In this document: positions 1 to 64,000 of the stretch, in pieces
How positions within the stretch are numbered: the first letter of the stretch is position 1
Layout of the letters: the number at the start of each line of letters is the position of its first letter
Assembly (NCBI GenBank): GCA_003331425.1
Contig: QOOS01000001.1
Location: 62,001-126,000 of the forward strand
Length of the DNA stretch: 64,000 nucleotides
Direction: 5' to 3'
Source of the DNA: Candidatus Nitrosopumilus sp.
Lineage (GTDB): Archaea; Thermoproteota; Nitrososphaeria; Nitrososphaerales; Nitrosopumilaceae
Position numbers and translations under genes: made by a program
The notes under the pieces: generated by a model
Seen by the model: the letters and a program-made list of their open reading frames with translations, nothing else
What the model was told of the DNA's origin: nothing
Database searches by the model: none

Positions 1-371
1 AATTTCTTTGAAACCGGATCTAATGATTTTAGGTTTAAAACTCTCATTTTCTCATCTCTGAGTTTTCGTCTTTCGTGTCTGTAAACTATGTAAGATTTTG
101 CGATATCACTATTACCACTATCAATTAAAGTTGATTCTACAATATCTTGAATATCCTCTACAGTTGGTGATTTCTCACTTGTGAATCCCTGTTCAACAAG
201 TTTGTTAAGCACTTCTCCTGCTAGTTTGTCTGCAGCACCACGGTCGGCTTTGGAGGTGGCGGCTAATGCCTGGTATATGGCATTTGAAATTTTATCTAAA
301 TCGAAAGCCGTAACTGTACCATTACGTTTACGGATCTCATTGATCGTATTTTCTATTTGTGAATTATCCAT
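1..371 (-). CDS. Ribonucleotide reductase, N-terminal ATP-cone part (truncated by window edge)
   Basis: Only the first 123 codons are inside the window; the rest lies beyond base 1. The ATG at 371 opens a protein with a typical ATP-cone: basic residues followed by GTVTAFD, then helices ending in a KLAGEVLNKL-type segment at about residues 13-60, and a YRHERRKLR stretch near residue 100. ATP-cones bind ATP or dATP and set the overall activity of ribonucleotide reductases. From family knowledge of this lineage the likely product is the adenosylcobalamin-dependent (class II) enzyme, but the catalytic part is not visible, so the class is inferred. A Shine-Dalgarno-like GGTGGGAG lies at 380-387, 8 bases before the ATG, and a TATA-like box at 404-412, implying a short leader. 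Its upstream neighbour is a protein containing NrdD-like regions (621-2789). Confidence 0.72.
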   Translation of the reverse strand, partial: MDNSQIENTINEIRKRNGTVTAFDLDKISNAIYQALAATSKADRGAADKLAGEVLNKLVEQGFTSEKSPTVEDIQDIVESTLIDSGNSDIAKSYIVYRHERRKLRDEKMRVLNLKSLDPVSKK

Positions 372-403
372 TATAATATCTCCCACCATAGTAGAATACT
401 AGC

Positions 404-412
404 ATCTATAAA
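404..412 (-). promoter_or_regulatory. TATA box of the ribonucleotide reductase gene
   Basis: Read on the minus strand the box is TTTATAGAT, about 37 bases before the ATG at 371. Transcription would start near 383 and leave a leader of roughly 12-15 bases that contains the GGTGGGAG ribosome-binding sequence. Most other promoters in the window fit leaderless transcripts, so this one is different. Confidence 0.45.
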
Positions 413-458
413 CTTTCAATAGAAAATAATTCAAATTTTGGTTGAACATTATTTACAA

Positions 459-485
459 CGGTACAAAATTCATTGTAATGGTACA
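459..485 (-). promoter_or_regulatory. Pair of TGTACCR words upstream of the RNR promoter
   Basis: On the minus strand TGTACCA (479-485) and TGTACCG (459-465) are spaced 20 bases apart, centre to centre, in the 249-base gap between the two ribonucleotide-reductase-related genes. The same word recurs in other promoters of this window (near 6056, 8909, 10924, 17759 and 20232). They could be operator half-sites. This is inferred from recurrence only. Confidence 0.3.
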
Positions 486-620
486 AGTATGATGAATGAT
501 GTAACGAGTATCGTAAAAACATTGAGAACATAACCAACTAGTTAATAGTAATGAAAACATATTCTATGTTTGCATTACGAAGATCGCTTACACTACTTAC
601 AAAATATGATTTGTTGAGAC

Positions 621-2789
621 TTAAACAATCCAAGGAGATTTGCATTTTGGACATTTCTCTTCATATGGTTCATCCTTAAATCCACATTCACCACAAATAG
701 GGGTTTTTCTAACTAGTTTAAAAGATGGCACTAGTTCTGCAGTTTTTTCAATTGATTTTTTGATTTCATCGGCTTTCAAGTTTTTATCAATATCTAAGGT
801 AACGAGTAATCCACCATTAAGTAATTTTGAGATTTTATTAGATTCAGAAATAATTTCAGACTTTGCAGTATATTCATCAATTTCTGAAGAATTGATAACA
901 GTGCCTTGAGAATAAAAATCACTTTCCATAGAATTAAGACTAGAATTTTTGCCATATTTTTCACCATCAAGGGTTGCAAATCTAGAAGAACCTTCAGTTT
1001 CAGTCATAGAAATAGTCACATTGTCGCCTAGTTCTTTACCCTTTTTAGCGCCAACATCAACTGCAGTCTCAATCACTTTGTGAAGTATAGCACGACCATC
1101 CTTATTGTCTTTAAAGCCTAAAATGTTAAAAACAGACTCTCTAAGACCAACTAGATTTATGACCAAAGAGACAGAACTTCTTTGCATATATTGAGTATTT
1201 TTAGCAAGAATAGGATTTAATCCTCTTCTGGTTAAATCTGAGATTTCTTTTTTTCTAAGTGCCATTGAAGCCAATGCAGGTTTCATTAACAAAGCTAATC
1301 TTGCTCTAAAGTAAGTCTCATCTTTGTTTGATTCAAATGCCAATCTAGGAAGATTGATAGAAACAGACTGCAAGTTGATTGCAAGTGAACTAGTGGATTT
1401 TGAAGAACCATTAGTTACTCCATTACTAGCAGTTTGACCTTTTGCAATCATTACTTTACCTCCAAGTAACAATATTTCAGAGATATCTTGTGACACGTCA
1501 GTTATTTTTCCTTTTTCGTTATCAATTATCAAACCAATTTTTGGTATTGGTGTAATTGCAACATAATTTTTGTATGCATTAATGATTGAATGAATTATTT
1601 TTGTATCAGAACCTAATTGTAATCGAATTGATATATTTGTACTAACTTTATTGTACTTTGAAGTTGTAGAAGCAGTTGCAAATGTATTAGTTAATTTTTC
1701 TTCAAGTTCTGGAAGTGACTTTGAATGTTTTGCAAATACTGCAACTAATCCATCTAATACAACTTCCTTTGAAGCTTCTTTTGATAAAAGTGAAATTAAA
1801 ACAGATAAAGAACTTGTAATTTCATTTAGTTGTTTTGAAACATTGATTCTTGATACATCAAGATATTTTCCTCCAAGATCAAGTCCATCGTCAAGTAATT
1901 CTTTTGCATTTACAAATATTGTATCAGGAATCATAGACCAAACTCCAGGATTTGAAATATGTATATCTCCAGATAAGTGGTTGTCAGCTACATCTTTTGG
2001 TAAAACATTAGTTAACAAATGTTCAGCAAATATTTTTTGACCGGTATTAAACAAAAGACCTTCAGCACCATTATCAACATTATCTAAATTAGAAACCATT
2101 TCTTGAACATCATAAACGGGCATACCTAGGCGTGCAAGTTTGTTTCTGTATTCTTCATGACCATGTTCTAAAAGAACTGAATTTACCATATCACGAATAA
2201 CTGCGCCTGTGAGATAGGTAGTTTGATACTTGTAAATTCTGTTTTCAACTTCTTCAGTAATCTTTTGTGCTAATTCTAGTGGAAGACTACCCTCACGTAC
2301 TAATGATTGAATAATTTTATGGGAATTAAATTCCTCAATAGATTCACCAGATGTTCTGACATACATTTTTCCACTTTCAATAATCGATCTTTCTTCAATT
2401 TGTCGGGCTAAACTTAAAACAAGTTTTCCAAGATTAGTGATTGTATAACGTCTTTCAGATTTGTTAAGTGCAACTAGTGATTGTCTAAGTAATTTTCTCA
2501 AGTGGTACGCAAATTTTCCACTTTCTTTTTTAGATTTGAATCCAGCTAATGATTTGAGCTCAGAATAAGTTAATGGTCCTTTAGAGTTTAAAATTCTAAG
2601 AATATCAATTCGGTTAGGACTTGCCATGACAGAGAAGATCATTCTGACACGTTTTGATGTAGATTGTAAAATTCCACCACGTTTTGGATCAGAATCGTCG
2701 TCGATATCAGAATCTAAATCTGCATCTAGATCGTCATCATCAGAATCTATATCCATATTCATTTCTAATTCTTCTTCATTCATTGTCAT
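621..2789 (-). CDS. Winged-helix DNA-binding protein fused to ATP-cone and degenerate NrdD-like domain
   Basis: Residues here are counted from the ATG at 2789 (722 aa). An acidic Asp-rich N-terminus (about 10-35) is followed by an ArsR-like winged helix (about 45-125, with SPNRIDILRIL and YHLRKLLRQ). Next come an ATP-cone-like region (about 140-230) and a long stretch resembling class III ribonucleotide reductase NrdD. The protein ends in a zinc knuckle, CGECGF and KCPKC. All four cysteines of the protein are in that knuckle. The active-site cysteines and the C-terminal glycyl-radical motif of real NrdD are absent, so it cannot be a working reductase. I infer a nucleotide-sensing transcription factor, possibly acting on the adjacent reductase gene. 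An in-frame TTG at 2801 is possible, but a TATA-like box at 2811-2817 fits a leaderless start at 2789. Confidence 0.75.
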   Translation of the reverse strand: MTMNEEELEMNMDIDSDDDDLDADLDSDIDDDSDPKRGGILQSTSKRVRMIFSVMASPNRIDILRILNSKGPLTYSELKSLAGFKSKKESGKFAYHLRKLLRQSLVALNKSERRYTITNLGKLVLSLARQIEERSIIESGKMYVRTSGESIEEFNSHKIIQSLVREGSLPLELAQKITEEVENRIYKYQTTYLTGAVIRDMVNSVLLEHGHEEYRNKLARLGMPVYDVQEMVSNLDNVDNGAEGLLFNTGQKIFAEHLLTNVLPKDVADNHLSGDIHISNPGVWSMIPDTIFVNAKELLDDGLDLGGKYLDVSRINVSKQLNEITSSLSVLISLLSKEASKEVVLDGLVAVFAKHSKSLPELEEKLTNTFATASTTSKYNKVSTNISIRLQLGSDTKIIHSIINAYKNYVAITPIPKIGLIIDNEKGKITDVSQDISEILLLGGKVMIAKGQTASNGVTNGSSKSTSSLAINLQSVSINLPRLAFESNKDETYFRARLALLMKPALASMALRKKEISDLTRRGLNPILAKNTQYMQRSSVSLVINLVGLRESVFNILGFKDNKDGRAILHKVIETAVDVGAKKGKELGDNVTISMTETEGSSRFATLDGEKYGKNSSLNSMESDFYSQGTVINSSEIDEYTAKSEIISESNKISKLLNGGLLVTLDIDKNLKADEIKKSIEKTAELVPSFKLVRKTPICGECGFKDEPYEEKCPKCKSPWIV

Positions 2790-2810
2790 GACTAAGATCA
2801 AAGTTAGGAG

Positions 2811-2817
2811 TAAATAA
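2811..2817 (-). promoter_or_regulatory. TATA box of the NrdD-like regulator
   Basis: The minus strand reads TTATTTA, about 25 bases before the ATG at 2789. This is the spacing expected for a leaderless archaeal transcript and argues against the upstream TTG at 2801 as the start. Confidence 0.45.
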
Positions 2818-2913
2818 GACTTATGACTAGAATGATTCTAAAAAATAAATTACAAATTTAAGAAAAAAAATAAAAAAGATTAGAAAAAATTAGTAAAAAA
2901 GATCTTCATGTGA

Positions 2914-3075
2914 TCATTTTTCTTCTACATCAAGTGAAAATTCAGATGTAGAAAGCTTTTGTCCACAAAATGGACACTTACCACTAGTAGGATTCAAAAC
3001 ATCTTTTAATGATTTTAGCATTTTCATATCTTTGATCTTTTCTCCACATTTTCCACACGTTATTTCTACAGACAT
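2914..3075 (-). CDS. Small zinc-ribbon protein (53 aa)
   Basis: The ATG at 3075 opens a 53-residue protein with two CxxC pairs: CGKC at residues 7-10 and CPFC near 34-37. They are separated by a lysine-rich helix, the layout of a compact zinc ribbon. It has no signal peptide or membrane segment, so it should be cytosolic. Zinc ribbons of this size often act in nucleic-acid or protein binding, but I do not recognise the family and assign no function. It lies between the NrdD-like gene (upstream on the chromosome, same strand) and the DUF35/thiolase pair, with its own gap on either side. Confidence 0.7.
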   Translation of the reverse strand: MSVEITCGKCGEKIKDMKMLKSLKDVLNPTSGKCPFCGQKLSTSEFSLDVEEK

Positions 3076-3144
3076 AGAATAACGAGATTTTTAAAATAAT
3101 TAAGAATCTATTCTGATTTTTTTTAATAATTCAAACAAATATTT

Positions 3145-3510
3145 TTACTGTTTTTCTATGATGATTCCTCTTTCATCAAAGCCAGTAATTTTTGCTCTAG
3201 TTCCAACAGGTAAATCATCAGGAGTTGCAATGCCTCCCATAAATCCAGAAATTCTCAATTTCACATTATCTAATTGAAGTACTGCAAAGGCATATGGAGT
3301 GTGTTTTTCAAATCCTGCAGGCGGTACTGTGATTATAGTATAAGTAGCAATTGAGCCTGTACCCTCTAAAATCTCGTCTTGAAATCCTTTACTTCCACAT
3401 TTTTGGCAGTAATATACGGTGGATAAGTGGAGATGACCACAACTTGAACATTTGTGAGTTAAAACTTTGCCTTCTTTTGCATTTTCAATCATTTGTTCTT
3501 CGACAGACAT
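3145..3510 (-). CDS. DUF35 zinc-ribbon/OB-fold protein partnered with thiolase
   Basis: About 121 residues. A rubredoxin-like zinc ribbon with HKCSSCGH and YYCQKCG (about residues 18-42) is followed by an OB-fold with a TVPPAGFEKHTPYAFAVLQL segment. This is the DUF35 family, which in archaea forms a complex with thiolase-superfamily enzymes and helps channel acetoacetyl-CoA. The ATG at 3510 starts one base after the thiolase stop, so the two genes are surely co-transcribed. A longer in-frame reading up to 3561 exists but would run into the thiolase gene. The partner may serve the mevalonate route or the 3-hydroxypropionate/4-hydroxybutyrate cycle; the sequence does not decide. Confidence 0.85.
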   Translation of the reverse strand: MSVEEQMIENAKEGKVLTHKCSSCGHLHLSTVYYCQKCGSKGFQDEILEGTGSIATYTIITVPPAGFEKHTPYAFAVLQLDNVKLRISGFMGGIATPDDLPVGTRAKITGFDERGIIIEKQ

Positions 3511-3511
3511 C

Positions 3512-4675
3512 TTACACACTCTGGAAAACATGTACTGCACAACTTGCACCAGTTGCACCAAAATTATGAGTTAAACCAACTTTAGCATCTTTTACAGTTC
3601 TTTCACCAGCTTTTCCAGTTAGTTGATCATATACTTCAACTACTTGTCCGATTCCAGTTGCACCGATTGGATGTCCTTTTGATTTAAGACCGCCTGATGG
3701 GTTAATTGAGATATCTGAATTTAATTTTGTTCTACCTTCACGAATAGCTTGTATACCTTGTCCTTTATCAAAGAAACCTAAATCTTCAGTGTCAACAACT
3801 TCTGCGATTGTAAAACAATCATGTACTTCTGCAAAGTCTACATCTTTTGCAGTAATACCTGCCATCTTGTATGCAGCTTCTGATGCAATCTTTGTACTTG
3901 GTATTGTTGTCATCTGCTCTCGTCCTTGTAATGCAGCAGGTGAACCACCTCTACCAGAACCAGTTACTTCAATGTAATCACCACCGTGGGCTTTTGCAAA
4001 TTTTTCAGAACATAAAATTACAGAACTTGCACCATCAGAAAATGGACAGCAATCATAAAGTTTTAGAGGACTTGCAACTACTGCAGAATTCATTACATCA
4101 TCTACAGTAATTTTTTTCTGCATGTGTGCTTTTGGATTTAATACACCATTATCGTGATTTTTTACTGCAACTGCTGCAAAGTCTTCTTCAGTTGCATCAA
4201 ACTCTGTCAAGTAAGCTCTTGCCATAGATGCAAACAATCCTGGGAATGATGCACCAGCTTGACCTTCATAAAAGAAATCAGAACAATATGCAAAGTAAGT
4301 TGTTGTCCATTCAGTTCCAGTGTGAGTTACTTTTTCAACACCAGTTGCAATTAGACAATCATAAAATCCTGCTGCAATATTTGCATAGGCTTCTCTAAAT
4401 GATACAGAACCACTTCCACAAGCTGATTCAATAGTTAATGATGGTTTATCTGGAATTCCTAATCTACTCATTAAAACAGGACCAATGTGTACCTGTTTAT
4501 CTGCAATTCCAAAAACGTTAGAAATGTAAGAAGCACCTATTTCTTTAGGGTCAATTCCTGCACTTTCTATGGCTGCAACTGATGCCTGAGTAGTAATATC
4601 TGCAATACTATCAGCTAATTTTCCATATTTGGTGCTTCCAGCGCCAAGAACACAAACCTTTTCCACAAAACACAC
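3512..4675 (-). CDS. Thiolase family protein (acetyl-CoA acetyltransferase type)
   Basis: 387 residues. The nucleophile cysteine is C86 in ESACGSGS, H285 lies in EVHDCF, H335 in GHPIGATG, and a HNFGATGASC block is at the C-terminus; these are the motifs of SCP2/archaeal thiolases. It should condense two acetyl-CoA to acetoacetyl-CoA or run the reverse cleavage. In this lineage the product feeds isoprenoid lipid synthesis, and thiolysis ends the carbon-fixation cycle. It is followed after one base by its DUF35 partner. The start is GTG at 4675 or, three codons later, GTG at 4666; a TATA box at 4689-4697 fits either as a leaderless start. Confidence 0.9.
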   Translation of the reverse strand: MCFVEKVCVLGAGSTKYGKLADSIADITTQASVAAIESAGIDPKEIGASYISNVFGIADKQVHIGPVLMSRLGIPDKPSLTIESACGSGSVSFREAYANIAAGFYDCLIATGVEKVTHTGTEWTTTYFAYCSDFFYEGQAGASFPGLFASMARAYLTEFDATEEDFAAVAVKNHDNGVLNPKAHMQKKITVDDVMNSAVVASPLKLYDCCPFSDGASSVILCSEKFAKAHGGDYIEVTGSGRGGSPAALQGREQMTTIPSTKIASEAAYKMAGITAKDVDFAEVHDCFTIAEVVDTEDLGFFDKGQGIQAIREGRTKLNSDISINPSGGLKSKGHPIGATGIGQVVEVYDQLTGKAGERTVKDAKVGLTHNFGATGASCAVHVFQSV

Positions 4676-4688
4676 TGACCAAAGTCCC

Positions 4689-4697
4689 TATAAAAAT
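4689..4697 (-). promoter_or_regulatory. TATA box of the thiolase-DUF35 operon
   Basis: The minus strand shows TTTTTATA-type sequence centred near 4693, about 18-27 bases before the two candidate GTG starts. The facing gene at 4724 starts on the other side, so this 48-base gap serves two divergent promoters. Confidence 0.4.
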
Positions 4698-4723
4698 CGT
4701 TTTAGTAAATTCAATATCATAAA

Positions 4724-5191
4724 ATGCCAAGAAGAAAAAGTAAGCTAAAGACAGTTCAAATTAAGAAAATAACTACCAGACATATAATAAAAATTACAAA
4801 GTCAACAACAGAGGTTTTCAAAAAAGAGATCGCTCAATATTTAGACAATAATGGATTTCTATCATGGTCCTCAAAAGAAAAAAAATACTTTCTTCTTGGA
4901 ACAAATTCTCCAAAAAAAGGATTAGTTCAATGTCCAGAGTGTAAAGTAGGAGAGTTAATGGTCATTAGATCAAGAACTACAAAAAAACGTTTCATGGGTT
5001 GTTCTAATTTTTATGATGGATGTAAAGCATCATCACCGCTATTACAAAAAGCAAGAATGAGAGCAACAAAAAAACCCTGTGACATATGTAAATGGCCAAT
5101 CATAATTTTTCGTTATTCAAGAAATCAAAAATGGACTCATCAATGTGCAAATTTTAATTGTAAAAGTAGAATTGCTAAACCTTCAAAGTAG
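4724..5191 (+). CDS. Topoisomerase I-type zinc-finger protein
   Basis: 155 residues with a lysine-rich N-terminus. Two zinc fingers of the type found at the C-terminus of type IA topoisomerases follow: CPECKVGELM...RTTKKRFMGCSNFYDGC at about 70-100 and CDICKWP...CANFNC at about 118-147. No catalytic topoisomerase domain is present, so it probably binds single-stranded DNA or assists another enzyme; this is inference from the finger type. It is transcribed away from the thiolase gene and its last 17 bases overlap the end of the convergent nitrilase gene. Confidence 0.72.
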   Translation: MPRRKSKLKTVQIKKITTRHIIKITKSTTEVFKKEIAQYLDNNGFLSWSSKEKKYFLLGTNSPKKGLVQCPECKVGELMVIRSRTTKKRFMGCSNFYDGCKASSPLLQKARMRATKKPCDICKWPIIIFRYSRNQKWTHQCANFNCKSRIAKPSK

Positions 5192-5981
5192 AATAAGTAT
5201 CTGCACGTCTATTCTTTAGTAAAGGTAAAACCTTGCGTATTTCTTTCACTTTCTTTAAATCTATATCAAAAAAAATAATTCCTTGCTTCTTTTTCATATC
5301 AACTAAAACTTTTCCATATGGATCAACAACTAAACTTCTTCCACAGTAAATATTTCCAACTTGATCAGGTGCAATTACATAACATCCATTTTCAATTGCT
5401 CTTGTCTTGTTAATCGTAATCCAATGCTCTTCTTTCATTGGACCTTGTACCCATGCAGACGGTACAATCAAAACTTCACTACCTGCAAGAGCAAGAGCTC
5501 TCGACATTTCTGGAAATCTTAAGTCATAACAAATCATCATACCAATTTTTCCTATTGATGTGCCTATAGGCTTAGTAATTTTTGAGCCTGGTATCATTTT
5601 ATCAGATTCTTTGAATCCCAACGCATCATAAAGATGAATTTTACGATAAGTAGAGATAACTTTACCAGAATTATCAATCACAAATGAAGTATCATAAACA
5701 CGATTATTTTTTTTACTTTTTTCATAAAATGAACCGACTACCTGAATACGATTTTCCTTAGCTGCTTTTGATATAGATGAAATAAAATTTCCATGAATTG
5801 TTTCAGATAAACTTGCTAATTCTTTTGACGTTTGGGATGATTTTGTATAAAACATCATAAATTCAGGAAATGCACAAAGTAGTGCCTTTTTAGAAGATGC
5901 TTTTGAGATGTAAGAAATAATTTTTTTTAGATTTTCTTCTTTGTTAACTGATGCTTTGAATTGAACTAGTGCAACTTTCAT
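5175..5981 (-). CDS. Nitrilase-superfamily amidohydrolase
   Basis: 268 residues with the full catalytic triad of the carbon-nitrogen hydrolase family: E40 in CAFPEF, K114 in YRKIHLYD and C151 in MMICYDLRFPE. The fold is cytosolic, with no signal peptide. It resembles the omega-amidase/Nit branch (GMMICYDLRFPE and YRKIHLYDALG), which hydrolyses omega-amides of keto acids or deaminated glutathione. The exact substrate cannot be read from the sequence. The gene stands alone, with a TATA-like TTTATAC near 6008-6015 about 28 bases before the ATG, and its 3' end overlaps the zinc-finger gene by 17 bases. Confidence 0.88.
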   Translation of the reverse strand: MKVALVQFKASVNKEENLKKIISYISKASSKKALLCAFPEFMMFYTKSSQTSKELASLSETIHGNFISSISKAAKENRIQVVGSFYEKSKKNNRVYDTSFVIDNSGKVISTYRKIHLYDALGFKESDKMIPGSKITKPIGTSIGKIGMMICYDLRFPEMSRALALAGSEVLIVPSAWVQGPMKEEHWITINKTRAIENGCYVIAPDQVGNIYCGRSLVVDPYGKVLVDMKKKQGIIFFDIDLKKVKEIRKVLPLLKNRRADTYSTLKV

Positions 5982-6130
5982 AAAATGAAATATTTTATTG
6001 AGAATAAAAGTATAAACAAATTCTTGAATATGTAATAAAAAATGCGATCAATTGATGGTACATTTACCGATTGCATTATTTTATTTTTATAGAAAAATAT
6101 CAAAGTAGATTTACTGTTTATGTGCTTGTC

Positions 6131-6154
6131 AGCTGACTTAGGTCAGTTTTTTTT
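6131..6154 (+). terminator. Hairpin followed by eight T residues
   Basis: Bases 6133-6137 (CTGAC) and 6142-6146 (GTCAG) form a stem with a 4-base loop. The stem can be extended by an A-T and a G-T pair, and T8 follows at 6147-6154. It has the form of an intrinsic terminator on the plus strand, yet no plus-strand protein gene ends here. It may terminate a short RNA starting near 6030-6060, or be incidental. Confidence 0.35.
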
Positions 6155-6173
6155 ATTTTAAATTTTAGAAAAA

Positions 6174-7460
6174 TTACATTTTAATGAAATTATTTAGATA
6201 TACTAATGATCCAGTTAGCAATACAATACCAAATATTACAAACAAACCACCTGAAATCTTTTCAATCCATACCATTTTTGATTTAATCCTTGTGAAAAAT
6301 ACTAGGAACCTATCAATTGCAATTGCAGAAATTAAAAATGGAATTGCTAATCCTAATGAGTAAACTCCAAGTAAACTGGCACCAGTAATAACTGATGAGC
6401 TAGATGCTGCTATTGTCAAAATACCTGCCAAAATTGGTCCAATACAAGGAGTCCAGCCTGCACCAAATGCCATTCCTACAACAAGAGGGCCAAATTTTCC
6501 AGAATTTCTTTTACCCATATCAAATCTCATTTGTTTTTCTAATTTTGGAATTTTGAAAAGTCCAATCATATGCAATCCCAATACAATTAGAACTACACCA
6601 CCAATTCTTTCAATCCATTGAATTGAATCAAAAAATAGATTCCCCATAAAAGATACAGTTGTTCCCAATAACATGAAAATTATTGAAAATCCAATAACAA
6701 ACATTATTCCCTTAACAGTTGCAGTTAATCTTAATTTACTTCTAGTAACTTGAGAAGTCTCTTGGGATAATTCTTTTGCACTCATTCCAGTAATCAATGA
6801 TGCATAAACTGGAATTAAGGGTAAAACACATGGAGAAAGAAAACTCAAAACACCTGCACTAAATGCAATTACAAATCCTGCAATGAGTCCATCAGTTAGA
6901 ATTGTTGGTTCAGAAGATTGGTAACTTGTTCCTTGAATTGTTGATTCTACTAAATTAATTGTATCCTCAGAAACAGGATCAAATGCTCCTTTCCATTGAT
7001 GAATTATTTGTCCATCTGCATCAATTAGAAATGATTCAGGAACTCCAATTGTTCTAAACGCAAATTGAAATCTATTTTCAGGATCTAACCAAACAGGATA
7101 AGTTAGATTATCCTCAGCCATTGTTTGAACTATTACTTGTTCAAAACCAGGATCATCAATACTTACACCAATTATTTCAAAGTCAGAACGAGGAAACATA
7201 CCATGTAATTCTCCCAATGCAGGCATTTCTTCTCTACATGGTTCACACCATGTGGCCCACAAATTTACAAGGATTGTTTTGCCTTGATAATCAGTAATAG
7301 AAACAGGAGTTCCATCCAATGCAATAGCTTTGTAATCTGGAGCTTGTCGGAATTCTTGTGCATCAACTGGCATTAATTGAGCATCAGAAAATGAAAATGC
7401 AAATAAGAAAATACCTGAAAATAAAATTAGTATACTAGGAATTTTTTTTGATGTTTTCAT
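6174..7460 (-). CDS. Thioredoxin-like (TlpA/ResA) domain fused to CcdA thiol-electron transporter
   Basis: 428 residues. An N-terminal signal/anchor (about 8-27) is followed by an extracytoplasmic redoxin domain with WCEPC (C72, C75) inside LVNLWATWCEPC. From about residue 190 a CcdA-type membrane domain of six helices carries the two functional cysteine sites, LSPCVLPLIP and GWTPCIGPILAG. CcdA passes electrons from cytosolic thioredoxin across the membrane; fused to TlpA it would reduce disulfides outside the cell. That is needed for cytochrome c, copper-site or disulfide maturation. It follows the Asp-box gene by 12 bases, so the two form an operon. The fusion makes the electron transfer chain a single protein. 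Confidence 0.9.
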   Translation of the reverse strand: MKTSKKIPSILILFSGIFLFAFSFSDAQLMPVDAQEFRQAPDYKAIALDGTPVSITDYQGKTILVNLWATWCEPCREEMPALGELHGMFPRSDFEIIGVSIDDPGFEQVIVQTMAEDNLTYPVWLDPENRFQFAFRTIGVPESFLIDADGQIIHQWKGAFDPVSEDTINLVESTIQGTSYQSSEPTILTDGLIAGFVIAFSAGVLSFLSPCVLPLIPVYASLITGMSAKELSQETSQVTRSKLRLTATVKGIMFVIGFSIIFMLLGTTVSFMGNLFFDSIQWIERIGGVVLIVLGLHMIGLFKIPKLEKQMRFDMGKRNSGKFGPLVVGMAFGAGWTPCIGPILAGILTIAASSSSVITGASLLGVYSLGLAIPFLISAIAIDRFLVFFTRIKSKMVWIEKISGGLFVIFGIVLLTGSLVYLNNFIKM

Positions 7461-7472
7461 ATTAGTTCAAAA

Positions 7473-8858
7473 CTAATTTTCAGCTGTTGTAATTTTAACA
7501 GAGTTATCAGTTTCAGTCCAAACAATTGATACCAATCCGTTATCAGAGTCTATGTTAGTAAGGGATTTAGCATCATTTTCATTAATTGGGTTGTCTGCTC
7601 TGATTAGTTCACCATCGATGACTTGAGCAGTGAAAATCAATGCTTGTGTGTCACCATATCTCCAAGATTTCTCATTAGTAGAGAGTCCAGTTGCATCTTC
7701 CCATGTTAACCAAACTTTATCATCATTGTCAATTGTAATGAAAATTCTTTGTGGAGGAACCCAATCACCAGTTAAGATTGGCATTGGTTCACTGAAACTT
7801 TGTCCGTTATCAGTTGAAGATGCATAATACATGCCTTGACGGTCAGTTGCACCTGTATACCATGCAACATGCAAAGTTCCTGCTGAATCAATTGCCATTG
7901 GTGCTCCAACGTGAACACATCCCTTAAACTGGAAACCATCATCGTAAATTTTTACTGGGGCTCCAAATGTTTTACCGCCATCAGTTGATGCTGCAACTAC
8001 CATGTCTCTTACTTGGGTGTCACCAGATCCAAAGACTTTACGCCAAGAGACGTAAACACTGCCTTCGCCGTCTGCTGCAGTTTGTACGTTACAACAAGGA
8101 CATGCGTTAGCATCAATTAATTTAGTAGTATCAAATGTTACACCACCGTCTAATGATTGTGTATACCTAACTCCTCTATCACGAGACTTGTCTTTTTCCA
8201 TGTAGCCAGTTGCATTCATTTTAGTTGGACCATCTAACCATGCCATGTGAATTCCACCTTGTTCATCAATAGACATGTGTTGGAAGTATTTTCCTGAATG
8301 TAATTCATCGGCTCCAATTGTGATAGATGGTTCAAATGTTTTTCCATCATCAAGTGATGATGTAAAAATTAATTGTCTGTAATTACCCATCCACATATTT
8401 GGTTCATGTCGTGAATTGGCCCATGCAACATAAACTTCACCGTTATCACCAAGTTGGATTGTTGGTGCTACACGTCCATCTAAAGCAACATTGCCATCAA
8501 GTAAATTAACTCTAACTGGTTCGGAAAATGTTTGTCCGTTATCAGTAGATGTTTTTAAGAAAATGTTAGTTTTTTCGTCAACTGTATCTTGGTATAGAAC
8601 ATAGATTTTACCATCATCACCAATTGTTACATTTGGTGCTGGTTGTGCTGCCATCATACTTTGAGCAATTGTAGTAGGAGCTGGAAATGAATTATTAGTA
8701 TCTAAAATTGAAACTTCTTCTTCAACAACTGCTGGTTTTTCAGCTATTGGTTCTTGAATAGTCGTAATTTCACCAGAATCTGAAGACATTAAGGCAAAAG
8801 CTGAGATCCCTGCTGCTGCAACAATTGCTACGGCTACAAGTACGATTGCCTTATTCAT
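7473..8858 (-). CDS. Exported Asp-box (BNR) beta-propeller protein with CPCC motif
   Basis: 461 residues. The N-terminal hydrophobic segment (about 3-24) acts as signal or anchor, followed by an acidic linker. A six-bladed sialidase-like propeller is indicated by Asp-box repeats such as STDNGQTF (104-111), SLDDGKTF, SLDGGVTF, STDGGKTF (291-298) and STDNGQSF. Two cysteine sites stand out: CPCC at 253-256, and C314/H316 in KGCVHVG. They could bind a metal or haem, or be the substrate of the TlpA-CcdA protein encoded 12 bases downstream. No sialidase catalytic residues could be assigned, so an enzymatic role is uncertain. A TATA-like TTTAATAT near 8880-8888 precedes the ATG. Confidence 0.8.
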   Translation of the reverse strand: MNKAIVLVAVAIVAAAGISAFALMSSDSGEITTIQEPIAEKPAVVEEEVSILDTNNSFPAPTTIAQSMMAAQPAPNVTIGDDGKIYVLYQDTVDEKTNIFLKTSTDNGQTFSEPVRVNLLDGNVALDGRVAPTIQLGDNGEVYVAWANSRHEPNMWMGNYRQLIFTSSLDDGKTFEPSITIGADELHSGKYFQHMSIDEQGGIHMAWLDGPTKMNATGYMEKDKSRDRGVRYTQSLDGGVTFDTTKLIDANACPCCNVQTAADGEGSVYVSWRKVFGSGDTQVRDMVVAASTDGGKTFGAPVKIYDDGFQFKGCVHVGAPMAIDSAGTLHVAWYTGATDRQGMYYASSTDNGQSFSEPMPILTGDWVPPQRIFITIDNDDKVWLTWEDATGLSTNEKSWRYGDTQALIFTAQVIDGELIRADNPINENDAKSLTNIDSDNGLVSIVWTETDNSVKITTAEN

Positions 8859-8908
8859 GAAATTTTTATTATAATTTAGATATTAAAGAATCTGGTTTAT
8901 TCATGAGA

Positions 8909-8922
8909 TGTACCAATGTACA
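8909..8922 (+). promoter_or_regulatory. TGTACCA/TGTACA site between divergent genes
   Basis: TGTACCA (8909-8915) is followed at once by ATGTACA (8916-8922) in the gap between the Asp-box gene and the winged-helix gene at 8950. An AT-rich TATA region (8923-8936) for the plus-strand gene follows directly. Recurrence of this word in neighbouring promoters suggests an operator. Confidence 0.3.
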
Positions 8923-8949
8923 TTTTATTAAAATAACCAAATATCAGTA

Positions 8950-9345
8950 TTGGAAAATCAAGAAATAATTTTAAAATATATTCAAGATAATCCAGGACTC
9001 ACACAAGCACAGATTACACACCGATTAGAAATACCTCAATCTACAGTAAAATACCATTTGCTAACATTAGTAAAAGAAAATAAGATTTTCTCTGAAAAAT
9101 TATTTAAAACTCATTATTTTAAAAATGGAATTGATAATAATTTAAAAATTAAATCATGTATTAATAATAATTATAATTTAAAAATAATTATGAAAATTTG
9201 TTTAGAAGAAAGAACACTTGAAGAAATTTCCAAAAAGTGTGAGATTTCAAAGAGTGTGGCATCAAAAAGATTACAAGTTTTAGAATCACTTGGTGCAATT
9301 AAAAAAATTAAAGTAGAAAAGAAAATTAAATTTTGTAAAAATTAA
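8950..9345 (+). CDS. Transcription regulator with two winged-helix domains
   Basis: 131 residues beginning at a TTG. The first winged helix (about 5-50) has GLTQAQITHRLEIPQSTVKYHLLTL, a clear MarR/ArsR-like helix-turn-helix. The second (about 85-125) has TLEEISKKCEISKSVASKRLQVLESLGAI. There is no ligand domain. It is divergent from the TlpA-CcdA operon across a 91-base gap carrying TGTACCA-type sites, so it is the natural candidate to control that operon and itself. A TATA-like region lies at 8923-8936, about 22 bases before the TTG. The function is inferred from fold and position. Confidence 0.75.
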   Translation: MENQEIILKYIQDNPGLTQAQITHRLEIPQSTVKYHLLTLVKENKIFSEKLFKTHYFKNGIDNNLKIKSCINNNYNLKIIMKICLEERTLEEISKKCEISKSVASKRLQVLESLGAIKKIKVEKKIKFCKN

Positions 9346-9362
9346 TTTAAAAATAAATTATT

Positions 9363-10886
9363 TTATTCAGATATTTGTGTGAAAGGTGCATTAGGTTGCA
9401 ATTCACTATCTACCACAAATTTGAATTTTAATGGCTCAGTTGCTTCACCTAAGTCTGAAAGTAATATTTCAATCAAACCATTATTTTCAATTGAGAAATC
9501 TATTACATCTGTTCTAGTATAGTCGTGTTGTTTTTCAACAACAGAATTACCGTCAGTTAAGACATTTAGATTGTAAGAAATATCACTAACTGGTTTTTCA
9601 GTCATTCCCTCTACAATTGAAATGTTTATGGCATTGTCAGAATTTGCAGTTGGTTGATTAGTCCACCATTCCCAGCTATCCCACCAAACAGATACGAGGT
9701 ATTCTCCACCACTGGTATACTTTGTAAATGCAAATTGTTTTGCATGAAGATCATCTTTTTGGATGACGGGTGGATTTACTACTATTGTTCCGGTGTTTGG
9801 ACCTTCTGTAATTGTTGCAATTGCATTAAGTTTTAGTTTATCTTCAGTAGAATATGGTTTAGGTAATGTGCGGTCAAAGTATTCTGCATAAATATTATCT
9901 CCAGGAGATACTTTGAGTTCTACTTGAGAACCGCCACTCGAATAATATAATTCTCTGACAGTTGATTCACGTCTATCAGGATCTATGAATGTGACTTTTA
10001 CTGGATAATCACCATGCATTTGAGGTGTTCCTCTAAAGTTTGGTTTCCAATAGGCATTAACTTCTACTCCACCTTGATCTGTATCTGACCAAATATGCAT
10101 TTGATATCCAGTTCTTTTATCAAATGGATAACGTAGACCATCTAAGTCTCTGATAGTAACTGTTGCTGTATCATCCATTGTATATTCTTCTTTATCAAAA
10201 TTAAAGTCGGCAATTCTCCAAGTATGAGTTGCAGATTTATGCATCCATTTATTTTCAGCATATTCAAAGCTCATTGTAATAGCACCATCTTGTCCTGTTT
10301 TAACTCCTAGAACACCATCATCTAGTGTACCTTGACCATTGTAATTGCCACTACCTTCACATCTATCACCACCATACATCCTTACACCATCGTCATTTAC
10401 TGTTGTAGAAAATCCACGCATTTTGATTGAACCATAAAAGAGTCCATGATCTTTTCCTGTTTCAATAAATGGATTACATGTAGTTTTATCATCTGATCTA
10501 ATTGAACCATCTCTAGAATTAAGTGTGATTAAACCTTGTCCAGCGGTAGAATCAGTTCCTAATTCATCAAGTTTATGCTCATCAGTATTAAATCCTGGAG
10601 CCCAAATTAGTACGTAAATTCGACTTCCCCATGAATATCCATCTGTTCTTTCTTTACATTTTGACATGTAATCTTGTGGCTTCATATGTGGTTTATTGTA
10701 ATCAGTTTTTTTAATTGGGTTATTTTCACAAAAGAAAATTTTATGTCCATTATTTGGTGATCCAATTCCTGCAGCATCTGCAGTTGGTAAAATATCTCCA
10801 TCATTATTTGCATTAAGTGGAACACCGGAAGTCAATAAAACTAGCATAAAGAAAGGTACACAATATTTAGCTTTAAGGAATCCCAT
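9363..10886 (-). CDS. Large exported protein of unknown function
   Basis: 507 residues with a signal peptide (hydrophobic about 8-22, cleavage probably before ADAAG). The mature part is rich in Asp, Gly and aromatic residues and looks all-beta, with segments such as TATVTIRDLDG and GDYPVKVTFIDPD that suggest immunoglobulin-like or Ca-binding beta-sandwiches. Four cysteines near the N-terminal half of the mature chain could form disulfides, consistent with the thiol-redox gene pair nearby. It has no C-terminal membrane helix, so it is probably secreted or cell-surface associated by other means. I do not recognise the family. The promoter has TTATATTAA at 10911-10919, with TGTACCA just upstream. 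Confidence 0.72.
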   Translation of the reverse strand: MGFLKAKYCVPFFMLVLLTSGVPLNANNDGDILPTADAAGIGSPNNGHKIFFCENNPIKKTDYNKPHMKPQDYMSKCKERTDGYSWGSRIYVLIWAPGFNTDEHKLDELGTDSTAGQGLITLNSRDGSIRSDDKTTCNPFIETGKDHGLFYGSIKMRGFSTTVNDDGVRMYGGDRCEGSGNYNGQGTLDDGVLGVKTGQDGAITMSFEYAENKWMHKSATHTWRIADFNFDKEEYTMDDTATVTIRDLDGLRYPFDKRTGYQMHIWSDTDQGGVEVNAYWKPNFRGTPQMHGDYPVKVTFIDPDRRESTVRELYYSSGGSQVELKVSPGDNIYAEYFDRTLPKPYSTEDKLKLNAIATITEGPNTGTIVVNPPVIQKDDLHAKQFAFTKYTSGGEYLVSVWWDSWEWWTNQPTANSDNAINISIVEGMTEKPVSDISYNLNVLTDGNSVVEKQHDYTRTDVIDFSIENNGLIEILLSDLGEATEPLKFKFVVDSELQPNAPFTQISE

Positions 10887-10923
10887 TGTAATTTTTTGAT
10901 CATGTTTTTTTTAATATAAGATC

Positions 10924-10930
10924 TGGTACA
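10924..10930 (-). promoter_or_regulatory. TGTACCA word next to the TATA box of the exported protein gene
   Basis: The minus strand reads TGTACCA at 10930-10924, only about 5 bases upstream of the TATA box at 10911-10919 of the gene starting at 10886. A degenerate copy (TGGTATA on the plus strand, 10947-10953) lies 23 bases further upstream. The placement beside the TATA box is like that at 17759. Confidence 0.32.
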
Positions 10931-10982
10931 TCTCTAAGATGAGCTATGGTATATTTCTCGCATGAGCTAGAAAAAAAGAAAA

Positions 10983-11159
10983 TTAAAGTTGGTTTCCAGC
11001 TAAAAACCAATTTTCTTTAGGATTATCCTCAAAAACAACAATAACGTGACTTTCTTTTGTTTTTAGAATTTCTACAGCAGATTTTGTAATTGCTTTTGCA
11101 TATTCATCCTTTTGTTCCTGAGTTCTACCAGGATACATTGATACTGTTATCAACGGCAT
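10983..11159 (-). CDS. 4-oxalocrotonate tautomerase family protein (58 aa)
   Basis: 58 residues starting MPLITVSMYPGR, with Pro2 becoming the catalytic N-terminal proline after methionine removal. The repeating helix-strand layout (KAITKSAVEIL, then HVIVVFEDNP) and the conserved VFEDNPKENW segment are those of 4-oxalocrotonate tautomerases. Such enzymes form small hexamers that shift enol and keto forms; the natural substrate here cannot be told. The gene is too short for many gene finders but is complete and lies on the same strand as rhomboid, 40 bases downstream of its start region. Confidence 0.82.
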   Translation of the reverse strand: MPLITVSMYPGRTQEQKDEYAKAITKSAVEILKTKESHVIVVFEDNPKENWFLAGNQL

Positions 11160-11199
11160 GAAAATTTTTAATTCATTGTAGAATTTATTCTTTCAATAG

Positions 11200-11973
11200 T
11201 TATCGAAAGTCCGATCCATACCCATATCTTGTTCCATAGGTGAAATCTGATCTATGTGTTTTTTTGTACAAATATCCGGTAGCTAGTCCTATTGCAAAAC
11301 CACCAATGTGAGCAAGATAAGCTACACCCCCACCTGCTACACCAAATCCACCAATAAAGAATGGAAGTAGATTCTGAAATACTAACCAAAATGGCAAAAA
11401 CCAACGTGCCTGAATATGCATCATTCTCCAAAAGAATCCCAGCATCAAAAATGTCTGAATTCTAGTTTTAGGGAAAATTATCAAGTATGCACCTAAAACA
11501 CCAGAAATTGCGCCAGATGCACCAACTGCAGGTGTTGCACTTGAGACATCACCAAAAATATGAACCAAACCTGCAACAACTCCCCACATCAAATAAATTC
11601 CTAAAAATTTTATTTTTCCAAATTTTAATTCAATATTATCTCCAAAGATCCACAAGAACAGTAAATTACCACCAAGATGTAGTAAACCACCATGCATGAA
11701 TGTAGATGTTAACAATGTTAGTTCAGGAAAAGCTGGACAACTTTGAATTGTACCACCCATGTCTACTCCATTAAATGCACCGGTTATACAACCTGGAACT
11801 GCACCCCAATTGTAAAACATTACAAATGCATTTTGATTTGTAAAATCAAAAAATTGTCCTGTGTAAAGTACTTCTAAGAAAAATACAATTACATTTACAA
11901 TAATTAATCCAATAGTTACTTTAGGTTTGAATCCAGGAGGATGTGGATTTTCATCTCGTATTGGTAGTAACAT
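11200..11973 (-). CDS. Rhomboid family intramembrane serine protease
   Basis: 257 residues with about six to seven membrane helices. Catalytic residues are all visible: S153 in GASGAISG, H222 in LAHIGGF, and the structural H99/N103 in HLGGNLLFLW. Rhomboids cut single-pass membrane proteins within or near the membrane. Many membrane-anchored exported proteins are encoded within 20 kb and could be substrates; this is inference. The start ATG at 11973 is well placed, with TATA-like TTATAC-type sequence about 28 bases upstream. It is not in an operon with the neighbour at 12028, which ends 54 bases upstream. Confidence 0.92.
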   Translation of the reverse strand: MLLPIRDENPHPPGFKPKVTIGLIIVNVIVFFLEVLYTGQFFDFTNQNAFVMFYNWGAVPGCITGAFNGVDMGGTIQSCPAFPELTLLTSTFMHGGLLHLGGNLLFLWIFGDNIELKFGKIKFLGIYLMWGVVAGLVHIFGDVSSATPAVGASGAISGVLGAYLIIFPKTRIQTFLMLGFFWRMMHIQARWFLPFWLVFQNLLPFFIGGFGVAGGGVAYLAHIGGFAIGLATGYLYKKTHRSDFTYGTRYGYGSDFR

Positions 11974-12027
11974 GATGATCTAATTGATTAAAATTTGTAT
12001 AATAACATTATTCAAATAATAAAATGA

Positions 12028-13281
12028 CTATACAACAATAATTTCTCTTTCAATGAGATTTTTAACAATAATTAGGAATTCATCATCAGATAGTTGTTCT
12101 TCGTTCCACCAACCAACAATAGTTTTGGTCCATGTTGGAATTTTCCAATCACTTTGTGTAGATGGTTCTAATGTTGGAACTTCAATTATTTGTTTTTCAA
12201 TTAAAAATTTTATTCCTTCAAGAAATTCTGAATCTACAATTTCATCATTAGACCACCAACCTCCATTTTGTTTTACCCACATTGGTACTTTAGGCATATC
12301 AGGTGGTAATCCTTTATCAAAACCTGAGATTTCCCATGTACCTTGAGTTAAAGGATCTATAGTGAAAACAACATGCCAAGAACCCATTTCATCCATACTT
12401 TGAAGGAATTTAACAGGCTCACCATCTAATGTAACAGAAAATTTTTCATTTCCAGAAATTGGGAGAAATTCAAAATTTGCATATCCTTCTAGTGGGAAAC
12501 TATTGTAACCAATTATACTCATTTTTGATTCGGTGTCATCAAATACTGGATTGTGGTAATATGTTCCTGGAGAATCATATCTAAAATCAAAATCGCCACC
12601 AGCTTTTTTTGCAGTACCAGGAACTACTGTAGTATCCATCGTTCCAAAACAACTGTAGTAATACACATCATCAGTAATAGAAGGGTCTGGATACATTGAG
12701 AAATTTACAATTTCTCCGGGTTCTATTTTTTCAATTATATCCATATTTTGTCCAACATCTAAAACTTTTTCATAACCATGAATAACTGCAAAAACTTTAG
12801 GATTGTAAATAGTTGTATCACCATTATTTTGAATTCTACCAGTTAAATGACCATCATCATATGTAATCAAAGTTTCATCATAAAGTATTGCAATAGGAAG
12901 TTCTTCTTGTATAGTTTTTTCAAAAGATAATTCTGCTGGAAGTAAAATAGGATTTTCTAATTGTTCAAAAAATTTAATTTTAAAAGGAATTTCATTTCCA
13001 GAAGATAATGGTACGTGTTCAATGGTTTTAGAAAATATTTGAGAATTGTTTTCTACTGAAACAGTTATTGTTGGAATTATTGCATAATCAAGATCATTTT
13101 TTACATTTCCAACTACTGTATAGATTCCATTGGAATCAAAATATGAAATATATTCATGGCTCGGAATAAAGACTTCGCCAAAAGAAGATTGAGGTGTAAC
13201 ACTTAGACATACAAACAAGCCTAGTGCTAATAACAAATATTTTGATTTTAAAATTCTAAAAGGAATTGATGATGTCTTCAA
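12028..13281 (-). CDS. Exported protein with two C-terminal WW-type repeats
   Basis: A hydrophobic signal segment (KYLLLALGLFVCLSV) precedes a beta-rich extracellular part. Two copies of a repeat of about 35 residues follow: VPMWVKQNGGWWSNDEI...FLIEKQIIEV and IPTWTKTIVGWWNEEQL...NLIEREIIVV. The same repeat ends the proteins at 14207 and 16008. It probably binds cell-surface material or other proteins; the function is unknown. The start is uncertain: in-frame TTG codons at 13326, 13302 and 13281 are all possible and all overlap the end of the regulator gene (stop at 13256-13258). I chose 13281 as giving the least overlap. Overlap with the regulator suggests translational coupling. Confidence 0.72.
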   Translation of the reverse strand: MKTSSIPFRILKSKYLLLALGLFVCLSVTPQSSFGEVFIPSHEYISYFDSNGIYTVVGNVKNDLDYAIIPTITVSVENNSQIFSKTIEHVPLSSGNEIPFKIKFFEQLENPILLPAELSFEKTIQEELPIAILYDETLITYDDGHLTGRIQNNGDTTIYNPKVFAVIHGYEKVLDVGQNMDIIEKIEPGEIVNFSMYPDPSITDDVYYYSCFGTMDTTVVPGTAKKAGGDFDFRYDSPGTYYHNPVFDDTESKMSIIGYNSFPLEGYANFEFLPISGNEKFSVTLDGEPVKFLQSMDEMGSWHVVFTIDPLTQGTWEISGFDKGLPPDMPKVPMWVKQNGGWWSNDEIVDSEFLEGIKFLIEKQIIEVPTLEPSTQSDWKIPTWTKTIVGWWNEEQLSDDEFLIIVKNLIEREIIVV

Positions 13282-13756
13282 ATCCGGATGTAGATTTTTC
13301 AAGTGAACCTGGTCTATGCTCTTCAACTAATTTGTCTACAAGCTCTCTTACTTTAATATGATATCTTTTTTTCAAATCTACTATTTTGATTTCAACTAAT
13401 TCATCAGCAACAATTTGTGAAAGATATAATGAAACAGTTGAAGGGGATTTTTTAACTTCCTGTACTAATTCTGTAAATTCTAATCCATCATCTTTAATTA
13501 AAGCAAGTAACAAATCTCGTGGAGTTTCTTTTCTTAGTGCTTTGATAACAATTGATTCTTCTTCAGTGATATTTGGAGAGTAAAATCTAACTTGTCTTGG
13601 ACCACGCATTACTTTGACGAGGCCACCATCTTCTAGTTTTTTTAGATAATGAGATAAAACACCATTTTTTAATCCAGATGAACGCATAATTTCACGAAAT
13701 TGGATTCCAGGATTATCATCAATTAGTTCCTGTAATTTTTGAGATCTATCAATCAT
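13256..13756 (-). CDS. Tandem winged-helix transcription regulator
   Basis: 166 residues with two winged-helix domains: IQFREIMRSSGLKNGVLSHYLKKL at about 18-45, and LEFTELVQEVKKSPSTVSLYLSQI at about 92-118. This is an archaeal two-wHTH regulator arrangement. The start overlaps the end of the membrane protein gene (13749-14150) by 8 bases, and its own 3' end overlaps the exported protein gene, so three genes form one tight transcription unit. The pairing with a small membrane protein hints at membrane-linked control, as seen in other archaeal regulator/membrane pairs. The targets are not evident. Confidence 0.78.
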   Translation of the reverse strand: MIDRSQKLQELIDDNPGIQFREIMRSSGLKNGVLSHYLKKLEDGGLVKVMRGPRQVRFYSPNITEEESIVIKALRKETPRDLLLALIKDDGLEFTELVQEVKKSPSTVSLYLSQIVADELVEIKIVDLKKRYHIKVRELVDKLVEEHRPGSLEKSTSGFEDIINSF

Positions 13757-14150
13757 TTCTAAAGACTCCTAAAGCCAATAATCCTAATGTAATAAAAGTC
13801 AACAAGTGACCTACTTCATTTAACGGTAATATTCCAAGATCATACAAAGTTGGCCAAGTACTATCAACAAGTAAGACAGATTCTGCACCTATGAAAGTAC
13901 AAAATGCAATTGCACTAAGCAAAAGGCGTTTTGTTCTTAATCTAAAATATGCAGCCAAAGCAAGTGTGGAAATAAACACCGCAAGTGTAATTCCACCAAT
14001 ATGCAAAAATATGTGTGCTAAATGGTATCCGTGTAATATATGAGGAACAATTATTGGTAAAGCCAAAATTGCAATTACACCAGTAACTACAACAGAAAAC
14101 AAGGTAGATTTTCTTTCAATTATATTTTCAGGCTTAAACAAAGTGATCAC
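13749..14150 (-). CDS. Small four-helix membrane protein coupled to a regulator
   Basis: 133 residues with four predicted membrane helices (about 17-37, 43-65, 77-95, 105-128), containing several histidines in the second helix and loop (HILHGYHLAHIFLHIGG). It starts with GTG at 14150 and overlaps the tandem wHTH regulator by 8 bases. Histidines clustered in a membrane helix could bind metal or haem, but no known family is recognised. A TATA-like AT stretch is at 14160-14175, with a degenerate TGGTTCA (14181-14187) upstream. Confidence 0.72.
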   Translation of the reverse strand: MITLFKPENIIERKSTLFSVVVTGVIAILALPIIVPHILHGYHLAHIFLHIGGITLAVFISTLALAAYFRLRTKRLLLSAIAFCTFIGAESVLLVDSTWPTLYDLGILPLNEVGHLLTFITLGLLALGVFRND

Positions 14151-14206
14151 ATTATTGAATTATCTAAATTTAAACACAACTGGTTCAAACTTCGAATAAA
14201 TTATGA

Positions 14207-15766
14207 TTAAATTGGAATAATTTGCTTTTGAGTTAAAAATTCAAGAATTTCAAAAAATGATTCATCATCTATTTGTTGATCAATCCACCAACTAGCAATT
14301 ATTTGTATCCAAGAAGGTATTTTCTTTAATTCTAAAATTTCAGAGAAATTTTCATCAATTGATATTATTTCATTTTCAATTAAATAATTAATTACTTCAA
14401 TAAATTTATCATCACTAATTTTTCCTTCAGACCATAACTGGACATCATTTTTAATCCATTCAGGTATCAAATTAGAATTTACATTTTTTGTTTCATGAAT
14501 TGCAATAGGAATACTAGTTGTTGCAAATTCATTATCACCTAAATTATTAAAATTAAGATTAACAATTCCAGATACATTCTCAGGAATAAAAAAATCTACT
14601 ACGTTGTGTTCAGTCTTTGATTCAGTGCTAACTCCATTTTGTTCAAAAATTATTTGATCATTTTGAGTAATAGAAAATTCATAATTAGTTGATACAGGTT
14701 TGTTTTTCAAGAAAATATCAGTTATATCAAAAATAATTTTAGCATTTGAATTGGATTCAAGGTATTCAGGTTCCCAAGAAACAAGAATTCTAAATTGTCC
14801 GTTATCTGTAACTGAACTAATATGAGTATAATCACGATCTGGAGTAATTTCAAAGTTCATTCCATTTAGATTTGAGTCATTTTCAAAAATGTTTAACAAT
14901 TCTTTTTGATATATTATAAAATGAACAACGCGACCTTCAGTAAAAAAATCATCAACATTTACAATATCATCTGATAACTTTATGTCATTTACAGACATTG
15001 AAAATCCAGATAAAAGTAATGCCCCAAATTCTTTTGGAATTATAATTTCTTCATGAACAACTGATGTTTGATTAATATTTTTTAATGACCATTCAAAAGG
15101 CATTGAATAACTAATTTTTTTTAATTTTGGGTCATATTGAAAATTAGAAATTTCATCATAATATGTGACTACTTGAATATTTTGATTTCCAAAATCTGGA
15201 TCAATAAATTCATGAGTAGTAGTTTGTGCAATTGAAATCCCTGCATTAAAAACAAGAGGGGTTTCTAGTTTTTGGGAATATCCATTAGCCGTAAGTATAC
15301 TAATATCCAATTTGTATAATCCACCTTCACTAAGTTTTGGTCCTTTAACGTCAATTAGCCTACTTTGAAGTCCCAATAAAGAAGCAAAAAAATCCTCACC
15401 ACTATCTTTTTCATCAATAATAATTGAATCAATATCTTCAGAAACAAAATTAAAAACTAAAAATCCATTATCAGCTTTGAATTCTTTTTCAAAAAGAAAT
15501 TGTTCACCACGTTCTGATTTAACTAGAAATGTTACATCACGTAATGTAATTTTAGAATCAAAATCAATTAAAGAGATTGAGATTTGTTGATCATCATTTG
15601 TGAGATCATCTTTCGTGGAAGATGTAACTTCTACACTTACAAGTTTACCATTTAATTCAACTGGTGGGAATATTTCACTTCCTACTCCATGACCATATGC
15701 ATCATAAGAAGTAATTACTAATCCAGAAGAAAATATTAAAAATAAAATTAATAATAAATTTTTCAA
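14207..15766 (-). CDS. Exported HGxG-type surface protein with WW repeats
   Basis: 519 residues. The signal peptide ends ...YDAYG and the mature chain would begin HGVGSEIFPP, so His is the predicted first residue. The middle part shares VVHEEIIIPKEFG and a VHFIIYQKEL segment with the proteins at 16008 and 31486, showing that the three are paralogues. The C-terminus has two WW-type repeats (IPEWIKNDVQLWSEGKI... and IPSWIQIIASWWIDQQI...). It probably sits on the cell surface. An N-terminal His can bind Cu(II) through the amino group and imidazole; that role is inferred. It starts one base after the stop of the small gene at 15768, so the two are co-translated. Confidence 0.75.
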   Translation of the reverse strand: MKNLLLILFLIFSSGLVITSYDAYGHGVGSEIFPPVELNGKLVSVEVTSSTKDDLTNDDQQISISLIDFDSKITLRDVTFLVKSERGEQFLFEKEFKADNGFLVFNFVSEDIDSIIIDEKDSGEDFFASLLGLQSRLIDVKGPKLSEGGLYKLDISILTANGYSQKLETPLVFNAGISIAQTTTHEFIDPDFGNQNIQVVTYYDEISNFQYDPKLKKISYSMPFEWSLKNINQTSVVHEEIIIPKEFGALLLSGFSMSVNDIKLSDDIVNVDDFFTEGRVVHFIIYQKELLNIFENDSNLNGMNFEITPDRDYTHISSVTDNGQFRILVSWEPEYLESNSNAKIIFDITDIFLKNKPVSTNYEFSITQNDQIIFEQNGVSTESKTEHNVVDFFIPENVSGIVNLNFNNLGDNEFATTSIPIAIHETKNVNSNLIPEWIKNDVQLWSEGKISDDKFIEVINYLIENEIISIDENFSEILELKKIPSWIQIIASWWIDQQIDDESFFEILEFLTQKQIIPI

Positions 15767-15767
15767 T

Positions 15768-15974
15768 CTATGTCCACTTGTTTGGATCTTTCTTTAGAAT
15801 TTCTTTTCCATCAATTGTAATTGAATTATTTTCTTCAAATACAGTATGCCATTTACCATTATCTGGGAAAATTTTATTCATTTCCTCAAATTTTTTGTTG
15901 GTTGGAGGCTTGTTCATTAAAGCTCCCCATCTCATATTTGGTACTTTTGGCATTATGTCATTGATGTCTTTCAT
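15768..15974 (-). CDS. Small conserved-looking cytosolic protein (68 aa)
   Basis: 68 residues from the ATG at 15974; a TTG at 15989 is an in-frame alternative, but GAGAG about 7 bases before the ATG supports 15974. The chain is hydrophilic with no signal peptide, rich in Asn, Lys and Pro, and has a single short hydrophobic core (GKWHTVFEENNSITIDGKEIL). No family recognised. It sits between two paralogous exported HGxG proteins on the same strand, 1 base before the start of one and about 33 bases after the stop of the other. It could be an intracellular partner of them. Confidence 0.62.
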   Translation of the reverse strand: MKDINDIMPKVPNMRWGALMNKPPTNKKFEEMNKIFPDNGKWHTVFEENNSITIDGKEILKKDPNKWT

Positions 15975-16007
15975 GTTTATCTCTCTCAAATTTTATTTAA
16001 AAATCTA

Positions 16008-17726
16008 TTATTGAACCCTCAAAATTCCTTCTTTAACTAAAAATTGAATTCCTTGAATGAAAGCATTATCATCAATTGTTCCATCTGCCCACCAGCCTGC
16101 ATTGTTTTTGACCCAAGATGGAACATCATTTCCAGAACTAGCTCCTTGTGTGGTGTCTGGAATTTTTAAAATATCCTCTTTAACTAAAAATTGAATTCCT
16201 TGAATGAAAGCATTATCATCAATTGTTCCATCTGCCCACCAGCCTGCATTGTTTTTAATCCAAGATGGTATTGTTGGAGTTTCTAAAATTTCTGGAGTTT
16301 CTATAATAGATGTTGTTGGTGAGAATCCAGGACCAAGTTCAATTATAGACGAACCAATTCCAGCGTATGTTGGATCATAATTCAATCCAGTGCCATAAAC
16401 TAGAATATCAAATCTAACTGGACCATCAGTTGGAATGTAAATATTTTGAATGTCAATTCCTTCAGTTGATAAAATACCTGGATTTTCTGGGTCATCTCCG
16501 TCATAACGAGCTATTTCATTTTCAAACTCATCTAGTGCAACATAGGTATATCTTACATCCTTAATGAGGTCCCCATTATCATTAAAGAAAGTGAATTCAA
16601 AAGGAACTTCTTGGTTTGCACCATATTTTCCATCCCATGAAATATTTACAGTTGTAGGAGTTTTTTCATAATTTTTAGTATCTACAAGATAAAATTCAGT
16701 TGAACTTCTTTCAACTTCATCTAGTGGAACCAATCTAAAGTCCATTTTTTTATTATCATAATTGTCTGAACCTAATGCATCATTGATTTTTACTAACTCA
16801 TTTTTTGAAATTAAGAAATGAACAATACTAGTCTCATCAGAAGTATATGGATCGTTTAGTAGTGCTCTTTGATCAATTTCAATACCATTAACATATCCTT
16901 TGAATTGTTTTCCTTCGCTATATGGAGCAAATGTTTTTGGAACACGAATTTCTTCATGTACAACTTGAACTAAATCAACATAGTCTGGACTCCAATCAAA
17001 TGGCATGTCAAATGAAATTGAATTATCAGATGTGTCAAATCTAAAATTATCTACTTCGTCGTAATAGGTTTTGATAACAACAGGTATTTCTTCAGCATTT
17101 GCTGTTTTCAAAAAGAAATCTTGTTCTTGTGCGATACTAACAAAAGTTTCATAAGTTAATCTCTCGGCTAAAACAATTCTTGGACTTGTCGCAGCTTCAA
17201 TATCTACAGTAATTTTATAGAGTCCACCTTGAACAAATATTGGACCAGTCATTGATGGTCGAGCACAAAAATCTAAATTTTCATCAGTACATTCTGCACC
17301 TTGAACAAATAATGCTCCAGGAGCACTAACGTGTTCTGAGCCTCCATAAACTGTGCATGTTTCAATAGGATCAGCATCACAACCAAGTTTTGGTTTAATT
17401 TTTACATCTAATCTTCCATCATTGTCATAAAAGAGATTTCTAGCTAAAAGTTCACCACTTTGCCAAAGTTCCACTCGGTATGTGACTTTGTCAAGATTTG
17501 TGTCAGTTAATGTATCAAAGAAACGTATTTGCATATTTGCTGAATCAATATCCCCAACAGTAATGTCAGATGGATCTAACTGCGTTCTAACAGTTACTTC
17601 CATATCTCCAAAACTAATTGCAGGAGCTTGATCTCCACCCAATCCATGAGCAAATCCATCAGGAATAATTGTAGGAATTGTAAAAATTCCAATTACAATG
17701 ATTAACAAGCCAATTTGCTTAAGCAA
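16008..17726 (-). CDS. Exported HGLG surface protein with two near-identical WW repeats
   Basis: 572 residues from a TTG. The signal peptide ends ...PDGFA and the mature N-terminus would be [10 protein letters not shown] beta-rich body contains [14 protein letters not shown] (shared with the paralogues at 14207 and 31486) and cysteines at four sites in the first half. The C-terminus carries two copies of [19 protein letters not shown]...FLVKE, whose DNA includes a perfect 80-base direct repeat. TATA TTTAAATA at 17748-17754 is about 25 bases before the TTG, and TGTACCA follows directly upstream. Surface localisation and metal binding by the N-terminal His are inferences. Confidence 0.77.
16030..16109 (-). 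repeat. Direct repeat copy 1 (80 bases, identical to copy 2)
   Basis: This stretch is identical over 80 bases to 16177-16256, 147 bases away. It encodes the core of the last WW-type repeat of the HGLG protein. Perfect identity in DNA, including third codon positions, points to recent duplication or continuing gene conversion, as other repeats of this family in the window have diverged strongly. Confidence 0.93.
16177..16256 (-). repeat. Direct repeat copy 2 (80 bases)
   Basis: Second copy of the perfect direct repeat, encoding the penultimate WW-type repeat. Expansion or loss by slipped pairing or recombination between the two copies would add or remove exactly one repeat of 49 residues (147 bases) without changing the frame. 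Confidence 0.93.
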
Positions 17727-17747
17727 TACAAAAATTCTACCAATTCC

Positions 17748-17765
17748 ATATTTAAAGATGGTACA
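17748..17765 (-). promoter_or_regulatory. TATA box with adjacent TGTACCA word
   Basis: Reading the minus strand, TGTACCA (17765-17759) is followed after about 4 bases by the TATA box TAAATAT (17754-17748), about 25 bases before the TTG start at 17726. The word may be an operator or a factor-recognition element placed where transcription factor B contacts DNA. Confidence 0.38.
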
Positions 17766-17840
17766 GAATTTCTATGCGTGGCAAATTTTTTGAGGGAAAA
17801 TTTGAGTATAATTTTTATTTGTTAAAATAAAACTTGGATT

Positions 17841-18641
17841 ATGAAATTTTTACTGGTTTTATTATTAATTCCACTTTTTACAATACCAGCATTTGCTGAA
17901 TCTCAAACTTTACCAACAGATCAAGGAACATTAGATGTCAAAATATCTTATGATGATGTTAAAACTGGTCAATTGACAAAAATACCAATAGAATTCATTA
18001 ACCCAATGACACAAAAAACTCAAGTTCACATAGATTATAGAATTACAATTGCAGAATCTGGTAAAACATTATTTCAAACTCCAAATTTAGTTCATACGTC
18101 TGAAGGAATCATTAACGGATTCAAATTTGAATTTCCACAAGACGGATTATACAATATTCAGATAGATGCTGAAGGAATTTTATTCACTCCAATTCCAAAA
18201 GAATCTGTAACGTTTGATATCTTAGTAGGTGAAGCTGCTGCTCAACCATCAACTCCATCTACTGAAGAAGGCGGCGGTTGTCTAATTGCTACAGCAACTT
18301 ATGGTTCTGAACTTGCACCTCAAGTTCAACAACTCAGAGAACTTCGTGACAACCAATTAATGAACACAGAATCAGGAATTGCATTTATGAGTGGATTTAA
18401 CGAATTGTATTACTCATTTAGTCCAACAATTGCAGACTTGGAACGTGAAAGCCCAGTCTTCAAAGAGATTGTAAAGGCTGGCTTGACACCAATGCTCTCA
18501 ACTTTGGCAATCATGGAAAATGCTGAAACTGAGTCAGAAGTTCTCGGACTTGGACTCTCAGTAATTGCATTGAATCTTGGAATGTACATCGGTCTTCCAG
18601 CATTTGGAATCGTTAAAGTCATTCAATTAAGAAAAAATTAG
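17841..18641 (+). CDS. Exported protein with CFI-box C-terminal module
   Basis: 266 residues. The signal peptide (residues 1-19, cleavage after AFA) is followed by a beta-sandwich of about 120 residues. The C-terminal module, from EEGGGCLIATATYGS (about 142) to the end, is the CFI-box-CTERM type: a Gly-Cys motif, a charged helical part, a hydrophobic helix and a basic tail (QLRKN). Two other unrelated exported proteins in this window (29785 and 31486) carry the same module with long identical DNA stretches. The module probably anchors proteins at the surface, with the Cys possibly modified; this is inferred. It is divergent from the HGLG gene at 16008. Confidence 0.8.
   Translation: MKFLLVLLLIPLFTIPAFAESQTLPTDQGTLDVKISYDDVKTGQLTKIPIEFINPMTQKTQVHIDYRITIAESGKTLFQTPNLVHTSEGIINGFKFEFPQDGLYNIQIDAEGILFTPIPKESVTFDILVGEAAAQPSTPSTEEGGGCLIATATYGSELAPQVQQLRELRDNQLMNTESGIAFMSGFNELYYSFSPTIADLERESPVFKEIVKAGLTPMLSTLAIMENAETESEVLGLGLSVIALNLGMYIGLPAFGIVKVIQLRKN
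18264..18641 (+). repeat. CFI-box module, copy A
   Basis: This 378-base 3' segment codes for EEGGGCLIATATYGS to QLRKN*. It matches copy B (29785-30162) and copy C (31486-31857) with identical runs such as the region around 18485-18520. The upstream parts of the three host genes are unrelated or only distantly related, so the homology begins abruptly at the Glu-Glu-Gly-Gly-Gly codons. Confidence 0.88.
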
Positions 18642-18690
18642 AATAATTTTCTGAGAAATCTAGTGACATTTTTATGGATCACAGACTCCA

Positions 18691-19545
18691 ATGGGATTAA
18701 TGAAGACTAAAGCAATAAGCTCAATCTTTGTACTATTTGCTATCGCAGCAGGTATGGCCTCAATGGCACCAGCTGCTTATGCAGACCACGCCGAAGTTTC
18801 AATTGGTGCAGTAGAAGAATCTGGATTCTCACAATCTTGTGTTGAAGCAGGTTGTTACACACCAATGATTGCAACAGTTGACGTCGGTGGTGTTGTAACC
18901 ATGACAAACACAGATCCAACAGGAGTTCACACATTTACATCAGGAACTGTTAACGGATTTACTCCATCCCCAGATGGTGCATTTGATACAGGTGTACTAA
19001 TGTCTGGAGATGCATTTGAATGGAGTCCAACTGAAGCAGGTACATACCCATACTATTGTATGTTACATACCTGGATGATTGGAGAAATCATAGTACAAGA
19101 AGTAGCTGCTGAAGAAGAAGTACCAGAAGAAGTACCAGAAGAAGTCGCAGAAGAAGTAGAGTTAATGGTAATGATTTCCGACTCACAAGTAATGGGTGGA
19201 ACTCAAATTGAACTTGAATTCAATGTATTACATCTTAACTATGATTTGACTGCAACTCAAAACGGTGAAGTAGTTTTTGAAGAAAAAGGACTACACTCTA
19301 TGGAACTCATTGCAACGCATCAAATTGATGCATTAGGTTCTGATGAAAATCCAATAGATGTTGAAGTTGTATCTTTAGGAATTGGTGCACCTGGTGATGA
19401 AGATTCATGGACTGGACCAGTAGGTCAAGTTACAACAGCAAAAGTTGTTCCAGAATTTGGTACAATTGCCATGATGGTATTAGCTGTAGCAATCATCAGC
19501 ATCGTAGCAGTAACTGCAAAATCTAGAGTCGTTCCAAGATTTTAG
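18691..19545 (+). CDS. Plastocyanin-type blue copper protein with PEFG-CTERM anchor
   Basis: 284 residues. A signal peptide ends near AAYA (31). The cupredoxin domain (about 33-137) has the type 1 copper ligands H80, C123, H126 and M129 in GVHTF and YYCMLHTWM. An acidic Glu-Val repeat linker (about 138-155) leads to a second beta domain. The C-terminus has PEFG at 254-257, a hydrophobic helix and an Arg-containing tail, the PEFG-CTERM signal processed by an archaeosortase in this lineage. It should carry electrons outside the membrane, as copper proteins replace cytochromes c in these archaea. ATG 18691 or ATG 18700 may be the start. Confidence 0.94.
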   Translation: MGLMKTKAISSIFVLFAIAAGMASMAPAAYADHAEVSIGAVEESGFSQSCVEAGCYTPMIATVDVGGVVTMTNTDPTGVHTFTSGTVNGFTPSPDGAFDTGVLMSGDAFEWSPTEAGTYPYYCMLHTWMIGEIIVQEVAAEEEVPEEVPEEVAEEVELMVMISDSQVMGGTQIELEFNVLHLNYDLTATQNGEVVFEEKGLHSMELIATHQIDALGSDENPIDVEVVSLGIGAPGDEDSWTGPVGQVTTAKVVPEFGTIAMMVLAVAIISIVAVTAKSRVVPRF

Positions 19546-19559
19546 GAATTCCTCTTTTT

Positions 19560-20213
19560 CTATTTTCTTTTTACTAAAGCAATTATCGCTAAGATAATTG
19601 CTGCTGCTGCAATTGACAATCCAAAAATTGCATAGTCATATGCTGCACCACCATTAGATGAAGTAGTTGTTTCACCAGATTTTAATTTAGAAATATCTTG
19701 TTGAAGAGAAGAAATTGCATTTTTCAAAGCAGAGACATCAGCAGAACCTTCACTTGCTTTTGGAGGAAAATCAAGTACGGATGTACTTTCAACATCTTCA
19801 AGAGGAATTTGTATGTCAATTACTACACCACGAATTTCGCCTTGTAAATCTACAAGATAACTTCCAGTTTTAGTTGGAATTATTGGTGAAAAATAATATC
19901 CAGGCTTTGGATCAGAATTAATTTCAATATTTTTACTTGCACCACCATACATTACAGTAGCATCTAAATTTTGAAATGCACTAGTGATACCTGTATAGGT
20001 ACCTTCCCTTTCTCCAGGTTCTATAATTTTGAAAACAATAGAATTACGAATTCCTACAACAGGTGGTTCTATACTCCATCCTGCTTCAATTTTGTATGGT
20101 TCAACTTCAACTGTAGTGTGAGCATAAGATTGTGTGACCATGCCAAAAGAAATCAATAATGCAAATAGACCTAAAATTACTATCTTCACGACTATCATAT
20201 AGCAAATAGCCAT
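19560..20213 (-). CDS. Exported membrane-anchored protein with predicted N-terminal His
   Basis: 217 residues, or 212 if the second ATG (20198) is used, which gives a more typical signal peptide and suits a leaderless start. The signal ends ...TQSYA and the mature chain begins HTTVEVEPYKIEAGW. A single beta domain of about 115 residues is followed by a short coiled-coil (ALKNAISSLQQDISKLKSG) and a C-terminal membrane helix with a KRK tail. The architecture, with an outward-facing N-terminal His domain on a stalk, suggests a copper-binding surface protein; it is divergent from the CopC-CopD fusion gene across 79 bases. No family recognised. Confidence 0.75.
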   Translation of the reverse strand: MAICYMIVVKIVILGLFALLISFGMVTQSYAHTTVEVEPYKIEAGWSIEPPVVGIRNSIVFKIIEPGEREGTYTGITSAFQNLDATVMYGGASKNIEINSDPKPGYYFSPIIPTKTGSYLVDLQGEIRGVVIDIQIPLEDVESTSVLDFPPKASEGSADVSALKNAISSLQQDISKLKSGETTTSSNGGAAYDYAIFGLSIAAAAIILAIIALVKRK

Positions 20214-20231
20214 TATTATCTTTACGTGGAT

Positions 20232-20270
20232 TGGTACAAATTTCGAATACTTTGAAAACTGTTTAAATTA
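20232..20270 (+). promoter_or_regulatory. Divergent promoter with TGGTACA word and TATA box of the copCD gene
   Basis: TGGTACA lies at 20232-20238, and the TATA box TTTAAATTA at 20262-20270, about 27 bases before the ATG at 20293. The downstream flank of the word (AAATTTCGAATA) resembles that of the degenerate word at 14181 (AACTTCGAATAA). Both divergent genes encode exported proteins with predicted N-terminal His. Confidence 0.38.
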
Positions 20271-20292
20271 TCAATTAAGAGTAAATTAGTAA

Positions 20293-23076
20293 ATGAAAAA
20301 AATCCTCATAGTCTTACTAGTATTATCAGTTTCATCAATTCCATTTGTATCAGCACATCCATTTACAGATGAAACCATTCCTAATTTATCATCAAATGCA
20401 CCAACTGGAGTTTCAGAAGTAATTGTATTTTTTTCAGAACCTGTTGAAATAGAATTTAGTGTAATCAAAGTTTTAGATAGCAATGGAAATCAAATTGATA
20501 ACAAGGACACAAATTATTATGAAGATGAAAAATCATTAATTGTTACAACTGAACCTTTAGAAGATGGAGTATACACAGTTACTACTAAAGTATTATCAAA
20601 AGTTGATGGCCATCTAGTTCCTGGTGCATTTTTGTTTGCAGTTGGAGATGTTGTTATTGATCCAAAATTATTAGAAAATCAAAGTTCAATTGATCTAATA
20701 TTTTATCCAGAAGCTGGTGCAAGATTTCCAGGAATTGTAGGCCAAACAATTGTTTTAGGAGTTGTTATTGCATCACTAATTATTTGGGGAACTCAAAATA
20801 AACAATCCATCAAAGAAGAATTAGAACAAGTTCAAATTAAACATCATCAAAAATTCATGACTATTACTGGAATAGGACTGATGCTAGTTTTTATTTCTAA
20901 TATCTTAATGATTGCTGTCCAAACTGTTAGATTAGAAACATCTCCAATAGAATCAATTCAAACTTACTTTGGAACTATTTGGTTAGCTCGAATGATAATT
21001 ACTATTGTTTTACTTGGATTATGGTTTGCATTAGATAGGAAAACAAATGTAACCAAGAAGATTCAAATTCCAATGCTTGGTGCCATGTTGGCATTAATTT
21101 CAACTTCAAGTCTAATTGGTCATGGTGCTGCAAGTGGTGAAACACCAGCATTAATTCTAGATTATGTTCACAATTTAGTTGCAGCAGTTTGGATTGGTGG
21201 AATATTTTATTTTGTTTTTACATTATTGCCTTCGTTATCAAACTTGAAAGAAGAGAGCAGGGAAAAAATGAGTCTTGCATTAATTCCAAGATTTTCAATA
21301 GCATTTATCATATCTGTTGGAATTGTAATAATTACCGGTCCATTACTAATGTGGTTCCTAGAAAGTGATGTAGGATTAATCACAGAATCAGTTTATGGGC
21401 AATTGATAATGCTAAAAATTGCAATTGCGAGTGTGATGGTTGCTTTAGGAGGATTTTTCCAATTTAGAGTACAAAAAACTGCTGAAAAAAATTTCCAATC
21501 TGGAAAAATTAATGTCCATAGAAAACTAAGAAGATCTCTTAAAGTTGATGCAGCATTAGGAGTGATATTGTTAGGAGTGGTAGCATTGCTGACAAACGGT
21601 ACTTTGCCTGAAGGTGAATTCCGAGATGCTAGTGCACAAGAAATTATCTATGGATTTAAAACAATTGAATTTACTGATAATGCAAAGTTTGAGATTCAAA
21701 TTACGCCATTTTCAAGTGGTGTAAATACAATTTTAGTACAAGTTAGTGATTTTAATAATAATCCAATATACGATGCAAATGCAATTAAAGTAAAAATGGC
21801 AAATCCATCAAAAAATATCTCCCCAATTGAAATTCCAATGGAAATAACTAAAGAAGAAAACGATATTCCAATAGAATTTCAAGGTGAGTTAACATTTGGA
21901 TTTTCTGGAGAATGGCAATTAGAAATTGAATCTCAAAGAACTGAAAATGCAAACGAATCAAAAATAGTAAATGTTTTAGTTAAACCAAGATTAGAAAACA
22001 TTCAAACCCAAATAGTTGAATATGAATTTCCAGAAACTGCAAAACCGCTTTATCCATTGTATGACGGAAAAAATTCTATTTGGATAAGTGATCCATCTTC
22101 ACCAAGATTGTGGGAGTTCTCACTTGAAACACAAGAGTTTTCTTCATATTCTTTTAATGGTTTAGGTACAATGTTTCTAACTATGGATAGTACAGGAAAG
22201 ATATGGTTTACAGATTCCCCACGAAATCAAATTGGGTATATTGATTTAGCAACAAAAGAGATTACAACTAAAACAATTCCAAATCTTGATCCAGTAATGG
22301 CATCAAATAAACCAATTTTCATTCAAGCAGATTTTGATGATAATATTTGGATAACAATTGTAAATAAAAATAAAATTTTAAAGTATATTCCAGATGATGA
22401 TGTCTTTAAAATTGTAGAATTGCCAGAAAGAGATTCATTTCCATTTGCTTTATCAATAGATAGTGATGGAAATATTTGGTATACTGCAACGGGTACAGGA
22501 AAATTTGGAAAGATTGATCCACAGGAGGGAAAAATCACTCAATATTCAAAAGAGATTCCACTTGAGGGTCCAGAATACTTGTTATTTGATAAAAATGAGG
22601 ACGTATGGATTGCTGAACATACAGGCACGGCAATTACTAAATTCAATCCTGTTTTAGAGACTTTTGAGAGTATTTCAGTACCAGATGAAGAAGCACTTCC
22701 ATTTGGAATGACATTTGATAGATATGGAAACATTTGGTTTGCACAACATGTTATAGACAGTATTGGAGTTTATGATCCAGATAACAATGATTTGATAGAA
22801 GTTCCAATTTCAACAGAAGGATCATTTATTCAATTTATGACATCAGATAAAAATGGTAAAATATGGTTTGTTGAACAAGAAGGAAATAAAATTGGTACGG
22901 TAAACACAATAGAAATTCCAGTAGATGTTTCACAAATTAAAACAATTGACAGTGTTGAAATAGAATATACTGAAATTGCATCACCACTAATTGCATTAGG
23001 AATTATTGCAACTGCCTTATTCTTTGTAAAAAGTATTTACGATAAACGAAGATTAAATTCTTTAATTAACTCTTAG
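20293..23076 (+). CDS. CopC-CopD copper protein fused to a C-terminal beta-propeller
   Basis: 927 residues. A signal peptide ends VSA and mature CopC begins at H22; with D105 and H107 in VDGHLVPG this gives the Cu(II) site of CopC. A CopD membrane domain with about eight helices spans roughly 145-440. A linker beta domain (about 445-570) is followed by a streptogramin-lyase/SMP-30-like propeller (about 580-890) with repeats of the form DxxGNIWF/KIWFT. A final helix (about 898-915) anchors the end. CopC-CopD moves copper across the membrane; the propeller is unusual and may bind a partner or substrate. The gene is adjacent to the plastocyanin and N-terminal His genes. Confidence 0.9.
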   Translation: MKKILIVLLVLSVSSIPFVSAHPFTDETIPNLSSNAPTGVSEVIVFFSEPVEIEFSVIKVLDSNGNQIDNKDTNYYEDEKSLIVTTEPLEDGVYTVTTKVLSKVDGHLVPGAFLFAVGDVVIDPKLLENQSSIDLIFYPEAGARFPGIVGQTIVLGVVIASLIIWGTQNKQSIKEELEQVQIKHHQKFMTITGIGLMLVFISNILMIAVQTVRLETSPIESIQTYFGTIWLARMIITIVLLGLWFALDRKTNVTKKIQIPMLGAMLALISTSSLIGHGAASGETPALILDYVHNLVAAVWIGGIFYFVFTLLPSLSNLKEESREKMSLALIPRFSIAFIISVGIVIITGPLLMWFLESDVGLITESVYGQLIMLKIAIASVMVALGGFFQFRVQKTAEKNFQSGKINVHRKLRRSLKVDAALGVILLGVVALLTNGTLPEGEFRDASAQEIIYGFKTIEFTDNAKFEIQITPFSSGVNTILVQVSDFNNNPIYDANAIKVKMANPSKNISPIEIPMEITKEENDIPIEFQGELTFGFSGEWQLEIESQRTENANESKIVNVLVKPRLENIQTQIVEYEFPETAKPLYPLYDGKNSIWISDPSSPRLWEFSLETQEFSSYSFNGLGTMFLTMDSTGKIWFTDSPRNQIGYIDLATKEITTKTIPNLDPVMASNKPIFIQADFDDNIWITIVNKNKILKYIPDDDVFKIVELPERDSFPFALSIDSDGNIWYTATGTGKFGKIDPQEGKITQYSKEIPLEGPEYLLFDKNEDVWIAEHTGTAITKFNPVLETFESISVPDEEALPFGMTFDRYGNIWFAQHVIDSIGVYDPDNNDLIEVPISTEGSFIQFMTSDKNGKIWFVEQEGNKIGTVNTIEIPVDVSQIKTIDSVEIEYTEIASPLIALGIIATALFFVKSIYDKRRLNSLINS

Positions 23077-23884
23077 ATAATAATCCAGAAGATTTTATTC
23101 CCATAGTTACAGCAAGTATTGCAACTGAAAATAAAACAATTGTTCCAGCTGGAGTAATATCAAATACATATGAAATTAAAATTCCAGCTACAACAGAAAA
23201 TACTGAGAAACTCATAGAAATAAGCATAGTTTGTTTAAAGCTTCTACCATACATTATTGCTGTAACATTTGGAATTACAAATAATGCAGAAATTAACAAT
23301 ACACCAACAAGTTGAATTGATGTAACAACAGTCAGTCCTGCTAAAATTATAAGCAAATAATTTATTTTTTCTACTGGAATTCCACTAACTTTAGCTTGTT
23401 TTTCATTAAATGTAGAATAAAGAATTTGTCGAAATAAAAGCAAAATTATCATTAAAATTGCTCCAGCTAATGCTACAATTGCAATTGTATCATCTACACT
23501 AACAAGAAGAATACTTCCAAATAGAAAACTAAAGATATCAAGTGTAAATCCTCCTGAAAAACTAATAATTACAAGCCCAGCTGCTATTCCTGAGGATAAA
23601 AGTACAGCAATTGAGGCATCCCCAGATATGTTGTATCTAGTCTTAACTTTGGTGATAATTAATGCACTAACTATTGATACTCCATAAGCAGTCCATAATG
23701 GATAAATTCCAGCAAATAATCCCAAAGCGATTCCACCAAACGATGAATGTGCAAGTGCATCACCAAATAAAGAATAACGTCTTAAAACTAAAAACAACCC
23801 CATTACAGAGCATAAAATTGCTATTACAGATCCAGCAATTATTGCTCTATGCATAAATCCATACGTTAGAATTTCAAAAGACAT
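23066..23884 (-). CDS. Metal ABC transporter permease (ZnuB/MntB family)
   Basis: 272 residues with about eight membrane helices and the family signature GDALAHSSFGGIALG near residues 37-51. It forms the channel for zinc, manganese or iron import together with the ATPase encoded 2 bases upstream. The substrate-binding protein is not encoded nearby. The 3' end overlaps the convergent copCD gene by 11 bases. The position beside a NikR-like regulator suggests metal-dependent control. The metal is unknown; ZnuB-type permeases carry several divalent metals. Confidence 0.9.
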   Translation of the reverse strand: MSFEILTYGFMHRAIIAGSVIAILCSVMGLFLVLRRYSLFGDALAHSSFGGIALGLFAGIYPLWTAYGVSIVSALIITKVKTRYNISGDASIAVLLSSGIAAGLVIISFSGGFTLDIFSFLFGSILLVSVDDTIAIVALAGAILMIILLLFRQILYSTFNEKQAKVSGIPVEKINYLLIILAGLTVVTSIQLVGVLLISALFVIPNVTAIMYGRSFKQTMLISMSFSVFSVVAGILISYVFDITPAGTIVLFSVAILAVTMGIKSSGLLSKS

Positions 23885-23886
23885 GA

Positions 23887-24609
23887 TTAATGATGATGCA
23901 TGTGTTCCTGCATTGATGCTTCAGAATACTGTTTAACAAGGTCATCATCAGAAAAGAATTTTTCAGATTCACCATGAAAAAATAGTGTTCGATTTAAGCA
24001 TGCAACATGGTTTGCCAATTTGTTAACAGCATCCAAATCATGAGATGACCAAATTATTGTAATTCCTTGTTTAGAATTCAATTCCTTTAGAATTCCAAAA
24101 AATAAATTTATGCTTTGTTGATCAACTCCTGTGTTAGGTTCATCTAAAATCAAAATTTTTGGATCATGAACCAATGCTTTTGCAATAAATACACGTTGTA
24201 GTTGTCCACCAGATAGTGCACCTATTCGTCTATCACGAAGTTCATGTAACATTAATTGTTGTAAAATTTCATCCACTTTTTTATCATCAGACTTTTTTCT
24301 CAAACCCATTCTTACAACATCACTAACTGTTGCAGGAAAGTTACTTTCAAATTCAGGCTTTTGTGGTACATAACCAATTTCTTGATGGTAAGTTTTTGAT
24401 TTTTTAATATCCTCATCAAAAAATTTTATTGTTCCAGTATATGTCGTGTTTAAACCCAACATTGAATCAAAAAGAGTTGATTTACCTGCACCGTTAGGTC
24501 CAATAATTCCTAGAAAATCACCTTGTTCAATTACAAAACTAACATCATCTAATGCTACTACTTCTGGATATTTGACGGTAAGATTTGATATTTCAACAGC
24601 ATTTAGCAT
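23887..24609 (-). CDS. Metal ABC transporter ATP-binding protein (ZnuC family)
   Basis: 240 residues with Walker A GPNGAGKST (about 37-45), signature LSGGQLQRV, and Walker B with the following Glu in LILDEPNTGVD; the H-loop is in SSHD. The C-terminus ends QEHMHHH, a histidine-rich tail that could sense or buffer metal. It energises the permease encoded 2 bases downstream, and its start overlaps the small protein gene at 24603-24878 by 7 bases. All three genes form an operon whose promoter has a TTATTAATAA palindrome at 24891-24900. Confidence 0.92.
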   Translation of the reverse strand: MLNAVEISNLTVKYPEVVALDDVSFVIEQGDFLGIIGPNGAGKSTLFDSMLGLNTTYTGTIKFFDEDIKKSKTYHQEIGYVPQKPEFESNFPATVSDVVRMGLRKKSDDKKVDEILQQLMLHELRDRRIGALSGGQLQRVFIAKALVHDPKILILDEPNTGVDQQSINLFFGILKELNSKQGITIIWSSHDLDAVNKLANHVACLNRTLFFHGESEKFFSDDDLVKQYSEASMQEHMHHH

Positions 24610-24878
24610 AATCCTTCGCCGTTAGTCAAATCTCCAACCTTCTTAATCTTTGGATTTTTAGCTATCTGTCTTGCTTCTAGAGCTCGTTTCATGGCTATCT
24701 TTGATAATTCTTCTGGATTTATTTCACATTTGCCATCAGTAATTCTAACTGAAATATTGTGATTGTATGTATCTGAATTATCATTAATTAAAATCTGCAC
24801 TTCGTTGGGAACTTCTGGCGTATTATCTTCATTTGTTAAATTATCATTTTTTTTGGGCGTTAATTTCATTTCAACCAT
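24603..24878 (-). CDS. Small protein heading the metal transporter operon, ending in Cys
   Basis: 91 residues, hydrophilic, with no signal peptide. A disordered N-terminal part is followed by a beta-beta-alpha-looking core (HNISVRITDGKCEINPEELSKIAMKRALEARQIA) and the last residue is Cys (GEGLC). It overlaps the ZnuC-like gene by 7 bases. Its place at the head of a metal import operon and its two cysteines suggest metal handling or regulation, but no family is recognised. Several other proteins within 5 kb also end in Cys. Confidence 0.68.
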   Translation of the reverse strand: MVEMKLTPKKNDNLTNEDNTPEVPNEVQILINDNSDTYNHNISVRITDGKCEINPEELSKIAMKRALEARQIAKNPKIKKVGDLTNGEGLC

Positions 24879-24890
24879 GTTATTATACTA

Positions 24891-24900
24891 TTATTAATAA
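24891..24900. promoter_or_regulatory. Palindrome TTATTAATAA at the metal transporter operon promoter
   Basis: This perfect 10-base palindrome overlaps the expected TATA position (13-22 bases before the ATG at 24878). The same palindrome is at 29636-29645 at the same distance from another small gene, and at 26578-26587. It is a candidate operator for the ribbon-helix-helix regulator at 24962. Confidence 0.42.
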
Positions 24901-24912
24901 ATCTATAAAATC

Positions 24913-24930
24913 TTAATAACAATTTATTAA
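24913..24930. promoter_or_regulatory. Inverted repeat TTAATAA-N4-TTATTAA upstream of the NikR-like gene
   Basis: Perfect 7-base half-sites are separated by CAAT. A third TTAATAA lies at 24945-24951, just before the regulator start. The first 11 bases (TTAATAACAAT) recur exactly at 29690-29700. This fits a ribbon-helix-helix dimer-of-dimers operator, presumably autoregulatory and possibly shared with the divergent transporter operon. Confidence 0.45.
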
Positions 24931-24961
24931 AGTTTTAATGGTTCTTAATAACAGAGGTTGT

Positions 24962-25345
24962 ATGCCAATTGTTTCAATATCACTAAATGATGAAATTCTC
25001 AAACAAATTGATAATCTACAATCTACATTGGGATTTTCAGGTAGATCTGATGCAATAAGAGCAGGAATACGAAGTTTTGTTTCTGAAGAAAAACAAAAAG
25101 CAGATCTTTCAGGAAATGTCAATGCCATTTTGCTAGTAGTTCATAATGATGAATATGATAACGAGGTAACTGGAATCAAGCATTCCTTTGAAGACCTAAT
25201 CACAATGCACCTACACAATAAAATTAACGAAGAAAAATGTATGGAACTTTTCATTTTAAAAGGAGATTCAGATACAGTTACTGCAATAACAAAGAGTTTT
25301 CAGATTAATAAAAAAATGGATACCATAAAGTTAGTTGCATTATAA
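24962..25345 (+). CDS. NikR-like ribbon-helix-helix metal regulator
   Basis: 127 residues from the ATG at 24962, preceded by GAGG 5-6 bases upstream; an in-frame ATG at 24938 is less likely. A ribbon-helix-helix DNA-binding domain (about 1-45, VSISLNDEILKQIDNL and GRSDAIRAGIRSF) leads to an ACT-like metal domain. Possible ligands H74, H83, H85 (in MHLH) and C93 match the NikR set, although the spacing from the second His of the pair to Cys is two residues longer than in the E. coli protein. It is divergent from the ZnuBC-like operon. Nickel is the classical ligand, but the neighbours suggest zinc or iron; the metal is not decided. Confidence 0.83.
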   Translation: MPIVSISLNDEILKQIDNLQSTLGFSGRSDAIRAGIRSFVSEEKQKADLSGNVNAILLVVHNDEYDNEVTGIKHSFEDLITMHLHNKINEEKCMELFILKGDSDTVTAITKSFQINKKMDTIKLVAL

Positions 25346-25429
25346 TTTTCAATAATCATAAAATGAAATTGATTTCTGAATAATTCTGTCTACAAATTTT
25401 TAACAAAAAAATATTTCAATAAAGATTTT

Positions 25430-26524
25430 TTAGCATGCACATTCGTCTTTAGCATCTGCTAGATTATCAAGATACATTCCTTCTTTTTTGTACTCTGCAA
25501 TTACAGATACATCTTTACTTAATTTTATTCCAATATTATTTGCAACAACTGCAAATCTTTGTTGAAATTTGTAAATAAAACAGAAAATCACATGATGTGC
25601 TTGTTGAAGCATTGGACCTGTTACATAGAGTCCTGGAGTTTTTATAGATTCATCATATGAATTTAGTTGTGCTTTTCCTTCTTCCCAATCAAACAAGTCA
25701 TGAATTAATGAAAGACTTCCCTTAAATCCATTAGCAAGAATTGGTTTTGTTTTTGAGCGAATTTTCTTTTTCTCTGTAAAAATTACAAATTCATTTTCTT
25801 CCTTTTCTACTCTAACTACTTTTCCCTCATGAAATGTTATTTGATTATCAGTATTTACTCTTCTCAATCTATCTTTTGTATATGGAGATATTGTTCTACT
25901 AGGATCTATTTCTTCATTGCCTAACAAATTATCTTTATCAATTACTATGATACGTTTGTTTCGTTCTGCTAAATTAATTGCAGTATCCATTCCACTTTCA
26001 TATCCACCAATAACAAAAAATTCATCACCTTTAACGTCATCCCAATTAGAAATCAAGCTATTATGAATACAATTTTTTGATCCTGGAAATGAATGGAGAT
26101 TTGGGTATTGGAATTCACCTGCAGCCCAAACTAAATATTTACATTTTATTTCTCCTTTGTTAGTTTGTAAAGTAAATACATCTTCTGTTTTTGAAACTGA
26201 AGATACATTGGTGTCATTCTGGATTGGCAGCTTAAAATGTTCTGTAAGTTTATTCAGATATGCTGCATATTCATGTCCACTTGGATGTTCTGTCTGTAAT
26301 GTCAATGCAGGTGATGTATCATAGGAAATTGCGTTAAGATCTATCATTTTGAATGTATTGCTAAAAAACGAAGGAGTTAGTAATTTCATCTGCTTTGGCC
26401 ATTTAAGAAAGGAACTACCTACACTATTACGATCTAAAATTGCAAAATTGATTCCCATCTTTTGTAGTATTATGCCTACACCAATACCTGACGGTCCAGC
26501 ACCAACAATGACTGCATCAAGCAT
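25430..26524 (-). CDS. FAD/NAD(P)-dependent oxidoreductase with C-terminal CxC
   Basis: 364 residues. An FAD-binding GAGPSGIG motif is at about 8-15, and a second nucleotide-binding GGYESGMD near 172. It resembles thioredoxin-reductase-like and flavin monooxygenase-like proteins such as YpdA. No CxxC active site is visible in the central part, so it is not a classical thioredoxin reductase. The C-terminus ends DECAC, two cysteines that could form a redox pair or bind metal. It stands between the NikR-like regulator and the FeoB block and is divergent from the small gene at 26630, sharing a 105-base gap. Confidence 0.82.
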   Translation of the reverse strand: MLDAVIVGAGPSGIGVGIILQKMGINFAILDRNSVGSSFLKWPKQMKLLTPSFFSNTFKMIDLNAISYDTSPALTLQTEHPSGHEYAAYLNKLTEHFKLPIQNDTNVSSVSKTEDVFTLQTNKGEIKCKYLVWAAGEFQYPNLHSFPGSKNCIHNSLISNWDDVKGDEFFVIGGYESGMDTAINLAERNKRIIVIDKDNLLGNEEIDPSRTISPYTKDRLRRVNTDNQITFHEGKVVRVEKEENEFVIFTEKKKIRSKTKPILANGFKGSLSLIHDLFDWEEGKAQLNSYDESIKTPGLYVTGPMLQQAHHVIFCFIYKFQQRFAVVANNIGIKLSKDVSVIAEYKKEGMYLDNLADAKDECAC

Positions 26525-26577
26525 ACTCAGGATTGTTTGCTAAACATATTAAAGTTTTTAGAAATTTATGCTAATAA

Positions 26578-26587
26578 TTATTAATAA
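26578..26587. promoter_or_regulatory. Palindrome TTATTAATAA in a divergent promoter
   Basis: Embedded in a longer palindrome, AATTATTAATAATT, between the FAD oxidoreductase gene and the gene at 26630. It matches the sites at 24891 and 29636. Confidence 0.33.
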
Positions 26588-26629
26588 TTACTCATAATCT
26601 TAATATAATAAAAAGTTCTTACTGATTGT

Positions 26630-26803
26630 ATGAAAGAATACGAAGCATATGACGTTAAGGCAAGAAAAAAATGCATAATTCTTGATCCAAAACCAGTGCA
26701 AATGAAAAACAAACGTTGGGCCATTAAAGGTACAAGTTCTGTAAGTGGCGTGGTAGTATACCGCATTATTGGAAAAGCCGAAGCTGACGAACTAAAAAAA
26801 TAG
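26630..26803 (+). CDS. Small protein resembling DUF5679 without its cysteines
   Basis: 57 residues. The pattern ...DPKPVQMKNKRWAIKGTSSVSGVVVYRIIGK follows the small zinc-ribbon family DUF5679 (CVKC...MKNGR.AVKGTCPVCGTK), but the zinc cysteines are replaced, apart from a single Cys at residue 15. It therefore probably folds without zinc. The role is unknown. It is followed after 16 bases by the gene at 26820 and by feoB, so it may lead the iron-transport unit. The ATG at 26630 is the only reasonable start. Family assignment is from memory of the motif. Confidence 0.65.
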   Translation: MKEYEAYDVKARKKCIILDPKPVQMKNKRWAIKGTSSVSGVVVYRIIGKAEADELKK

Positions 26804-26819
26804 TCACTGGTTACGGCAT

Positions 26820-27662
26820 ATGAAAACCAAGCCATTTAGTATTACAGGTGAGTATGTTGAAAAATTAAAATCAACTGAACAAATTTCTACTGAAGAAGAT
26901 GCACTTTCTTATTCAAAATATATTCCAAAATATGTTCAAAAGAATTGGAAGAAAATATTTTCAAAGCAAATTTATGGTTTCGGTAAAGATATTCTATACA
27001 ATAAAAATCTCTTAATTGAGTACGGGTTTACCAAACAAAGACCACCAATTCCCGAACAGGGAACAAGTCAATATTCAATTACTGAACAAAACGATAAAAT
27101 AATTTTGTGGGGTTTTGGAATGGTATTTGCCACAAAAAATGATGCATTATTTTTGTGGCGTCATGAATTTAAACCCAAATTAATTAATGTTAATTTAATC
27201 CCGTCTCATTTATGGGAACCTAAACAGTTACAACAACAGTCTACAATACCAAAAACATCTGATCAAAAACTTCTGATGCTACAATTACTTGTAAAATCTA
27301 TGAAGTGGTTAGAAAAATATGAAAAATGGGTATTAGCAATATGTGGAAAAACATATCGTGATAAATTATTACAGGAGCAGTATCCTCGTCATACATCTGC
27401 TATTCAGTTAGATGAAAAATGGTCTGAGTTATCTGAAAAATTTACAAAGATTCTAAAAACTTTTGATCCAGAACAAAACTATGATGAAGTCGAATCAAAG
27501 CCAATACAACCCAATCTTGAACAACCATCTCAAAGTATTATACAACCTAATCCTAAACAACCATCTCAAAAGGCAAAGAAAGTTTGTGGCGCATGTGGAG
27601 AAAACTACCCAGAAGAGGTGAGTTTCTGTCCATCATGTATGTGGGAGGACTTTGCGTGCTAA
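26820..27662 (+). CDS. FeoB-associated protein with C-terminal zinc ribbon
   Basis: 280 residues. An N-terminal globular domain (about 1-130, with aromatic-rich VQKNWKKIF and ILWGFGMVF) is followed by a helical part, a Pro/Gln-rich linker (QPNLEQPSQS... repeated) and a zinc ribbon, CGACG...CPSC, at about 257-275. The chain ends in Cys (EDFAC). Its stop overlaps the feoB start by 7 bases, so it is translated with FeoB. It may be a cytosolic partner of the iron transporter in place of FeoA, which is absent here; this is inferred. Confidence 0.72.
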   Translation: MKTKPFSITGEYVEKLKSTEQISTEEDALSYSKYIPKYVQKNWKKIFSKQIYGFGKDILYNKNLLIEYGFTKQRPPIPEQGTSQYSITEQNDKIILWGFGMVFATKNDALFLWRHEFKPKLINVNLIPSHLWEPKQLQQQSTIPKTSDQKLLMLQLLVKSMKWLEKYEKWVLAICGKTYRDKLLQEQYPRHTSAIQLDEKWSELSEKFTKILKTFDPEQNYDEVESKPIQPNLEQPSQSIIQPNPKQPSQKAKKVCGACGENYPEEVSFCPSCMWEDFAC

Positions 27663-29296
27663 AACGTCCTTCAACTCTAAAAATTACTGTAATTGGTAAA
27701 GAAGGAGTTGGGAAATCACAATTAATCTCATCGCTTACTGGAAAAAATGCAGAGAGTAGTAATTTCAAAGGTTCCACTATTTCAGAGGAATCTTACAACA
27801 GCGATAAATTCTCCTTTGTAGACACCCCTGGAATAGTTTTTGATTCCGACAGTGAAACAACAAAAATTGCAATTTCATCAATACATGGAAATGATTCCAT
27901 ATTGCTTGTTGTTAATGCCACAAACATAGATGATGATATTGAATATTTTCTCCCATTAATCAAAAACAAGAAAGGAATCATAATAGTAACAAATTGGGAC
28001 AGATTTAATTCAAAAAACGAAAATATACTTGAAAATCTAGAACAAGATCTTAAAATTCCCATCATACCTGTAGATGCACGAAAAATTACTGAGTCTCAAA
28101 AAAGTAGGATTTTTGAGGCGTTAGATAATCCACAAATATTCTCAAACAAAACATTTCATACAGGAATTTCAATTAGACCAAAATCAACAATTCTTGAAAA
28201 AAAACATGCAGGAATTTTCATTGGATTAGTACTATTACTTTCCCCTGCCATATTGTCAGTTATCGGAGCCAATTATTTTGGTGAGCTTATTCATCCAATT
28301 ATTTCAGATCTTTTGAGAGGACCAATAGAAAGTCTTAGCACTCTACCATCGCCATTAATGGAAATTTTTGTTGGAGACTATGGATTCTTATCCATGGGTC
28401 CATTTCTTTTTGTTTGGGCAACCCCTGTAGTTGTAATATACGCATTAGTTCTTGGTATTTACAAATCAACTGGATTGTTGGATAGAACATCATTAGCAAT
28501 TCATCCATTAGTTAAGAAAATAGGAGTAAGCGGAAGAGATGTAACTCGAATAGTAATGGGATTTGGGTGTAATGTTCCTGCTGTAATTAGCAGTAGATCA
28601 TGCTCAAGTTGCTCAAGAGGTACAACGATTTCTACAATAAGTTTTGGTTCTGCATGCTCATATCAATTTAGTGCATCTATTGCTGTTTTTTCAGCATCTG
28701 GCATGCCTTGGTTGGTAATCCCATTTTTACTTTTTTTGACAGCAACAACTATTCTTTATACTAGATTAGTAAGCAGAAAGAAAAATCGTGATAAGCTAAA
28801 CATGCCAGTAATTGAGGGACAAGTATTTTTTGAAAAACCTTCATTCAGTGCAATTTGGAGAGAATCAAAATCAAACATTACTCAATTCTTTAAGATGGCA
28901 CTACCAATATTTTTGGGAATCACATTTGTTGCATCTATCATAAACTGGACTGGCATTATTGATTATTTTGCAGCTGAGATTAGTTTCCTAATGCAATTCG
29001 TTAATCTACCTGAAGATGCATCACTTGCAATAATATTTGGGTCTATTAGAAAAGATGGATTATTACTGCTTGCTGAGCCAAATTTAGTTAGTTCACTTTC
29101 AGCAATACAAATTTTGACAGGAGTTTATCTGGCAGGAACTTTACTTCCATGCATTGTGACATTCTTAACAGTTATTCGTGAAATGTCATGGATGTTTGCA
29201 ATTAAAATGGTATCAAAACAAATTATTGCTGTTATTGCATTTACATTACTGCTTGCTCATTCTGATAAAGTTTTGAATATTTTTCTTCAAATTTAA
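27656..29296 (+). CDS. feoB: Ferrous iron transporter B, short form
   Basis: 546 residues from the GTG at 27656, which has a strong GGGAGGA at 27643-27649; reading frames opening earlier (27584) overlap the previous gene and are unlikely. The G domain has P-loop GKEGVGKS (14-21) and DTPG, but the NKxD position reads TNWD, so guanine recognition may be weakened. After a short linker comes the membrane part with the gate motif GFGCNVPA and a cysteine cluster (SCSSCSRG), then a second gate repeat. It is shorter than the usual bacterial FeoB of about 770 residues. No feoA is nearby. Confidence 0.9.
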   Translation: MLKRPSTLKITVIGKEGVGKSQLISSLTGKNAESSNFKGSTISEESYNSDKFSFVDTPGIVFDSDSETTKIAISSIHGNDSILLVVNATNIDDDIEYFLPLIKNKKGIIIVTNWDRFNSKNENILENLEQDLKIPIIPVDARKITESQKSRIFEALDNPQIFSNKTFHTGISIRPKSTILEKKHAGIFIGLVLLLSPAILSVIGANYFGELIHPIISDLLRGPIESLSTLPSPLMEIFVGDYGFLSMGPFLFVWATPVVVIYALVLGIYKSTGLLDRTSLAIHPLVKKIGVSGRDVTRIVMGFGCNVPAVISSRSCSSCSRGTTISTISFGSACSYQFSASIAVFSASGMPWLVIPFLLFLTATTILYTRLVSRKKNRDKLNMPVIEGQVFFEKPSFSAIWRESKSNITQFFKMALPIFLGITFVASIINWTGIIDYFAAEISFLMQFVNLPEDASLAIIFGSIRKDGLLLLAEPNLVSSLSAIQILTGVYLAGTLLPCIVTFLTVIREMSWMFAIKMVSKQIIAVIAFTLLLAHSDKVLNIFLQI

Positions 29297-29364
29297 TTAG
29301 TAATTTCAATATGAATTAAAAATATTCATTGTATATTATAAAAAAAATAAAAATTTGGATTTTA

Positions 29365-29616
29365 TCAGCATGAAATGTTTTTAATTTCAAACACTTCTGT
29401 CATGGTCTGATACTCGTTAATCTTTAGTTCGATGTCACCAGATGTGGTATCATCCATTCCAGAAAAACCAGCTTTAAATGAAATCTTATTTCCAGATACG
29501 TTTACATCAGATACTTCCATATCTGCATAAACATTGGTAATTTCATTTACCCATTCTTGTGCTTGTTCTTTGTCAACATTGCCAGTATCAAGATTTACTT
29601 GAATCATTGTCGTCAT
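29365..29616 (-). CDS. Small protein ending in Cys, near feoB
   Basis: 83 residues. Two beta-alpha-like halves (IQVNLDTGNVDKEQAQEWVNEITNVYADMEVSDVNV and NKISFKAGFSGMDDTTSGDIELKI) form a hydrophilic soluble protein. It has only one cysteine, which is the last residue (KNISC). It is convergent with feoB. A TTATTAATAA palindrome at 29636-29645 overlaps its TATA position, exactly as in the metal transporter operon, so it is likely under the same control. The function is unknown; it could be a metal or sulfur carrier by its terminal Cys. Confidence 0.7.
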   Translation of the reverse strand: MTTMIQVNLDTGNVDKEQAQEWVNEITNVYADMEVSDVNVSGNKISFKAGFSGMDDTTSGDIELKINEYQTMTEVFEIKNISC

Positions 29617-29635
29617 ATTCTATTGTGATAGAATA

Positions 29636-29645
29636 TTATTAATAA
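29636..29645. promoter_or_regulatory. Palindrome TTATTAATAA at the promoter of the small Cys-ending protein
   Basis: Identical to 24891-24900 with matching flanks (TATTATTAATAAAT in both). It lies 20-29 bases before the ATG at 29616. The related word TTAATAACAAT is at 29690-29700. Confidence 0.42.
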
Positions 29646-29784
29646 ATGTGTAAAAAGTTAATAATATTATGTTAAAAATCATCTATTTTTTAATAACAAT
29701 AAGCACAAATCAATAATTATAAAATCATTAGATGATGAAAATCTACCAAAATCAGATAATTTACAATCCACTATAATGTAAAAA

Positions 29785-30162
29785 TTAATTTTTTCTTAAT
29801 TGAATGACTTTGACGATTCCAAATGCTGGAAGTCCGATGTACATTCCAAGATTCAATGCAATTACTGATAGTCCAAGTCCGAGAACTTCTGATTCAGTTT
29901 CTGCACTTTCCATGATTGCCAAAGTTGAGAGCATTGGTGTCAAACCAAGTTTGACTGCTTCTTTAAACATTGGACTTTCACGTTCCATGTCTGCAATTGT
30001 TGGTGAGAATGTATAGTACAACTCATTGAAACCAGACATAAATGCTGAACCAGATTCTGTGTTCATCAATTGGTTGTCACGAAGTTCTCTGAGCATCTGA
30101 ACTTGCGGAGCTAGTTCTGAGCCGTATGCTGCTGTTGCAATTAGACAACCGCCGCCTTCTTC
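29785..30162 (-). repeat. CFI-box module, copy B
   Basis: 378 bases coding for the EEGGGCLIATAAYGS to QLRKN* module, the same length as copy A. It ends with exactly the same last residues as copy A and has long runs of identical DNA, including third positions, although its host gene is a cyclophilin. Confidence 0.88.
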
Positions 30163-31326
30163 AGATTGTTGAATTATTTTTTCTTCTGTAGATTTTGATT
30201 CAAAAGATTGTTGTGATAGTATTTCAAATGAATTTACTGATTCAGTAAATTTTGAAAGATCATTATCAAAATTTTCTATTGTGTTACTATATGCAAATGT
30301 ATATAATTTTTCATTAGTAAATATCATTGCTTCTATAAATTTAATTTTTAATTCAACATCATCAACTACAAAAGTACCAACCGCTTCGGTTTGGTAAACA
30401 TTAGATTTTATTTTTTGTTGGTCAAGTATTTCTAATTTATTCAAATAAGATGCTTGATCAAGCATTTGATTTTTTTCTTCTATTAAATCATCTAAAGTTT
30501 TACCTATTGCATTTTTGATTGTTAATGATATGTATGGATTTACTCCATTAATTTCTGGTCCTACAGCCACAACATCAGGTGAATCTTCACTAGATTTTGG
30601 TGGTTGTTGCAATAACCATCCTACTGGTGCAGCAAATTTTACATCAAGTTCTTTATTTTCAAAAATTGTAAATTCAGGTATTGCTGTAACTGTAGAACCT
30701 GTACGAGAAGGTTCTGAGAGATTCATAATATTAGAAATTTCGGAACGCTCAACTATTGTAGCTGAAATTATTCTAACTTGTTCTGGATTGTTTGGTCTGT
30801 CATTAGATACTGTTTGAACTCCTGCAATTTTATCAAGAGTCTCAAAACTTGATTCAGTTACAATCCTACCAAAAACAGTATACTGTTCATCAAGAAAATG
30901 TGAATCTTGATGAACAATAAAGAATTGTGAGCCTGCACTGTTTGGATCTTGTGCTCTTGCCATTGAAACAATTCCTCTATCATGCTTAATGTTATTAAAT
31001 TCGGCATCTATTCTATCTGATAAAATTCCATTTCCACCTTGTCCCCATGTATTTGGATCACCACTAAGAGAATTTGGATCACCACTTTGAATCATAAACC
31101 CAGGAATTATTCTATGAAATAGTAATCCATCATAATCCCCATTTTCAGATAATAAAATAAAATTTTCAGTATGTTTTGGTGCATCTAAATGAAAAAATTC
31201 TATTATAATTTCACCTTGTGTGGTTTCTAAAATTACTATAGTATCCTCAACATTTTGTGCAAATGCGTAATTAGTGGAAATAACGATTATTAACGAAAAA
31301 AGTAAACTAAAAAGAATTTTTTTCAT
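29785..31326 (-). CDS. Exported cyclophilin with CFI-box C-terminal module
   Basis: 513 residues. A signal peptide (about 1-23) precedes a cyclophilin domain (about 28-195) with FHRIIPGFMIQSGD and a SQFFIV motif, the active-site region of peptidyl-prolyl isomerases. A second domain of about 150 residues (AAPVGWLLQQPP...) resembles PsbP/DUF1795-type beta folds. The CFI-box module follows from about residue 389. It should assist folding of exported proteins at the cell surface, where it would be fixed by the C-terminal module. The next gene downstream on the strand is on the other side of the metal block, so it is monocistronic. Confidence 0.88.
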   Translation of the reverse strand: MKKILFSLLFSLIIVISTNYAFAQNVEDTIVILETTQGEIIIEFFHLDAPKHTENFILLSENGDYDGLLFHRIIPGFMIQSGDPNSLSGDPNTWGQGGNGILSDRIDAEFNNIKHDRGIVSMARAQDPNSAGSQFFIVHQDSHFLDEQYTVFGRIVTESSFETLDKIAGVQTVSNDRPNNPEQVRIISATIVERSEISNIMNLSEPSRTGSTVTAIPEFTIFENKELDVKFAAPVGWLLQQPPKSSEDSPDVVAVGPEINGVNPYISLTIKNAIGKTLDDLIEEKNQMLDQASYLNKLEILDQQKIKSNVYQTEAVGTFVVDDVELKIKFIEAMIFTNEKLYTFAYSNTIENFDNDLSKFTESVNSFEILSQQSFESKSTEEKIIQQSEEGGGCLIATAAYGSELAPQVQMLRELRDNQLMNTESGSAFMSGFNELYYTFSPTIADMERESPMFKEAVKLGLTPMLSTLAIMESAETESEVLGLGLSVIALNLGMYIGLPAFGIVKVIQLRKN

Positions 31327-31485
31327 AAGTTTTAAAAAAAATATCTCACTTAAAAGGCAACTGTATTAATTTTTAATTTATAGATTATTCTAATTATAAT
31401 AATTTTTAAAATTTTATTTTAATTGATTAATTTCATATTTAATAATCTATTAAGATGACTTGAAAATTTATTAAATGTTTTACAA

Positions 31486-31857
31486 TTAGAATTTCTTTCT
31501 AATTCCAACAATGACTATTGCTGGAGCTCCTAGATACATTCCAATATTCAATGCAATTACTGATAGCCCAAGTCCGAGAACTTCTGATTCAGTTTCAGCA
31601 CTTTCCATGATTGCCAAAGTTGAGAGCATTGGTGTCAATCCAGCTTTTACAATCTCTTTAAACACTGGACTTTCACGTTCCAAGTCTGCAATGTATGGTG
31701 AGAAGGAGTAGTATGCTTCATTGAATCCACTCATAAATGCAGATCCTGATTCTGTATTCATTAATTGATTGTCACGAATTTCTCTGAGCATTTGAACTTG
31801 TGGAGCTAGTTCAGAACCATATGTTGCTGTAGCAATTAGACAACCGCCGCCTTCTTC
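31486..31857 (-). repeat. CFI-box module, copy C
   Basis: 372 bases. It matches copies A and B up to the hydrophobic helix, then diverges in the last 10-12 codons, ending IRKKF rather than QLRKN. The transition is abrupt, as expected for gene conversion with a defined end. Confidence 0.85.
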
Positions 31858-33195
31858 AGATGATTCTTGAGGTGCTGCTGCTGGTTCTTCAACAACTTCT
31901 TCAATTTTCTTTTCTCCAACTATTTCATCAACAACAACTAAAGCAAATTCAGTTTCTTGACCAGTATTTCGTATATTTTCAAATTTAATTATTGTTGGTC
32001 CTGTTTGATCCTCTGAAAATGTAAATTTTTCAAAATCTCCACCAACTTCAGCATTATCAGTTACTCGATGAATTTCTTCATTGTTTTGAATTATGACAAA
32101 TGTATAATCAGATAATCTCATTGGTGAATCAGTATAACTATCTCGAATAGTAAAAACAAAATTTGTAGGAACACCTGCTTCAATATCCATAGGATCCCAT
32201 GCTAAATTGACTTTGAATTCTTCACTTGCAGTATATGCAATTAAAGGAAATTTGGTTTCTTGACTTGCAACCAATTTAAACTCAATTTTATCAGGTAATG
32301 GTTGTTCTAATGCACGCATCTCATTTTTCAAATATCGAAGATGATCTTGCAATAAAACAAAATGAACTGTACGTTCATCATCATATGTATAATCATCAAC
32401 TGTAACTGAAGATTTGAATAATTTGATGTCATTTACATAACCAGTATAACTAGGACTCAAAAATTCTGCAAAGTCTTTTGGGAAATGTGTTTCAACATGT
32501 ACAACTGATACGTGGGACATTTGACTTTCATTCCAATCAAATGGCATGTCAAAAATTACTTCTTTAACATCAGGATTATATTGAAAATTAGATATTGAAT
32601 CAAAATATGATTTTGTACTAAATTCCACATCTACATTATTCTTATCCTTTTGAGGAAAAGGTTTGGATTCAACTATAGTTAAATCAGCAAAATACACACC
32701 AGAATCTTCTATAACATTTGTAGGCTCATCAATTGTTCTTATCTCAATTTCAAATGTATACAATCCACCTGAATTAAAGATAGGACCTGTAATTTCTACA
32801 GGATTTGATTCAGTCCCAGACCATGCTCCAAGTAGAGAATCTTGGTCTCCAACAATTGTAATATCCCCATCATCTGTTGGTGTTGCAATAATTGGTAGAA
32901 TTCCATTTTCAGCGAAAAAATAATTTCGTAATATCATTTCATCTTTGTAAAAAATTCCAATAAGATATGTTACATTATTTACATTTTCATCAGTTTCATT
33001 ATCTGTTGCAGTGATTGTAATTTGCTCCTGTTCATTTTCAAAATACATTGGCATTTCTATAGAAACAGAAAATTGTTTTTCTTGAATATTTATTGAAGAA
33101 ATTGTGTCAATTCCCAAACCATGTCCGTAAACACTACTTGCTGGAAATAACAGACAAAAGATGATTGAAAAAATTAAAATTTTTTTTATTGACAA
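31486..33195 (-). CDS. Exported HGLG-type surface protein with CFI-box module
   Basis: 569 residues. The signal peptide ends SSVYG and the mature start would be HGLGIDTISS. The body has VVHVETHFPKDFAEF and a VHFVLLQDHL segment shared with the proteins at 14207 and 16008. Those two end in WW repeats; this paralogue has instead a Glu/Ala/Pro linker and the CFI-box module from about residue 447. So the same core has been joined to different surface modules. It is probably exposed outside the membrane, and the N-terminal His could bind copper; both are inferred. The start ATG fits the signal peptide. Confidence 0.8.
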   Translation of the reverse strand: MSIKKILIFSIIFCLLFPASSVYGHGLGIDTISSINIQEKQFSVSIEMPMYFENEQEQITITATDNETDENVNNVTYLIGIFYKDEMILRNYFFAENGILPIIATPTDDGDITIVGDQDSLLGAWSGTESNPVEITGPIFNSGGLYTFEIEIRTIDEPTNVIEDSGVYFADLTIVESKPFPQKDKNNVDVEFSTKSYFDSISNFQYNPDVKEVIFDMPFDWNESQMSHVSVVHVETHFPKDFAEFLSPSYTGYVNDIKLFKSSVTVDDYTYDDERTVHFVLLQDHLRYLKNEMRALEQPLPDKIEFKLVASQETKFPLIAYTASEEFKVNLAWDPMDIEAGVPTNFVFTIRDSYTDSPMRLSDYTFVIIQNNEEIHRVTDNAEVGGDFEKFTFSEDQTGPTIIKFENIRNTGQETEFALVVVDEIVGEKKIEEVVEEPAAAPQESSEEGGGCLIATATYGSELAPQVQMLREIRDNQLMNTESGSAFMSGFNEAYYSFSPYIADLERESPVFKEIVKAGLTPMLSTLAIMESAETESEVLGLGLSVIALNIGMYLGAPAIVIVGIRKKF

Positions 33196-33216
33196 CGTTA
33201 TTCTCCGATTGTAGTC

Positions 33217-33945
33217 CTATTTTACTGTCAGTAATTCTTTAGTCGATTCAATAAGATCTTCCATAGTTGGTGCTTCTAAAAGTGGTTGAAGCTCATTAGG
33301 ATCCTTTGCACCAAGTGCTGCCAGAGAGTAAATGTAATCAATAGTTGGGGAGTCGCTATTTAGATAGTATTGTTCTAAAACATGATCAAGTGCATGAGAA
33401 TTTACGGCATGTGGGTTAGATGGATCACTTGTTAATGCTTGATGTATGATTTTCTTTTTCCATAATTCAACTAATGCCTTCCATCTAACTAAAGAAATAT
33501 TTTCGTCAATTTCAGGAATCAATTCAACTTCAGCTTGTATGTACATTTTTTCTTGAGTACCTATTTCCTCATGAATTTTTGATACTTCTTGATGGCCCTC
33601 AACTGAAAGTGGATCATAATTATCAGGTTGGGAAAGGGCAGGTGGAATAATTTTTTTTATTCTAAATGAATTTCTGCCCATTGTTTCAATATGTAGTTGT
33701 AGTCCATCAAGTTCAACATCCTCACATTTACTAATTTTAGCAATTGTTCCAACTAATTTTGGAGAATTCCATCCATTAACTGAATTTTGTTCATCAATCA
33801 AACAAACACCAAATTGGCCATCACCAAGCATGCAATCATCTACAAGTTGTTTGTATCGAGGCTCAAAAATCCTAAGAGGTAGTTCCTGTCTTGGAAATAA
33901 AACTAAGTCTAATGGAAAAATTGGAATAATCTTTGTTTCACTCAT
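33217..33945 (-). CDS. LON substrate-binding domain protein
   Basis: 242 residues. The N-terminal LON domain (about 5-200) is recognised by IIPIFPLDLVLFPRQELPLRIFEPRYKQLVDDC, and an ERxR-type core region follows. There is no AAA+ ATPase or protease domain, so it is not a Lon protease. Stand-alone LON-domain proteins bind peptides or nucleotides, but their role is not settled. It is located between an exported protein gene and pyrB, 51 bases from pyrB, on the same strand, and may be co-transcribed with it. No signal peptide. Confidence 0.88.
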   Translation of the reverse strand: MSETKIIPIFPLDLVLFPRQELPLRIFEPRYKQLVDDCMLGDGQFGVCLIDEQNSVNGWNSPKLVGTIAKISKCEDVELDGLQLHIETMGRNSFRIKKIIPPALSQPDNYDPLSVEGHQEVSKIHEEIGTQEKMYIQAEVELIPEIDENISLVRWKALVELWKKKIIHQALTSDPSNPHAVNSHALDHVLEQYYLNSDSPTIDYIYSLAALGAKDPNELQPLLEAPTMEDLIESTKELLTVK

Positions 33946-33996
33946 TTAATCATCTTTTATGGTTTCTAAATATATGGAATACGGAAACCCTAGCAA

Positions 33997-34926
33997 TTAG
34001 AATCCATTTTCATTTAATGTTAAACCTAACAATGTAGCACGGGTATATTTTCCATATTCAGCTTGTTGGAAATATTTAGCATTTTTAGTTTTATCAACTT
34101 CGGTAGAAATTTCATCAATTCTAGGCAATGGGTGTAAAATAATTGAATCATCCTTCATCTGATTAACTAAATCTTCTCCAACCACATAACTGCCTTTTAC
34201 TTTTAGATATTCCTCTTCATCTGGAAATCTTTCTTTTTGAATTCGTGTTACATACAAAACATCTAGATCATCAATATGATCCTCAAGCTTAGTGGATTCA
34301 GTAAAGTCAATATTCTTTTTAATGTCATAAGTTGAGTCAGACCTAATTCTCAAAGACTCGGGTGAAATTAAGCGAACATCAACATCATAGTTGCCTAAAC
34401 CATACAATAGTGAGTAAACTGTTCTTCCATATTTCAAATCTCCAACAATGCCAATTTTTAATCCATCAATCTTTTTCTTTTCTTTTTTGATTGTATACAA
34501 ATCTTGAATTGCTTGAGTAGGATGTTCTTCCGTACCGCTACCAGCATTAATTACTGGTTTATCTGAAATCTCTGAAGCAAATCTACTTGAACCATCCAAA
34601 GTATGTCTCAAAACAAGGATATCTGAATAGATAGACATTATTTTTACAGTGTCTGCAAGACTCTCGCCTTTTTGAGTTGATGAAGATGAAATGTTTGAAA
34701 TTCCTAAGGAGTTGCCTCCAATTGATGCCATTGCAGAATCAAAACTTAGACGAGTTCTAGTACTTGGTTCATAAAACAAATAGCCCAAAGTTTTTCCTTT
34801 ACAAATTTCTCGTCTTTGAGATGAATCTAGTTGTATCATCTTATCAGTTGATGTAAAGATTTTTTCTAATTGATCCTTACTAAAATCCTTAATTGAAATA
34901 ATGTCCTTGTTGTAGAATTCATTCAT
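33997..34926 (-). CDS. pyrB: Aspartate carbamoyltransferase catalytic subunit
   Basis: 309 residues with the carbamoyl phosphate motif STRTR (55-59, in FYEPSTRTRLSFD), HPTQ (135-138) and HPLPR near 270. It makes carbamoyl aspartate, the first committed step of pyrimidine synthesis. The regulatory subunit pyrI is divergent, with only 41 bases between the two start codons, an unusual arrangement compared with the common pyrBI operon. A TATA box on the minus strand at 34951-34959 is 28-29 bases before the ATG. It is followed downstream by the LON-domain gene. Confidence 0.96.
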   Translation of the reverse strand: MNEFYNKDIISIKDFSKDQLEKIFTSTDKMIQLDSSQRREICKGKTLGYLFYEPSTRTRLSFDSAMASIGGNSLGISNISSSSTQKGESLADTVKIMSIYSDILVLRHTLDGSSRFASEISDKPVINAGSGTEEHPTQAIQDLYTIKKEKKKIDGLKIGIVGDLKYGRTVYSLLYGLGNYDVDVRLISPESLRIRSDSTYDIKKNIDFTESTKLEDHIDDLDVLYVTRIQKERFPDEEEYLKVKGSYVVGEDLVNQMKDDSIILHPLPRIDEISTEVDKTKNAKYFQQAEYGKYTRATLLGLTLNENGF

Positions 34927-34932
34927 TCTTTC

Positions 34933-34959
34933 AATAATATATACAAGTGACTATACAAA
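34933..34959. promoter_or_regulatory. Face-to-face overlapping promoters of pyrB and pyrI
   Basis: The pyrI TATA box (AATAATATATA, 34933-34943) lies between the pyrB start (34926) and the pyrB TATA box (34951-34959 on the minus strand). Each TATA is 28-30 bases from its own ATG, so initiation complexes at the two promoters would compete for the same DNA. Confidence 0.55.
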
Positions 34960-34967
34960 GTATTCTG

Positions 34968-35429
34968 ATGGAACAGTCTGAACTAATGGTTCGACGAATC
35001 AAAGAAGGCACAGTTATTGATCATATTGATGAAGGAAAGGGCCTACAGGTTCTCGATGCCTTAAGAATTAATGGTCAAGATGGCAGTTTGATCACTTTAG
35101 CCATGAATGTACCAAGTGGCAAATCAAAGAAAAAGGACATTATCAAAGTCGAAAATAAATTTCTAAAAGATGACGATACAAATAAGATTGCAATAATAGC
35201 TTCAAAAGCAACAATCAATATTATAAAAAATTACAAATTAATTGAAAAAAGACGAGTTGCACTTCCAAATGAAATTGATAAAATATTTCGTTGTACTAAT
35301 CCTGATTGCATTACAAACAGTACAGAGCATATCGAATCAATAATGGATGTAATTGACAAAGAGGGTATGGTTCTCAAATGTAGATATTGTGCAAGAATAT
35401 TAGATGTAAGTAAAATAAAATATAATTAA
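34968..35429 (+). CDS. pyrI: Aspartate carbamoyltransferase regulatory subunit
   Basis: 153 residues from the ATG at 34968; a GTG at 34947 is in frame but lies within the pyrB promoter, and the TATA box at 34933-34943 fits the ATG. The nucleotide-binding half has VRRIKEGTVIDHIDEGKG. The zinc half has four cysteines, in FRCTNPDC and LKCRYC, which bind the catalytic chain. It gives CTP and ATP control to the enzyme. It is divergent from pyrB and convergent with atpK, 37 bases apart. Confidence 0.95.
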   Translation: MEQSELMVRRIKEGTVIDHIDEGKGLQVLDALRINGQDGSLITLAMNVPSGKSKKKDIIKVENKFLKDDDTNKIAIIASKATINIIKNYKLIEKRRVALPNEIDKIFRCTNPDCITNSTEHIESIMDVIDKEGMVLKCRYCARILDVSKIKYN

Positions 35430-35466
35430 AAAATAAAATTAAAAATTGAAAAGTTTGTAGTAAGGA

Positions 35467-35772
35467 CTATTGTCCTAAGATGATAAACATCATAACTATA
35501 CCGTAGATTGCGATTGATTCGACCATACCTACGAAGATGAATACTTTTGATTGCAATGCTGGGTTTTCACTGATTACTGCAAGACCTGCTGCACCGACTT
35601 GACCTAAACCGATACCTGCACCAAATGCTGCAAGACCAAATGCTAAACCTGCACCAAGAATTTTCAATGATCCATCACTTGATGCACCATCTTCTTGTGC
35701 ATATGCTACACCAGTTGATCCGATAACTGAAATTACTGCTGCTGCCAAAAGTAACAAGACAATAGTTTTCAT
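35467..35772 (-). CDS. atpK: A-type ATP synthase subunit K (proteolipid ring)
   Basis: 101 residues. A leader-like hydrophobic N-terminus (1-25) is followed by two membrane helices. The first contains GAGIGLGQVG with Q58; the second has E85 in GMVESIAIYG, the ion-binding carboxylate. It forms the rotor ring in the membrane. Q58 is a residue also found in rings that can bind sodium, but I would not call the ion from that alone. It is the last gene of the K-orf-D-B-A-E cluster; the 51-base gap to the 43-residue ORF leaves room for a separate promoter and strong expression. Confidence 0.94.
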   Translation of the reverse strand: MKTIVLLLLAAAVISVIGSTGVAYAQEDGASSDGSLKILGAGLAFGLAAFGAGIGLGQVGAAGLAVISENPALQSKVFIFVGMVESIAIYGIVMMFIILGQ

Positions 35773-35823
35773 TGTAAATTGGACTCGATAGATTCCTTAT
35801 TTAAATCATGATAAGAATTTGAA

Positions 35824-35955
35824 TTAAATTTTGGATAGTGTTTTCTTTTTAAAACTAGATAGATCATCTTTGATAGATTTTGAAAAATTATCTTTATCCT
35901 GATCTAAAGATTTTTTGGAATCTTCAATTAATTTTTTTATTTGTTCTTTGGCCAT
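35824..35955 (-). CDS. 43-residue charged coiled-coil protein inside the ATP synthase cluster
   Basis: The ATG at 35955 shares one base with the atpD stop (TAATG), a classical sign of translational coupling. The product is 43 residues, rich in Lys, Asp and Ser, with a heptad-like hydrophobic pattern (IKKLIEDSKKSL...FSKSIKDDLSSF). It has no membrane helix. It might be a small stalk or assembly factor of the ATP synthase, in the place where other archaea have subunits F, G or H, but it is much shorter than any of these. It is not recognised as a known family. Confidence 0.6.
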   Translation of the reverse strand: MAKEQIKKLIEDSKKSLDQDKDNFSKSIKDDLSSFKKKTLSKI

Positions 35956-36587
35956 TATTTCCTACTCTCCATCTTAGCCTTCACTTTTTTTAACTTTGCG
36001 AATTCTTCTCTTTCTCTTTCTTCAAGAGTAGCAAGAATGAATCTAATTTTATGCTGATATTGAGGAATAATTACATTTTCTAGCGCATTTAGCAGTTTTT
36101 GTGTTTTTTCTAGTGCTTTTGCAAGGCTAAAAATAGAATTTTCATATTCTGCAGCTTTACAAATTTTTGGCAATAATTCTTTGATTTGTTTTGCCCCTCT
36201 ATCAATTGAGGAATTAGTATCTGCAAATCCATAAGGCATTGATTTTGTATCTTTTTCAGTTACTGACAATGCAGGAATTTTAACATCAACAACTCTTCTA
36301 ACATTTACATCAACTTCCATTACAGGAGGAGTAGACTCTGCAACAGAATCAACAGTATTGGTGCCTAATGCTAGATATGCTTCATTAACAGATTTGTAAA
36401 TATCTTGTAATGGATCCCAAATTCCGCCTCTAGCTTTTGAAGCCTCTTCAATCATTTCTTCAATATTTTTTAACAAAACTTTACGTTTATCATCTAAGAT
36501 TCCCTGTACCATTACAGCAACTTGACTTGATTTTTTGTATTTGAAAAGTTCAATTTTTGTAGCAGCGACATTTTGTCCAAATGACAT
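35955..36587 (-). CDS. atpD: A-type ATP synthase subunit D (central shaft)
   Basis: 210 residues, almost entirely helical, with the N- and C-terminal long helices that form the rotating shaft (TKIELFKYKKSSQVAVMVQGILDDKRKVLL at the N-terminus). The middle region (about 90-125) carries the beta part, with VNVRRVVDVKIPALSV. It follows atpB by 4 bases. The stop overlaps the start of the 43-residue ORF by one base. Confidence 0.94.
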   Translation of the reverse strand: MSFGQNVAATKIELFKYKKSSQVAVMVQGILDDKRKVLLKNIEEMIEEASKARGGIWDPLQDIYKSVNEAYLALGTNTVDSVAESTPPVMEVDVNVRRVVDVKIPALSVTEKDTKSMPYGFADTNSSIDRGAKQIKELLPKICKAAEYENSIFSLAKALEKTQKLLNALENVIIPQYQHKIRFILATLEEREREEFAKLKKVKAKMESRK

Positions 36588-36591
36588 TTTA

Positions 36592-37977
36592 TTATTCGCC
36601 CTGATAATATTTTTCTACGTGCTTATCTTTAATTTTAGTAATCTCGTTCTTTGGTAATTTTGAAACAATCTTCCACAAAATTGCAAGTGTTTCTTCAATT
36701 GTTCTATTTTCATCAGTTGCTTGTGAAAGGAATTCTTTTTCAAAGACATCACCGACATCCATGTATTTCAAATCAATTTCAGTTAATCCTGCTTTACCTA
36801 CAATTCCTGCTAATGCTCTAACTTCTTGTGCTCTTGAATAAGCATCATAAACTTGGTTAGCAACTTCAGCATGATCATCTCTTGTACTTCCTTCACCAAT
36901 TCCGTCTTTCATTAATCTACTAAGACTCATCAAAATATTGATTGGTGGATATACGCCTTGTCTGAATAAATCTCTACCAACTACTACTTGACCTTCTGTA
37001 ATGTAACCAGTAAGATCAGGAATTGGGTGAGTAATATCATCAGATGGCATTGATAAAATTGGAACTTGTGTTACACTTCCTTTTTTACCATTTAGTTTAC
37101 CGGCTCTTTCGTAAAGAGTTGAAAGGTCAGTGTAAAGATAACCAGGATATCCTTTTCTTCCAGGAACTTCCTCTCTTGCTGCACTAATTTCTCTTAATGC
37201 TTCTGCATAGTTTGTCATATCTGTAAGAATAACTAAAACGTGCATTCCTAATTCAAATGCCAAATACTCTGCAACAGTTAATGCTACACGAGGAGTGATA
37301 ATTCTTTCAATTGCAGGATCGTCTGCTGTATTCAAAAATAGAACACTTCTTTTTAGTGCACCAGATTCTTCAAGACTTTTTCTAAAGTATTCTGCTTCAC
37401 TGTATTGCACACCAATTGCTGCAAAGACTACAGCAAAATCATCATCAGTACCAACTACTGATGCTTGTCTTGCAATTTGTGCTGCTAGTAAGTTGTGTGA
37501 CATACCAGAACCTGAAAAGATTGGAAGTTTCTGTCCCCTTACAAGAGTAATTAATCCATCAATTACAGATACACCAGTTTGAATGAAATCTTTAGGATAT
37601 TCACGTTGTTCTGGATTCATTGGTTCACCATTAATGTCAATAAATTTATCAGCAATTGGATCAGGTAATCCATCTTTTGGTCTTCCTAATCCATCAAAGA
37701 CTCTACCAAGTACTTCTTTGGATACTGGCATTTCCATAACTTTACCAACAAATTTTGCATTGGTTCCAGAAATAGATAATCCAGTAGTTCCTTCAAAGAC
37801 TTGGACGATTGCTTTACCGTTTCCAACTTCAAGAACTTTACCTAGTCTTCTTTCGCCATCATTAGTTTCAACTTCTACAAGTTCGTCAAATGCTGCATTT
37901 TCTACATCATCAACAACTACGAGAGGTCCTTTAATTTCAGCAATTTTGCTGTATTGAACTCCGCCTTCGGTGGTCAA
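36592..37977 (-). CDS. atpB: A-type ATP synthase subunit B (non-catalytic)
   Basis: 461 residues. It has the beta-barrel, nucleotide-binding and C-terminal domains of subunit B; the Walker A position reads SGSGMSHN rather than GxxxxGKT, which is normal for the non-catalytic B subunit. It alternates with subunit A in the hexamer. Its start overlaps the atpA stop by 4 bases (ATGA), showing translational coupling. Confidence 0.96.
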
Positions 37978-39752
37978 TTTGTAACTTTCACTCCTGAAAT
38001 ATTTTTGAATTGTTCTTTCATATCGTTTTCTAATTGATCAAGTTTTGGCATCTCATCATCTTTGATATCCATTCTTGCTTTAAGCAATGATGTGACAACA
38101 GGTAATTCACGAATTGAAGCAAGTGATGCTCCTTCTTTAAGAGATTGTTGACCTTGTTTGTAGAAATCAACAACTAATTTCAATAATTTGAATTGTTTCT
38201 CTGGACTACAGTATGTATCAACATCGTCAAATGAGTTTTGTTGAAGGAGACCAATCTTTACCATTCTTGCAATTTCTAAGATGAGTTTTTCTTCATCAGG
38301 TAATGCATCTGGACCTAATAGTTTTACAATTTCTTTTAGAGTATCTTCTCTTTGTAAAATTCCATAAGCTTCATTTCTAATTCCAAACCAATCTTCACTG
38401 ATATTTTCACCCCACCATTTTGCAATATCGCCAAGATAACCAGAGTAACTGTTCATCCAGTTAATTGATGGATAGTGTCTAGAGTAAGCAAGTTTTGCAT
38501 CTAATGCCCAGAAAGTTTTGATAAATCTCATTGTGTGTGTTGTAACTGGTTCTGTAAAGTCACCACCAGATGGTGAAACAGCACCAATCAAAGTTACAGA
38601 ACCATCACGGTCTGGACTTCCGGCTGCTCTAACACGACCTGCTCTTTCATAAAATTCTGCTAATCTAGATGCAAGATAAGATGGATAACCTTCTTCTGCT
38701 GGCATTTCTTCTAATCTACCACTCATTTCTCTTAGTGCTTCAGCCCATCTACTTGTTGAATCTGCTACAAGAACGACGTCTTTACCCATATCTCTGTAAT
38801 ATTCTGCAATTGTAACTCCGGTGTAGATACTTGCTTCTCTTGCTGCTACTGGCATGTTACTAGTATTTGCAACAAGGACAGTTCTATCCATTAGAGGTTT
38901 TCCACTTCGTGGATCTTTAAGATGTGGGAATTCAACTAATACTTCAGTCATTTCATTTCCTCTTTCTCCACATCCAATGTAAACAACAACTTGTGAGTTA
39001 GCCCATTTTGCAATTTGGTGTAATGTAACAGTTTTTCCAGTTCCAAATGCTCCAGGAATTGAACCAGTTCCTCCTTTAGCAATTGGGAAGAATGTGTCAA
39101 TTACACGTTGTCCAGTAAGTAATGGAACTGTTGCATCATATCTTGTGTTATATGGACGTGGTTTTCGTACAGGCCATTTATGATACATTTTGAGTGGAAC
39201 GTTTTGACCGTCTTTTTCAACAGTTGCTAATTCAGTTTCTAAATTATAATCTCCTTCAGATACAAGGTTTGAAATTTTTCCGCCAGGGTGGTTTGGTGGA
39301 ACCATAATAGAGTGTTCAATAAGATCAGTTTCTTGAACAGTTCCAATTACATTACCTGGTAAAACTTCATCGCCATTACTTGCAGTTGGAACAAAGTGGT
39401 ATGTCTTCTCCATATCAACAGGAGTTGTAGTAATACCTCTACCAATGAATGATCCAGATGCTTTTGATAATTCTTTTAGTGGTCTTTGAATTCCGTCATA
39501 AAGTTGTCCAATAATTCCTGGACCTAATAATACACTGAGTGGGTTTCCGGTTCCAATTACTGGTTCACCTGGTTTTAATCCACTGGTTGACTCATAAACT
39601 TGAATAAATGCTACATCTCCGGTTAGTCTAATTACTTCACCGACTAATTTTGAATCTCCAACTGTGACAGTTTCATACATTTTGGCATCAGCCATTCCAT
39701 CAGCTCTAACTGCTGGACCGCTTACCCATACAATTCTGCCTTGTGCTGTCAT
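37974..39752 (-). CDS. atpA: A-type ATP synthase subunit A (catalytic)
   Basis: 592 residues with the catalytic Walker A GAFGTGKT (234-241), the insert region (about 110-200) that distinguishes A/V-type catalytic chains from bacterial ones, and [22 protein letters not shown]. It makes ATP in the head of the complex. No intein is present. It starts one base after the atpE stop and overlaps atpB by 4 bases, so E-A-B-D are one transcript. Confidence 0.97.
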
Positions 39753-39753
39753 C

Positions 39754-40368
39754 TTATTCTTTTACCCCGAATTTTGTTGCAATTTCTTTCCTAATTAAAG
39801 GCTTTAATCGATCGATCTTTGCGTCAATAGTATTATCGAATTTCATAGCTCCATCTTTAGATTGGATTTTAACACCACCAATGCATTCAATTGTTTCTGA
39901 TGATAATTCAGAACCAGCAAAACTACCCAATGTTGATTGTACTACATCACGATCTTTAGAATTTGTAAATACTGTAACTTCAGATGTTCCTAAGACTTTA
40001 GTTGATTCATCTAATAATGATTTAATGAGATTTGCATAATCGCCACTGCGATCAGAATTTGAAATTTCTTCTACTGCTTTTGTGAAAACTCTAGAAACAG
40101 CGTCTTCAACGGCTAAAAGTTGTTTATTTCTGGCTTCAATGTCAGAACTTCCAACTATTTGTTTTTCTAGTTTGTCTGCCTCTTTTCGTCCATCTGCAAC
40201 AATTTTATCATATTCATCCTCTAATTTAGTCACAGAATTGTCAAGAGTTTGATGAGAATCGCTAAGTGCTCCATCTAAATTGGACAATACATCCTGTTCA
40301 GTTTGATCGAGAATCTTGTCAATCGTCTTTTCAAGAGAAGAATTTGCCAATATCACGCGTTTACCCAT
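39754..40368 (-). CDS. atpE: A-type ATP synthase subunit E (peripheral stalk)
   Basis: 204 residues. A long N-terminal helix, acidic and rich in Ala, Leu and Lys, is followed by a globular C-terminal domain ([41 protein letters not shown]), as in archaeal subunit E. It ties the head to the membrane part. It is the first gene of the minus-strand ATP synthase operon and is divergent from atpI across 76 bases, so head and membrane stator genes share a promoter region. Confidence 0.93.
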
Positions 40369-40433
40369 AATAGATTTTAATGTTTGGAAAAGAAAATTCT
40401 GTTGAGAAAGATATTAAAAACTAAGAAATTTTC

Positions 40434-40439
40434 AGAGGA
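40434..40439 (+). promoter_or_regulatory. Shine-Dalgarno sequence of atpI
   Basis: AGAGGA lies 5 bases before the TTG at 40445, which decides the TTG as the start codon. A TATA-like ATATTAAAA at 40411-40419 is about 30 bases before the TTG. Confidence 0.6.
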
Positions 40440-40444
40440 TTAAC

Positions 40445-42544
40445 TTGGCAATAGCTGATCTGAAACTCGGAAGTATAATTTTACCAAGATCTGAGTCGCC
40501 AAAAGCCATTTCTAGATTAACTGAATTTGAATGGTTTCACAAAATTGATACTGATAATGATACAGTAACTCCAGAAATTGATGATTTGTTGTTAGAGGCC
40601 CAAAAAACATACCAATCCATTGACGATGTAATCAAAGGTCTAGGAGTGCCACCTATGGTAGGAATTCTTGAGATTATGTTCAAAGGAACAATGATCAAAA
40701 AGAAAGACTATGAAATTGACGAAATCGAAGATATGGTAAATGACTTGATTAAAAGAACACCATCAATAATTGATGAACCTACTAAACTTTTAGAAGACCA
40801 AGCCGATACAAAACGCTCACTTGAAGAATATACATCACTTAAAGAAACACTAGAAGTTGCAAAGAAGCTAAACATTGATCTTTCAGGATTTGGATTAATG
40901 AAATATTTTTACACAAATCTCTTTGTTGTTGATTCAAAAGATTATGAGGAAATCAGCAGAGCATTAGATGGCATTACATTTTACAAATATGATTTAGCAC
41001 TAAAAGAAAAATCTGCAATTTTAGTAATTGCCAGTGTAGAGGATTCTGATAAAGCACTCAAAGTACTCAGAGGTTTCAATGCAAATCCATTTTCCATTCC
41101 TGAAGGAATTCCACAAGTACCAGCCCAGGCATATTCAATGGCTGAGGCTAAAATTAAAGAATTAACTGCAAAGCAATCAACACTAACAAAACAAGTTGCA
41201 AAAATTACAAAGAAAATTAGACGTGATATTTTAGCAATTCATGAAGAAGCTCAAGTTGCAAAAGATGTACTTGAAACATTAAGAAAACCAGGTGGAACTA
41301 AGAACTTTGCAGTAATTCAAGGATTCATTCCAGTAAAGATGGAAGAGAAATTTAAGAATGCAACTAAAGAATGGATGTCTGTTTCTGAAGATGTTACAGA
41401 TCCTAAATTAAAAGAACAAGTTCCAACTCTATTTGATAACAAAAAATTTGTTAGAACATTTGAGGTAATTACAGAAAGTCAGGGAATTCCAAGAAAAGGA
41501 GAAGCTGACCCAACACCAATGATTGCTTTAATGTGGCCAATTTTCTATGGGTTGATGTTTGCAGATGTAGGCCACGGATTATTGTTAATGGGAATGGGAT
41601 TATTATTCAAATTCAAAGGACAAGGTAATCTTTCAAGATGGGGAATGTTAATTGCAATCTCTGGAGCATCTGCTGCTATTGCGGGTGTTGGAGCTGGTGA
41701 AGCGTTTGGATTCCACCTAGATCATATGGGACCATTAGAAGGATTATTAGAAGAAGGAGGAGCTTTACATTCAATAAGTTGGCTTGTAGGAATTATCAGT
41801 GTTGCAGAATTAACATTTGAACAAGTAATCAATATTCTCAAAGTATCATTATTCATCGGAATTGTACATTTAGTTTGGGCAATGATTCTACGTGTTAAGA
41901 GATTAGCTCAAGAAGGTCACAAATTTGTAATGTACATGGAAGCAATTCCAAACATCACACTATACGGTGGAATTGTAGTAATTATGATGTGTGCAATTGG
42001 TGCAAACTATGATGTAATGAACATGTATTCCAAAGTACACACTGAAGCAGTTCCTTGGGTAACAGTATTCTTAGGAGATTGGGCTCAAGTTTGGATTGTC
42101 TCAAGAATTGCAGTAATTATCGTACTTGTATCAATGACAATGATGATGATAGGAGGAATCATGCATGCAAAGAAACATCCTGAAGATGGAGGTTCTGCGG
42201 CAAATGTCGTAATGGAAGTTTTCCTAGGAAAAACAGTAGAAGCGTTAGCTCACACAATCAGTTATGCCAGACTTGGAATTATGCTGCTAGTGCATGCTGC
42301 GTTATTGATGACAGTTAACAATGCATTCAAGTCTCTAGGAGGAATGGAATCAGGTGCAGCAATGGCAATGATTATTGGAGGAAACTTGGGAATTATGATG
42401 ATTGAAGGATTAATTGTATACATCCAGTCACTCAGATTGCACTTGTATGAATTCTTTACAAAATGGTACGATGGTGGTTCACAACCATTTAGACAAATTA
42501 GACCAGAGTTGATTTACAATCAATTCATTTGGAAGAAAAAATAA
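40445..42544 (+). CDS. atpI: A-type ATP synthase subunit I (a-subunit)
   Basis: 699 residues from a TTG. The cytosolic N-terminal half has coiled-coil stretches (about 95-145 and 230-285). The membrane half from about 355 has seven to eight helices, including the conserved GLMFADVGHGLLL and SYARLGIMLL, in which the Arg contacts the ring carboxylate. It carries ions past the rotor ring. It is divergent from atpE and convergent with the methyltransferase gene. Confidence 0.96.
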   Translation: MAIADLKLGSIILPRSESPKAISRLTEFEWFHKIDTDNDTVTPEIDDLLLEAQKTYQSIDDVIKGLGVPPMVGILEIMFKGTMIKKKDYEIDEIEDMVNDLIKRTPSIIDEPTKLLEDQADTKRSLEEYTSLKETLEVAKKLNIDLSGFGLMKYFYTNLFVVDSKDYEEISRALDGITFYKYDLALKEKSAILVIASVEDSDKALKVLRGFNANPFSIPEGIPQVPAQAYSMAEAKIKELTAKQSTLTKQVAKITKKIRRDILAIHEEAQVAKDVLETLRKPGGTKNFAVIQGFIPVKMEEKFKNATKEWMSVSEDVTDPKLKEQVPTLFDNKKFVRTFEVITESQGIPRKGEADPTPMIALMWPIFYGLMFADVGHGLLLMGMGLLFKFKGQGNLSRWGMLIAISGASAAIAGVGAGEAFGFHLDHMGPLEGLLEEGGALHSISWLVGIISVAELTFEQVINILKVSLFIGIVHLVWAMILRVKRLAQEGHKFVMYMEAIPNITLYGGIVVIMMCAIGANYDVMNMYSKVHTEAVPWVTVFLGDWAQVWIVSRIAVIIVLVSMTMMMIGGIMHAKKHPEDGGSAANVVMEVFLGKTVEALAHTISYARLGIMLLVHAALLMTVNNAFKSLGGMESGAAMAMIIGGNLGIMMIEGLIVYIQSLRLHLYEFFTKWYDGGSQPFRQIRPELIYNQFIWKKK

Positions 42545-42553
42545 ATTTTAAAA

Positions 42554-43312
42554 TTATTTAATTGCCTTAATTACTAAACTTGAAATCTTTCTACCATTAA
42601 TTTTTTCACCATCCATATATGCTCGTTCTTCTAAAATATCGATTTTTTCAAATCCAGCATCTCTAATACATGAAAGGTAATTTTCTTTTGTTAATGCACC
42701 ATCAATACATTCACACCATTTTTCAGAGTTAACTTGTTCATCAGATAATTCTTGATCTGTAATCAGATCAGATATGACCATACGTCCATCATTTTTTAAA
42801 ATCCGAAATACTTCTTTGAATGCATTTGTTTTGTTTGTAGTTAAATTAATGACACAATTACTAATTACGGCATCAACAGAATTGTCATTTAATGGAATAT
42901 TTTCTTCGATATCACCTTTCTTAAATTCCACATTTGGATAACTACCTTTTTTTGCATTTTCACGGGCTTTTTGTAACATGTCATCAGTCATATCAATTCC
43001 AATTGCTCTTCCAGAATCAAGAACTTTTCTTGCAGCTAAAAAAATATCAATTCCTGCACCAGAACCTAAATCAACTACAGTTTCACCTTCTTTGAGTTGA
43101 GTATGATTAATTGGTGCTCCACAACCAACACCCAAAATTGCTTCTTGGGGGATGGATTCAAGTTCCTTTTGGCTATAGCCAATTAGTTTTGTTGCATCTA
43201 TGGGAGAGTCTCCTGAATCACATTCTCCAGGCATGCAACAACAATCATCATTTCCAGAAATTACTATTTTGGAATATTTTTTTTTAATTTCATCTTTAAT
43301 TGAATTATCCAT
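42554..43312 (-). CDS. ArsM-like SAM-dependent methyltransferase
   Basis: 252 residues. SAM-binding DLGSGAGID is at about 82-90. The three-cysteine N-terminal cluster CCCMPGEC (24-31), VGCGAP and SNCVINL are the arrangement seen in arsenite methyltransferases. It probably methylates arsenite or another metalloid using these thiols; no ars operon genes are nearby, so the natural substrate is inferred. It is followed on the same strand by nothing close, and is preceded by a sulfurtransferase gene 32 bases upstream, which might supply sulfur or thiols. Confidence 0.82.
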   Translation of the reverse strand: MDNSIKDEIKKKYSKIVISGNDDCCCMPGECDSGDSPIDATKLIGYSQKELESIPQEAILGVGCGAPINHTQLKEGETVVDLGSGAGIDIFLAARKVLDSGRAIGIDMTDDMLQKARENAKKGSYPNVEFKKGDIEENIPLNDNSVDAVISNCVINLTTNKTNAFKEVFRILKNDGRMVISDLITDQELSDEQVNSEKWCECIDGALTKENYLSCIRDAGFEKIDILEERAYMDGEKINGRKISSLVIKAIK

Positions 43313-43344
43313 ATTTCACAATAATTAGAAAACCATACTTAAAT

Positions 43345-44118
43345 TCATTCTATAGGAAGTATGGTATTATTTCCCCATTCACCCCAAGATCCCAAATAGA
43401 CCTTAACATTTTGAAATCCAAGTTTTTTTAAAACTAAAAACGAATTGGCAGCTCGATATGCTCCTTGGCAATAAGTGACAATTTCAGAGTCTTTTGAGAT
43501 GTCGTACATTTTAGATAATTCATCATCATTTTTGAAAGTCCCATCTTCAGAGATATTTTGATTCCAATCAATATTGATAGAGTTAGGAATATGACCAGTT
43601 TGAGCAGCTCTAACTATACTTCCATCATATTCACCAGTAGAACGGGCATCAATTATTTTCAAATTGTCAAGATTATCTCTAATATGTTCAAATCCTGTAA
43701 TGATATTGGGATTGATTTTTCCTGAAAAATTTGATGGTTTGAAATTATTTGCTTTTGTTTCAACTGAAAAGTTTTCTTTTTTCCATTTTGTAATTCCTCC
43801 ATCTAACATAGAGACATTTTGATGTGAAAAATACATCAACATCCATACACCTCTTGCTGCAAGCATTCCAGAAACAGAATCATAAAAGATAATTTTTTTT
43901 TCAGAAGTTACACCAAGAAATGAAAATAGTTTTCTTGCTTGATCATTAAAATTCTCAATTCCCTTTTTTGTTGTATCAATCCAATGAAATGCAAACAAGT
44001 CCAAATGAACTGCTCCTGGAATATGACCTTCAGAATATTCTTTGAAAGAGCGAGTATCAGCAACAATAACATCCGAATTCTCTAAAATTGAATTTAACTC
44101 AGATGTGGAAATTAACAT
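43345..44118 (-). CDS. Thiosulfate/3-mercaptopyruvate sulfurtransferase
   Basis: 257 residues with two rhodanese domains: the N-terminal one inactive (D80 in place of Cys, FYDSVSG) and the C-terminal one with the active C217 in TYCQGAYRA. The loop CQGAYR differs from the classical CRKGVT of thiosulfate sulfurtransferase and CGSGVTA of mercaptopyruvate sulfurtransferase, so the donor is unclear. Cytosolic. It lies 32 bases upstream of the ArsM-like gene on the same strand and may be in one operon with it. Confidence 0.9.
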   Translation of the reverse strand: MLISTSELNSILENSDVIVADTRSFKEYSEGHIPGAVHLDLFAFHWIDTTKKGIENFNDQARKLFSFLGVTSEKKIIFYDSVSGMLAARGVWMLMYFSHQNVSMLDGGITKWKKENFSVETKANNFKPSNFSGKINPNIITGFEHIRDNLDNLKIIDARSTGEYDGSIVRAAQTGHIPNSINIDWNQNISEDGTFKNDDELSKMYDISKDSEIVTYCQGAYRAANSFLVLKKLGFQNVKVYLGSWGEWGNNTILPIE

Positions 44119-44238
44119 AAATTTGATTAAAGGTTGAAAGGTAAATTCATTTGGTTTTGTTCATGAAAATTTTAGGAAATTCCATTACACATAGTGTAAG
44201 GGACAATTAAATAAAAAGAAGAAAAAAGGGTGTTTTTT

Positions 44239-45801
44239 CTATTCGTTTACGTATGCTCTTTCGCCATGTTGTGCCAAATCGAGACCAATCTCCTCTTCTT
44301 TTGGAGTGACTCTGATTCCGCCAGGCCAAACGGCATCCATTACTTTTAGAATTACAATGGTTACACCAAATGCATATCCTATTGAGATTAATGCACCTAA
44401 AATGCTGATTGCTTGCTGTTCCATTCCTTCTGCGGTGCCAGTCCATGCTCCGATACCGTCTCCAGTATCCCAAACGTGTGGGCTAGCTAATGTACCAGTC
44501 AAAATTGCACCTGTAAGACCACCCATTCCGTGTATTCCCCATACATCTAATGCGTCGTCCCATTTGCGTGCGTTCTTGAATGCTACACATGCATAACAAA
44601 CTGTTCCAGCGGCAATTCCCATAATAATTGCAGCCATTGGACCTACCCAACCTGAAGCTGGTGTGATTGTTACCAATCCTGCTACTGCTCCTGATGCGGC
44701 TCCTACAATACTTGGTTTTCCTGTATGTGCCCAAGACATGAGCACCCAAGTAACTGCGGCCATACCAGTTGCGGTATTTGTAACAGTCCATGCGCTGACG
44801 GTAATGCCGTCTACCATTACTTCACTACCTGCGTTGAATCCAAACCATCCAAACCAGAGTATTCCTGTTCCGAGGACTACCATTGGGATGTTGTGTGGTT
44901 CCATTGGGACTTTGCCATATCCGAGACGTCTGCCTAGGACTAAAGCTCCGGCCAATGCCGCAAATCCTGAAGAAATGTGTACTACAGTACCACCTGCAAA
45001 GTCTAATGCGTACGATGGCGATAGGTCTGGATCAAGATCTAATGATCCTCCTCCTATGTATCCGCCTCCCCAGACCCAGTGTGCTATTGGGTCATAAACG
45101 AAGGTTCCCCATAAGAGTACGAATATCATCAATGCGCTGAATTTGATTCTGTCAATCAAACCACCAATAATGAGTACTGGGGTGATGATTGCAAAGGTTC
45201 CCTGGAACATTGCAAATAGTTGGTGAGGTACTGTACCAGGCCAACTTTGACTACAATATTCGCCGTCCTTAAATTCATTCATCTGATAAGCTGCAGACCA
45301 TGTGTCAGCACATGCGCCTAGTTCACCTATCGGTGCCCAAGCAGATACCATGTTGAAGCCAACATAATCCAAGTTACCCATGAACATATTTGCGTCAGAA
45401 TCAATTCCACCAAATGCTAGTGAGTATCCCCATAGAACCCATTGTACTGACATGAGACCCATTACAATTAGGGTCATACCAAGTACGTTGACGATGTTCT
45501 TTGATCTGGCTAATCCGCCATAAAAGAAACCGACTCCGGGTGACATGAGAAGTACCATTGATGTAGCGGTGAGCATCCATGCTGTATCACCAGTGTCTAT
45601 AAGACATGGTAGATATCCACCTTCTCCATCTTCGTACCAACATTCGTTAGGATTACCAGTGTAGATACCACTGGTTCCTGCGACGTATCCGTCCATACCA
45701 TCATCAACGCTTTGTGCATATGCTTGTGACATAGCACCAGTTGCTGTGATAGATACTGCGGCTACAAGTAATAGAGCATACTTGTAGTTTCTAGAATTCA
45801 T
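44239..45801 (-). CDS. amt: Ammonium transporter
   Basis: 520 residues with an N-terminal signal-like helix and eleven Amt membrane helices. Pore histidines are visible in DPIAHWVWGGG and WGIHGMGG, and the signature DFAGGTVVHISSGFAALAGAL is present. It imports ammonium, the energy and nitrogen source of these archaea, across the membrane. An insertion of about 40 residues between helices around 150-190 (GELGACADTWSAA... with cysteines) looks extracellular. No glnK lies next to it. A TATA box TTTAATAATA at 45822-45831 is 26 bases before the ATG. Codon use is noticeably GC-richer than in the neighbours, which suggests strong expression. Confidence 0.96.
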   Translation of the reverse strand: MNSRNYKYALLLVAAVSITATGAMSQAYAQSVDDGMDGYVAGTSGIYTGNPNECWYEDGEGGYLPCLIDTGDTAWMLTATSMVLLMSPGVGFFYGGLARSKNIVNVLGMTLIVMGLMSVQWVLWGYSLAFGGIDSDANMFMGNLDYVGFNMVSAWAPIGELGACADTWSAAYQMNEFKDGEYCSQSWPGTVPHQLFAMFQGTFAIITPVLIIGGLIDRIKFSALMIFVLLWGTFVYDPIAHWVWGGGYIGGGSLDLDPDLSPSYALDFAGGTVVHISSGFAALAGALVLGRRLGYGKVPMEPHNIPMVVLGTGILWFGWFGFNAGSEVMVDGITVSAWTVTNTATGMAAVTWVLMSWAHTGKPSIVGAASGAVAGLVTITPASGWVGPMAAIIMGIAAGTVCYACVAFKNARKWDDALDVWGIHGMGGLTGAILTGTLASPHVWDTGDGIGAWTGTAEGMEQQAISILGALISIGYAFGVTIVILKVMDAVWPGGIRVTPKEEEIGLDLAQHGERAYVNE

Positions 45802-45821
45802 TAGATTTTAACGAAAATGAA

Positions 45822-45831
45822 TATTATTAAA
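45822..45831 (-). promoter_or_regulatory. TATA box of amt
   Basis: The minus strand reads TTTAATAATA, centred 26 bases before the ATG at 45801, consistent with a leaderless or nearly leaderless transcript. Downstream of the gene, a run of T-rich sequence on the minus strand (44210-44237) may end transcription. Confidence 0.5.
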
Positions 45832-45929
45832 GCATTGAAGACCCTAAAATTAATCAAAAAGTAACTTATTATATAATAAAATATTATGATAGTAACATAG
45901 AAAATGAAATTTATGTTAAAGGTGATTAA

Positions 45930-46598
45930 ATGAAGGGAAAATCAAAAGGGAAATTAGCAATTTTTGATACATTCAAGACTAAAGATAACGATCTAACAGG
46001 AGAAGCAAAAAGACAAAGAGCGATCATCACAATTCTTGGAAGTGGTGGAAATCCCGCTGAAAGAACAAGAACAGGGATTTCGCAAAAAATTGCAAAAAAG
46101 CAAGAAATTGCTTGGAAAAATATCTACTCTGGAATTTTTAGAGATCTAGATGAAATTTTACTTCCAATGGAGATCGCAGAAGAAGATGGCAGATTACCAC
46201 TAAAAAGAGGACCTAAAGCATTACAAGAAAAAGGGATTCCATATTATCATTTAACAAAAAAAGGAATTCTAGTTGGATTAGCAATTAATGGAATAGAAAA
46301 TATGTCATTACAGTTAAAAGAATTTTTTTCAAAATCAGATTCAAAAGATAAAGAATTTGAGAAAATTTTGATGAAATTCATGACTAATAGTCCAAATTTC
46401 ACCTATTCAATTTTTCAAAAATATGTAAAAGCATTTTGTGAAGATAAAATTGAGGAATTATTACCATTTGATCTTACAAAATTAAAGGATATATCAGATG
46501 AAAGTCTAATTATTCAAAAAGAAATTCTTGCAGCATTTTTGAAATTTACAAATCCAGAAAAAAAGGAAGCAACCGCATTTTTAGATAAAATTGGGTAA
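45930..46598 (+). CDS. Conserved-looking protein of unknown function (222 aa)
   Basis: 222 residues, cytosolic, basic N-terminus (KGKSKGKLAIFDTFKTK). A central winged-helix-like part (SGISQKIAKKQEIAWKNIYSGIFRDLDEI then RLPLKRGPKALQEKGIPYYHLTKKGILVGLAI) looks like a regulator of the PadR/MarR kind, in which the wing ends in a TKKG turn. The C-terminal half is helical. It is divergent from amt across 128 bases, so it may control amt, but this is only inferred. GGTGAT 6 bases before the ATG serves as ribosome-binding site. Confidence 0.7.
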   Translation: MKGKSKGKLAIFDTFKTKDNDLTGEAKRQRAIITILGSGGNPAERTRTGISQKIAKKQEIAWKNIYSGIFRDLDEILLPMEIAEEDGRLPLKRGPKALQEKGIPYYHLTKKGILVGLAINGIENMSLQLKEFFSKSDSKDKEFEKILMKFMTNSPNFTYSIFQKYVKAFCEDKIEELLPFDLTKLKDISDESLIIQKEILAAFLKFTNPEKKEATAFLDKIG

Positions 46599-46656
46599 AA
46601 ATTCAGCCTAATTGAGATCGCCAAACATTAAAATCCGTAATTCATGACGCTTCATT

Positions 46657-47691
46657 ATGGGCAAAAACGTCTATGCATCCGTAAAATCATACAGCCAAAG
46701 AGGCAAATTACTCAATAGATCCGATTTTCAGACATTAGCAGAATCAAGAGATCTTGAAGAATTAATGACTAGAATCAAAAATACAATTTATGGTGATGCA
46801 GTTTCAGATGTTCAAAAACCATACACCTCACAAGTAATAGAATCAGGACTACGAGGACATTTAGCAGATGTACATTATTCAATTGCTAAAACAGCTGGAG
46901 ATTCACCAATTTTAGATGCATATTACATGAAATTCATTGTATCAAATTTGAAGTTAATTTTGAAAGGAAAGGTATTAGATAAATCACAAGAAGAAATTGA
47001 AACTCACATCAACTTACATGCTGAAGAACTTATCAAACAAAGAGACATCATAATCAAAGCACTAGTTTCCAAAGATCTTGAAGAAACAGTTGCCAGTTTG
47101 AACTCTGTACAATTTGGTGAAGAAATTTCAAAAGCTGCAGCACTATACAATGAACAGAAAAATCTTCAGATTTTTGACACATATTTTGATAAAATTTTAT
47201 ATCTTCAGTTAGGTCGTGCTTTAAAAAATACTAGAGACAGAGACGTGATTAAATTAGTTGGAATGGATGTTGACTTCTATAATCTTCTAAGTGTAATCAG
47301 AGGAAAATTATGGGGTTTAGAGGAAGCACAAATTCAAGATTTGATTGTTACACAAACAGCTACAATTACAAAAGAATTGTTAGGAAGAATGATTTCTGCT
47401 GCATCAATTAGAGATGCATTTGGTGAATTAACAAATACAAAATATAAGAATTTGATTTCTCAAAATGAAAATGAGTTAGATGCAGTAGCTGAATTTGAAA
47501 GATCATTTGAAATGGCACTTTATAACGCATCAACTAGATCATTTTCAAAAATGTTTAGTTTTGCAACAATTGTGGGAATTACAAAATTGACCTCATTTGA
47601 AGTTAGAAACTTAGCAGCAATTGCATATGCAGTAGAACAAAAAATTCCTACTGAAGTAACAATGTCGAAATTAATCGTACAAGAAGAATAA
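46657..47691 (+). CDS. atpC: A-type ATP synthase subunit C (collar)
   Basis: 344 residues, nearly all helical, with the family pattern YASVKSYSQRGKLLNRSDFQTLAES at the start and the three-fold repeated helical bundles of subunit C/d. It caps the rotor ring and links it to the central shaft. It is 4 kb away from the rest of the ATP synthase genes, followed 8 bases later by a small membrane protein gene. A TATA-like ATTAAAAT at 46627-46634 is about 26 bases before the ATG. Confidence 0.92.
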   Translation: MGKNVYASVKSYSQRGKLLNRSDFQTLAESRDLEELMTRIKNTIYGDAVSDVQKPYTSQVIESGLRGHLADVHYSIAKTAGDSPILDAYYMKFIVSNLKLILKGKVLDKSQEEIETHINLHAEELIKQRDIIIKALVSKDLEETVASLNSVQFGEEISKAAALYNEQKNLQIFDTYFDKILYLQLGRALKNTRDRDVIKLVGMDVDFYNLLSVIRGKLWGLEEAQIQDLIVTQTATITKELLGRMISAASIRDAFGELTNTKYKNLISQNENELDAVAEFERSFEMALYNASTRSFSKMFSFATIVGITKLTSFEVRNLAAIAYAVEQKIPTEVTMSKLIVQEE

Positions 47692-47699
47692 TTTGTAAA

Positions 47700-47936
47700 A
47701 TGATTAGATTCCCTAAAAAGAAAAACGATATTTCAACAGAGACTATGATTAATACAATTTGGGTTAGTACCTTCATGGGCATGATTTTCTCATTACCGCC
47801 ATTAGGAATTTTCTTAGGGATTTACTTTGGTACAGGGAATTTAGTAATTGGAGCAGTTTTAGGTTTTGGAGTCCATTTTGTAACATTAGCATTTGCTAGT
47901 AGAATCTCTAAATTTTTAACTCAAATAATGAGCTAA
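47700..47936 (+). CDS. Small two-helix membrane protein after atpC
   Basis: 78 residues. Basic start (IRFPKKKND), then two membrane helices (about 22-42 and 46-67). It begins 8 bases after the atpC stop and is surely co-transcribed with it. The position suggests a role in assembly or anchoring of the ATP synthase, similar in idea to the small AtpI/UncI proteins of bacteria, but without recognisable homology. Confidence 0.72.
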   Translation: MIRFPKKKNDISTETMINTIWVSTFMGMIFSLPPLGIFLGIYFGTGNLVIGAVLGFGVHFVTLAFASRISKFLTQIMS

Positions 47937-47969
47937 AGTATAAGAGGGGAAAAAACGAGGTAATTTATC

Positions 47970-48626
47970 ATGATGGGAGATCGAGATTTTAGAGCAATTA
48001 TTCAAAATTCGTTGGATTCAATCGGAAGGGAATTACAATTAGACATAGATTCAGAAAATCTTCAAACTATTCATTTACAAGAAGTGGTTCAATGTTTAAG
48101 ACGCTCATATTTTGACCGAATTGAGCCTCTAGAAATTGAAAGAAGGGGTTTCAATGAACTCCTATCAGGATTATTAAGAAAACAAAAGTATGGAAGTGAA
48201 CCTAAAGAATTCGAAATTGAAGATATCAAACTAAAAGGAGAAACAGACATGCTCGTTGATGATATTGTATTAATTTTTAGATCAGCAGAAAAAGAAATAG
48301 AAAATCCACTTGCAAATGATGTCCTATATCTTAATGCATGTTTATGGATATATGATAAACATGATGGAATTATTGTATATGTTAGTGGAGATAGAAAGGA
48401 AACAACGTTTTCTGTCACACGAAACAAGAAAATGTTTGAAGAAGTCATTAGAAGAGTAAGAGTACTAAATAATCTTCTAAAAGAACAAAAAGCACCAATT
48501 TTAGAACCATCAACAGAATGTTCTGAATGTCAATATTTTGAAAAATGTTTTATGAAAAAGAAGAATAGCAAACATGTCGACATTGGAGAAATGTTAGGCA
48601 TAGGAAAATTCGGCGGCAAAAATTAG
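47970..48626 (+). CDS. Cas4/RecB-like iron-sulfur protein, probably nuclease-derived
   Basis: 218 residues. One cysteine in VQCLRRSYFDR and three in ECSECQYFEKC match the four Fe-S cysteines of Cas4/RecB-type nucleases. The central ETDMLVDDIV gives the Asp of the PD-(D/E)XK core, but the expected E-x-K strand reads FRSAEKE and the QxxxY motif is altered (LYLNAC), so activity is uncertain. No CRISPR array or other cas gene is in the window, so a role in DNA repair is more likely. GAGG lies about 10 bases before the ATG (47970 or 47973). Confidence 0.75.
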   Translation: MMGDRDFRAIIQNSLDSIGRELQLDIDSENLQTIHLQEVVQCLRRSYFDRIEPLEIERRGFNELLSGLLRKQKYGSEPKEFEIEDIKLKGETDMLVDDIVLIFRSAEKEIENPLANDVLYLNACLWIYDKHDGIIVYVSGDRKETTFSVTRNKKMFEEVIRRVRVLNNLLKEQKAPILEPSTECSECQYFEKCFMKKKNSKHVDIGEMLGIGKFGGKN

Positions 48627-48670
48627 TTAAAGAAATGAAAAATATTGCAAAGGAAAATTCCTTTGTTTGG

Positions 48671-48781
48671 TTAATCTAGTGGTTCAGGGTGTCCTTTACC
48701 ACGAAGAGCGAAACACACTACTGCTAGTGCGATTGCTACACCTGCTGCGGCGCCATAAGCTGCCATTCCTGCTTCTGCCAT
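48671..48781 (-). CDS. 36-residue single-helix membrane protein
   Basis: 36 residues with one Ala-rich membrane helix (about 7-26, AAYGAAAGVAIALAVVCFAL) and a short basic/polar tail (RGKGHPEPLD). It has its own strong-looking promoter: TTATAAAAGG at 48804-48813, about 29 bases before the ATG. GC-rich codons compared with the neighbours suggest high expression. Small single-helix proteins of this kind are often accessory subunits of respiratory complexes; the partner is unknown. Confidence 0.66.
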   Translation of the reverse strand: MAEAGMAAYGAAAGVAIALAVVCFALRGKGHPEPLD

Positions 48782-48803
48782 TTGATAAAAAACAACCATA
48801 CGT

Positions 48804-48813
48804 CCTTTTATAA
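48804..48813 (-). promoter_or_regulatory. TATA box of the 36-residue membrane protein gene
   Basis: The minus strand reads TTATAAAAGG, one of the closest matches to an archaeal TATA box in the window, about 29 bases before the ATG at 48781. Confidence 0.5.
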
Positions 48814-48871
48814 CATATATCAATAATTTTTTTCTAAAAACATATTATCATAATTATAAGATTTTATGATA

Positions 48872-49447
48872 CTATCTGAAGAATTCAAATGGGACTGTAT
48901 TTTCTTGTCCACTTGTCATTGAACTTAGATTAAAGTAAACAGTTCCATAAACCCACCATTTTGCACTACCAGATTCACCATTCTCATATTCAGATTTCAA
49001 TGAATCCCATAATTCACTAGAAGAAGCAGTATTTTTTATGACCATTTTCTTTTTTAGAACAATTGAATTTTCACCTAACAGTGTGTAGTAATTTGAACCA
49101 AATTCTACCATTCCTTCAGGTCTACTTCCAATAGTTCCACCAGCAAGTTGCTCGTAACTAGAGAAACCAGTTTCAAATAGATTATAATCCATAGTTTGTA
49201 CAATTACAGCTCTTGGATTTGGATTAAAAATTTCAAATGCTATTTCAATTGTAGCTGAACGCTCATTTATTTTGGTGACAGAGAGATCGGCTAACTCAAC
49301 TTCTAGTAATTCAATAGTTGGAGCGTTTTCAACAGAATTATTATTTCCTTGACCTGGAGCCTGCATATCAGGACCAACTAAAACAATTGCACCTAATATT
49401 CCAATAATAGCTAAAACTGCTGCAAAAACGAAAACTTTAGGATTCAT
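48872..49447 (-). CDS. Membrane-anchored LEA14-like protein
   Basis: 191 residues. An N-terminal membrane helix (about 5-24) is followed by a linker rich in Asn/Gly and a single beta-sandwich (about 45-190) with EIAFEIFNPNPRAVIVQTMDYNLF, the hallmark of LEA_2/LEA14 proteins (water-stress and hypersensitive-response domain). It faces the outside of the membrane. The role in archaea is unknown. Confidence 0.78.
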   Translation of the reverse strand: MNPKVFVFAAVLAIIGILGAIVLVGPDMQAPGQGNNNSVENAPTIELLEVELADLSVTKINERSATIEIAFEIFNPNPRAVIVQTMDYNLFETGFSSYEQLAGGTIGSRPEGMVEFGSNYYTLLGENSIVLKKKMVIKNTASSSELWDSLKSEYENGESGSAKWWVYGTVYFNLSSMTSGQENTVPFEFFR

Positions 49448-49512
49448 ACTTAATTTAACCTCAAATATACAAAATATTAGATACTTATTATACCATTCCA
49501 GAAGGGGAAATT

Positions 49513-49863
49513 ATGCAATATTTTCAAGCTGTTCAAAAAGGAAAACAACGAGCAAGTAAATCACAAATGAAAATGTTTGATGTGGCTGGATTTTCAATGT
49601 TAACTTTAACAACCAAAAAAATTGATGGAAAATTCTTTCCGGTAGGAGAAGAAGAATTCACAGCTGTAATTGAATCAGAAGATGGACATGTTGCTGTAAT
49701 TGTAGATAATGATGGCTTCACTAAGGCTCAGTCAAAGGCAGTGGAAAAAGAAGAAGCCATTTCAATATTCAAAAAACTCTTGGATTCAGGAATCCCAGAA
49801 TATTCAGAAAAAGAGATTCAAATTTGGTCTCAAACTAGACCTACAATACAAAACCAAGTTTAA
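49513..49863 (+). CDS. Hypothetical small cytosolic protein (116 aa)
   Basis: 116 residues with an alpha-beta layout: two beta strands near 27-60 (FSMLTLTTKKIDGKFFPVGEEEFTAVIESEDGHVAVIVDND) and helices at both ends. No metal-binding motif, signal or membrane helix is present. No family recognised. It is convergent with pyrH: its stop ends at 49863 and the pyrH stop codon starts at 49864, so there is no space between the genes. Confidence 0.68.
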   Translation: MQYFQAVQKGKQRASKSQMKMFDVAGFSMLTLTTKKIDGKFFPVGEEEFTAVIESEDGHVAVIVDNDGFTKAQSKAVEKEEAISIFKKLLDSGIPEYSEKEIQIWSQTRPTIQNQV

Positions 49864-50550
49864 TTATTTTTTAGAGGATAAGATAATCTCAGTTCCCACT
49901 TTTCCGCCTTTAATGGCTTTTTCAATAATTTTTGGTTCTGCTTTTAAAATCCTAGTTTTAATTTTAGAACGTTCTATTATTTTTAGAGCAACGATATCCA
50001 TTAAATCATATCCTCCAGCTACAGAATCCTCATGAACCAAAATATTTTTTAGATTTTTGAGTTCAATACTTTTGAATTTTTTTGCTTTTTTGAATTTATT
50101 TGGATCCATATCATAAACACCATCAACATCAGTTGCATTAAGAAATTGTTCTGCTTTAATTTTTTCAGCAATTAATGCAGCTGTTCCATTAGTACTTTGA
50201 CCTGGATGTAAACCTCCAGCTACTACAATTAATCCATCATTAACTGCGTGTTTAACTTCTTGTAAAGTGGTTGGAGGGTGTGAATATGCTTTATTTTTTA
50301 GCGCATAAATTAACAATTTTGCATTAAGTCTTGAAATTTCAATTCCTAGTTCATCTAATGTTGATTCATCAGCATCAAAATTTCTAGCATGTGAAATGTA
50401 GTGTCGTGCAATTACTCCACCACCAGCAATTACAACTGGTTGGCAAAATTTACTAATTTTTATTAGAAAATCAGCATATTTTTGGATAATTTTGGCATTG
50501 TCCATACCAAAAACTCTTCCAGATAGTTTTATCACAATTTTTTTCTTCAT
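49864..50550 (-). CDS. pyrH: UMP kinase, archaeal type
   Basis: 228 residues of the amino-acid-kinase fold. IKLSGRVFG at the start, [11 protein letters not shown] (about 42-52) and the [13 protein letters not shown] motif (about 138-150) are those of archaeal UMP kinases. It phosphorylates UMP to UDP. The start overlaps the HD-domain gene by 4 bases, which in turn overlaps tmk by 4 bases; the three genes form a nucleotide operon. Confidence 0.92.
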
Positions 50551-51782
50551 TTTAAATCACCTAGTATCGATTTTGCTGCAATTTCAACTTTTTTCCTGTA
50601 TTTATCATGGGTATAGATTCTAAGTATGTTCATAAAGCCTGAAATGGCCGAAACCACTGGTATTTCGGAAATTGGGAGTTCTTTTGCAGATGCTTTTCCA
50701 TTTTCTGTAGAAATTAATGTTATTGACTTTGATTCATTTTTTGACGGTGCAAGTGGGATAGAAGGAGTAACAGAACTATCAACATAGATTTCATTTTCAT
50801 CAATATGAGATTTCTTTGAAATTTCAAGGCGTAATTCATCTGTCCTAGTTTTTTTCAAATTTTTTTGACTTGTAAGAATTCTCTCAAATACACATTTGAG
50901 TAATTTCCTATTTTGATAATCTTCAGCTAATTTTTTGGCTTTTTTAAGTTTTGAAGATTTTGATGAAATAATAGATGATAAAACAAATTCATCTGTTAAT
51001 TCTACATATTCATTTAGATTAAAGGATGTAAAACCAAATTCATCATCAGATAATCTTAATGCTTGGATTAGCATGACTTCTGCAGCACGAACTGTTTTAT
51101 GAAAATATACTGCTTTGAACATTTGATATCTAGAGTGCATCATAGATTCAAAAGAATACAATGCTGAACGTTCTAATGCAATTTTTTTCTTATGTACACT
51201 AAGTGATTGTGTGATTCTTTTGTGATCAACTTTTGCATGTTCAGCTCCAGTGAAATAACCATCTCTAAGTAAATAATCCATCATATCTGCACTTAATGCG
51301 CCAGAAACAATTTCATTGAGATATTGAAATTTTGATTCGCCAAAAGCGATTTGTGCAATTAGTTTTTTATCAAATCCAGTTTTAGATAAAATATCACCAA
51401 TTTCAGATTTTAAAATTATTTTTTTACCAAAATCCTCATGTGAAATTTTTTTTTCTTGAATTATTTCTTCAAACAAATGAGAAAAAGGTCCATGTCCAAT
51501 GTCATGTAAAAGACTTGCCAGGCGTAAAATCTGAACATCATCAGAATTTAGAAATTCTTTCTCATTTAATGCAAATCCAGCTTCAGTAGCAATATGCATA
51601 ACACCAAGTGAATGTTCAAATCGGCTATGCTGAGCAGAAGGGTAAGTCAAATGTGCTCCAGAAAGTTGTTTGATACGTCTTAATCTTTGAAAAAGGGGAC
51701 TATCAATTATTGGAAGTTCATAATCATATACACGAATAAAATCATGAATTGGATCAATAATGTCTAAGTAATTTTTTTTCAT
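50547..51782 (-). CDS. HD-domain phosphohydrolase (dNTPase-like)
   Basis: 411 residues. The HD motif is split as usual: H in [14 protein letters not shown] (about 53-66), HD in [12 protein letters not shown] (about 92-103) and a distal Asp region ([15 protein letters not shown]). The following [15 protein letters not shown] is typical of dGTP triphosphohydrolase-like and SAMHD1-like enzymes. It probably hydrolyses dNTPs or nucleotides to balance pools, in line with tmk and pyrH around it. Overlaps of 4 bases at both ends show tight coupling. Confidence 0.9.
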
Positions 51783-52381
51783 ATTCCCAGCTTCTTTGAA
51801 AATGCTTTGACAATTTCTTCATGAATTTCTAATTTAGTTTTTGATGCATTAATAATTTTCCAATGTTTTTTCTTTGCAGTAGTACGATAAAGTTTAGATA
51901 TTTTTCTTGAAAATTGTTCATTTTTTTCAAATTCATCTCTCTTCATAATTTTTCCTTTTTCATTTCTAGGTGAACGTGAAAAAGATTCTTTCTGTGTAAC
52001 ATCAAGCAATATTACAAGATCAGCTTTTGGTAAACCATCATCAAGACTTTCAAGCCATTTTTGTTTTAAACCATTTGCTAATCCATAAACTAAATTAGAT
52101 TGATAATATCTATTCATTATCAAAACAGAATTTTTTTCTTTTGATTTTATTATTTCATCCAGTTTCTCCCATCGATTAGCTGCTAAAAGACAATGAATAA
52201 CTTGTGGGGGAAACTTACGTTTTCCATCTAGATATTTTCTAATTTCTTTACCTATTGGAGTTTCATAATCAGGAAAATGAAATAATTTTGTTTTGATTTT
52301 TTGTTTTCTAAGAAATTTTTGTAATAAAACTGATTGAGTTAATTTTCCTGCCTGATCTCCACCTTCAATGACAATTATCAT
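51779..52381 (-). CDS. tmk: Thymidylate kinase-like protein with altered P-loop
   Basis: 200 residues. The family pattern is clear (MIIVIEGGDQAGK at the start, a LID with SPRNEKGKIMKRDEFEK, and VILLDV), but the P-loop reads GGDQAGKLTQ, not GxDxxGKSTQ, and the DRY motif reads NRYYQSN. The Ser/Thr that contacts Mg and the catalytic Asp are therefore replaced. It may be a dTMP kinase tolerating these changes, or a paralogue with another role. It is the first gene of the tmk-HD-pyrH operon. Confidence 0.82.
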   Translation of the reverse strand: MIIVIEGGDQAGKLTQSVLLQKFLRKQKIKTKLFHFPDYETPIGKEIRKYLDGKRKFPPQVIHCLLAANRWEKLDEIIKSKEKNSVLIMNRYYQSNLVYGLANGLKQKWLESLDDGLPKADLVILLDVTQKESFSRSPRNEKGKIMKRDEFEKNEQFSRKISKLYRTTAKKKHWKIINASKTKLEIHEEIVKAFSKKLGI

Positions 52382-52517
52382 AAGTTATCCAAACAGAGGA
52401 ATTAATTGATTAAAAATCTATCAAGACAATGATATGTTTGATGTATCAAATCAATAATTTATCAAAATAATTAGGCATGAATTCAAGATTTAAAACAAAT
52501 GAATTAAAAATTAAACT

Positions 52518-52688
52518 ATGTCTTGTACGCACACTTTCAAAAATAAAGAAAATCACATGATTTGTGCAAAATGTGGCTATATCCGTGAATTTACTAAACC
52601 ATCCATAAAACCAAAAATTCTGGTTATTGGATTATTAATCTCTGTGATGATTGTTGGGGGCGTTTTTACACTCTCATTTTTTTCCTAA
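52518..52688 (+). CDS. Small zinc-ribbon membrane protein (56 aa)
   Basis: 56 residues. An N-terminal mini zinc ribbon (C3, H5, then H13, C16, C19) is followed by a basic segment (KPSIKPK) and one membrane helix (about 33-55). The zinc part would face the cytosol. No known family; small proteins of this layout are common in archaea and may recruit partners to the membrane. It is followed by the Hsp20 gene 62 bases later, with no overlap. Confidence 0.65.
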   Translation: MSCTHTFKNKENHMICAKCGYIREFTKPSIKPKILVIGLLISVMIVGGVFTLSFFS

Positions 52689-52750
52689 AAATTAGTTTTG
52701 ATTAATAATCAGTCAAGGTTTATATCTAAAAATTTACCACTCATGACAAA

Positions 52751-53131
52751 ATGGGATTAATGAAAGAAATGATGAAAGAAATTGGAAACAAATCAAGAGA
52801 ATTTTATGAATTTGTTTTACCAGCAATAGATATGCATCTAACTGATAAAAATCTAAAAGTGGTAATTGATATTCCAGGATTTTCAAAAAAAGACATCAAA
52901 CTAACTTTATGCGGTGATATTCTTTCAATAAAGGCTAAAAAAGTTATGGATGAAAAAGATTCAAAAACATTAATTTCAAATCAGCGACCAAACATGATTA
53001 ATAAAAAAATTAGATTACCAATTGAAATTAAAGAAGGTGAAGAAAAAATTGAATCAGCAAAATATGAAGATGGTGTTTTAGTGTTAGTAATTCCAGTTAC
53101 TAAAAAATCAAAAAATATTACAATTGAATAA
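52751..53131 (+). CDS. Small heat shock protein (Hsp20/alpha-crystallin)
   Basis: 126 residues with an alpha-crystallin domain (about 27-125). VVIDIPGFSKKDIKLTL and GVLVLVIPV are the hallmark strands; a short Met- and Lys-rich N-terminus precedes it, and the IxI/V motif at the end is represented by ITIE. It holds unfolded proteins in solution. It is convergent with the UbiB gene, one base between stops. Confidence 0.9.
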   Translation: MGLMKEMMKEIGNKSREFYEFVLPAIDMHLTDKNLKVVIDIPGFSKKDIKLTLCGDILSIKAKKVMDEKDSKTLISNQRPNMINKKIRLPIEIKEGEEKIESAKYEDGVLVLVIPVTKKSKNITIE

Positions 53132-53132
53132 T

Positions 53133-54677
53133 CTAATATTTTCGTAGTAATGCAGATATTCCCATAATAATACCAGAACTAATCATTCCAATTGTTCCAA
53201 AATATTCATTTGATTGAAATAATAATACAGAACCAATAAAAATAGCAGAAGAAAAAATACTTCCACTAATCAACACAACTGGTTTACGTTTTTTCATATA
53301 TACTTCAACTTCATTCATTAATTTCTCCATATCTGAACCAACTCTCAAAGTTGAATTGATTGATTTTAGAAAACTATCAAAAGAAATTTTTAATTCTTCA
53401 ACATATGCACCCGTGATTAAATTTTCTTGTTGTAAAATATTTTTTAAAACTTTTAAAAATTTAAAATCAACGTCATGTGTTTTGTAAATTCCTTCAATAA
53501 TTGAAGCCATTCTCAAATATAATGCCAAATTTTTTGGTAAGATAAATGGAAATTTACTCATAGTTTTATTTGCTAATTCCATCAAACTTTCCACTTCCAT
53601 TTCATCAGGTTTATCACCATGCATAGAACGAATTGATAATTCTATTCCTTTTTCAATTACCGATCTATTGTAATCAGGAGTTAACATTTTGAGATCATCC
53701 ATTGCAGAAACTACTCTTGAAGGGTTCTTTTCCACTAGTGCAAGATACAATCGGATTAAATTAATCCGTGTTTTGTTATTTATTCTTCCAACCATTCCAT
53801 AGTCATATAGAATTAATTTTCCTTCATCAGTAACTGAAATATTTCCTGGATGTGGATCTGCATGAAAAATTGAATGTTTCAAAAGCATTGTGAAAAAAAT
53901 CTGATGAACATCAATGACTAATTGTTGTCTATCGATATTTTTTTTATCTAGGGCTTCTACATTTGTGACTTTAATTCCAGGCAAATATTCCATGGTAAGT
54001 ACATTTTTTGAAGAAAAATCATCAAAAACTGAGGGTACGATTACCTTAGAATTGTTTGCCATATCATTTTTGATTTCTTTAAGATTTTTGGATTCATTGG
54101 TATAATCTAATTCTTCATGAATGGTTTCAATAAATTGTGAGAGCATTGTTTTGGCTGAGTATCTTAAATTTGAATCAACAAATCTTAATGCCAATGGTAG
54201 TATTTTTTTTAGAATTTTAAGATCTTTTTCAACTACTTTTTCAATTCCAGGTCTTTTTACTTTAATTACTATTTGTTGACCAGAAATTGTGCCTCTATAC
54301 ACTTGTCCTAATGATGCTCCTGAAATAGAGGTTGGATCAATATTATCAAATTTTTCATTTATCAATCCAATATCTTTTTCAATTATTGGTTTTACTTGTT
54401 CAAAAGGAGCAGCAGGTACACTATCTTGTAGTTTTGATAATTCTTGTAAATATGGTTGTGGTAAAATATCTGCTCTAGATGATAACCATTGTCCTAATTT
54501 TATGTAAACTGGTCCCAATGAAATAAAAGTTTCAAGAACTTTAGTTGCATTTTTTTTAAATTGAGTTGGATCAATTTCATTTTTATTTTGATTGATCCAT
54601 TTCTTTCGATCTTTACGTAATGCCAAAATAGATGGCAAAAGTTTAATCAAAATTTTTACGGTTCTAATGGTATACAC
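53133..54677 (-). CDS. ABC1/UbiB family atypical kinase
   Basis: 514 residues from a GTG. Family motifs: KLGQWLSSRAD (KxGQ, about 62-72), GASLGQVYRG (Ala-rich loop in place of the Gly-rich loop), VKVKRPGI, FHADPHPGNI (catalytic region) and ILYDYGMVG. Two C-terminal membrane helices (about 468-510) anchor it. UbiB-like kinases/ATPases support quinone synthesis, and this organism needs menaquinone-type or other quinones, but the archaeal role is inferred. It begins 4 bases after the small gene at 54682, so the two are co-transcribed. Confidence 0.93.
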   Translation of the reverse strand: MYTIRTVKILIKLLPSILALRKDRKKWINQNKNEIDPTQFKKNATKVLETFISLGPVYIKLGQWLSSRADILPQPYLQELSKLQDSVPAAPFEQVKPIIEKDIGLINEKFDNIDPTSISGASLGQVYRGTISGQQIVIKVKRPGIEKVVEKDLKILKKILPLALRFVDSNLRYSAKTMLSQFIETIHEELDYTNESKNLKEIKNDMANNSKVIVPSVFDDFSSKNVLTMEYLPGIKVTNVEALDKKNIDRQQLVIDVHQIFFTMLLKHSIFHADPHPGNISVTDEGKLILYDYGMVGRINNKTRINLIRLYLALVEKNPSRVVSAMDDLKMLTPDYNRSVIEKGIELSIRSMHGDKPDEMEVESLMELANKTMSKFPFILPKNLALYLRMASIIEGIYKTHDVDFKFLKVLKNILQQENLITGAYVEELKISFDSFLKSINSTLRVGSDMEKLMNEVEVYMKKRKPVVLISGSIFSSAIFIGSVLLFQSNEYFGTIGMISSGIIMGISALLRKY

Positions 54678-54681
54678 AAAA

Positions 54682-55065
54682 TCACTCCAAATGTTTTTTT
54701 ATTTTCTTGGTTGTCTCATATGCCAGATAACCAGACATTAACGAAGATGCTAACACATTAGCTATGGATAATTTTTTAGAATTTTTAGATGAAAGTTTTT
54801 TTGCAGTGTTTATTCCAGTGAATATTCCACAGGCAATTCCAATTAATACCTCAGGAGCATCATAAACTAAATGACCAATGGGGTTTACTCTAGGATCAAT
54901 TTTATCTGTATGAACTAAAAATTTATCATCATATTCTCTGATATGCAAATTTCCATAACGATATTGTTTTAGAGCTCCATTTTTTTGTCCAAGGATTGTT
55001 TCTTCTGCTTCTTCAAGCATGAATTCACGTAATTCTTTAGGAACTTCAATTTCATCACCAGGCAT
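54682..55065 (-). CDS. UbiB-linked protein with C-terminal membrane part
   Basis: 127 residues from the ATG at 55065; a TTG at 55080 is an alternative, but TATA-like ATTATAA centred near 55091 fits the ATG. The N-terminal part is acidic and helical (LREFMLEEAEETILG). After a beta stretch there are two weakly hydrophobic helices (about 75-90 and 103-120) with AYETTKKIKKHL at the end. It is found immediately upstream of the UbiB gene on the same strand and probably works with it at the membrane. No family recognised. Confidence 0.72.
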   Translation of the reverse strand: MPGDEIEVPKELREFMLEEAEETILGQKNGALKQYRYGNLHIREYDDKFLVHTDKIDPRVNPIGHLVYDAPEVLIGIACGIFTGINTAKKLSSKNSKKLSIANVLASSLMSGYLAYETTKKIKKHLE

Positions 55066-55159
55066 AAGATGATTATACAATAATTGCTTATAATCCTAGA
55101 TCAAAAAACAATTGTGCCTAGTGTTGATTCTATAGTAATTAATTCTCATTAATTTAATT

Positions 55160-55342
55160 TTACAAATTATTTTTTGTAAATAAAATAAAACTAGCACCAA
55201 ATGAAATTAACATTATAATTCCAGGAATATATGCATAATTAAATTCCATATCAGGATGATTTTGTTCGTGATAGTAATTAATCACAAAAGTTAATATCAA
55301 AAAAATTACTCCGATAAAAGTTAGTTTTCTATGATTTAGCAA
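55160..55342 (-). CDS. Small two-helix membrane protein (60 aa)
   Basis: 60 residues with two membrane helices (about 8-22 and 37-55) separated by a charged loop with NYYHEQNHPDMEFN. No catalytic or binding motif apart from two histidines in the loop. It stands between the UbiB block and the coiled-coil protein gene, on the same strand as both. Coding potential is supported by an uninterrupted frame and typical membrane protein composition only. Confidence 0.55.
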   Translation of the reverse strand: MLNHRKLTFIGVIFLILTFVINYYHEQNHPDMEFNYAYIPGIIMLISFGASFILFTKNNL

Positions 55343-55389
55343 TAATTATCAAATAATTAATTACTATATGAATTTAGAAAAATTATGTT

Positions 55390-55728
55390 TTAAGGATCCT
55401 TTTCTATTTCAGATAATTTAGTAATTATCTGTTCTAATTCGGATTTATTTTCATTTATGACTTGCTTTAAAACTTCAATTTCATTATTTATTTGATTGAT
55501 ATTGACATCGTCAGAATTTTTAATTTCATTTTCTAAGTCATTTAAAATTTTTTGATTGTATTGATTAATTTTTTCTAATTCATTTTTGTATTTTAATAAA
55601 TTATCATATTGAGTAGAGATATTGGGGATATCTACATAATTAGAATTTGAAATAAAACCTGTTGCAATTATTAAACTACCTACAGATAATGTTATAATTA
55701 AAATAATAATTGTTAATCTTAGTTTCAT
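55390..55728 (-). CDS. Membrane-anchored coiled-coil protein (112 aa)
   Basis: 112 residues. One N-terminal membrane helix (about 5-26) is followed by a long coiled coil (about 42-110) with regular Leu/Ile and Glu/Asn/Lys heptads (LLKYKNELEKINQYNQKILNDLENEI). It should project outside the membrane and probably multimerises. It lies 44 bases downstream of the exported protein of the ABC system, on the same strand, so it may be part of that export system, like the membrane-fusion stalks of MacA-type partners; this is an inference. Confidence 0.65.
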   Translation of the reverse strand: MKLRLTIIILIITLSVGSLIIATGFISNSNYVDIPNISTQYDNLLKYKNELEKINQYNQKILNDLENEIKNSDDVNINQINNEIEVLKQVINENKSELEQIITKLSEIEKDP

Positions 55729-55772
55729 TTCATATCCATAGTTTTTTTCAGATTTAAAATTAATGATAATTT

Positions 55773-57083
55773 TTATGATTTCTGGTTTTTACGCCTACGA
55801 ATCAAAAATACTGCGATAACAATTACAATAATGATTGGAATTATGACATATTCAGGACTAAATGTTTCTTCTTCAACAGTAGAAATTTCATTTACTAAAA
55901 TTGTAGTTTCGTAAGGAAGGAAAATTTCATCTCTTACACTATCTTTGTATCTTACAGTAATTGTAACATCATGTTCACCATATTCTGGTTCACCATCAAA
56001 TTCTATTGGAATATTAAATGGGACTGGTGCATCTGTTTCAATTTCATCAATAAATTGAGTATTAGATTTGATGTTAGAGTTACCGTTGGCATCAAGGCTT
56101 ACAAAACCAAATAATGCATCCTCATTTCCTTCATTAATTATTTCACCAATTACCATTTGTGTTCCAGATAATTCAATAACTTTTACATTGAAAACAGTAA
56201 GATCAATTAAACCTCTAATGTAGAAATCAAGAATTTTTGAAATAGTTTCTTTATCACCATGTGTATTATAATACGTAATAGATAATGGAATTCGTAGAGT
56301 GTCACCTTTCAATGATTCAGGAACATAAACATCAGCAGTAAAGGAATCATATGATTTTGCATCAATATTTCCCAAATCCCAACTAGATTCAAGAATCAAA
56401 ACATTCTCAATATTTGTAATAGATGCGGTATTAGATGAAAGTGATGTTTGTGCATTATCTATAGTAACATCAACTGCAGACATTGGTGCAGTTCCATCAT
56501 TAACAATATCTATTACAATATTATTTGATTTCAATGAAGTAAGAAATGTTTCAGATGCTCTAACGTTAATTGTACTATCTCCAGTAACTTTAAAGTCAAA
56601 AGTAGAAAATGATGATCTAACACCTGACTCTCTTAATCTTGAATAATCAACTTTAACAGTTCCAGAATATTGTTGAATGTCAATATTTTCATCAATATTT
56701 ACATAAAAAGTCAAATGGAAATTTGTTCCAGCTAAAGAATTAGTGTTGGTGTTAGCATCAATTGTTGTACCAGGTCCATCTGAACCTGAAAACCCAAATG
56801 GTAATGACAGTTTTCCTTCAATTCCAGTAATATCCTGAGTTCCTACATTAGCAAATTCAATTGTAAATGGAACATTGTTATCGCCACTACCAACTTCTAT
56901 TTTGCTATTCAGCGTACCAAAATATGCGTCTAATAGTTTTACATCACCAAAATCTCTTTCAAATGCTGAATCACCAAAGTTTCCAGATTGTATTGGTCCA
57001 TCTTTCCAATCAGCAAATGAAGATGAAATAAACAATGGGGAAAGTCCAATTAAAAATAAAATTAATAATAATTTAGAATTCAT
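55773..57083 (-). CDS. Exported, C-terminally anchored partner of the MacB-like ABC system
   Basis: 436 residues. A signal peptide (about 1-24) is followed by three beta-sandwich domains of CARDB/S-layer-like type, containing VPFTIEFANVGTQDITGIEG and IVIDIVNDGTAPMSAVDV. The C-terminal membrane helix (about 411-428) is followed by RRRKNQKS inside. The start codon shares one base with the stop of the ABC ATPase gene (TAATG), so it belongs to the system. It may bind a substrate outside the cell, replacing the MacA adaptor of bacteria. Confidence 0.8.
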   Translation of the reverse strand: MNSKLLLILFLIGLSPLFISSSFADWKDGPIQSGNFGDSAFERDFGDVKLLDAYFGTLNSKIEVGSGDNNVPFTIEFANVGTQDITGIEGKLSLPFGFSGSDGPGTTIDANTNTNSLAGTNFHLTFYVNIDENIDIQQYSGTVKVDYSRLRESGVRSSFSTFDFKVTGDSTINVRASETFLTSLKSNNIVIDIVNDGTAPMSAVDVTIDNAQTSLSSNTASITNIENVLILESSWDLGNIDAKSYDSFTADVYVPESLKGDTLRIPLSITYYNTHGDKETISKILDFYIRGLIDLTVFNVKVIELSGTQMVIGEIINEGNEDALFGFVSLDANGNSNIKSNTQFIDEIETDAPVPFNIPIEFDGEPEYGEHDVTITVRYKDSVRDEIFLPYETTILVNEISTVEEETFSPEYVIIPIIIVIVIAVFLIRRRKNQKS

Positions 57084-57784
57084 TATACAGTAATCTCCAT
57101 TGTTGAATGTTCTTCATCTTGAAATGCTTTACCATCTTTGATTGTAATAACCTTATCAACATCTCCAAAATGTTCTCTATCGTGAGTAACAATTACAAAA
57201 GTTTGATTAAGTTTTTTTGCCATAGATTTCATTAAATCAACTATTAATTGTGAAGTAACTGAATCAAGATTACCAGTAGGTTCATCAGCTAAAACAATGG
57301 AAGGTTTATTGATTAAACCTCTTGCTATAGCTACTCTTTGAGCTTGTCCACCAGAAATTTTATTGGCTCGTTTTTGTATTTGATCTTCTAAACCAACTGC
57401 TTTAAGTAAATCTCGAGCTTCTTTTTCAGTTGATTGAGTACCAGCAATTTGTATTGGCAATAATATATTTTCTAAAACTGAAAGATCTGCCAATAAATTA
57501 GAGAATTGAAAAATAAATCCTAATTTTTTATTTCTAAATGATGATATTTGGTTATCACTAAGAGTTGTAGTATTAATTTCATCAATGAAAATCTCACCGT
57601 TTGTTGGACTATCTAAAAGCCCAATCATATTCAATAGTGTAGATTTTCCAGAACCAGAACCTCCAACGATTAAAACAACTTGACCACGTTCAATTGAAAA
57701 GGATACATCATCTAGAGCTTTAACTTTATTGTCTCCATCACCATAAATTTTTGTTAAATGATTAACTTCAAGTACTTTAGCCAG
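57083..57784 (-). CDS. MacB/LolD-type ABC ATPase with apparent CTG start
   Basis: About 233 residues when read from the CTG at 57784. A full ATPase is encoded: KVLEVNHLTKIYGDG, Walker A GGSGSGKST, Q-loop FQFSNLLADLSV, signature ISGGQAQRVAIARG, Walker B VLADEPTGNLDS, and H-loop VTHDREH. No ATG, GTG or TTG occurs in frame between the upstream TGA (57788-57790) and the Walker A motif; a TTG at 57634 would cut off Walker A. GGAGG at 57794-57798 lies 9 bases before the CTG. The gene starts within the last codons of the permease gene. It powers export by the FtsX-like permease. Confidence 0.83.
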   Translation of the reverse strand: MAKVLEVNHLTKIYGDGDNKVKALDDVSFSIERGQVVLIVGGSGSGKSTLLNMIGLLDSPTNGEIFIDEINTTTLSDNQISSFRNKKLGFIFQFSNLLADLSVLENILLPIQIAGTQSTEKEARDLLKAVGLEDQIQKRANKISGGQAQRVAIARGLINKPSIVLADEPTGNLDSVTSQLIVDLMKSMAKKLNQTFVIVTHDREHFGDVDKVITIKDGKAFQDEEHSTMEITV

Positions 57785-58964
57785 TTCTCATCGCCTCCAC
57801 AGGTAGTAATTTTGTTGCCCTATACGATGGATATAGTGATGCAATGATGGCTAAAATGAATGATGATAAAGCTGTTTGAATAATTTTTTCCCAATTGTAA
57901 CTTACTTCAAGAGGCAAGCTGTTATTGAAAGACATTTTTGTTTCCTTTGCGTAAATAGTATAACCTAATCCAGTAGCAGTACCAACTCCAGCACCAATTG
58001 CTCCAATTAACATACCTTGAAAAATAAAAATTATTAAAATGTCCTTTCTTTTAGCACCAATTGCCCTCATTACACCAATTTCTTTAGTTTTCCCATTTAC
58101 TAACATCATTTGAATTGTAACAATTGCAAATGCAGAAGACATCATTCCAAAGTAACCAATCATGTTAATCATTGCAATACCAGATCTAAAACCAGCAAGT
58201 TGTTGTTCAGCTGATTCTTCTATTGTTTCTGCTAGGAAATCATCATTTGGGAATGATGCTAAGAAAAATTCTTTGACTTCAAATGCTTTAGTCGGATCAT
58301 TTAATTTTACCATAATTGATCCTGTTTGATCTATTCTATCTGTCATATCACGTAGTGTGTCAATGTGCATAACTGCACTATAATCAAATCCTTGACCACC
58401 AGGAGACTTAGCAATTCCAGATACAGTGAATCTTTTAGTTTGTTCCTCACCCCATCTATCAATAATTGTAACTTTGACATTATCACCAACTACAGCTCCT
58501 CCAAGATCATTTGCTACAGTATTTCCTAACACAATAGAATTTCTTGAGAAAACGTAAGTTCCTTCTGTAACAGTTTCATGTACAGTGGATGCTCTAATAT
58601 CAGTAAATGGATCAACGCCAACTACGGGTATTCTAGTTTTTTCAATTAATTTTCCATTTTTTGTAATTTCCATTTCTGACGTCGATGAAAGCCGCGGTGT
58701 CGCCGCTTCAACATATGAAATTCTTTCAAAAAATCTTACAATTGTTGAATCTGATTTATCTATGTAATCATCTTCATTAGTTACAAGAACATCACCGTTT
58801 CGATATTCACTGATATCTCTAACAATTGCATCAAAAAGTCCCTGAAATATAACAAAATTAACATGAATTACTAAAATTCCGATAGTTACAGCTAAAACTG
58901 CACCAATCAAACTACCTCTTTTGTTGAAAAGCATTCTTTTTGCTAATTTCATACGATAGTCCAT
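57777..58964 (-). CDS. FtsX/MacB-type ABC permease
   Basis: 395 residues with one N-terminal helix (about 16-38), a large extracellular MacB-type core domain (about 42-265, VVGVDPFTDIR, RFTVSGIAKSPGG) and three C-terminal helices with GVMRAIGAKRKDIL between. This is the four-helix pattern of FtsX-like permeases, which work by mechanotransmission and do not transport through the membrane. The gene is divergent from the Lrp-type regulator at 59080 and is followed by the ATPase with overlap. Confidence 0.9.
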   Translation of the reverse strand: MDYRMKLAKRMLFNKRGSLIGAVLAVTIGILVIHVNFVIFQGLFDAIVRDISEYRNGDVLVTNEDDYIDKSDSTIVRFFERISYVEAATPRLSSTSEMEITKNGKLIEKTRIPVVGVDPFTDIRASTVHETVTEGTYVFSRNSIVLGNTVANDLGGAVVGDNVKVTIIDRWGEEQTKRFTVSGIAKSPGGQGFDYSAVMHIDTLRDMTDRIDQTGSIMVKLNDPTKAFEVKEFFLASFPNDDFLAETIEESAEQQLAGFRSGIAMINMIGYFGMMSSAFAIVTIQMMLVNGKTKEIGVMRAIGAKRKDILIIFIFQGMLIGAIGAGVGTATGLGYTIYAKETKMSFNNSLPLEVSYNWEKIIQTALSSFILAIIASLYPSYRATKLLPVEAMRTG

Positions 58965-59079
58965 AACTATTGGAAAAAAGTCTAATATTTAACACATTTT
59001 ATTCCTAGTGCTAAATTATAGACAATTTTATATGATATTAGTAATTTGTATATTTTATGAAGGCTCAAAAAGTGATATA

Positions 59080-59982
59080 ATGGACAATTTTGATATTCAA
59101 ATTCTAAGTAAATTACTAAACAATTGTAGAGAATCAGATAGACAAATTGGAATTGATCTAGGAATGTCAGGAGGCGCAGTAAATGCAAGAATACGGAAAA
59201 TGCAAAAGTTAGAAATTATTGAAGAATTTTACATTGTAGTTGAACCGCCAGTATTAGGATATGGGATTTTGTATTTTGTAATATCTGGAGAAAATATGAA
59301 AGAAATTTTAGAACAAGTAAGTCTAGTAGGAGAACCACATTTTGTAGCACCTTGTGTAGGTGGAATTACAGTTTGTAGTATTATTGTAAAAGAAAATTTA
59401 GAACAAAAGATACAACTTGCAAAAAAATTGATGAAAGATTTCAAAGTTATATCAATTTTTGAAGCAGAAAATCCAGGATTCAATACAGATCTAACAAAAA
59501 CAGATTTAGAAATTTTAGAGGAGTTATTAAAAGAACCAAGACAAAAAATTGAAGCAATTGCAAAGAAGACAAAGTTATCAACAAAAACAATTACAAGATG
59601 TATTGAAAAATTACAAAAAAATGAGGGTATTAAATTTACAACAATTTATGATCCTAAGAAAATAAAAAAATTTATTCCATATGCAATTATTACATGGATT
59701 AAAGGTGACTTAAAAGAAACATTAGAAAAAATGAATAAAGAATTTTCTAATACATATTTACAAATTCCATTTATTGCAAAAAATCAAATTGTTTTATTTA
59801 TGTATAGTAATAATATTTACAAAATGGATGAGTTAACACAAAAAGTTAGAAATTTAAATAATGTTAAATCTGCTGATTTGTTTATTCCTAAAAAGATTTC
59901 ATTTTATGACAACTGGATAAAGAAAACAATAATAGATTTTAAGAAATCATCTAAACTACATTTGACATACCAAACAAATTAA
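59080..59982 (+). CDS. Lrp/AsnC-type regulator with two HTH segments
   Basis: 300 residues from the ATG at 59080; an earlier in-frame start (59008) is possible, but a TATA-like GTATATTTTA at 59047-59056 fits the ATG. A first HTH (about 3-50, ILSKLLNNCRESDRQIGIDLGMSGGAVNARIRKM) leads to a sensor domain. A second HTH (about 145-195, ILEELLKEPRQKIEAIAKKTKLSTKTITRCIEKL) is followed by a second sensor-like domain. It is divergent from the MacB-like operon and may control it. The ligand is unknown. Confidence 0.8.
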   Translation: MDNFDIQILSKLLNNCRESDRQIGIDLGMSGGAVNARIRKMQKLEIIEEFYIVVEPPVLGYGILYFVISGENMKEILEQVSLVGEPHFVAPCVGGITVCSIIVKENLEQKIQLAKKLMKDFKVISIFEAENPGFNTDLTKTDLEILEELLKEPRQKIEAIAKKTKLSTKTITRCIEKLQKNEGIKFTTIYDPKKIKKFIPYAIITWIKGDLKETLEKMNKEFSNTYLQIPFIAKNQIVLFMYSNNIYKMDELTQKVRNLNNVKSADLFIPKKISFYDNWIKKTIIDFKKSSKLHLTYQTN

Positions 59983-59994
59983 ATAATAACGCTG

Positions 59995-60522
59995 TTGAAT
60001 AATAATGTGAAAAAAGAAAAACTGTACAAAGGAAAATTATTTGAGTTAAATGCATATTATATGAAAGTAGAACATAGAAAAGTTCGCAGAGAAGTTATTG
60101 AACATCCAGGTGCTGCTGCAATGCTTGCTTTTGATGAAAAAGGTAAAGTTCTGTTAGTTAAACAACATCGATATCCACATGGATATATTCTAGAAATTCC
60201 AGCCGGTACTTTAGAAAAAAGAGAAAAACCAATTGATTGTGCCTATAGAGAATTAATTGAGGAAACAGGCTATGAGGCCAAAAGAATGACTAAATTAATT
60301 TCATATTTTCCATCAGTAGGCTATAACAAAGAAGAAATTCATATTTTTGTAGCATCAGGCACAAAAAAGAAATTTGATTTAAAATTAGATAATGATGAAT
60401 TCATCACTGTTGTAAAAATGGATATTAAAAAATTAATTGGAATGATAAAATCTGGAAAAATCATTGATTCCAAAACAATTTGCGCAGTAATGGTTTACGC
60501 TGCAAAGAAAAAATTATTGTAA
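59995..60522 (+). CDS. Nudix hydrolase (ADP-ribose pyrophosphatase type)
   Basis: 175 residues. The Nudix box GTLEKREKPIDCAYRELIEE plus TGY fits GX5EX7REUXEEXGU. PAGTLEKRE and the following SYFPSVGYNKEEIHIF are typical of ADP-ribose pyrophosphatases, in which a loop with Pro follows the box. It would cleave ADP-ribose to AMP and ribose phosphate. It follows the Lrp-type regulator by 12 bases and is co-transcribed. The start is TTG 59995 or GTG 60007. Confidence 0.9.
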   Translation: MNNNVKKEKLYKGKLFELNAYYMKVEHRKVRREVIEHPGAAAMLAFDEKGKVLLVKQHRYPHGYILEIPAGTLEKREKPIDCAYRELIEETGYEAKRMTKLISYFPSVGYNKEEIHIFVASGTKKKFDLKLDNDEFITVVKMDIKKLIGMIKSGKIIDSKTICAVMVYAAKKKLL

Positions 60523-60559
60523 TTATTTTTCAAAAATATTCATTATAGATGATAATAAT

Positions 60560-61537
60560 TTATTGATAGCTTGGTTTAACCAGATCAGTAATATCAGACC
60601 AAGATTGTAAAATCTTTTCAAACATATAGATCAGATCAAACAATGGCAAAGATATTTGCTTTTCACTTTCCAAGGATGAGCGTATTTTTGAAATTTTTAG
60701 AGAATTAGTTCTTTGTAATCTAATTGCATTAATTGCAAGCATCCTATTATTAGAAATAAATGAATCAATTGATTTAATTTGTATTTCATCTATGTCTTTT
60801 GCAAAATCATATAATTTTTTTAATTCTTTTTTAGATAAATTTGATTTAATTAATGATTTAGATAATTCTACAACTGTATCACCTGCTATTTCAAGTGTAT
60901 TTGCAGCTATTCTATAATCAAGAATATCAATATTTTCTAAATTAAAAATTCCAGCTAGTCTAGTATCCATTATTGTACTTCGAATTAATCTAACAAGAAG
61001 AAAATATTGTCTGTTAATTTCAGCATCACGATTTGCAATTGTTTCAAGATTTGTTTTATCCCCATTTTTTAATGCTAATACAACATCATTAAACATTCCA
61101 AGTGCAATTGAACTCATTCGTTTTAAGATATTTTGTGGATTGATTGATGTTTCATCTAGTAAGAATTGAACAGAAATATTTGTTGCATCTTCATCAATAA
61201 TTTCTAGTCCAACTAATTTTCTCATTGAACCACGAACATTTTCTCTATCATTAATTGAGATTGAGGATTTTCCCACAATCCGTATGACGTCAAATCCTAA
61301 AAGATACGCACCAGTAATTGTTGGCACAATACCTTCACCTTCTGATAAAGGATATGAAATTTCAACTTCTTTTGAGGGCCTCTTACTTAGTTGTGTTCTA
61401 ATTGAGAGATTATTTTGATTTGTTTCGATTTCAACTTGATTACTTTTACTTAGCTCATTTGCATCAATCCATTCTTTTGGAAGAGAAACAAGAATACTAC
61501 TACCAATTTTTTGTAGGCGTCGAGTGAACGTAGTCAA
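60560..61537 (-). CDS. AbrB-PhoU phosphate-uptake regulator
   Basis: 325 residues. An AbrB/SpoVT DNA-binding domain (1-45, RRLQKIGSSILVSLPKEWI) is joined to two PhoU-like helical bundles (about 115-325). This fusion is an archaeal form of phosphate regulator that can bind DNA directly. The PhoU part probably senses transporter or polyphosphate state; no pst genes are in the window. It is convergent with the Nudix gene and divergent from pantoate kinase. Confidence 0.88.
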   Translation of the reverse strand: MTTFTRRLQKIGSSILVSLPKEWIDANELSKSNQVEIETNQNNLSIRTQLSKRPSKEVEISYPLSEGEGIVPTITGAYLLGFDVIRIVGKSSISINDRENVRGSMRKLVGLEIIDEDATNISVQFLLDETSINPQNILKRMSSIALGMFNDVVLALKNGDKTNLETIANRDAEINRQYFLLVRLIRSTIMDTRLAGIFNLENIDILDYRIAANTLEIAGDTVVELSKSLIKSNLSKKELKKLYDFAKDIDEIQIKSIDSFISNNRMLAINAIRLQRTNSLKISKIRSSLESEKQISLPLFDLIYMFEKILQSWSDITDLVKPSYQ

Positions 61538-61603
61538 TTTATATTAATTTAAATTATTTAAGCCAAGTATTAATATTTTCCAAATTTCTCAAATTTGATC
61601 ATT

Positions 61604-62497
61604 ATGGCAACAGCATTTTGTCCAGCTCACATCACAGGTTTCTTTAAGGCGGAATTAAGTAAAAAAGATTCAAAACAATTAGGCTCACTAGGTGCTGGAT
61701 TTTCCATAGAAAAAGGTGTAAAAACTACAGTTACAATTCGAGAGAAAACAAAACATGACATTTCAAATTTTACAATCAAAGTAAATGGTTTTGAATCAGG
61801 AGATATGAGAGTATCAGAAGTAGTTCTTAGTAAATTTTCTACACAAGGAAAATTTGTAGATATTATACATGAAATTGATGTTCCTGTTGGATATGGATTT
61901 GGATGTAGTGCAGCAGTTGCATTATCACTGTCCATTGCATTAAATGATGCACTAAAATCTAAATTATCTAAAATTGAAGTTGCACAAATAGCACATGATG
62001 TTGAAATAGAATGTAAAACAGGATTAGGAGATGTTTTAGCATCATATCATGGTGGATTTGAAATTAGAGATAAACCAGGGGCACCAGGAATTGGACATGT
62101 TCAAAAAATTAATTTAAATAAAATTTCTATAATCATGATATGTTTTTCTCCAATTTCGACAAGTAAATTTATCAAAGAAAGATTATCACAAATTAATGGT
62201 CTTGGTGGAAAAATGGTTGATGAATTATTGGAATCAAAGAATTATGAACATTTTCAAGAAATGTCTTTAGAATTTGCAAAATATGTAAATGTAATGACAC
62301 CCAGAATGCAAAAAGTGGTTGATGAGTTATCAAATAATAATATTAAATGTGGTATCGCATTATTTGGGGAAACAATTTTTTCAATGATTCCAAAAGAAAA
62401 AGAAGGTAATGTTTTAAAAATTTTAGAAAAATTTTCTGATGGAATAATTATAAAATCAAAATTAGATGATGTAGGTGCTAGAATTCTTAATAATTAA
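61604..62497 (+). CDS. Pantoate kinase (archaeal GHMP kinase)
   Basis: 297 residues from the ATG at 61604; the TTG at 61595 is an alternative. CPAHITGFF at the start and the GHMP motif PVGYGFGCSAAVALSL (about 94-109) mark archaeal pantoate kinase, which makes 4-phosphopantoate. With the next gene it replaces the bacterial PanC/PanK order in CoA synthesis. TATA-like TATTAATATT at 61568-61577 fits a leaderless start. The next gene begins 5 bases after its stop. Confidence 0.9.
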   Translation: MATAFCPAHITGFFKAELSKKDSKQLGSLGAGFSIEKGVKTTVTIREKTKHDISNFTIKVNGFESGDMRVSEVVLSKFSTQGKFVDIIHEIDVPVGYGFGCSAAVALSLSIALNDALKSKLSKIEVAQIAHDVEIECKTGLGDVLASYHGGFEIRDKPGAPGIGHVQKINLNKISIIMICFSPISTSKFIKERLSQINGLGGKMVDELLESKNYEHFQEMSLEFAKYVNVMTPRMQKVVDELSNNNIKCGIALFGETIFSMIPKEKEGNVLKILEKFSDGIIIKSKLDDVGARILNN

Positions 62498-62502
62498 AAA
62501 AT

Positions 62503-63243
62503 ATGACTACAATTCCTAAATCACATCCAAGATTAAATTCTCTTTTAATTCGTGAAAAATTAGTAAATGGATTTGATAACAATTTAGTTGCTAAGGAAGG
62601 ACTTTTGGCTCACGGACGAGGTGAGGCATTTGATTATCTTATAGGTGAAAAAACTTCAAAATCCGCTAAAGAAGCAATAAAAGCTGCTGCAATTATGCTC
62701 AAAAATGCAAAAAATTCAGTCATTTCAGTTAATGGAAATTTTGCTGCCTTGTGTCCAAAAGAAATTGTTGAATTAGCAAAAAATACAGATTCAAAAATTG
62801 AAGTAAATTTATTTTATTCAACTGAAAAACGTAAAAAGGCAATTACTGAGATTTTAAAAAAATCAGGATCAAAGGAAATTTTTGGATTAAATAAGAAATC
62901 ATCTGTTAAATTATCAGGAATTGATAGTGCACGAAGGATTGTTGATAAAAATGGAATATTTTCAGCAGATGTTGTATTAGTTCCATTAGAAGATGGTGAT
63001 AGAACGATTGCATTAAAAAAAGCAAAAAAGAAGATCATAACATTTGATTTAAATCCACTCTCAAGAACTGCTCAAACAGCAGACATTACAGTAGTAGATA
63101 ATGTAACACGTGCAATGAAATTACTTGTAAAAGAATCAAAGAAGAGTATAGGGCGAAATTCTAAATACAATAATAAAAAAAATCTTCAAGTATCAATTTT
63201 AGAAATTAAAAAAAATTTAGAGAGACAAGCAAAAAATGTATAA
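62503..63243 (+). CDS. 4-phosphopantoate-beta-alanine ligase (phosphopantothenate synthetase)
   Basis: 246 residues of the archaeal family once called DUF137. IPKSHPRLNSLLIREKLV at the start, GLLAHGRGEAFDYLIGE (about 32-48) and VVLVPLEDGDRTIALKKA (about 158-175) are its conserved blocks. It joins 4-phosphopantoate and beta-alanine using ATP. The order pantoate kinase, ligase, panB is a compact CoA operon; its 3' end overlaps panB by 8 bases. Confidence 0.93.
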   Translation: MTTIPKSHPRLNSLLIREKLVNGFDNNLVAKEGLLAHGRGEAFDYLIGEKTSKSAKEAIKAAAIMLKNAKNSVISVNGNFAALCPKEIVELAKNTDSKIEVNLFYSTEKRKKAITEILKKSGSKEIFGLNKKSSVKLSGIDSARRIVDKNGIFSADVVLVPLEDGDRTIALKKAKKKIITFDLNPLSRTAQTADITVVDNVTRAMKLLVKESKKSIGRNSKYNNKKNLQVSILEIKKNLERQAKNV

Positions 63244-64000
63244 AAATATTCAAAATATTTTAGAGATGAAAGATAAAGAGAAGATTACTGTTTTAACTGG
63301 ATATGATTCAACAATGGTTACATTATGTGATCAAGTTGATATAATTTTAGTTGGAGATAGTGCAGGAATGGTTATGTTGGGATATGAAGATACTTCTTCA
63401 GTTACTATGGAAGATATGATTAGATTTACAACTGCTGCAAAAAATGGAAGGAAAAATTCATTGATTGTTTCAGATTTACCAATTAATTCATACAAAACTG
63501 AAAAGGATGCAATTAGAAATTCATTAAAACTAATTGAAGCTGGTGCAGATGCTGTGAAATTAGAAGGTGGAAAAGAAATTGCAAAAATAATTAAATCAAT
63601 AACAGAAGCAAAAATTCCTGTCATGGGTCATTTAGGATTATTACCACAAACTGCTCAAAAATATACAGTTCAAGGAAAAACAAAACAGAGTGCAATTGAA
63701 TTAATTGAAGATGCAAAAATAATTACAGAATCAGGCGTATTTAGCATAGTTTTAGAGATGGTTTCCAGTCAAGTTGCAAGAATAATTACAGAAAAAATTT
63801 CTGTCCCTACAATAGGAATTGGTTCTGGAAAATTTTGTGATGGACAAGTTTTAGTTGTTCATGACATGTTAGGATTATTTGAAAAAATTAAACCTAAATT
63901 TGCAAAAAGATATCTATCTTTATCTGATGAAATAAGAAATGCCGTGAAATCATATGCAACAGAAGTTAAAGAAGAGAAATTTCCGTCTATTGAACACGAA
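63236..64000 (+). CDS. panB: Ketopantoate hydroxymethyltransferase (3' end outside window)
   Basis: 255 codons are visible and no stop is reached at 64000; usual length is about 265, so only a few residues are missing. The Mg-binding DxS in LVGDSAGMVMLG, DLPINSY, LEGG and MGHLGLLPQ are family motifs, and E in VLEMV is catalytic. It makes ketopantoate from ketoisovalerate and methylene tetrahydrofolate or methanopterin. The ATG at 63236 overlaps the preceding stop by 8 bases, indicating coupled translation in the CoA operon. Confidence 0.94.
   Translation, partial: MYKNIQNILEMKDKEKITVLTGYDSTMVTLCDQVDIILVGDSAGMVMLGYEDTSSVTMEDMIRFTTAAKNGRKNSLIVSDLPINSYKTEKDAIRNSLKLIEAGADAVKLEGGKEIAKIIKSITEAKIPVMGHLGLLPQTAQKYTVQGKTKQSAIELIEDAKIITESGVFSIVLEMVSSQVARIITEKISVPTIGIGSGKFCDGQVLVVHDMLGLFEKIKPKFAKRYLSLSDEIRNAVKSYATEVKEEKFPSIEHE

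Follow-up and report, generated by a model that had tools for sequence, protein, structure and literature searches.

Genes and features of the locus

The window, by which we mean the whole 64,000-nucleotide stretch of DNA analysed here, comes from a Nitrosopumilus-like ammonia-oxidising archaeon whose nearest named relatives are 93–96% identical in the protein described below. At its left end lie two neighbouring genes on the same strand, gene 621-2789 and a class II ribonucleotide reductase gene that starts at about position 371 and extends past the left window edge (Table 1). The reading frame of gene 621-2789 is open throughout; the alternative ATG at 2783 gives a protein of 720 amino acids, and the upstream ATG is kept in relatives. 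Across Nitrosopumilaceae a near-invariant block, AGTCATAAGTCTTATTTACTCC (window ~2790–2835, minus strand), is found ~20–40 bp 5' of the start codon and is probably the promoter of this gene. A small zinc-ribbon-like ORF, CPFCGQKLSTSEFSLDVEE (~2918–3076, minus strand), lies directly upstream and is also kept in relatives.

The protein begins with the acidic stretch that the earlier note had remarked upon, and alignment confines this tail to part of Nitrosopumilus. It is followed by an ArsR-like winged helix, as had been proposed, with above-cut-off Pfam matches at residues 49–123 to DUF7347 (40.6 bits) and HTH_20 (33 bits, cut-off 27). The winged helix contains the invariant block SKKESGKFAYHLRKL, has no cysteine in its sequence, and is the best conserved domain of the family, with a mean identity of 75% across the window's order. 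The ATP-cone-like region is recognised by Pfam (36.4 bits), and the sensing role assumed for it is weaker than had been thought, as VRTS replaces the canonical VxKRDG phosphate-binding pair (KR to TS); two of the genuine NrdDs of archaea to which the family is linked also have VRTS. The remainder resembles the anaerobic (class III) reductase NrdD (Pfam NRDD scores 101 bits at residues 464–715 against a cut-off of 26.2) and retains the NLPR motif, D606, Y624 and GG657-658. The protein stops six residues past its C-terminal zinc knuckle and has no glycyl-radical loop; its only four cysteines are those of the knuckle, as had been read from the letters.

The next gene, correctly taken earlier for an ATP-cone reductase, encodes a class II enzyme (PF02867, 889 amino acids, L031:4720-7389). 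It and the 621-2789 protein are the only two ATP-cone proteins of the host genome, a search of which gave no further NRDD match and no NrdR-like ATP-cone protein.

Table 1. Features at the left end of the window (residue numbers are those of the 720-residue form)
Feature	Position	Strand	Basis or remark
Class II (B12-dependent type) ribonucleotide reductase with ATP-cone, N-terminal part	1..371	-	domain matches
Intergenic region with reductase promoter, 249 bp	372..620	-	sequence patterns
TATA box TTTATAG of reductase promoter	406-412	-	sequence
Conserved promoter block with inverted repeats	441..485	-	in relatives TATGAAnTTCATA and TGTCAAn5TTGA
Candidate operator dyad, second degenerate copy of GCGATCATCGT	505..513	.	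one mismatch
Candidate operator dyad, degenerate copy of GCGATCATCGT	578..586	.	one mismatch in window
HTH - ATP-cone-like - NrdD-like protein	621..2789	-	720-722 aa, start ATG 2789 or 2783
Zn knuckle C697-C700-C711-C714	642..695	-	C-terminal; alignment
Degenerate NrdD body, residues 226-690 (barrel ~330-690)	714..2108	-	Pfam, model, alignment
Gly455 replacing radical-Cys loop cysteine	1419..1421	-	alignment
Thr288 replacing first catalytic Cys of NrdD (E. coli C175)	1920..1922	-	alignment
ATP-cone-like domain, residues 140-212	2148..2366	-	Pfam 36.4 bits, cut-off 25.8; alignment
Winged helix-turn-helix, residues 45-132	2388..2651	-	Pfam HTH_20 / DUF7347
Acidic N-terminal tail, residues 1-33	2685..2783	-	sequence and alignment

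Homology to NrdD and predicted fold

The NCBIfam NrdD equivalog model gives the 621-2789 protein 88.6 bits against a cut-off of 326, as would be expected of a non-enzyme. In members of the family outside Nitrososphaeria (L088, L097 and L105) the NRDD match is nearly full-length at 196–226 bits, and the HTH and cone remain. A profile of 19 family members recovered the solved PDB NrdDs at E ~1e-13. An AlphaFold2 model built from 40 close sequences is good over much of residues 330–690 (block means mostly 70–92, with some weaker stretches) and poor before residue 250; the N-terminal domains were modelled at a confidence too low for a fold search of their own. The best 36 Foldseek matches to the PDB are all class III NrdDs, the lowest E being 6e-16, with TM-scores (normalised by target) of ~0.47–0.63 that reflect the badly placed N-terminal half of the model. 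The body is thus homologous to NrdD by sequence and by predicted fold, as suspected earlier.

In a phylogenetic tree the 55 family members, drawn from a survey of genomes of the window's own phylum, form one group that adjoins the RITGYY-type archaeal NrdDs. The joint clade with the latter has a support of 0.999 and the family by itself only 0.57; the HTH-NrdD fusion thus probably arose once, although the tree does not back this firmly.

Loss of the catalytic residues

The 55 family members were compared in one alignment with a set of 24 genuine NrdDs, made up of the E. coli enzyme and 23 from the window's phylum. All 24 of the latter set have the first catalytic cysteine, which is found in 0/55 family members. 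The radical-cysteine loop column holds Cys in 23 of the 24 genuine enzymes, the loop of E. coli being misaligned, and in none of the family, 51 of whose 55 members have Gly there. An NxN flap over the substrate has been described for Prevotella copri NrdD (PMC11226230); its first Asn is found in all 24 genuine enzymes and in no family member, and the second in 4/55 of the family. The glycyl-radical Gly is aligned in 24/24 and 2/55, respectively. The zinc-knuckle cysteines, in contrast, are retained in 50–51 of the 55, and the family alignment contains no other conserved Cys. The absence of catalytic cysteines and glycyl-radical motif claimed for the window protein therefore holds, and by this comparison all the catalytic residues of a class III enzyme are gone from the family.

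Several members from anaerobic lineages end in a tail that resembles the glycyl-radical loop minus its Gly, for example FSRSSATYIPLDLWPEAKRRD against the genuine WSRITGYYQQIRGWNAGKLQEF. We note that one member outside the class (L094:6445-8781), located upstream of a class II reductase, has a Gly-Tyr (SRTASGYLP) near the glycyl-radical position and lacks the first catalytic Cys. The zinc knuckle is also lost in L103, L104, L113, L116 and L117 (the latter two possibly truncated for other reasons), in which the HTH, the cone and a reduced body remain; this suggests that the barrel end of the protein may be dispensable.

Distribution, selection and gene linkage

Of 150 well-assembled genomes in the window's class, 146 contain the family gene, which is also present in anaerobic lineages that retain genuine NrdD. 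A profile search of the phylum matched 250 of 299 genomes, a tally that is not equivalent to presence of the family because weak partial matches and genuine NrdDs are counted in it. Strong purifying selection acts on gene 621-2789, whose dN/dS against four close relatives is 0.05–0.08 for the whole gene and between 0 and 0.013 for the HTH. These values, together with the architecture and losses shared by 55 homologues, exclude chance as an explanation.

The earlier note had suggested looking for the same fusion near reductase genes in related genomes, and this is what was found: in 77 of 80 named genomes a reductase gene follows the family gene immediately on the same strand; in two of the remaining three a contig end comes soon after the gene, and the third has a stop codon in the match. 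Among the loci of the window's order that were fetched with enough flank, all have this arrangement except one with a small intervening gene (L118) and one with a split gene (L122), and a same-strand position immediately upstream of a class II reductase is found in at least 13 families of the order. The linked reductases vary in domain set and include ATP-cone plus barrel, TSCPD and Ribonuc_red_2_N types. Among deep members of the class, L108 and L109 have a convergent reductase 6 bp away, and others have no reductase nearby. In three anaerobic loci (L092, L093 and L096) the family gene is followed by a genuine NrdD, a pairing shown by further genomes in the phylum-wide coordinates. The coupling to reductase genes thus holds over very deep divergence and for more than one class of reductase. 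Many Bathyarchaeia-like members adjoin pyrB or other genes rather than a reductase; pyrB, which encodes aspartate carbamoyltransferase, is convergent with the family gene in L088, L091, L095, L101 and L107. The pyrB neighbours suggest a wider tie, and taken across all loci the family is linked in general to nucleotide metabolism and most strongly to reductase genes.

The reductase promoter and candidate operators

The 249-bp intergenic region that precedes the reductase shows strong sequence patterning. In Nitrosopumilaceae the dyad GCGATCATCGT lies mostly 138–152 bp ahead of the point where the reductase match begins. Of 103 distinct regions from this family of archaea, 65 contain the exact sequence CGATNATCG, where shuffles give 0.4; this contrast overstates the functional evidence, since promoter ancestry common to related species makes the regions non-independent. 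The dyad is non-random, and its conservation amid divergent flanks is the stronger point; covariation within it is weak and was not counted as evidence. In eight genomes exact RCGATCATCGY occurs 0–2 times each, and the reductase promoter is the shared intergenic location. A regulon defined by the exact dyad was rejected, the additional sites being coding or not common to the genomes, as was autoregulation through CGATNATCG, of which there is no exact copy upstream of the regulator gene in 96 regions. The two copies in the window are notable for their co-location only, since the whole 64 kb contains eight one-mismatch matches where 7.1 are expected. A second pattern, TGTCAA-N3-7-TTnA, which belongs with the 441–485 block and its counterparts in relatives and was defined post hoc, is enriched in the same regions (42/103 against 1.6) and in other families of the order (7/33 against 0.27).

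Some Nitrosopumilaceae lack CGATNATCG despite a nearly identical HTH, and in the regions inspected from other families of the order the dyad was not seen by eye, a single copy being found when one mismatch was allowed. Its assignment to the 621-2789 protein is therefore uncertain, and it may belong to another factor. The candidate dyads lie 30–180 bp upstream of the TATA box, a placement that in archaea fits activation better, so if they are sites of this protein, activation is somewhat favoured over simple repression.

Proposed function

The most probable reading, to which we assign a probability of about 0.68, is that a dead class III reductase has become, in the 621-2789 protein, a one-component regulator that controls transcription of ribonucleotide reductase. 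It would have arisen from a copy of an ancestral NrdD of archaea that was joined to a winged helix at its N-terminal end and lost its two catalytic cysteines, its NxN flap and its glycyl radical. The dead body is proposed to sense a nucleotide effector most likely through its nucleotide-binding surfaces, candidates being the barrel or the specificity-site region at the dimer interface, and possibly the altered ATP-cone. Nucleotide binding by the cone is uncertain because of the KR to TS replacement, and the barrel or dimer interface may be the sensing site instead. Effector sensing is predicted to alter the affinity of the winged helix for DNA at the reductase promoter, and the main target would be the downstream reductase, namely the class II enzyme in Nitrososphaeria and genuine NrdD in some anaerobic relatives. 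DNA binding at this promoter, a nucleotide ligand and the direction of control are what we infer from the sequences.

It is unlikely, given the near-universal same-strand linkage within the order and the scarcity of exact RCGATCATCGY away from the reductase promoter, that the protein is instead a broader regulator of nucleotide metabolism, replication or the cell cycle, with the reductase as one of several targets; the near-invariant HTH, the convergent pyrB of several anaerobic members, which ties the family to nucleotide metabolism at large, and the deep class members that are not upstream of a reductase would all suit such a role. Somewhat less probable again is a protein-level partner, a pseudo-subunit that binds and controls the reductase with DNA binding secondary or absent. 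NrdD functions as a dimer (PMC11226230), and an NrdD-like body encoded adjacent to a reductase gene on the same strand could hetero-dimerise, but the HTH is the best conserved domain, and the linked reductases span subtypes and classes that a specific interface could hardly track. A decaying pseudogene or relic, to which the lost catalytic residues and the few members without a zinc knuckle might point, is very improbable and is ruled out by the dN/dS values and by presence in nearly all genomes of the class. That the protein is still an active anaerobic reductase with an atypical active site, as the retained zinc knuckle and several structural residues might suggest, is scarcely credible given that the catalytic residues are lost, that aerobic ammonia oxidisers are among the hosts of the class and that the class II reductase next to it is complete; barring novel chemistry, the residue comparison rules this reading out.

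For ammonia-oxidising archaea and their anaerobic relatives, this family is probably the regulator of DNA precursor supply that had been missing. We put at even odds the larger proposal of a phylum-wide archaeal family in which a whole dead enzyme ancestor reads the nucleotide pool and sets transcription of whichever reductase is in use, and which moved with the lineage from a class III to a class II enzyme when it turned aerobic. The family would also be a clear example of a central metabolic enzyme converted into a transcription factor that acts on the pathway it came from; intermediate forms are still visible in the degenerate glycyl-radical tails and the coexistence with genuine NrdD. It offers a concrete and testable candidate for transcription-level control of dNTP supply in archaea, some of which are among the most abundant of all organisms. 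Reductase protein has been reported at high relative abundance in Nitrosopumilus strains exposed to H2O2 (PMC6593220), which provides a ready physiological setting for probing the 621-2789 protein. We also note that annotation from the domain match alone would lead to a false inference of anaerobic DNA precursor synthesis in aerobic archaea.

Comparison with known systems

The family shares with NrdD a homologous body, the zinc knuckle, the NLPR motif and the predicted fold; it differs in the added N-terminal winged helix and in the loss of both catalytic cysteines, the NxN flap and the glycyl-radical Gly. NrdR, the general reductase repressor of bacteria, which is rare in archaea (PMC9110341, PMC12176259), has 140–220 amino acids, with an N-terminal Zn-ribbon DNA-binding domain followed by an ATP-cone (PMC9110341). 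It binds DNA in a nucleotide-dependent way, and its NrdR boxes occur in pairs at reductase promoters; the reductase promoters examined here carry the conserved dyads described above. Like it, the family combines a DNA-binding domain with an ATP-cone-like domain and is linked to reductase genes, whereas the 621-2789 protein has 720 residues, a winged helix, a whole reductase body and a cone without the canonical nucleotide residues. The idea of an archaeal counterpart to NrdR thus stands as an analogy of role, and the DNA-binding domains are not homologous. The winged helix is of the ArsR type, with HTH_20 over its cut-off, but the effector part is a ~500-residue NrdD body and the HTH has no Cys, unlike ArsR/SmtB; the ArsR metalloregulator model NF033788 gives 24 bits against a cut-off of 55.

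Neither an enzyme-derived regulator built on ribonucleotide reductase nor this family was found in open-licence papers, most of the subscription literature lying outside them, and the conversion of an enzyme fold into an HTH-linked sensor is already known. The ROK regulators, the Nudix-based NrtR and the aminotransferase-like MocR all combine an HTH with an enzyme fold that senses a metabolite of the pathway. The 621-2789 family likewise joins an HTH to an enzyme fold, in this case that of a ribonucleotide reductase.

Follow-up and report, generated by a model that had tools for sequence, protein, structure and literature searches.

Between atpD and atpK in the genome of an ocean ammonia-oxidising archaeon (AOA), Candidatus Nitrosopumilus sp., lies an open reading frame (ORF) of only 43 codons. 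Is this frame a gene and, if so, which part of the ATP synthase could it encode? The frame lies in a stretch of 64,000 nucleotides that was analysed as a whole (hereafter, the window). An earlier note on this DNA had described it as an unrecognised gene coupled to the ATP synthase operon, possibly for an overlooked small stalk or assembly subunit, in a cluster from which subunits F and H were absent. Our verdict is that the frame is a real gene in a known slot, apparently encoding a distant counterpart of a known but poorly studied subunit, whose position in the enzyme is unproven.

On the minus strand the genes follow each other in the order atpE, atpA, atpB, atpD, the small ORF and atpK, while atpI is divergent and atpC is found further right, both inside the window (Table 1). 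The identities of atpB and atpI are presumed from sequence features and, for atpB, also from position. As the earlier note had it, the small ORF opens with TAATG on the atpD stop and precedes atpK: the stop codon TAA (35957-35955) and the ATG (35955-35953) have one base in common. Of the 80 related loci examined (the best of 89), 75 have a TTTAAATA box ahead of atpK, which we interpret as an archaeal TATA box; in 48 it is 33 nt from the script-called atpK start. This TATA-like sequence suggests that atpK is probably driven separately by its own promoter, in which case the E-A-B-D transcript would end with the small gene.

Table 1. Features of the ATP synthase locus and of the subunit H candidate; coordinates are those of the window unless a contig or locus is named.
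Feature	Coordinates	Strand	Basis or remark
atpK (c-ring proteolipid)	35467..35772	minus	PF00137, 4.4e-18
TTTAAATA box, TATA-like	35798..35805	minus	33 nt before the atpK start
Small ATPase gene ("epsilon-like")	35824..35955	minus	43 codons, ATG start; ORF list, conservation, dN/dS
atpD	35955..36587	minus	PF01813, 4.9e-51; stop overlaps small-gene start (TAATG)
atpB	36592..37977	minus	ORF; presumed from position and sequence features
atpA	37974..39752	minus	PDB chains of A-type/V-type ATPase subunit A, best 5.8e-232
atpE (peripheral stalk subunit E)	39754..40368	minus	PF01991, 2.8e-17
atpI (divergent)	40445..42544	plus	ORF; presumed from sequence features
atpC	46657..47691	plus	PF01992, 2.9e-55
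Subunit H candidate	G000:C1:41937-42269		111 aa; beside NAC and a PUA-domain-like protein; also L033:1453-1788

The earlier note had proposed to look for the frame at the same place in relatives and to determine its dN/dS. A single-sequence search gave clear matches (E <=2.1e-7) in 31 of 61 genomes, all from one genus. Six genomes of this genus were missed: four lack atpD in the assembly, one has a partial atpD match only, and one (G021) carries a diverged copy that can be seen by eye. Restriction to a single genus, first suggested by this search, was abandoned when reading of the slot between atpD and atpK showed order-wide presence. With a 29-row profile the frame was found to be kept in 131 of 200 family genomes at E <=7.3e-6, a count of the matches listed, among which none falls between E 7.3e-6 and 9.6e-4. 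Lengths and spacings were determined in the best 80 of 89 loci from named genomes (Nitrosopumilus, Nitrosarchaeum, Nitrosopelagicus, Nitrosomarinus and others). The small gene is present in all 80, with a product of 43 aa in 74, 41 aa in five and 37 aa in one. In one relative (L296:3973-4083) a 37-aa version results from an in-frame 18-nt deletion. The atpD stop codon starts between -5 and +5 nt relative to the small-gene ATG in all 75 measurable loci, and 2 nt ahead of it, as in the window, in 47 of them, which bears out the proposal of a genuine gene translationally coupled within the operon. For 72 distinct 43-codon sequences the pooled pN/pS was 0.31 and the median dN/dS 0.19, with values below 1 in all 2282 scored pairs; both alternative forward frames are interrupted by stop codons in every one of the 72 sequences. 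The small gene is under purifying selection. We consider it practically certain that the ORF is a real gene, and it is presumably translated in vivo.

The word "unrecognised" holds only insofar as no family passes the cut-off in Pfam and none is matched in NCBIfam. The literature searched on crenarchaeal and AOA ATP synthase subunits, including the epsilon subunit of Sulfolobus acidocaldarius, yielded no account of the small gene, which would thus be an addition to the list of ATP synthase genes. The S. acidocaldarius operon is reportedly the subject of a paper by Denda.

The genes following atpD were read by eye in 47 operons of the order, the operon type being assigned from neighbouring genes and not from a tree. 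In the A-type layout a charged ORF of 41-57 aa comes straight after atpD in 23 of 23 operons; at a few of these loci (e.g. G060 of family f12, and G021) the part that was read did not reveal atpK. In the V-type layout, in which subunits H and I follow, the small gene is absent from all 21 operons and the position after atpD is occupied in each by an ORF of 39-52 aa with one hydrophobic helix. Three operons of families f7 and f13 pass from D directly into C and have neither type of small ORF. Among the operons read, the small gene segregates perfectly with operon type. This amounts to a genetic rule, epsilon with the A-type and a membrane ORF with the V-type, by which subunit composition becomes testable in complexome data.

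Does the small protein have known relatives? The gene for the membrane-associated ATPase epsilon chain of Sulfolobus (PF08112, ATP-synt_E_2) was first taken as the presumed counterpart; the homology test described here is independent of this assumption. PF08112 exceeded its cut-off in five of 121 Thermoproteota genomes, each of them from f35, as well as in the control, S. acidocaldarius. At f35 loci this epsilon is located exactly between atpD and atpK (6 of 6 read), and an f35 sequence scores 43.1 against a gathering cut-off of 25 bits. The window protein gave no PF08112 match at E <=1 and a close relative none at E <=10, nor did PF08112 pick out the slot in the window's genome. Judged by the Pfam criterion, the window protein does not belong to PF08112.

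We then searched six frames of the 121 genomes with a profile, A3, for which 13 slot ORFs were taken from Nitrososphaerales families other than that of the window (f1) and which contains no Sulfolobus sequence. The slot gave the best genome-wide match in 14 of the 16 A-type f1 genomes and was also the top match in five of seven f25 genomes. A3 matched the slot in three of six f35, three of three f30 and two of nine f26 genomes, and in none of the four f20 and two f45 genomes. For f35, f30 and f26 together, 8 of 37 listed matches fall inside the 250-nt slot, with a binomial probability of about 5e-26 under a rough null that ignores relatedness and overstates the significance because the genomes are related. 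The A3 match beside atpD in a V-type genome (G068) was subunit H and not epsilon, and in two f35 genomes of one genus the top match was the N-terminal helix of subunit E.

Profile-profile comparison with hhalign scored 35.5 for f1 versus the other Nitrososphaerales families (reversed 22.8; 200 column shuffles <=15.2) and 24.2 for the latter versus Sulfolobus epsilon (reversed 14.2; shuffles <=14.8). With the Nitrososphaerales families and with f25, scores are about 35, against 23 and 15 for the reversed controls. Those with Sulfolobus, 20 and 24, are modest (reversed 14); they exceed the shuffles and the corresponding reversed control, yet the worst score of an unrelated reversed profile is higher. 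In other families of the Nitrososphaerales and in further Thermoproteota, divergent ORFs occupy the D-K slot; those of f20 and f45 did not score clearly over the reversed control, and their relationship is unproven.

That A3 matches the slot in both f1 and f35 makes it likely that the small gene is the AOA counterpart of crenarchaeal epsilon, even though the Pfam model itself does not match. The two proteins have in common the atpD-epsilon-atpK slot, detection by A3 in half of the f35 genomes, a charged helical sequence of about 50 residues with a 3.7 repeat, and a C-terminal resemblance (I-K-R-K-x-L-K-E-I and F-K-K-K-T-L-D-R-I). They differ in length (52-53 aa for Sulfolobus epsilon, 43 in the window) and in the PF08112 match. 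Taken together, the A3 and profile-profile results point to an old epsilon family that is probably spread through Thermoproteota, PF08112 covering one branch. Searches of the PDB with the small-protein profile and with Sulfolobus epsilon retrieved only designed proteins, CorA, MogR and similar, and no such chain by sequence; nor did an AOA ATP synthase structure turn up there, the closest subunit A chains being from other lineages. Weak second matches of the window protein to a frame of about 100 aa (E about 0.02-0.4 per genome) are probably chance; the four that were fetched (G035, G007, G024 and G045; L354, L355, L357 and L353) are subunit F.

AlphaFold2, run with 30 sequences, predicts a single helix over residues 2-41 (mean pLDDT 95). 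The hydrophobic repeat of the window protein peaks at 3.75 residues, and in each of the seven slot-ORF groups the peak falls at 3.67-3.75, power at 3.5 being low, so that the 11/3 or 15/4 repeat of a peripheral stalk, and not that of 3.5, is found in the small protein. The E-H stalks of A/V-type enzymes are right-handed coiled coils, and E and H stalk helices have a repeat of about 3.70. As a background we took 783 stretches of 43 residues without proline from 58 proteins encoded in the 64 kb: a power of at least 8 occurs in four, of which three are in the 3.64-3.79 band, all in subunit E. The median for f1 sequences is 9.3. The N-terminal stalk helix of subunit E is thus the sole other protein segment of the window with strong periodicity in this band, and it shows local similarity in Sulfolobaceae-like genomes; the small protein differs in having no globular C-terminal domain. 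The profile scores of epsilon with E and with H do not exceed those of unrelated reversed coiled coils (E against reversed H gives 37, more than any epsilon-E score), which speaks against a direct origin from E or H; the reading of the small ORF as a truncated E or H was rejected on this comparison.

The explanation that we favour, with a probability of about one half, is that the small protein, as the AOA counterpart of epsilon, is a true subunit of the A-type ATP synthase, or its obligate partner, and braces the E(-H) peripheral stalk. Its gene would be the last of the E-A-B-D unit and be translated through coupling to the end of atpD, hence alongside the soluble and stalk subunits, atpK being separately driven. 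The protein would fold into one amphipathic helix of about 40 residues; its repeat of 3.67-3.75 residues fits a right-handed coiled coil such as that of E-H stalks. This helix would most likely pack on the E(-H) stalk, bracing it or adjusting its length. The gene, its conservation, its slot, its link to the A-type operon, the predicted helix and the periodicity are shown here; complex membership and stalk position are inferred, and the chances that the stalk helix is the correct reading are about even. Against it, a helix of 43 residues is short beside E and H, subunit D helices also peak near 3.69, though more weakly, and the profile similarity to E and H does not exceed that of periodic controls. 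The suggestion of an overlooked stalk or assembly subunit stands in part: a conserved A-type ATP synthase gene for which a stalk helix best fits the sequence pattern. It is to be amended in that the gene is not without relatives, because it is the apparent counterpart of Sulfolobus epsilon in the same D-epsilon-K slot. More tentatively, A-type enzymes of Thermoproteota, most marine AOA included, may possess an overlooked constitutive epsilon helix in the stator, possibly derived from a copy of the E stalk helix; it might have been inherited with the A-type enzyme and lost upon replacement by the V-type, the slot then being taken by the one-helix membrane subunit.

Alternatively, the small protein could be an inhibitor helix, like mitochondrial IF1 or cyanobacterial AtpTheta, that blocks wasteful ATP hydrolysis as the proton gradient falls. 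It is indeed small and charged with a single predicted helix, as expected of such ATP synthase-associated proteins, and energy-starved organisms would profit from one. AtpTheta is described as a small protein preventing ATP hydrolysis that is separately regulated and highest in darkness (PMC9241938), whereas the small gene is start-stop coupled to atpD within the operon. Both known inhibitors differ further in belonging to F-type enzymes, IF1 being eukaryotic, and no sequence match to either was found. An inhibitor would not need the conserved right-handed coiled-coil repeat, and neither Pfam nor NCBIfam gave a family match to any inhibitor. Such a role appears unlikely.

A helper in assembly or stability, acting on D, E/H or the c-ring but absent from the finished enzyme, is likewise unlikely. 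The slot between D and K would suit such a protein, and a type-specific helper is expected to have no copy in V-type operons, as observed. Strict coupling to atpD and a near-constant length rather suggest stoichiometric production, and ATP synthase assembly factors are often encoded apart. The helix could also be associated with the rotor, packing on the D coiled coil in the central stalk, since the small gene adjoins and is coupled with atpD and the D helices show a weak 3.69 repeat. The periodic power of D is only about 5, against the f1 median given above, and the small-protein profiles score low against D (12 to 16, four groups tested); we regard this position as doubtful.

The absence of subunits F and H from the cluster, mentioned in the earlier note, is true for the window, but candidates for both exist elsewhere in the genome; F and H are thus not missing, and the small gene is not a stand-in for either. 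Subunit F is encoded on another contig (G000:C10:69780-70019; 52 bits, over the cut-off). The H candidate lies outside the window, about 20 kb before its start (C1:62001). It scores 23.6 bits with AhaH, against a cut-off of 48.5, and its best NCBIfam matches are V-type ATP synthase subunit H (PRK08404, 7.9e-6) and AhaH (4.2e-5); a PDB search with it returned nothing useful. It is found in 34 of 37 genus genomes, its own included (E <=7e-17), and also in other families. A crude motif identified a same-strand NAC gene, in most cases immediately upstream, in 26 of the 30 loci fetched; the NAC and PUA genes are so named from sequence features. Family f17 has a PUA-like protein, NAC, H and atpC in succession, then atpI and the E-A-B-D-epsilon part, and in f16 the match to H is flanked by NAC and atpC, with F-E-A-B-D-epsilon-K coming next. 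These arrangements suggest that H stayed with NAC when the cluster split in the window's family. We thus propose the NAC-adjacent gene as the location of AOA subunit H; a comparison by Wang et al. (2019; PMC6863869) counted eight of nine subunits and stated that a clear H homologue had yet to be reported in neutrophilic AOA.

Could the small gene itself be a shortened, "missing" subunit H? Like archaeal H (AhaH, TIGR02926; V-ATPase G), the product is a charged, ATPase-linked helix with a similar periodicity, V-type operons have H shortly after D, and four of six f35 genomes gave no AhaH match, the other two only weak ones. Archaeal H is, however, about 100-111 aa long, no NCBIfam model including AhaH matches the small ORF, and the NAC-adjacent protein offers a separate H candidate, in AOA as opposed to Sulfolobus-type f35. 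Since an H homologue adjoins epsilon-bearing operons in f17 and f16, H and epsilon occur together, and a shortened H is very unlikely. Finally, a chance open frame or non-coding conserved element, conceivable because short ORFs are common and many in the window's ORF list, is already refuted at the sequence level by the dN/dS, the closed alternative frames, the in-frame deletion and the order-wide slot ORFs.

Some further observations concern neighbouring genes. Between atpD and H, AOA V-type operons contain a conserved ORF with one hydrophobic helix, mostly 41-42 aa long and often with a TTG start on the atpD stop (e.g. L334:10539-10664 in G104; also L358-L367, L372 and L373, just after atpD). 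For one of these proteins neither Pfam nor NCBIfam gave a match; the ORF may encode a tenth V-type subunit. Directly after atpC, positions 47700-47936 (plus strand) of the window encode a 78-aa protein with two hydrophobic stretches, for which no Pfam family and no meaningful NCBIfam match was obtained and which could be an AtpI/AtpZ-like helper; a similar-looking 87-aa ORF is found near atpC in G037 (L337:11169-11432). A function-unassigned protein of 222 aa (45930-46598, plus strand) has relatives with a TFKT...FTGEA.RQR stretch adjoining atp operons of both types (L336 in G038, L337 in G037, L334 in G104). Two adjacent exported-looking proteins (29785-31326 and 31486-33195, minus strand) have similar C-terminal regions of about 110 residues beginning GGGCLIATA.YGS, a tail which we take to be CFI-box-like.
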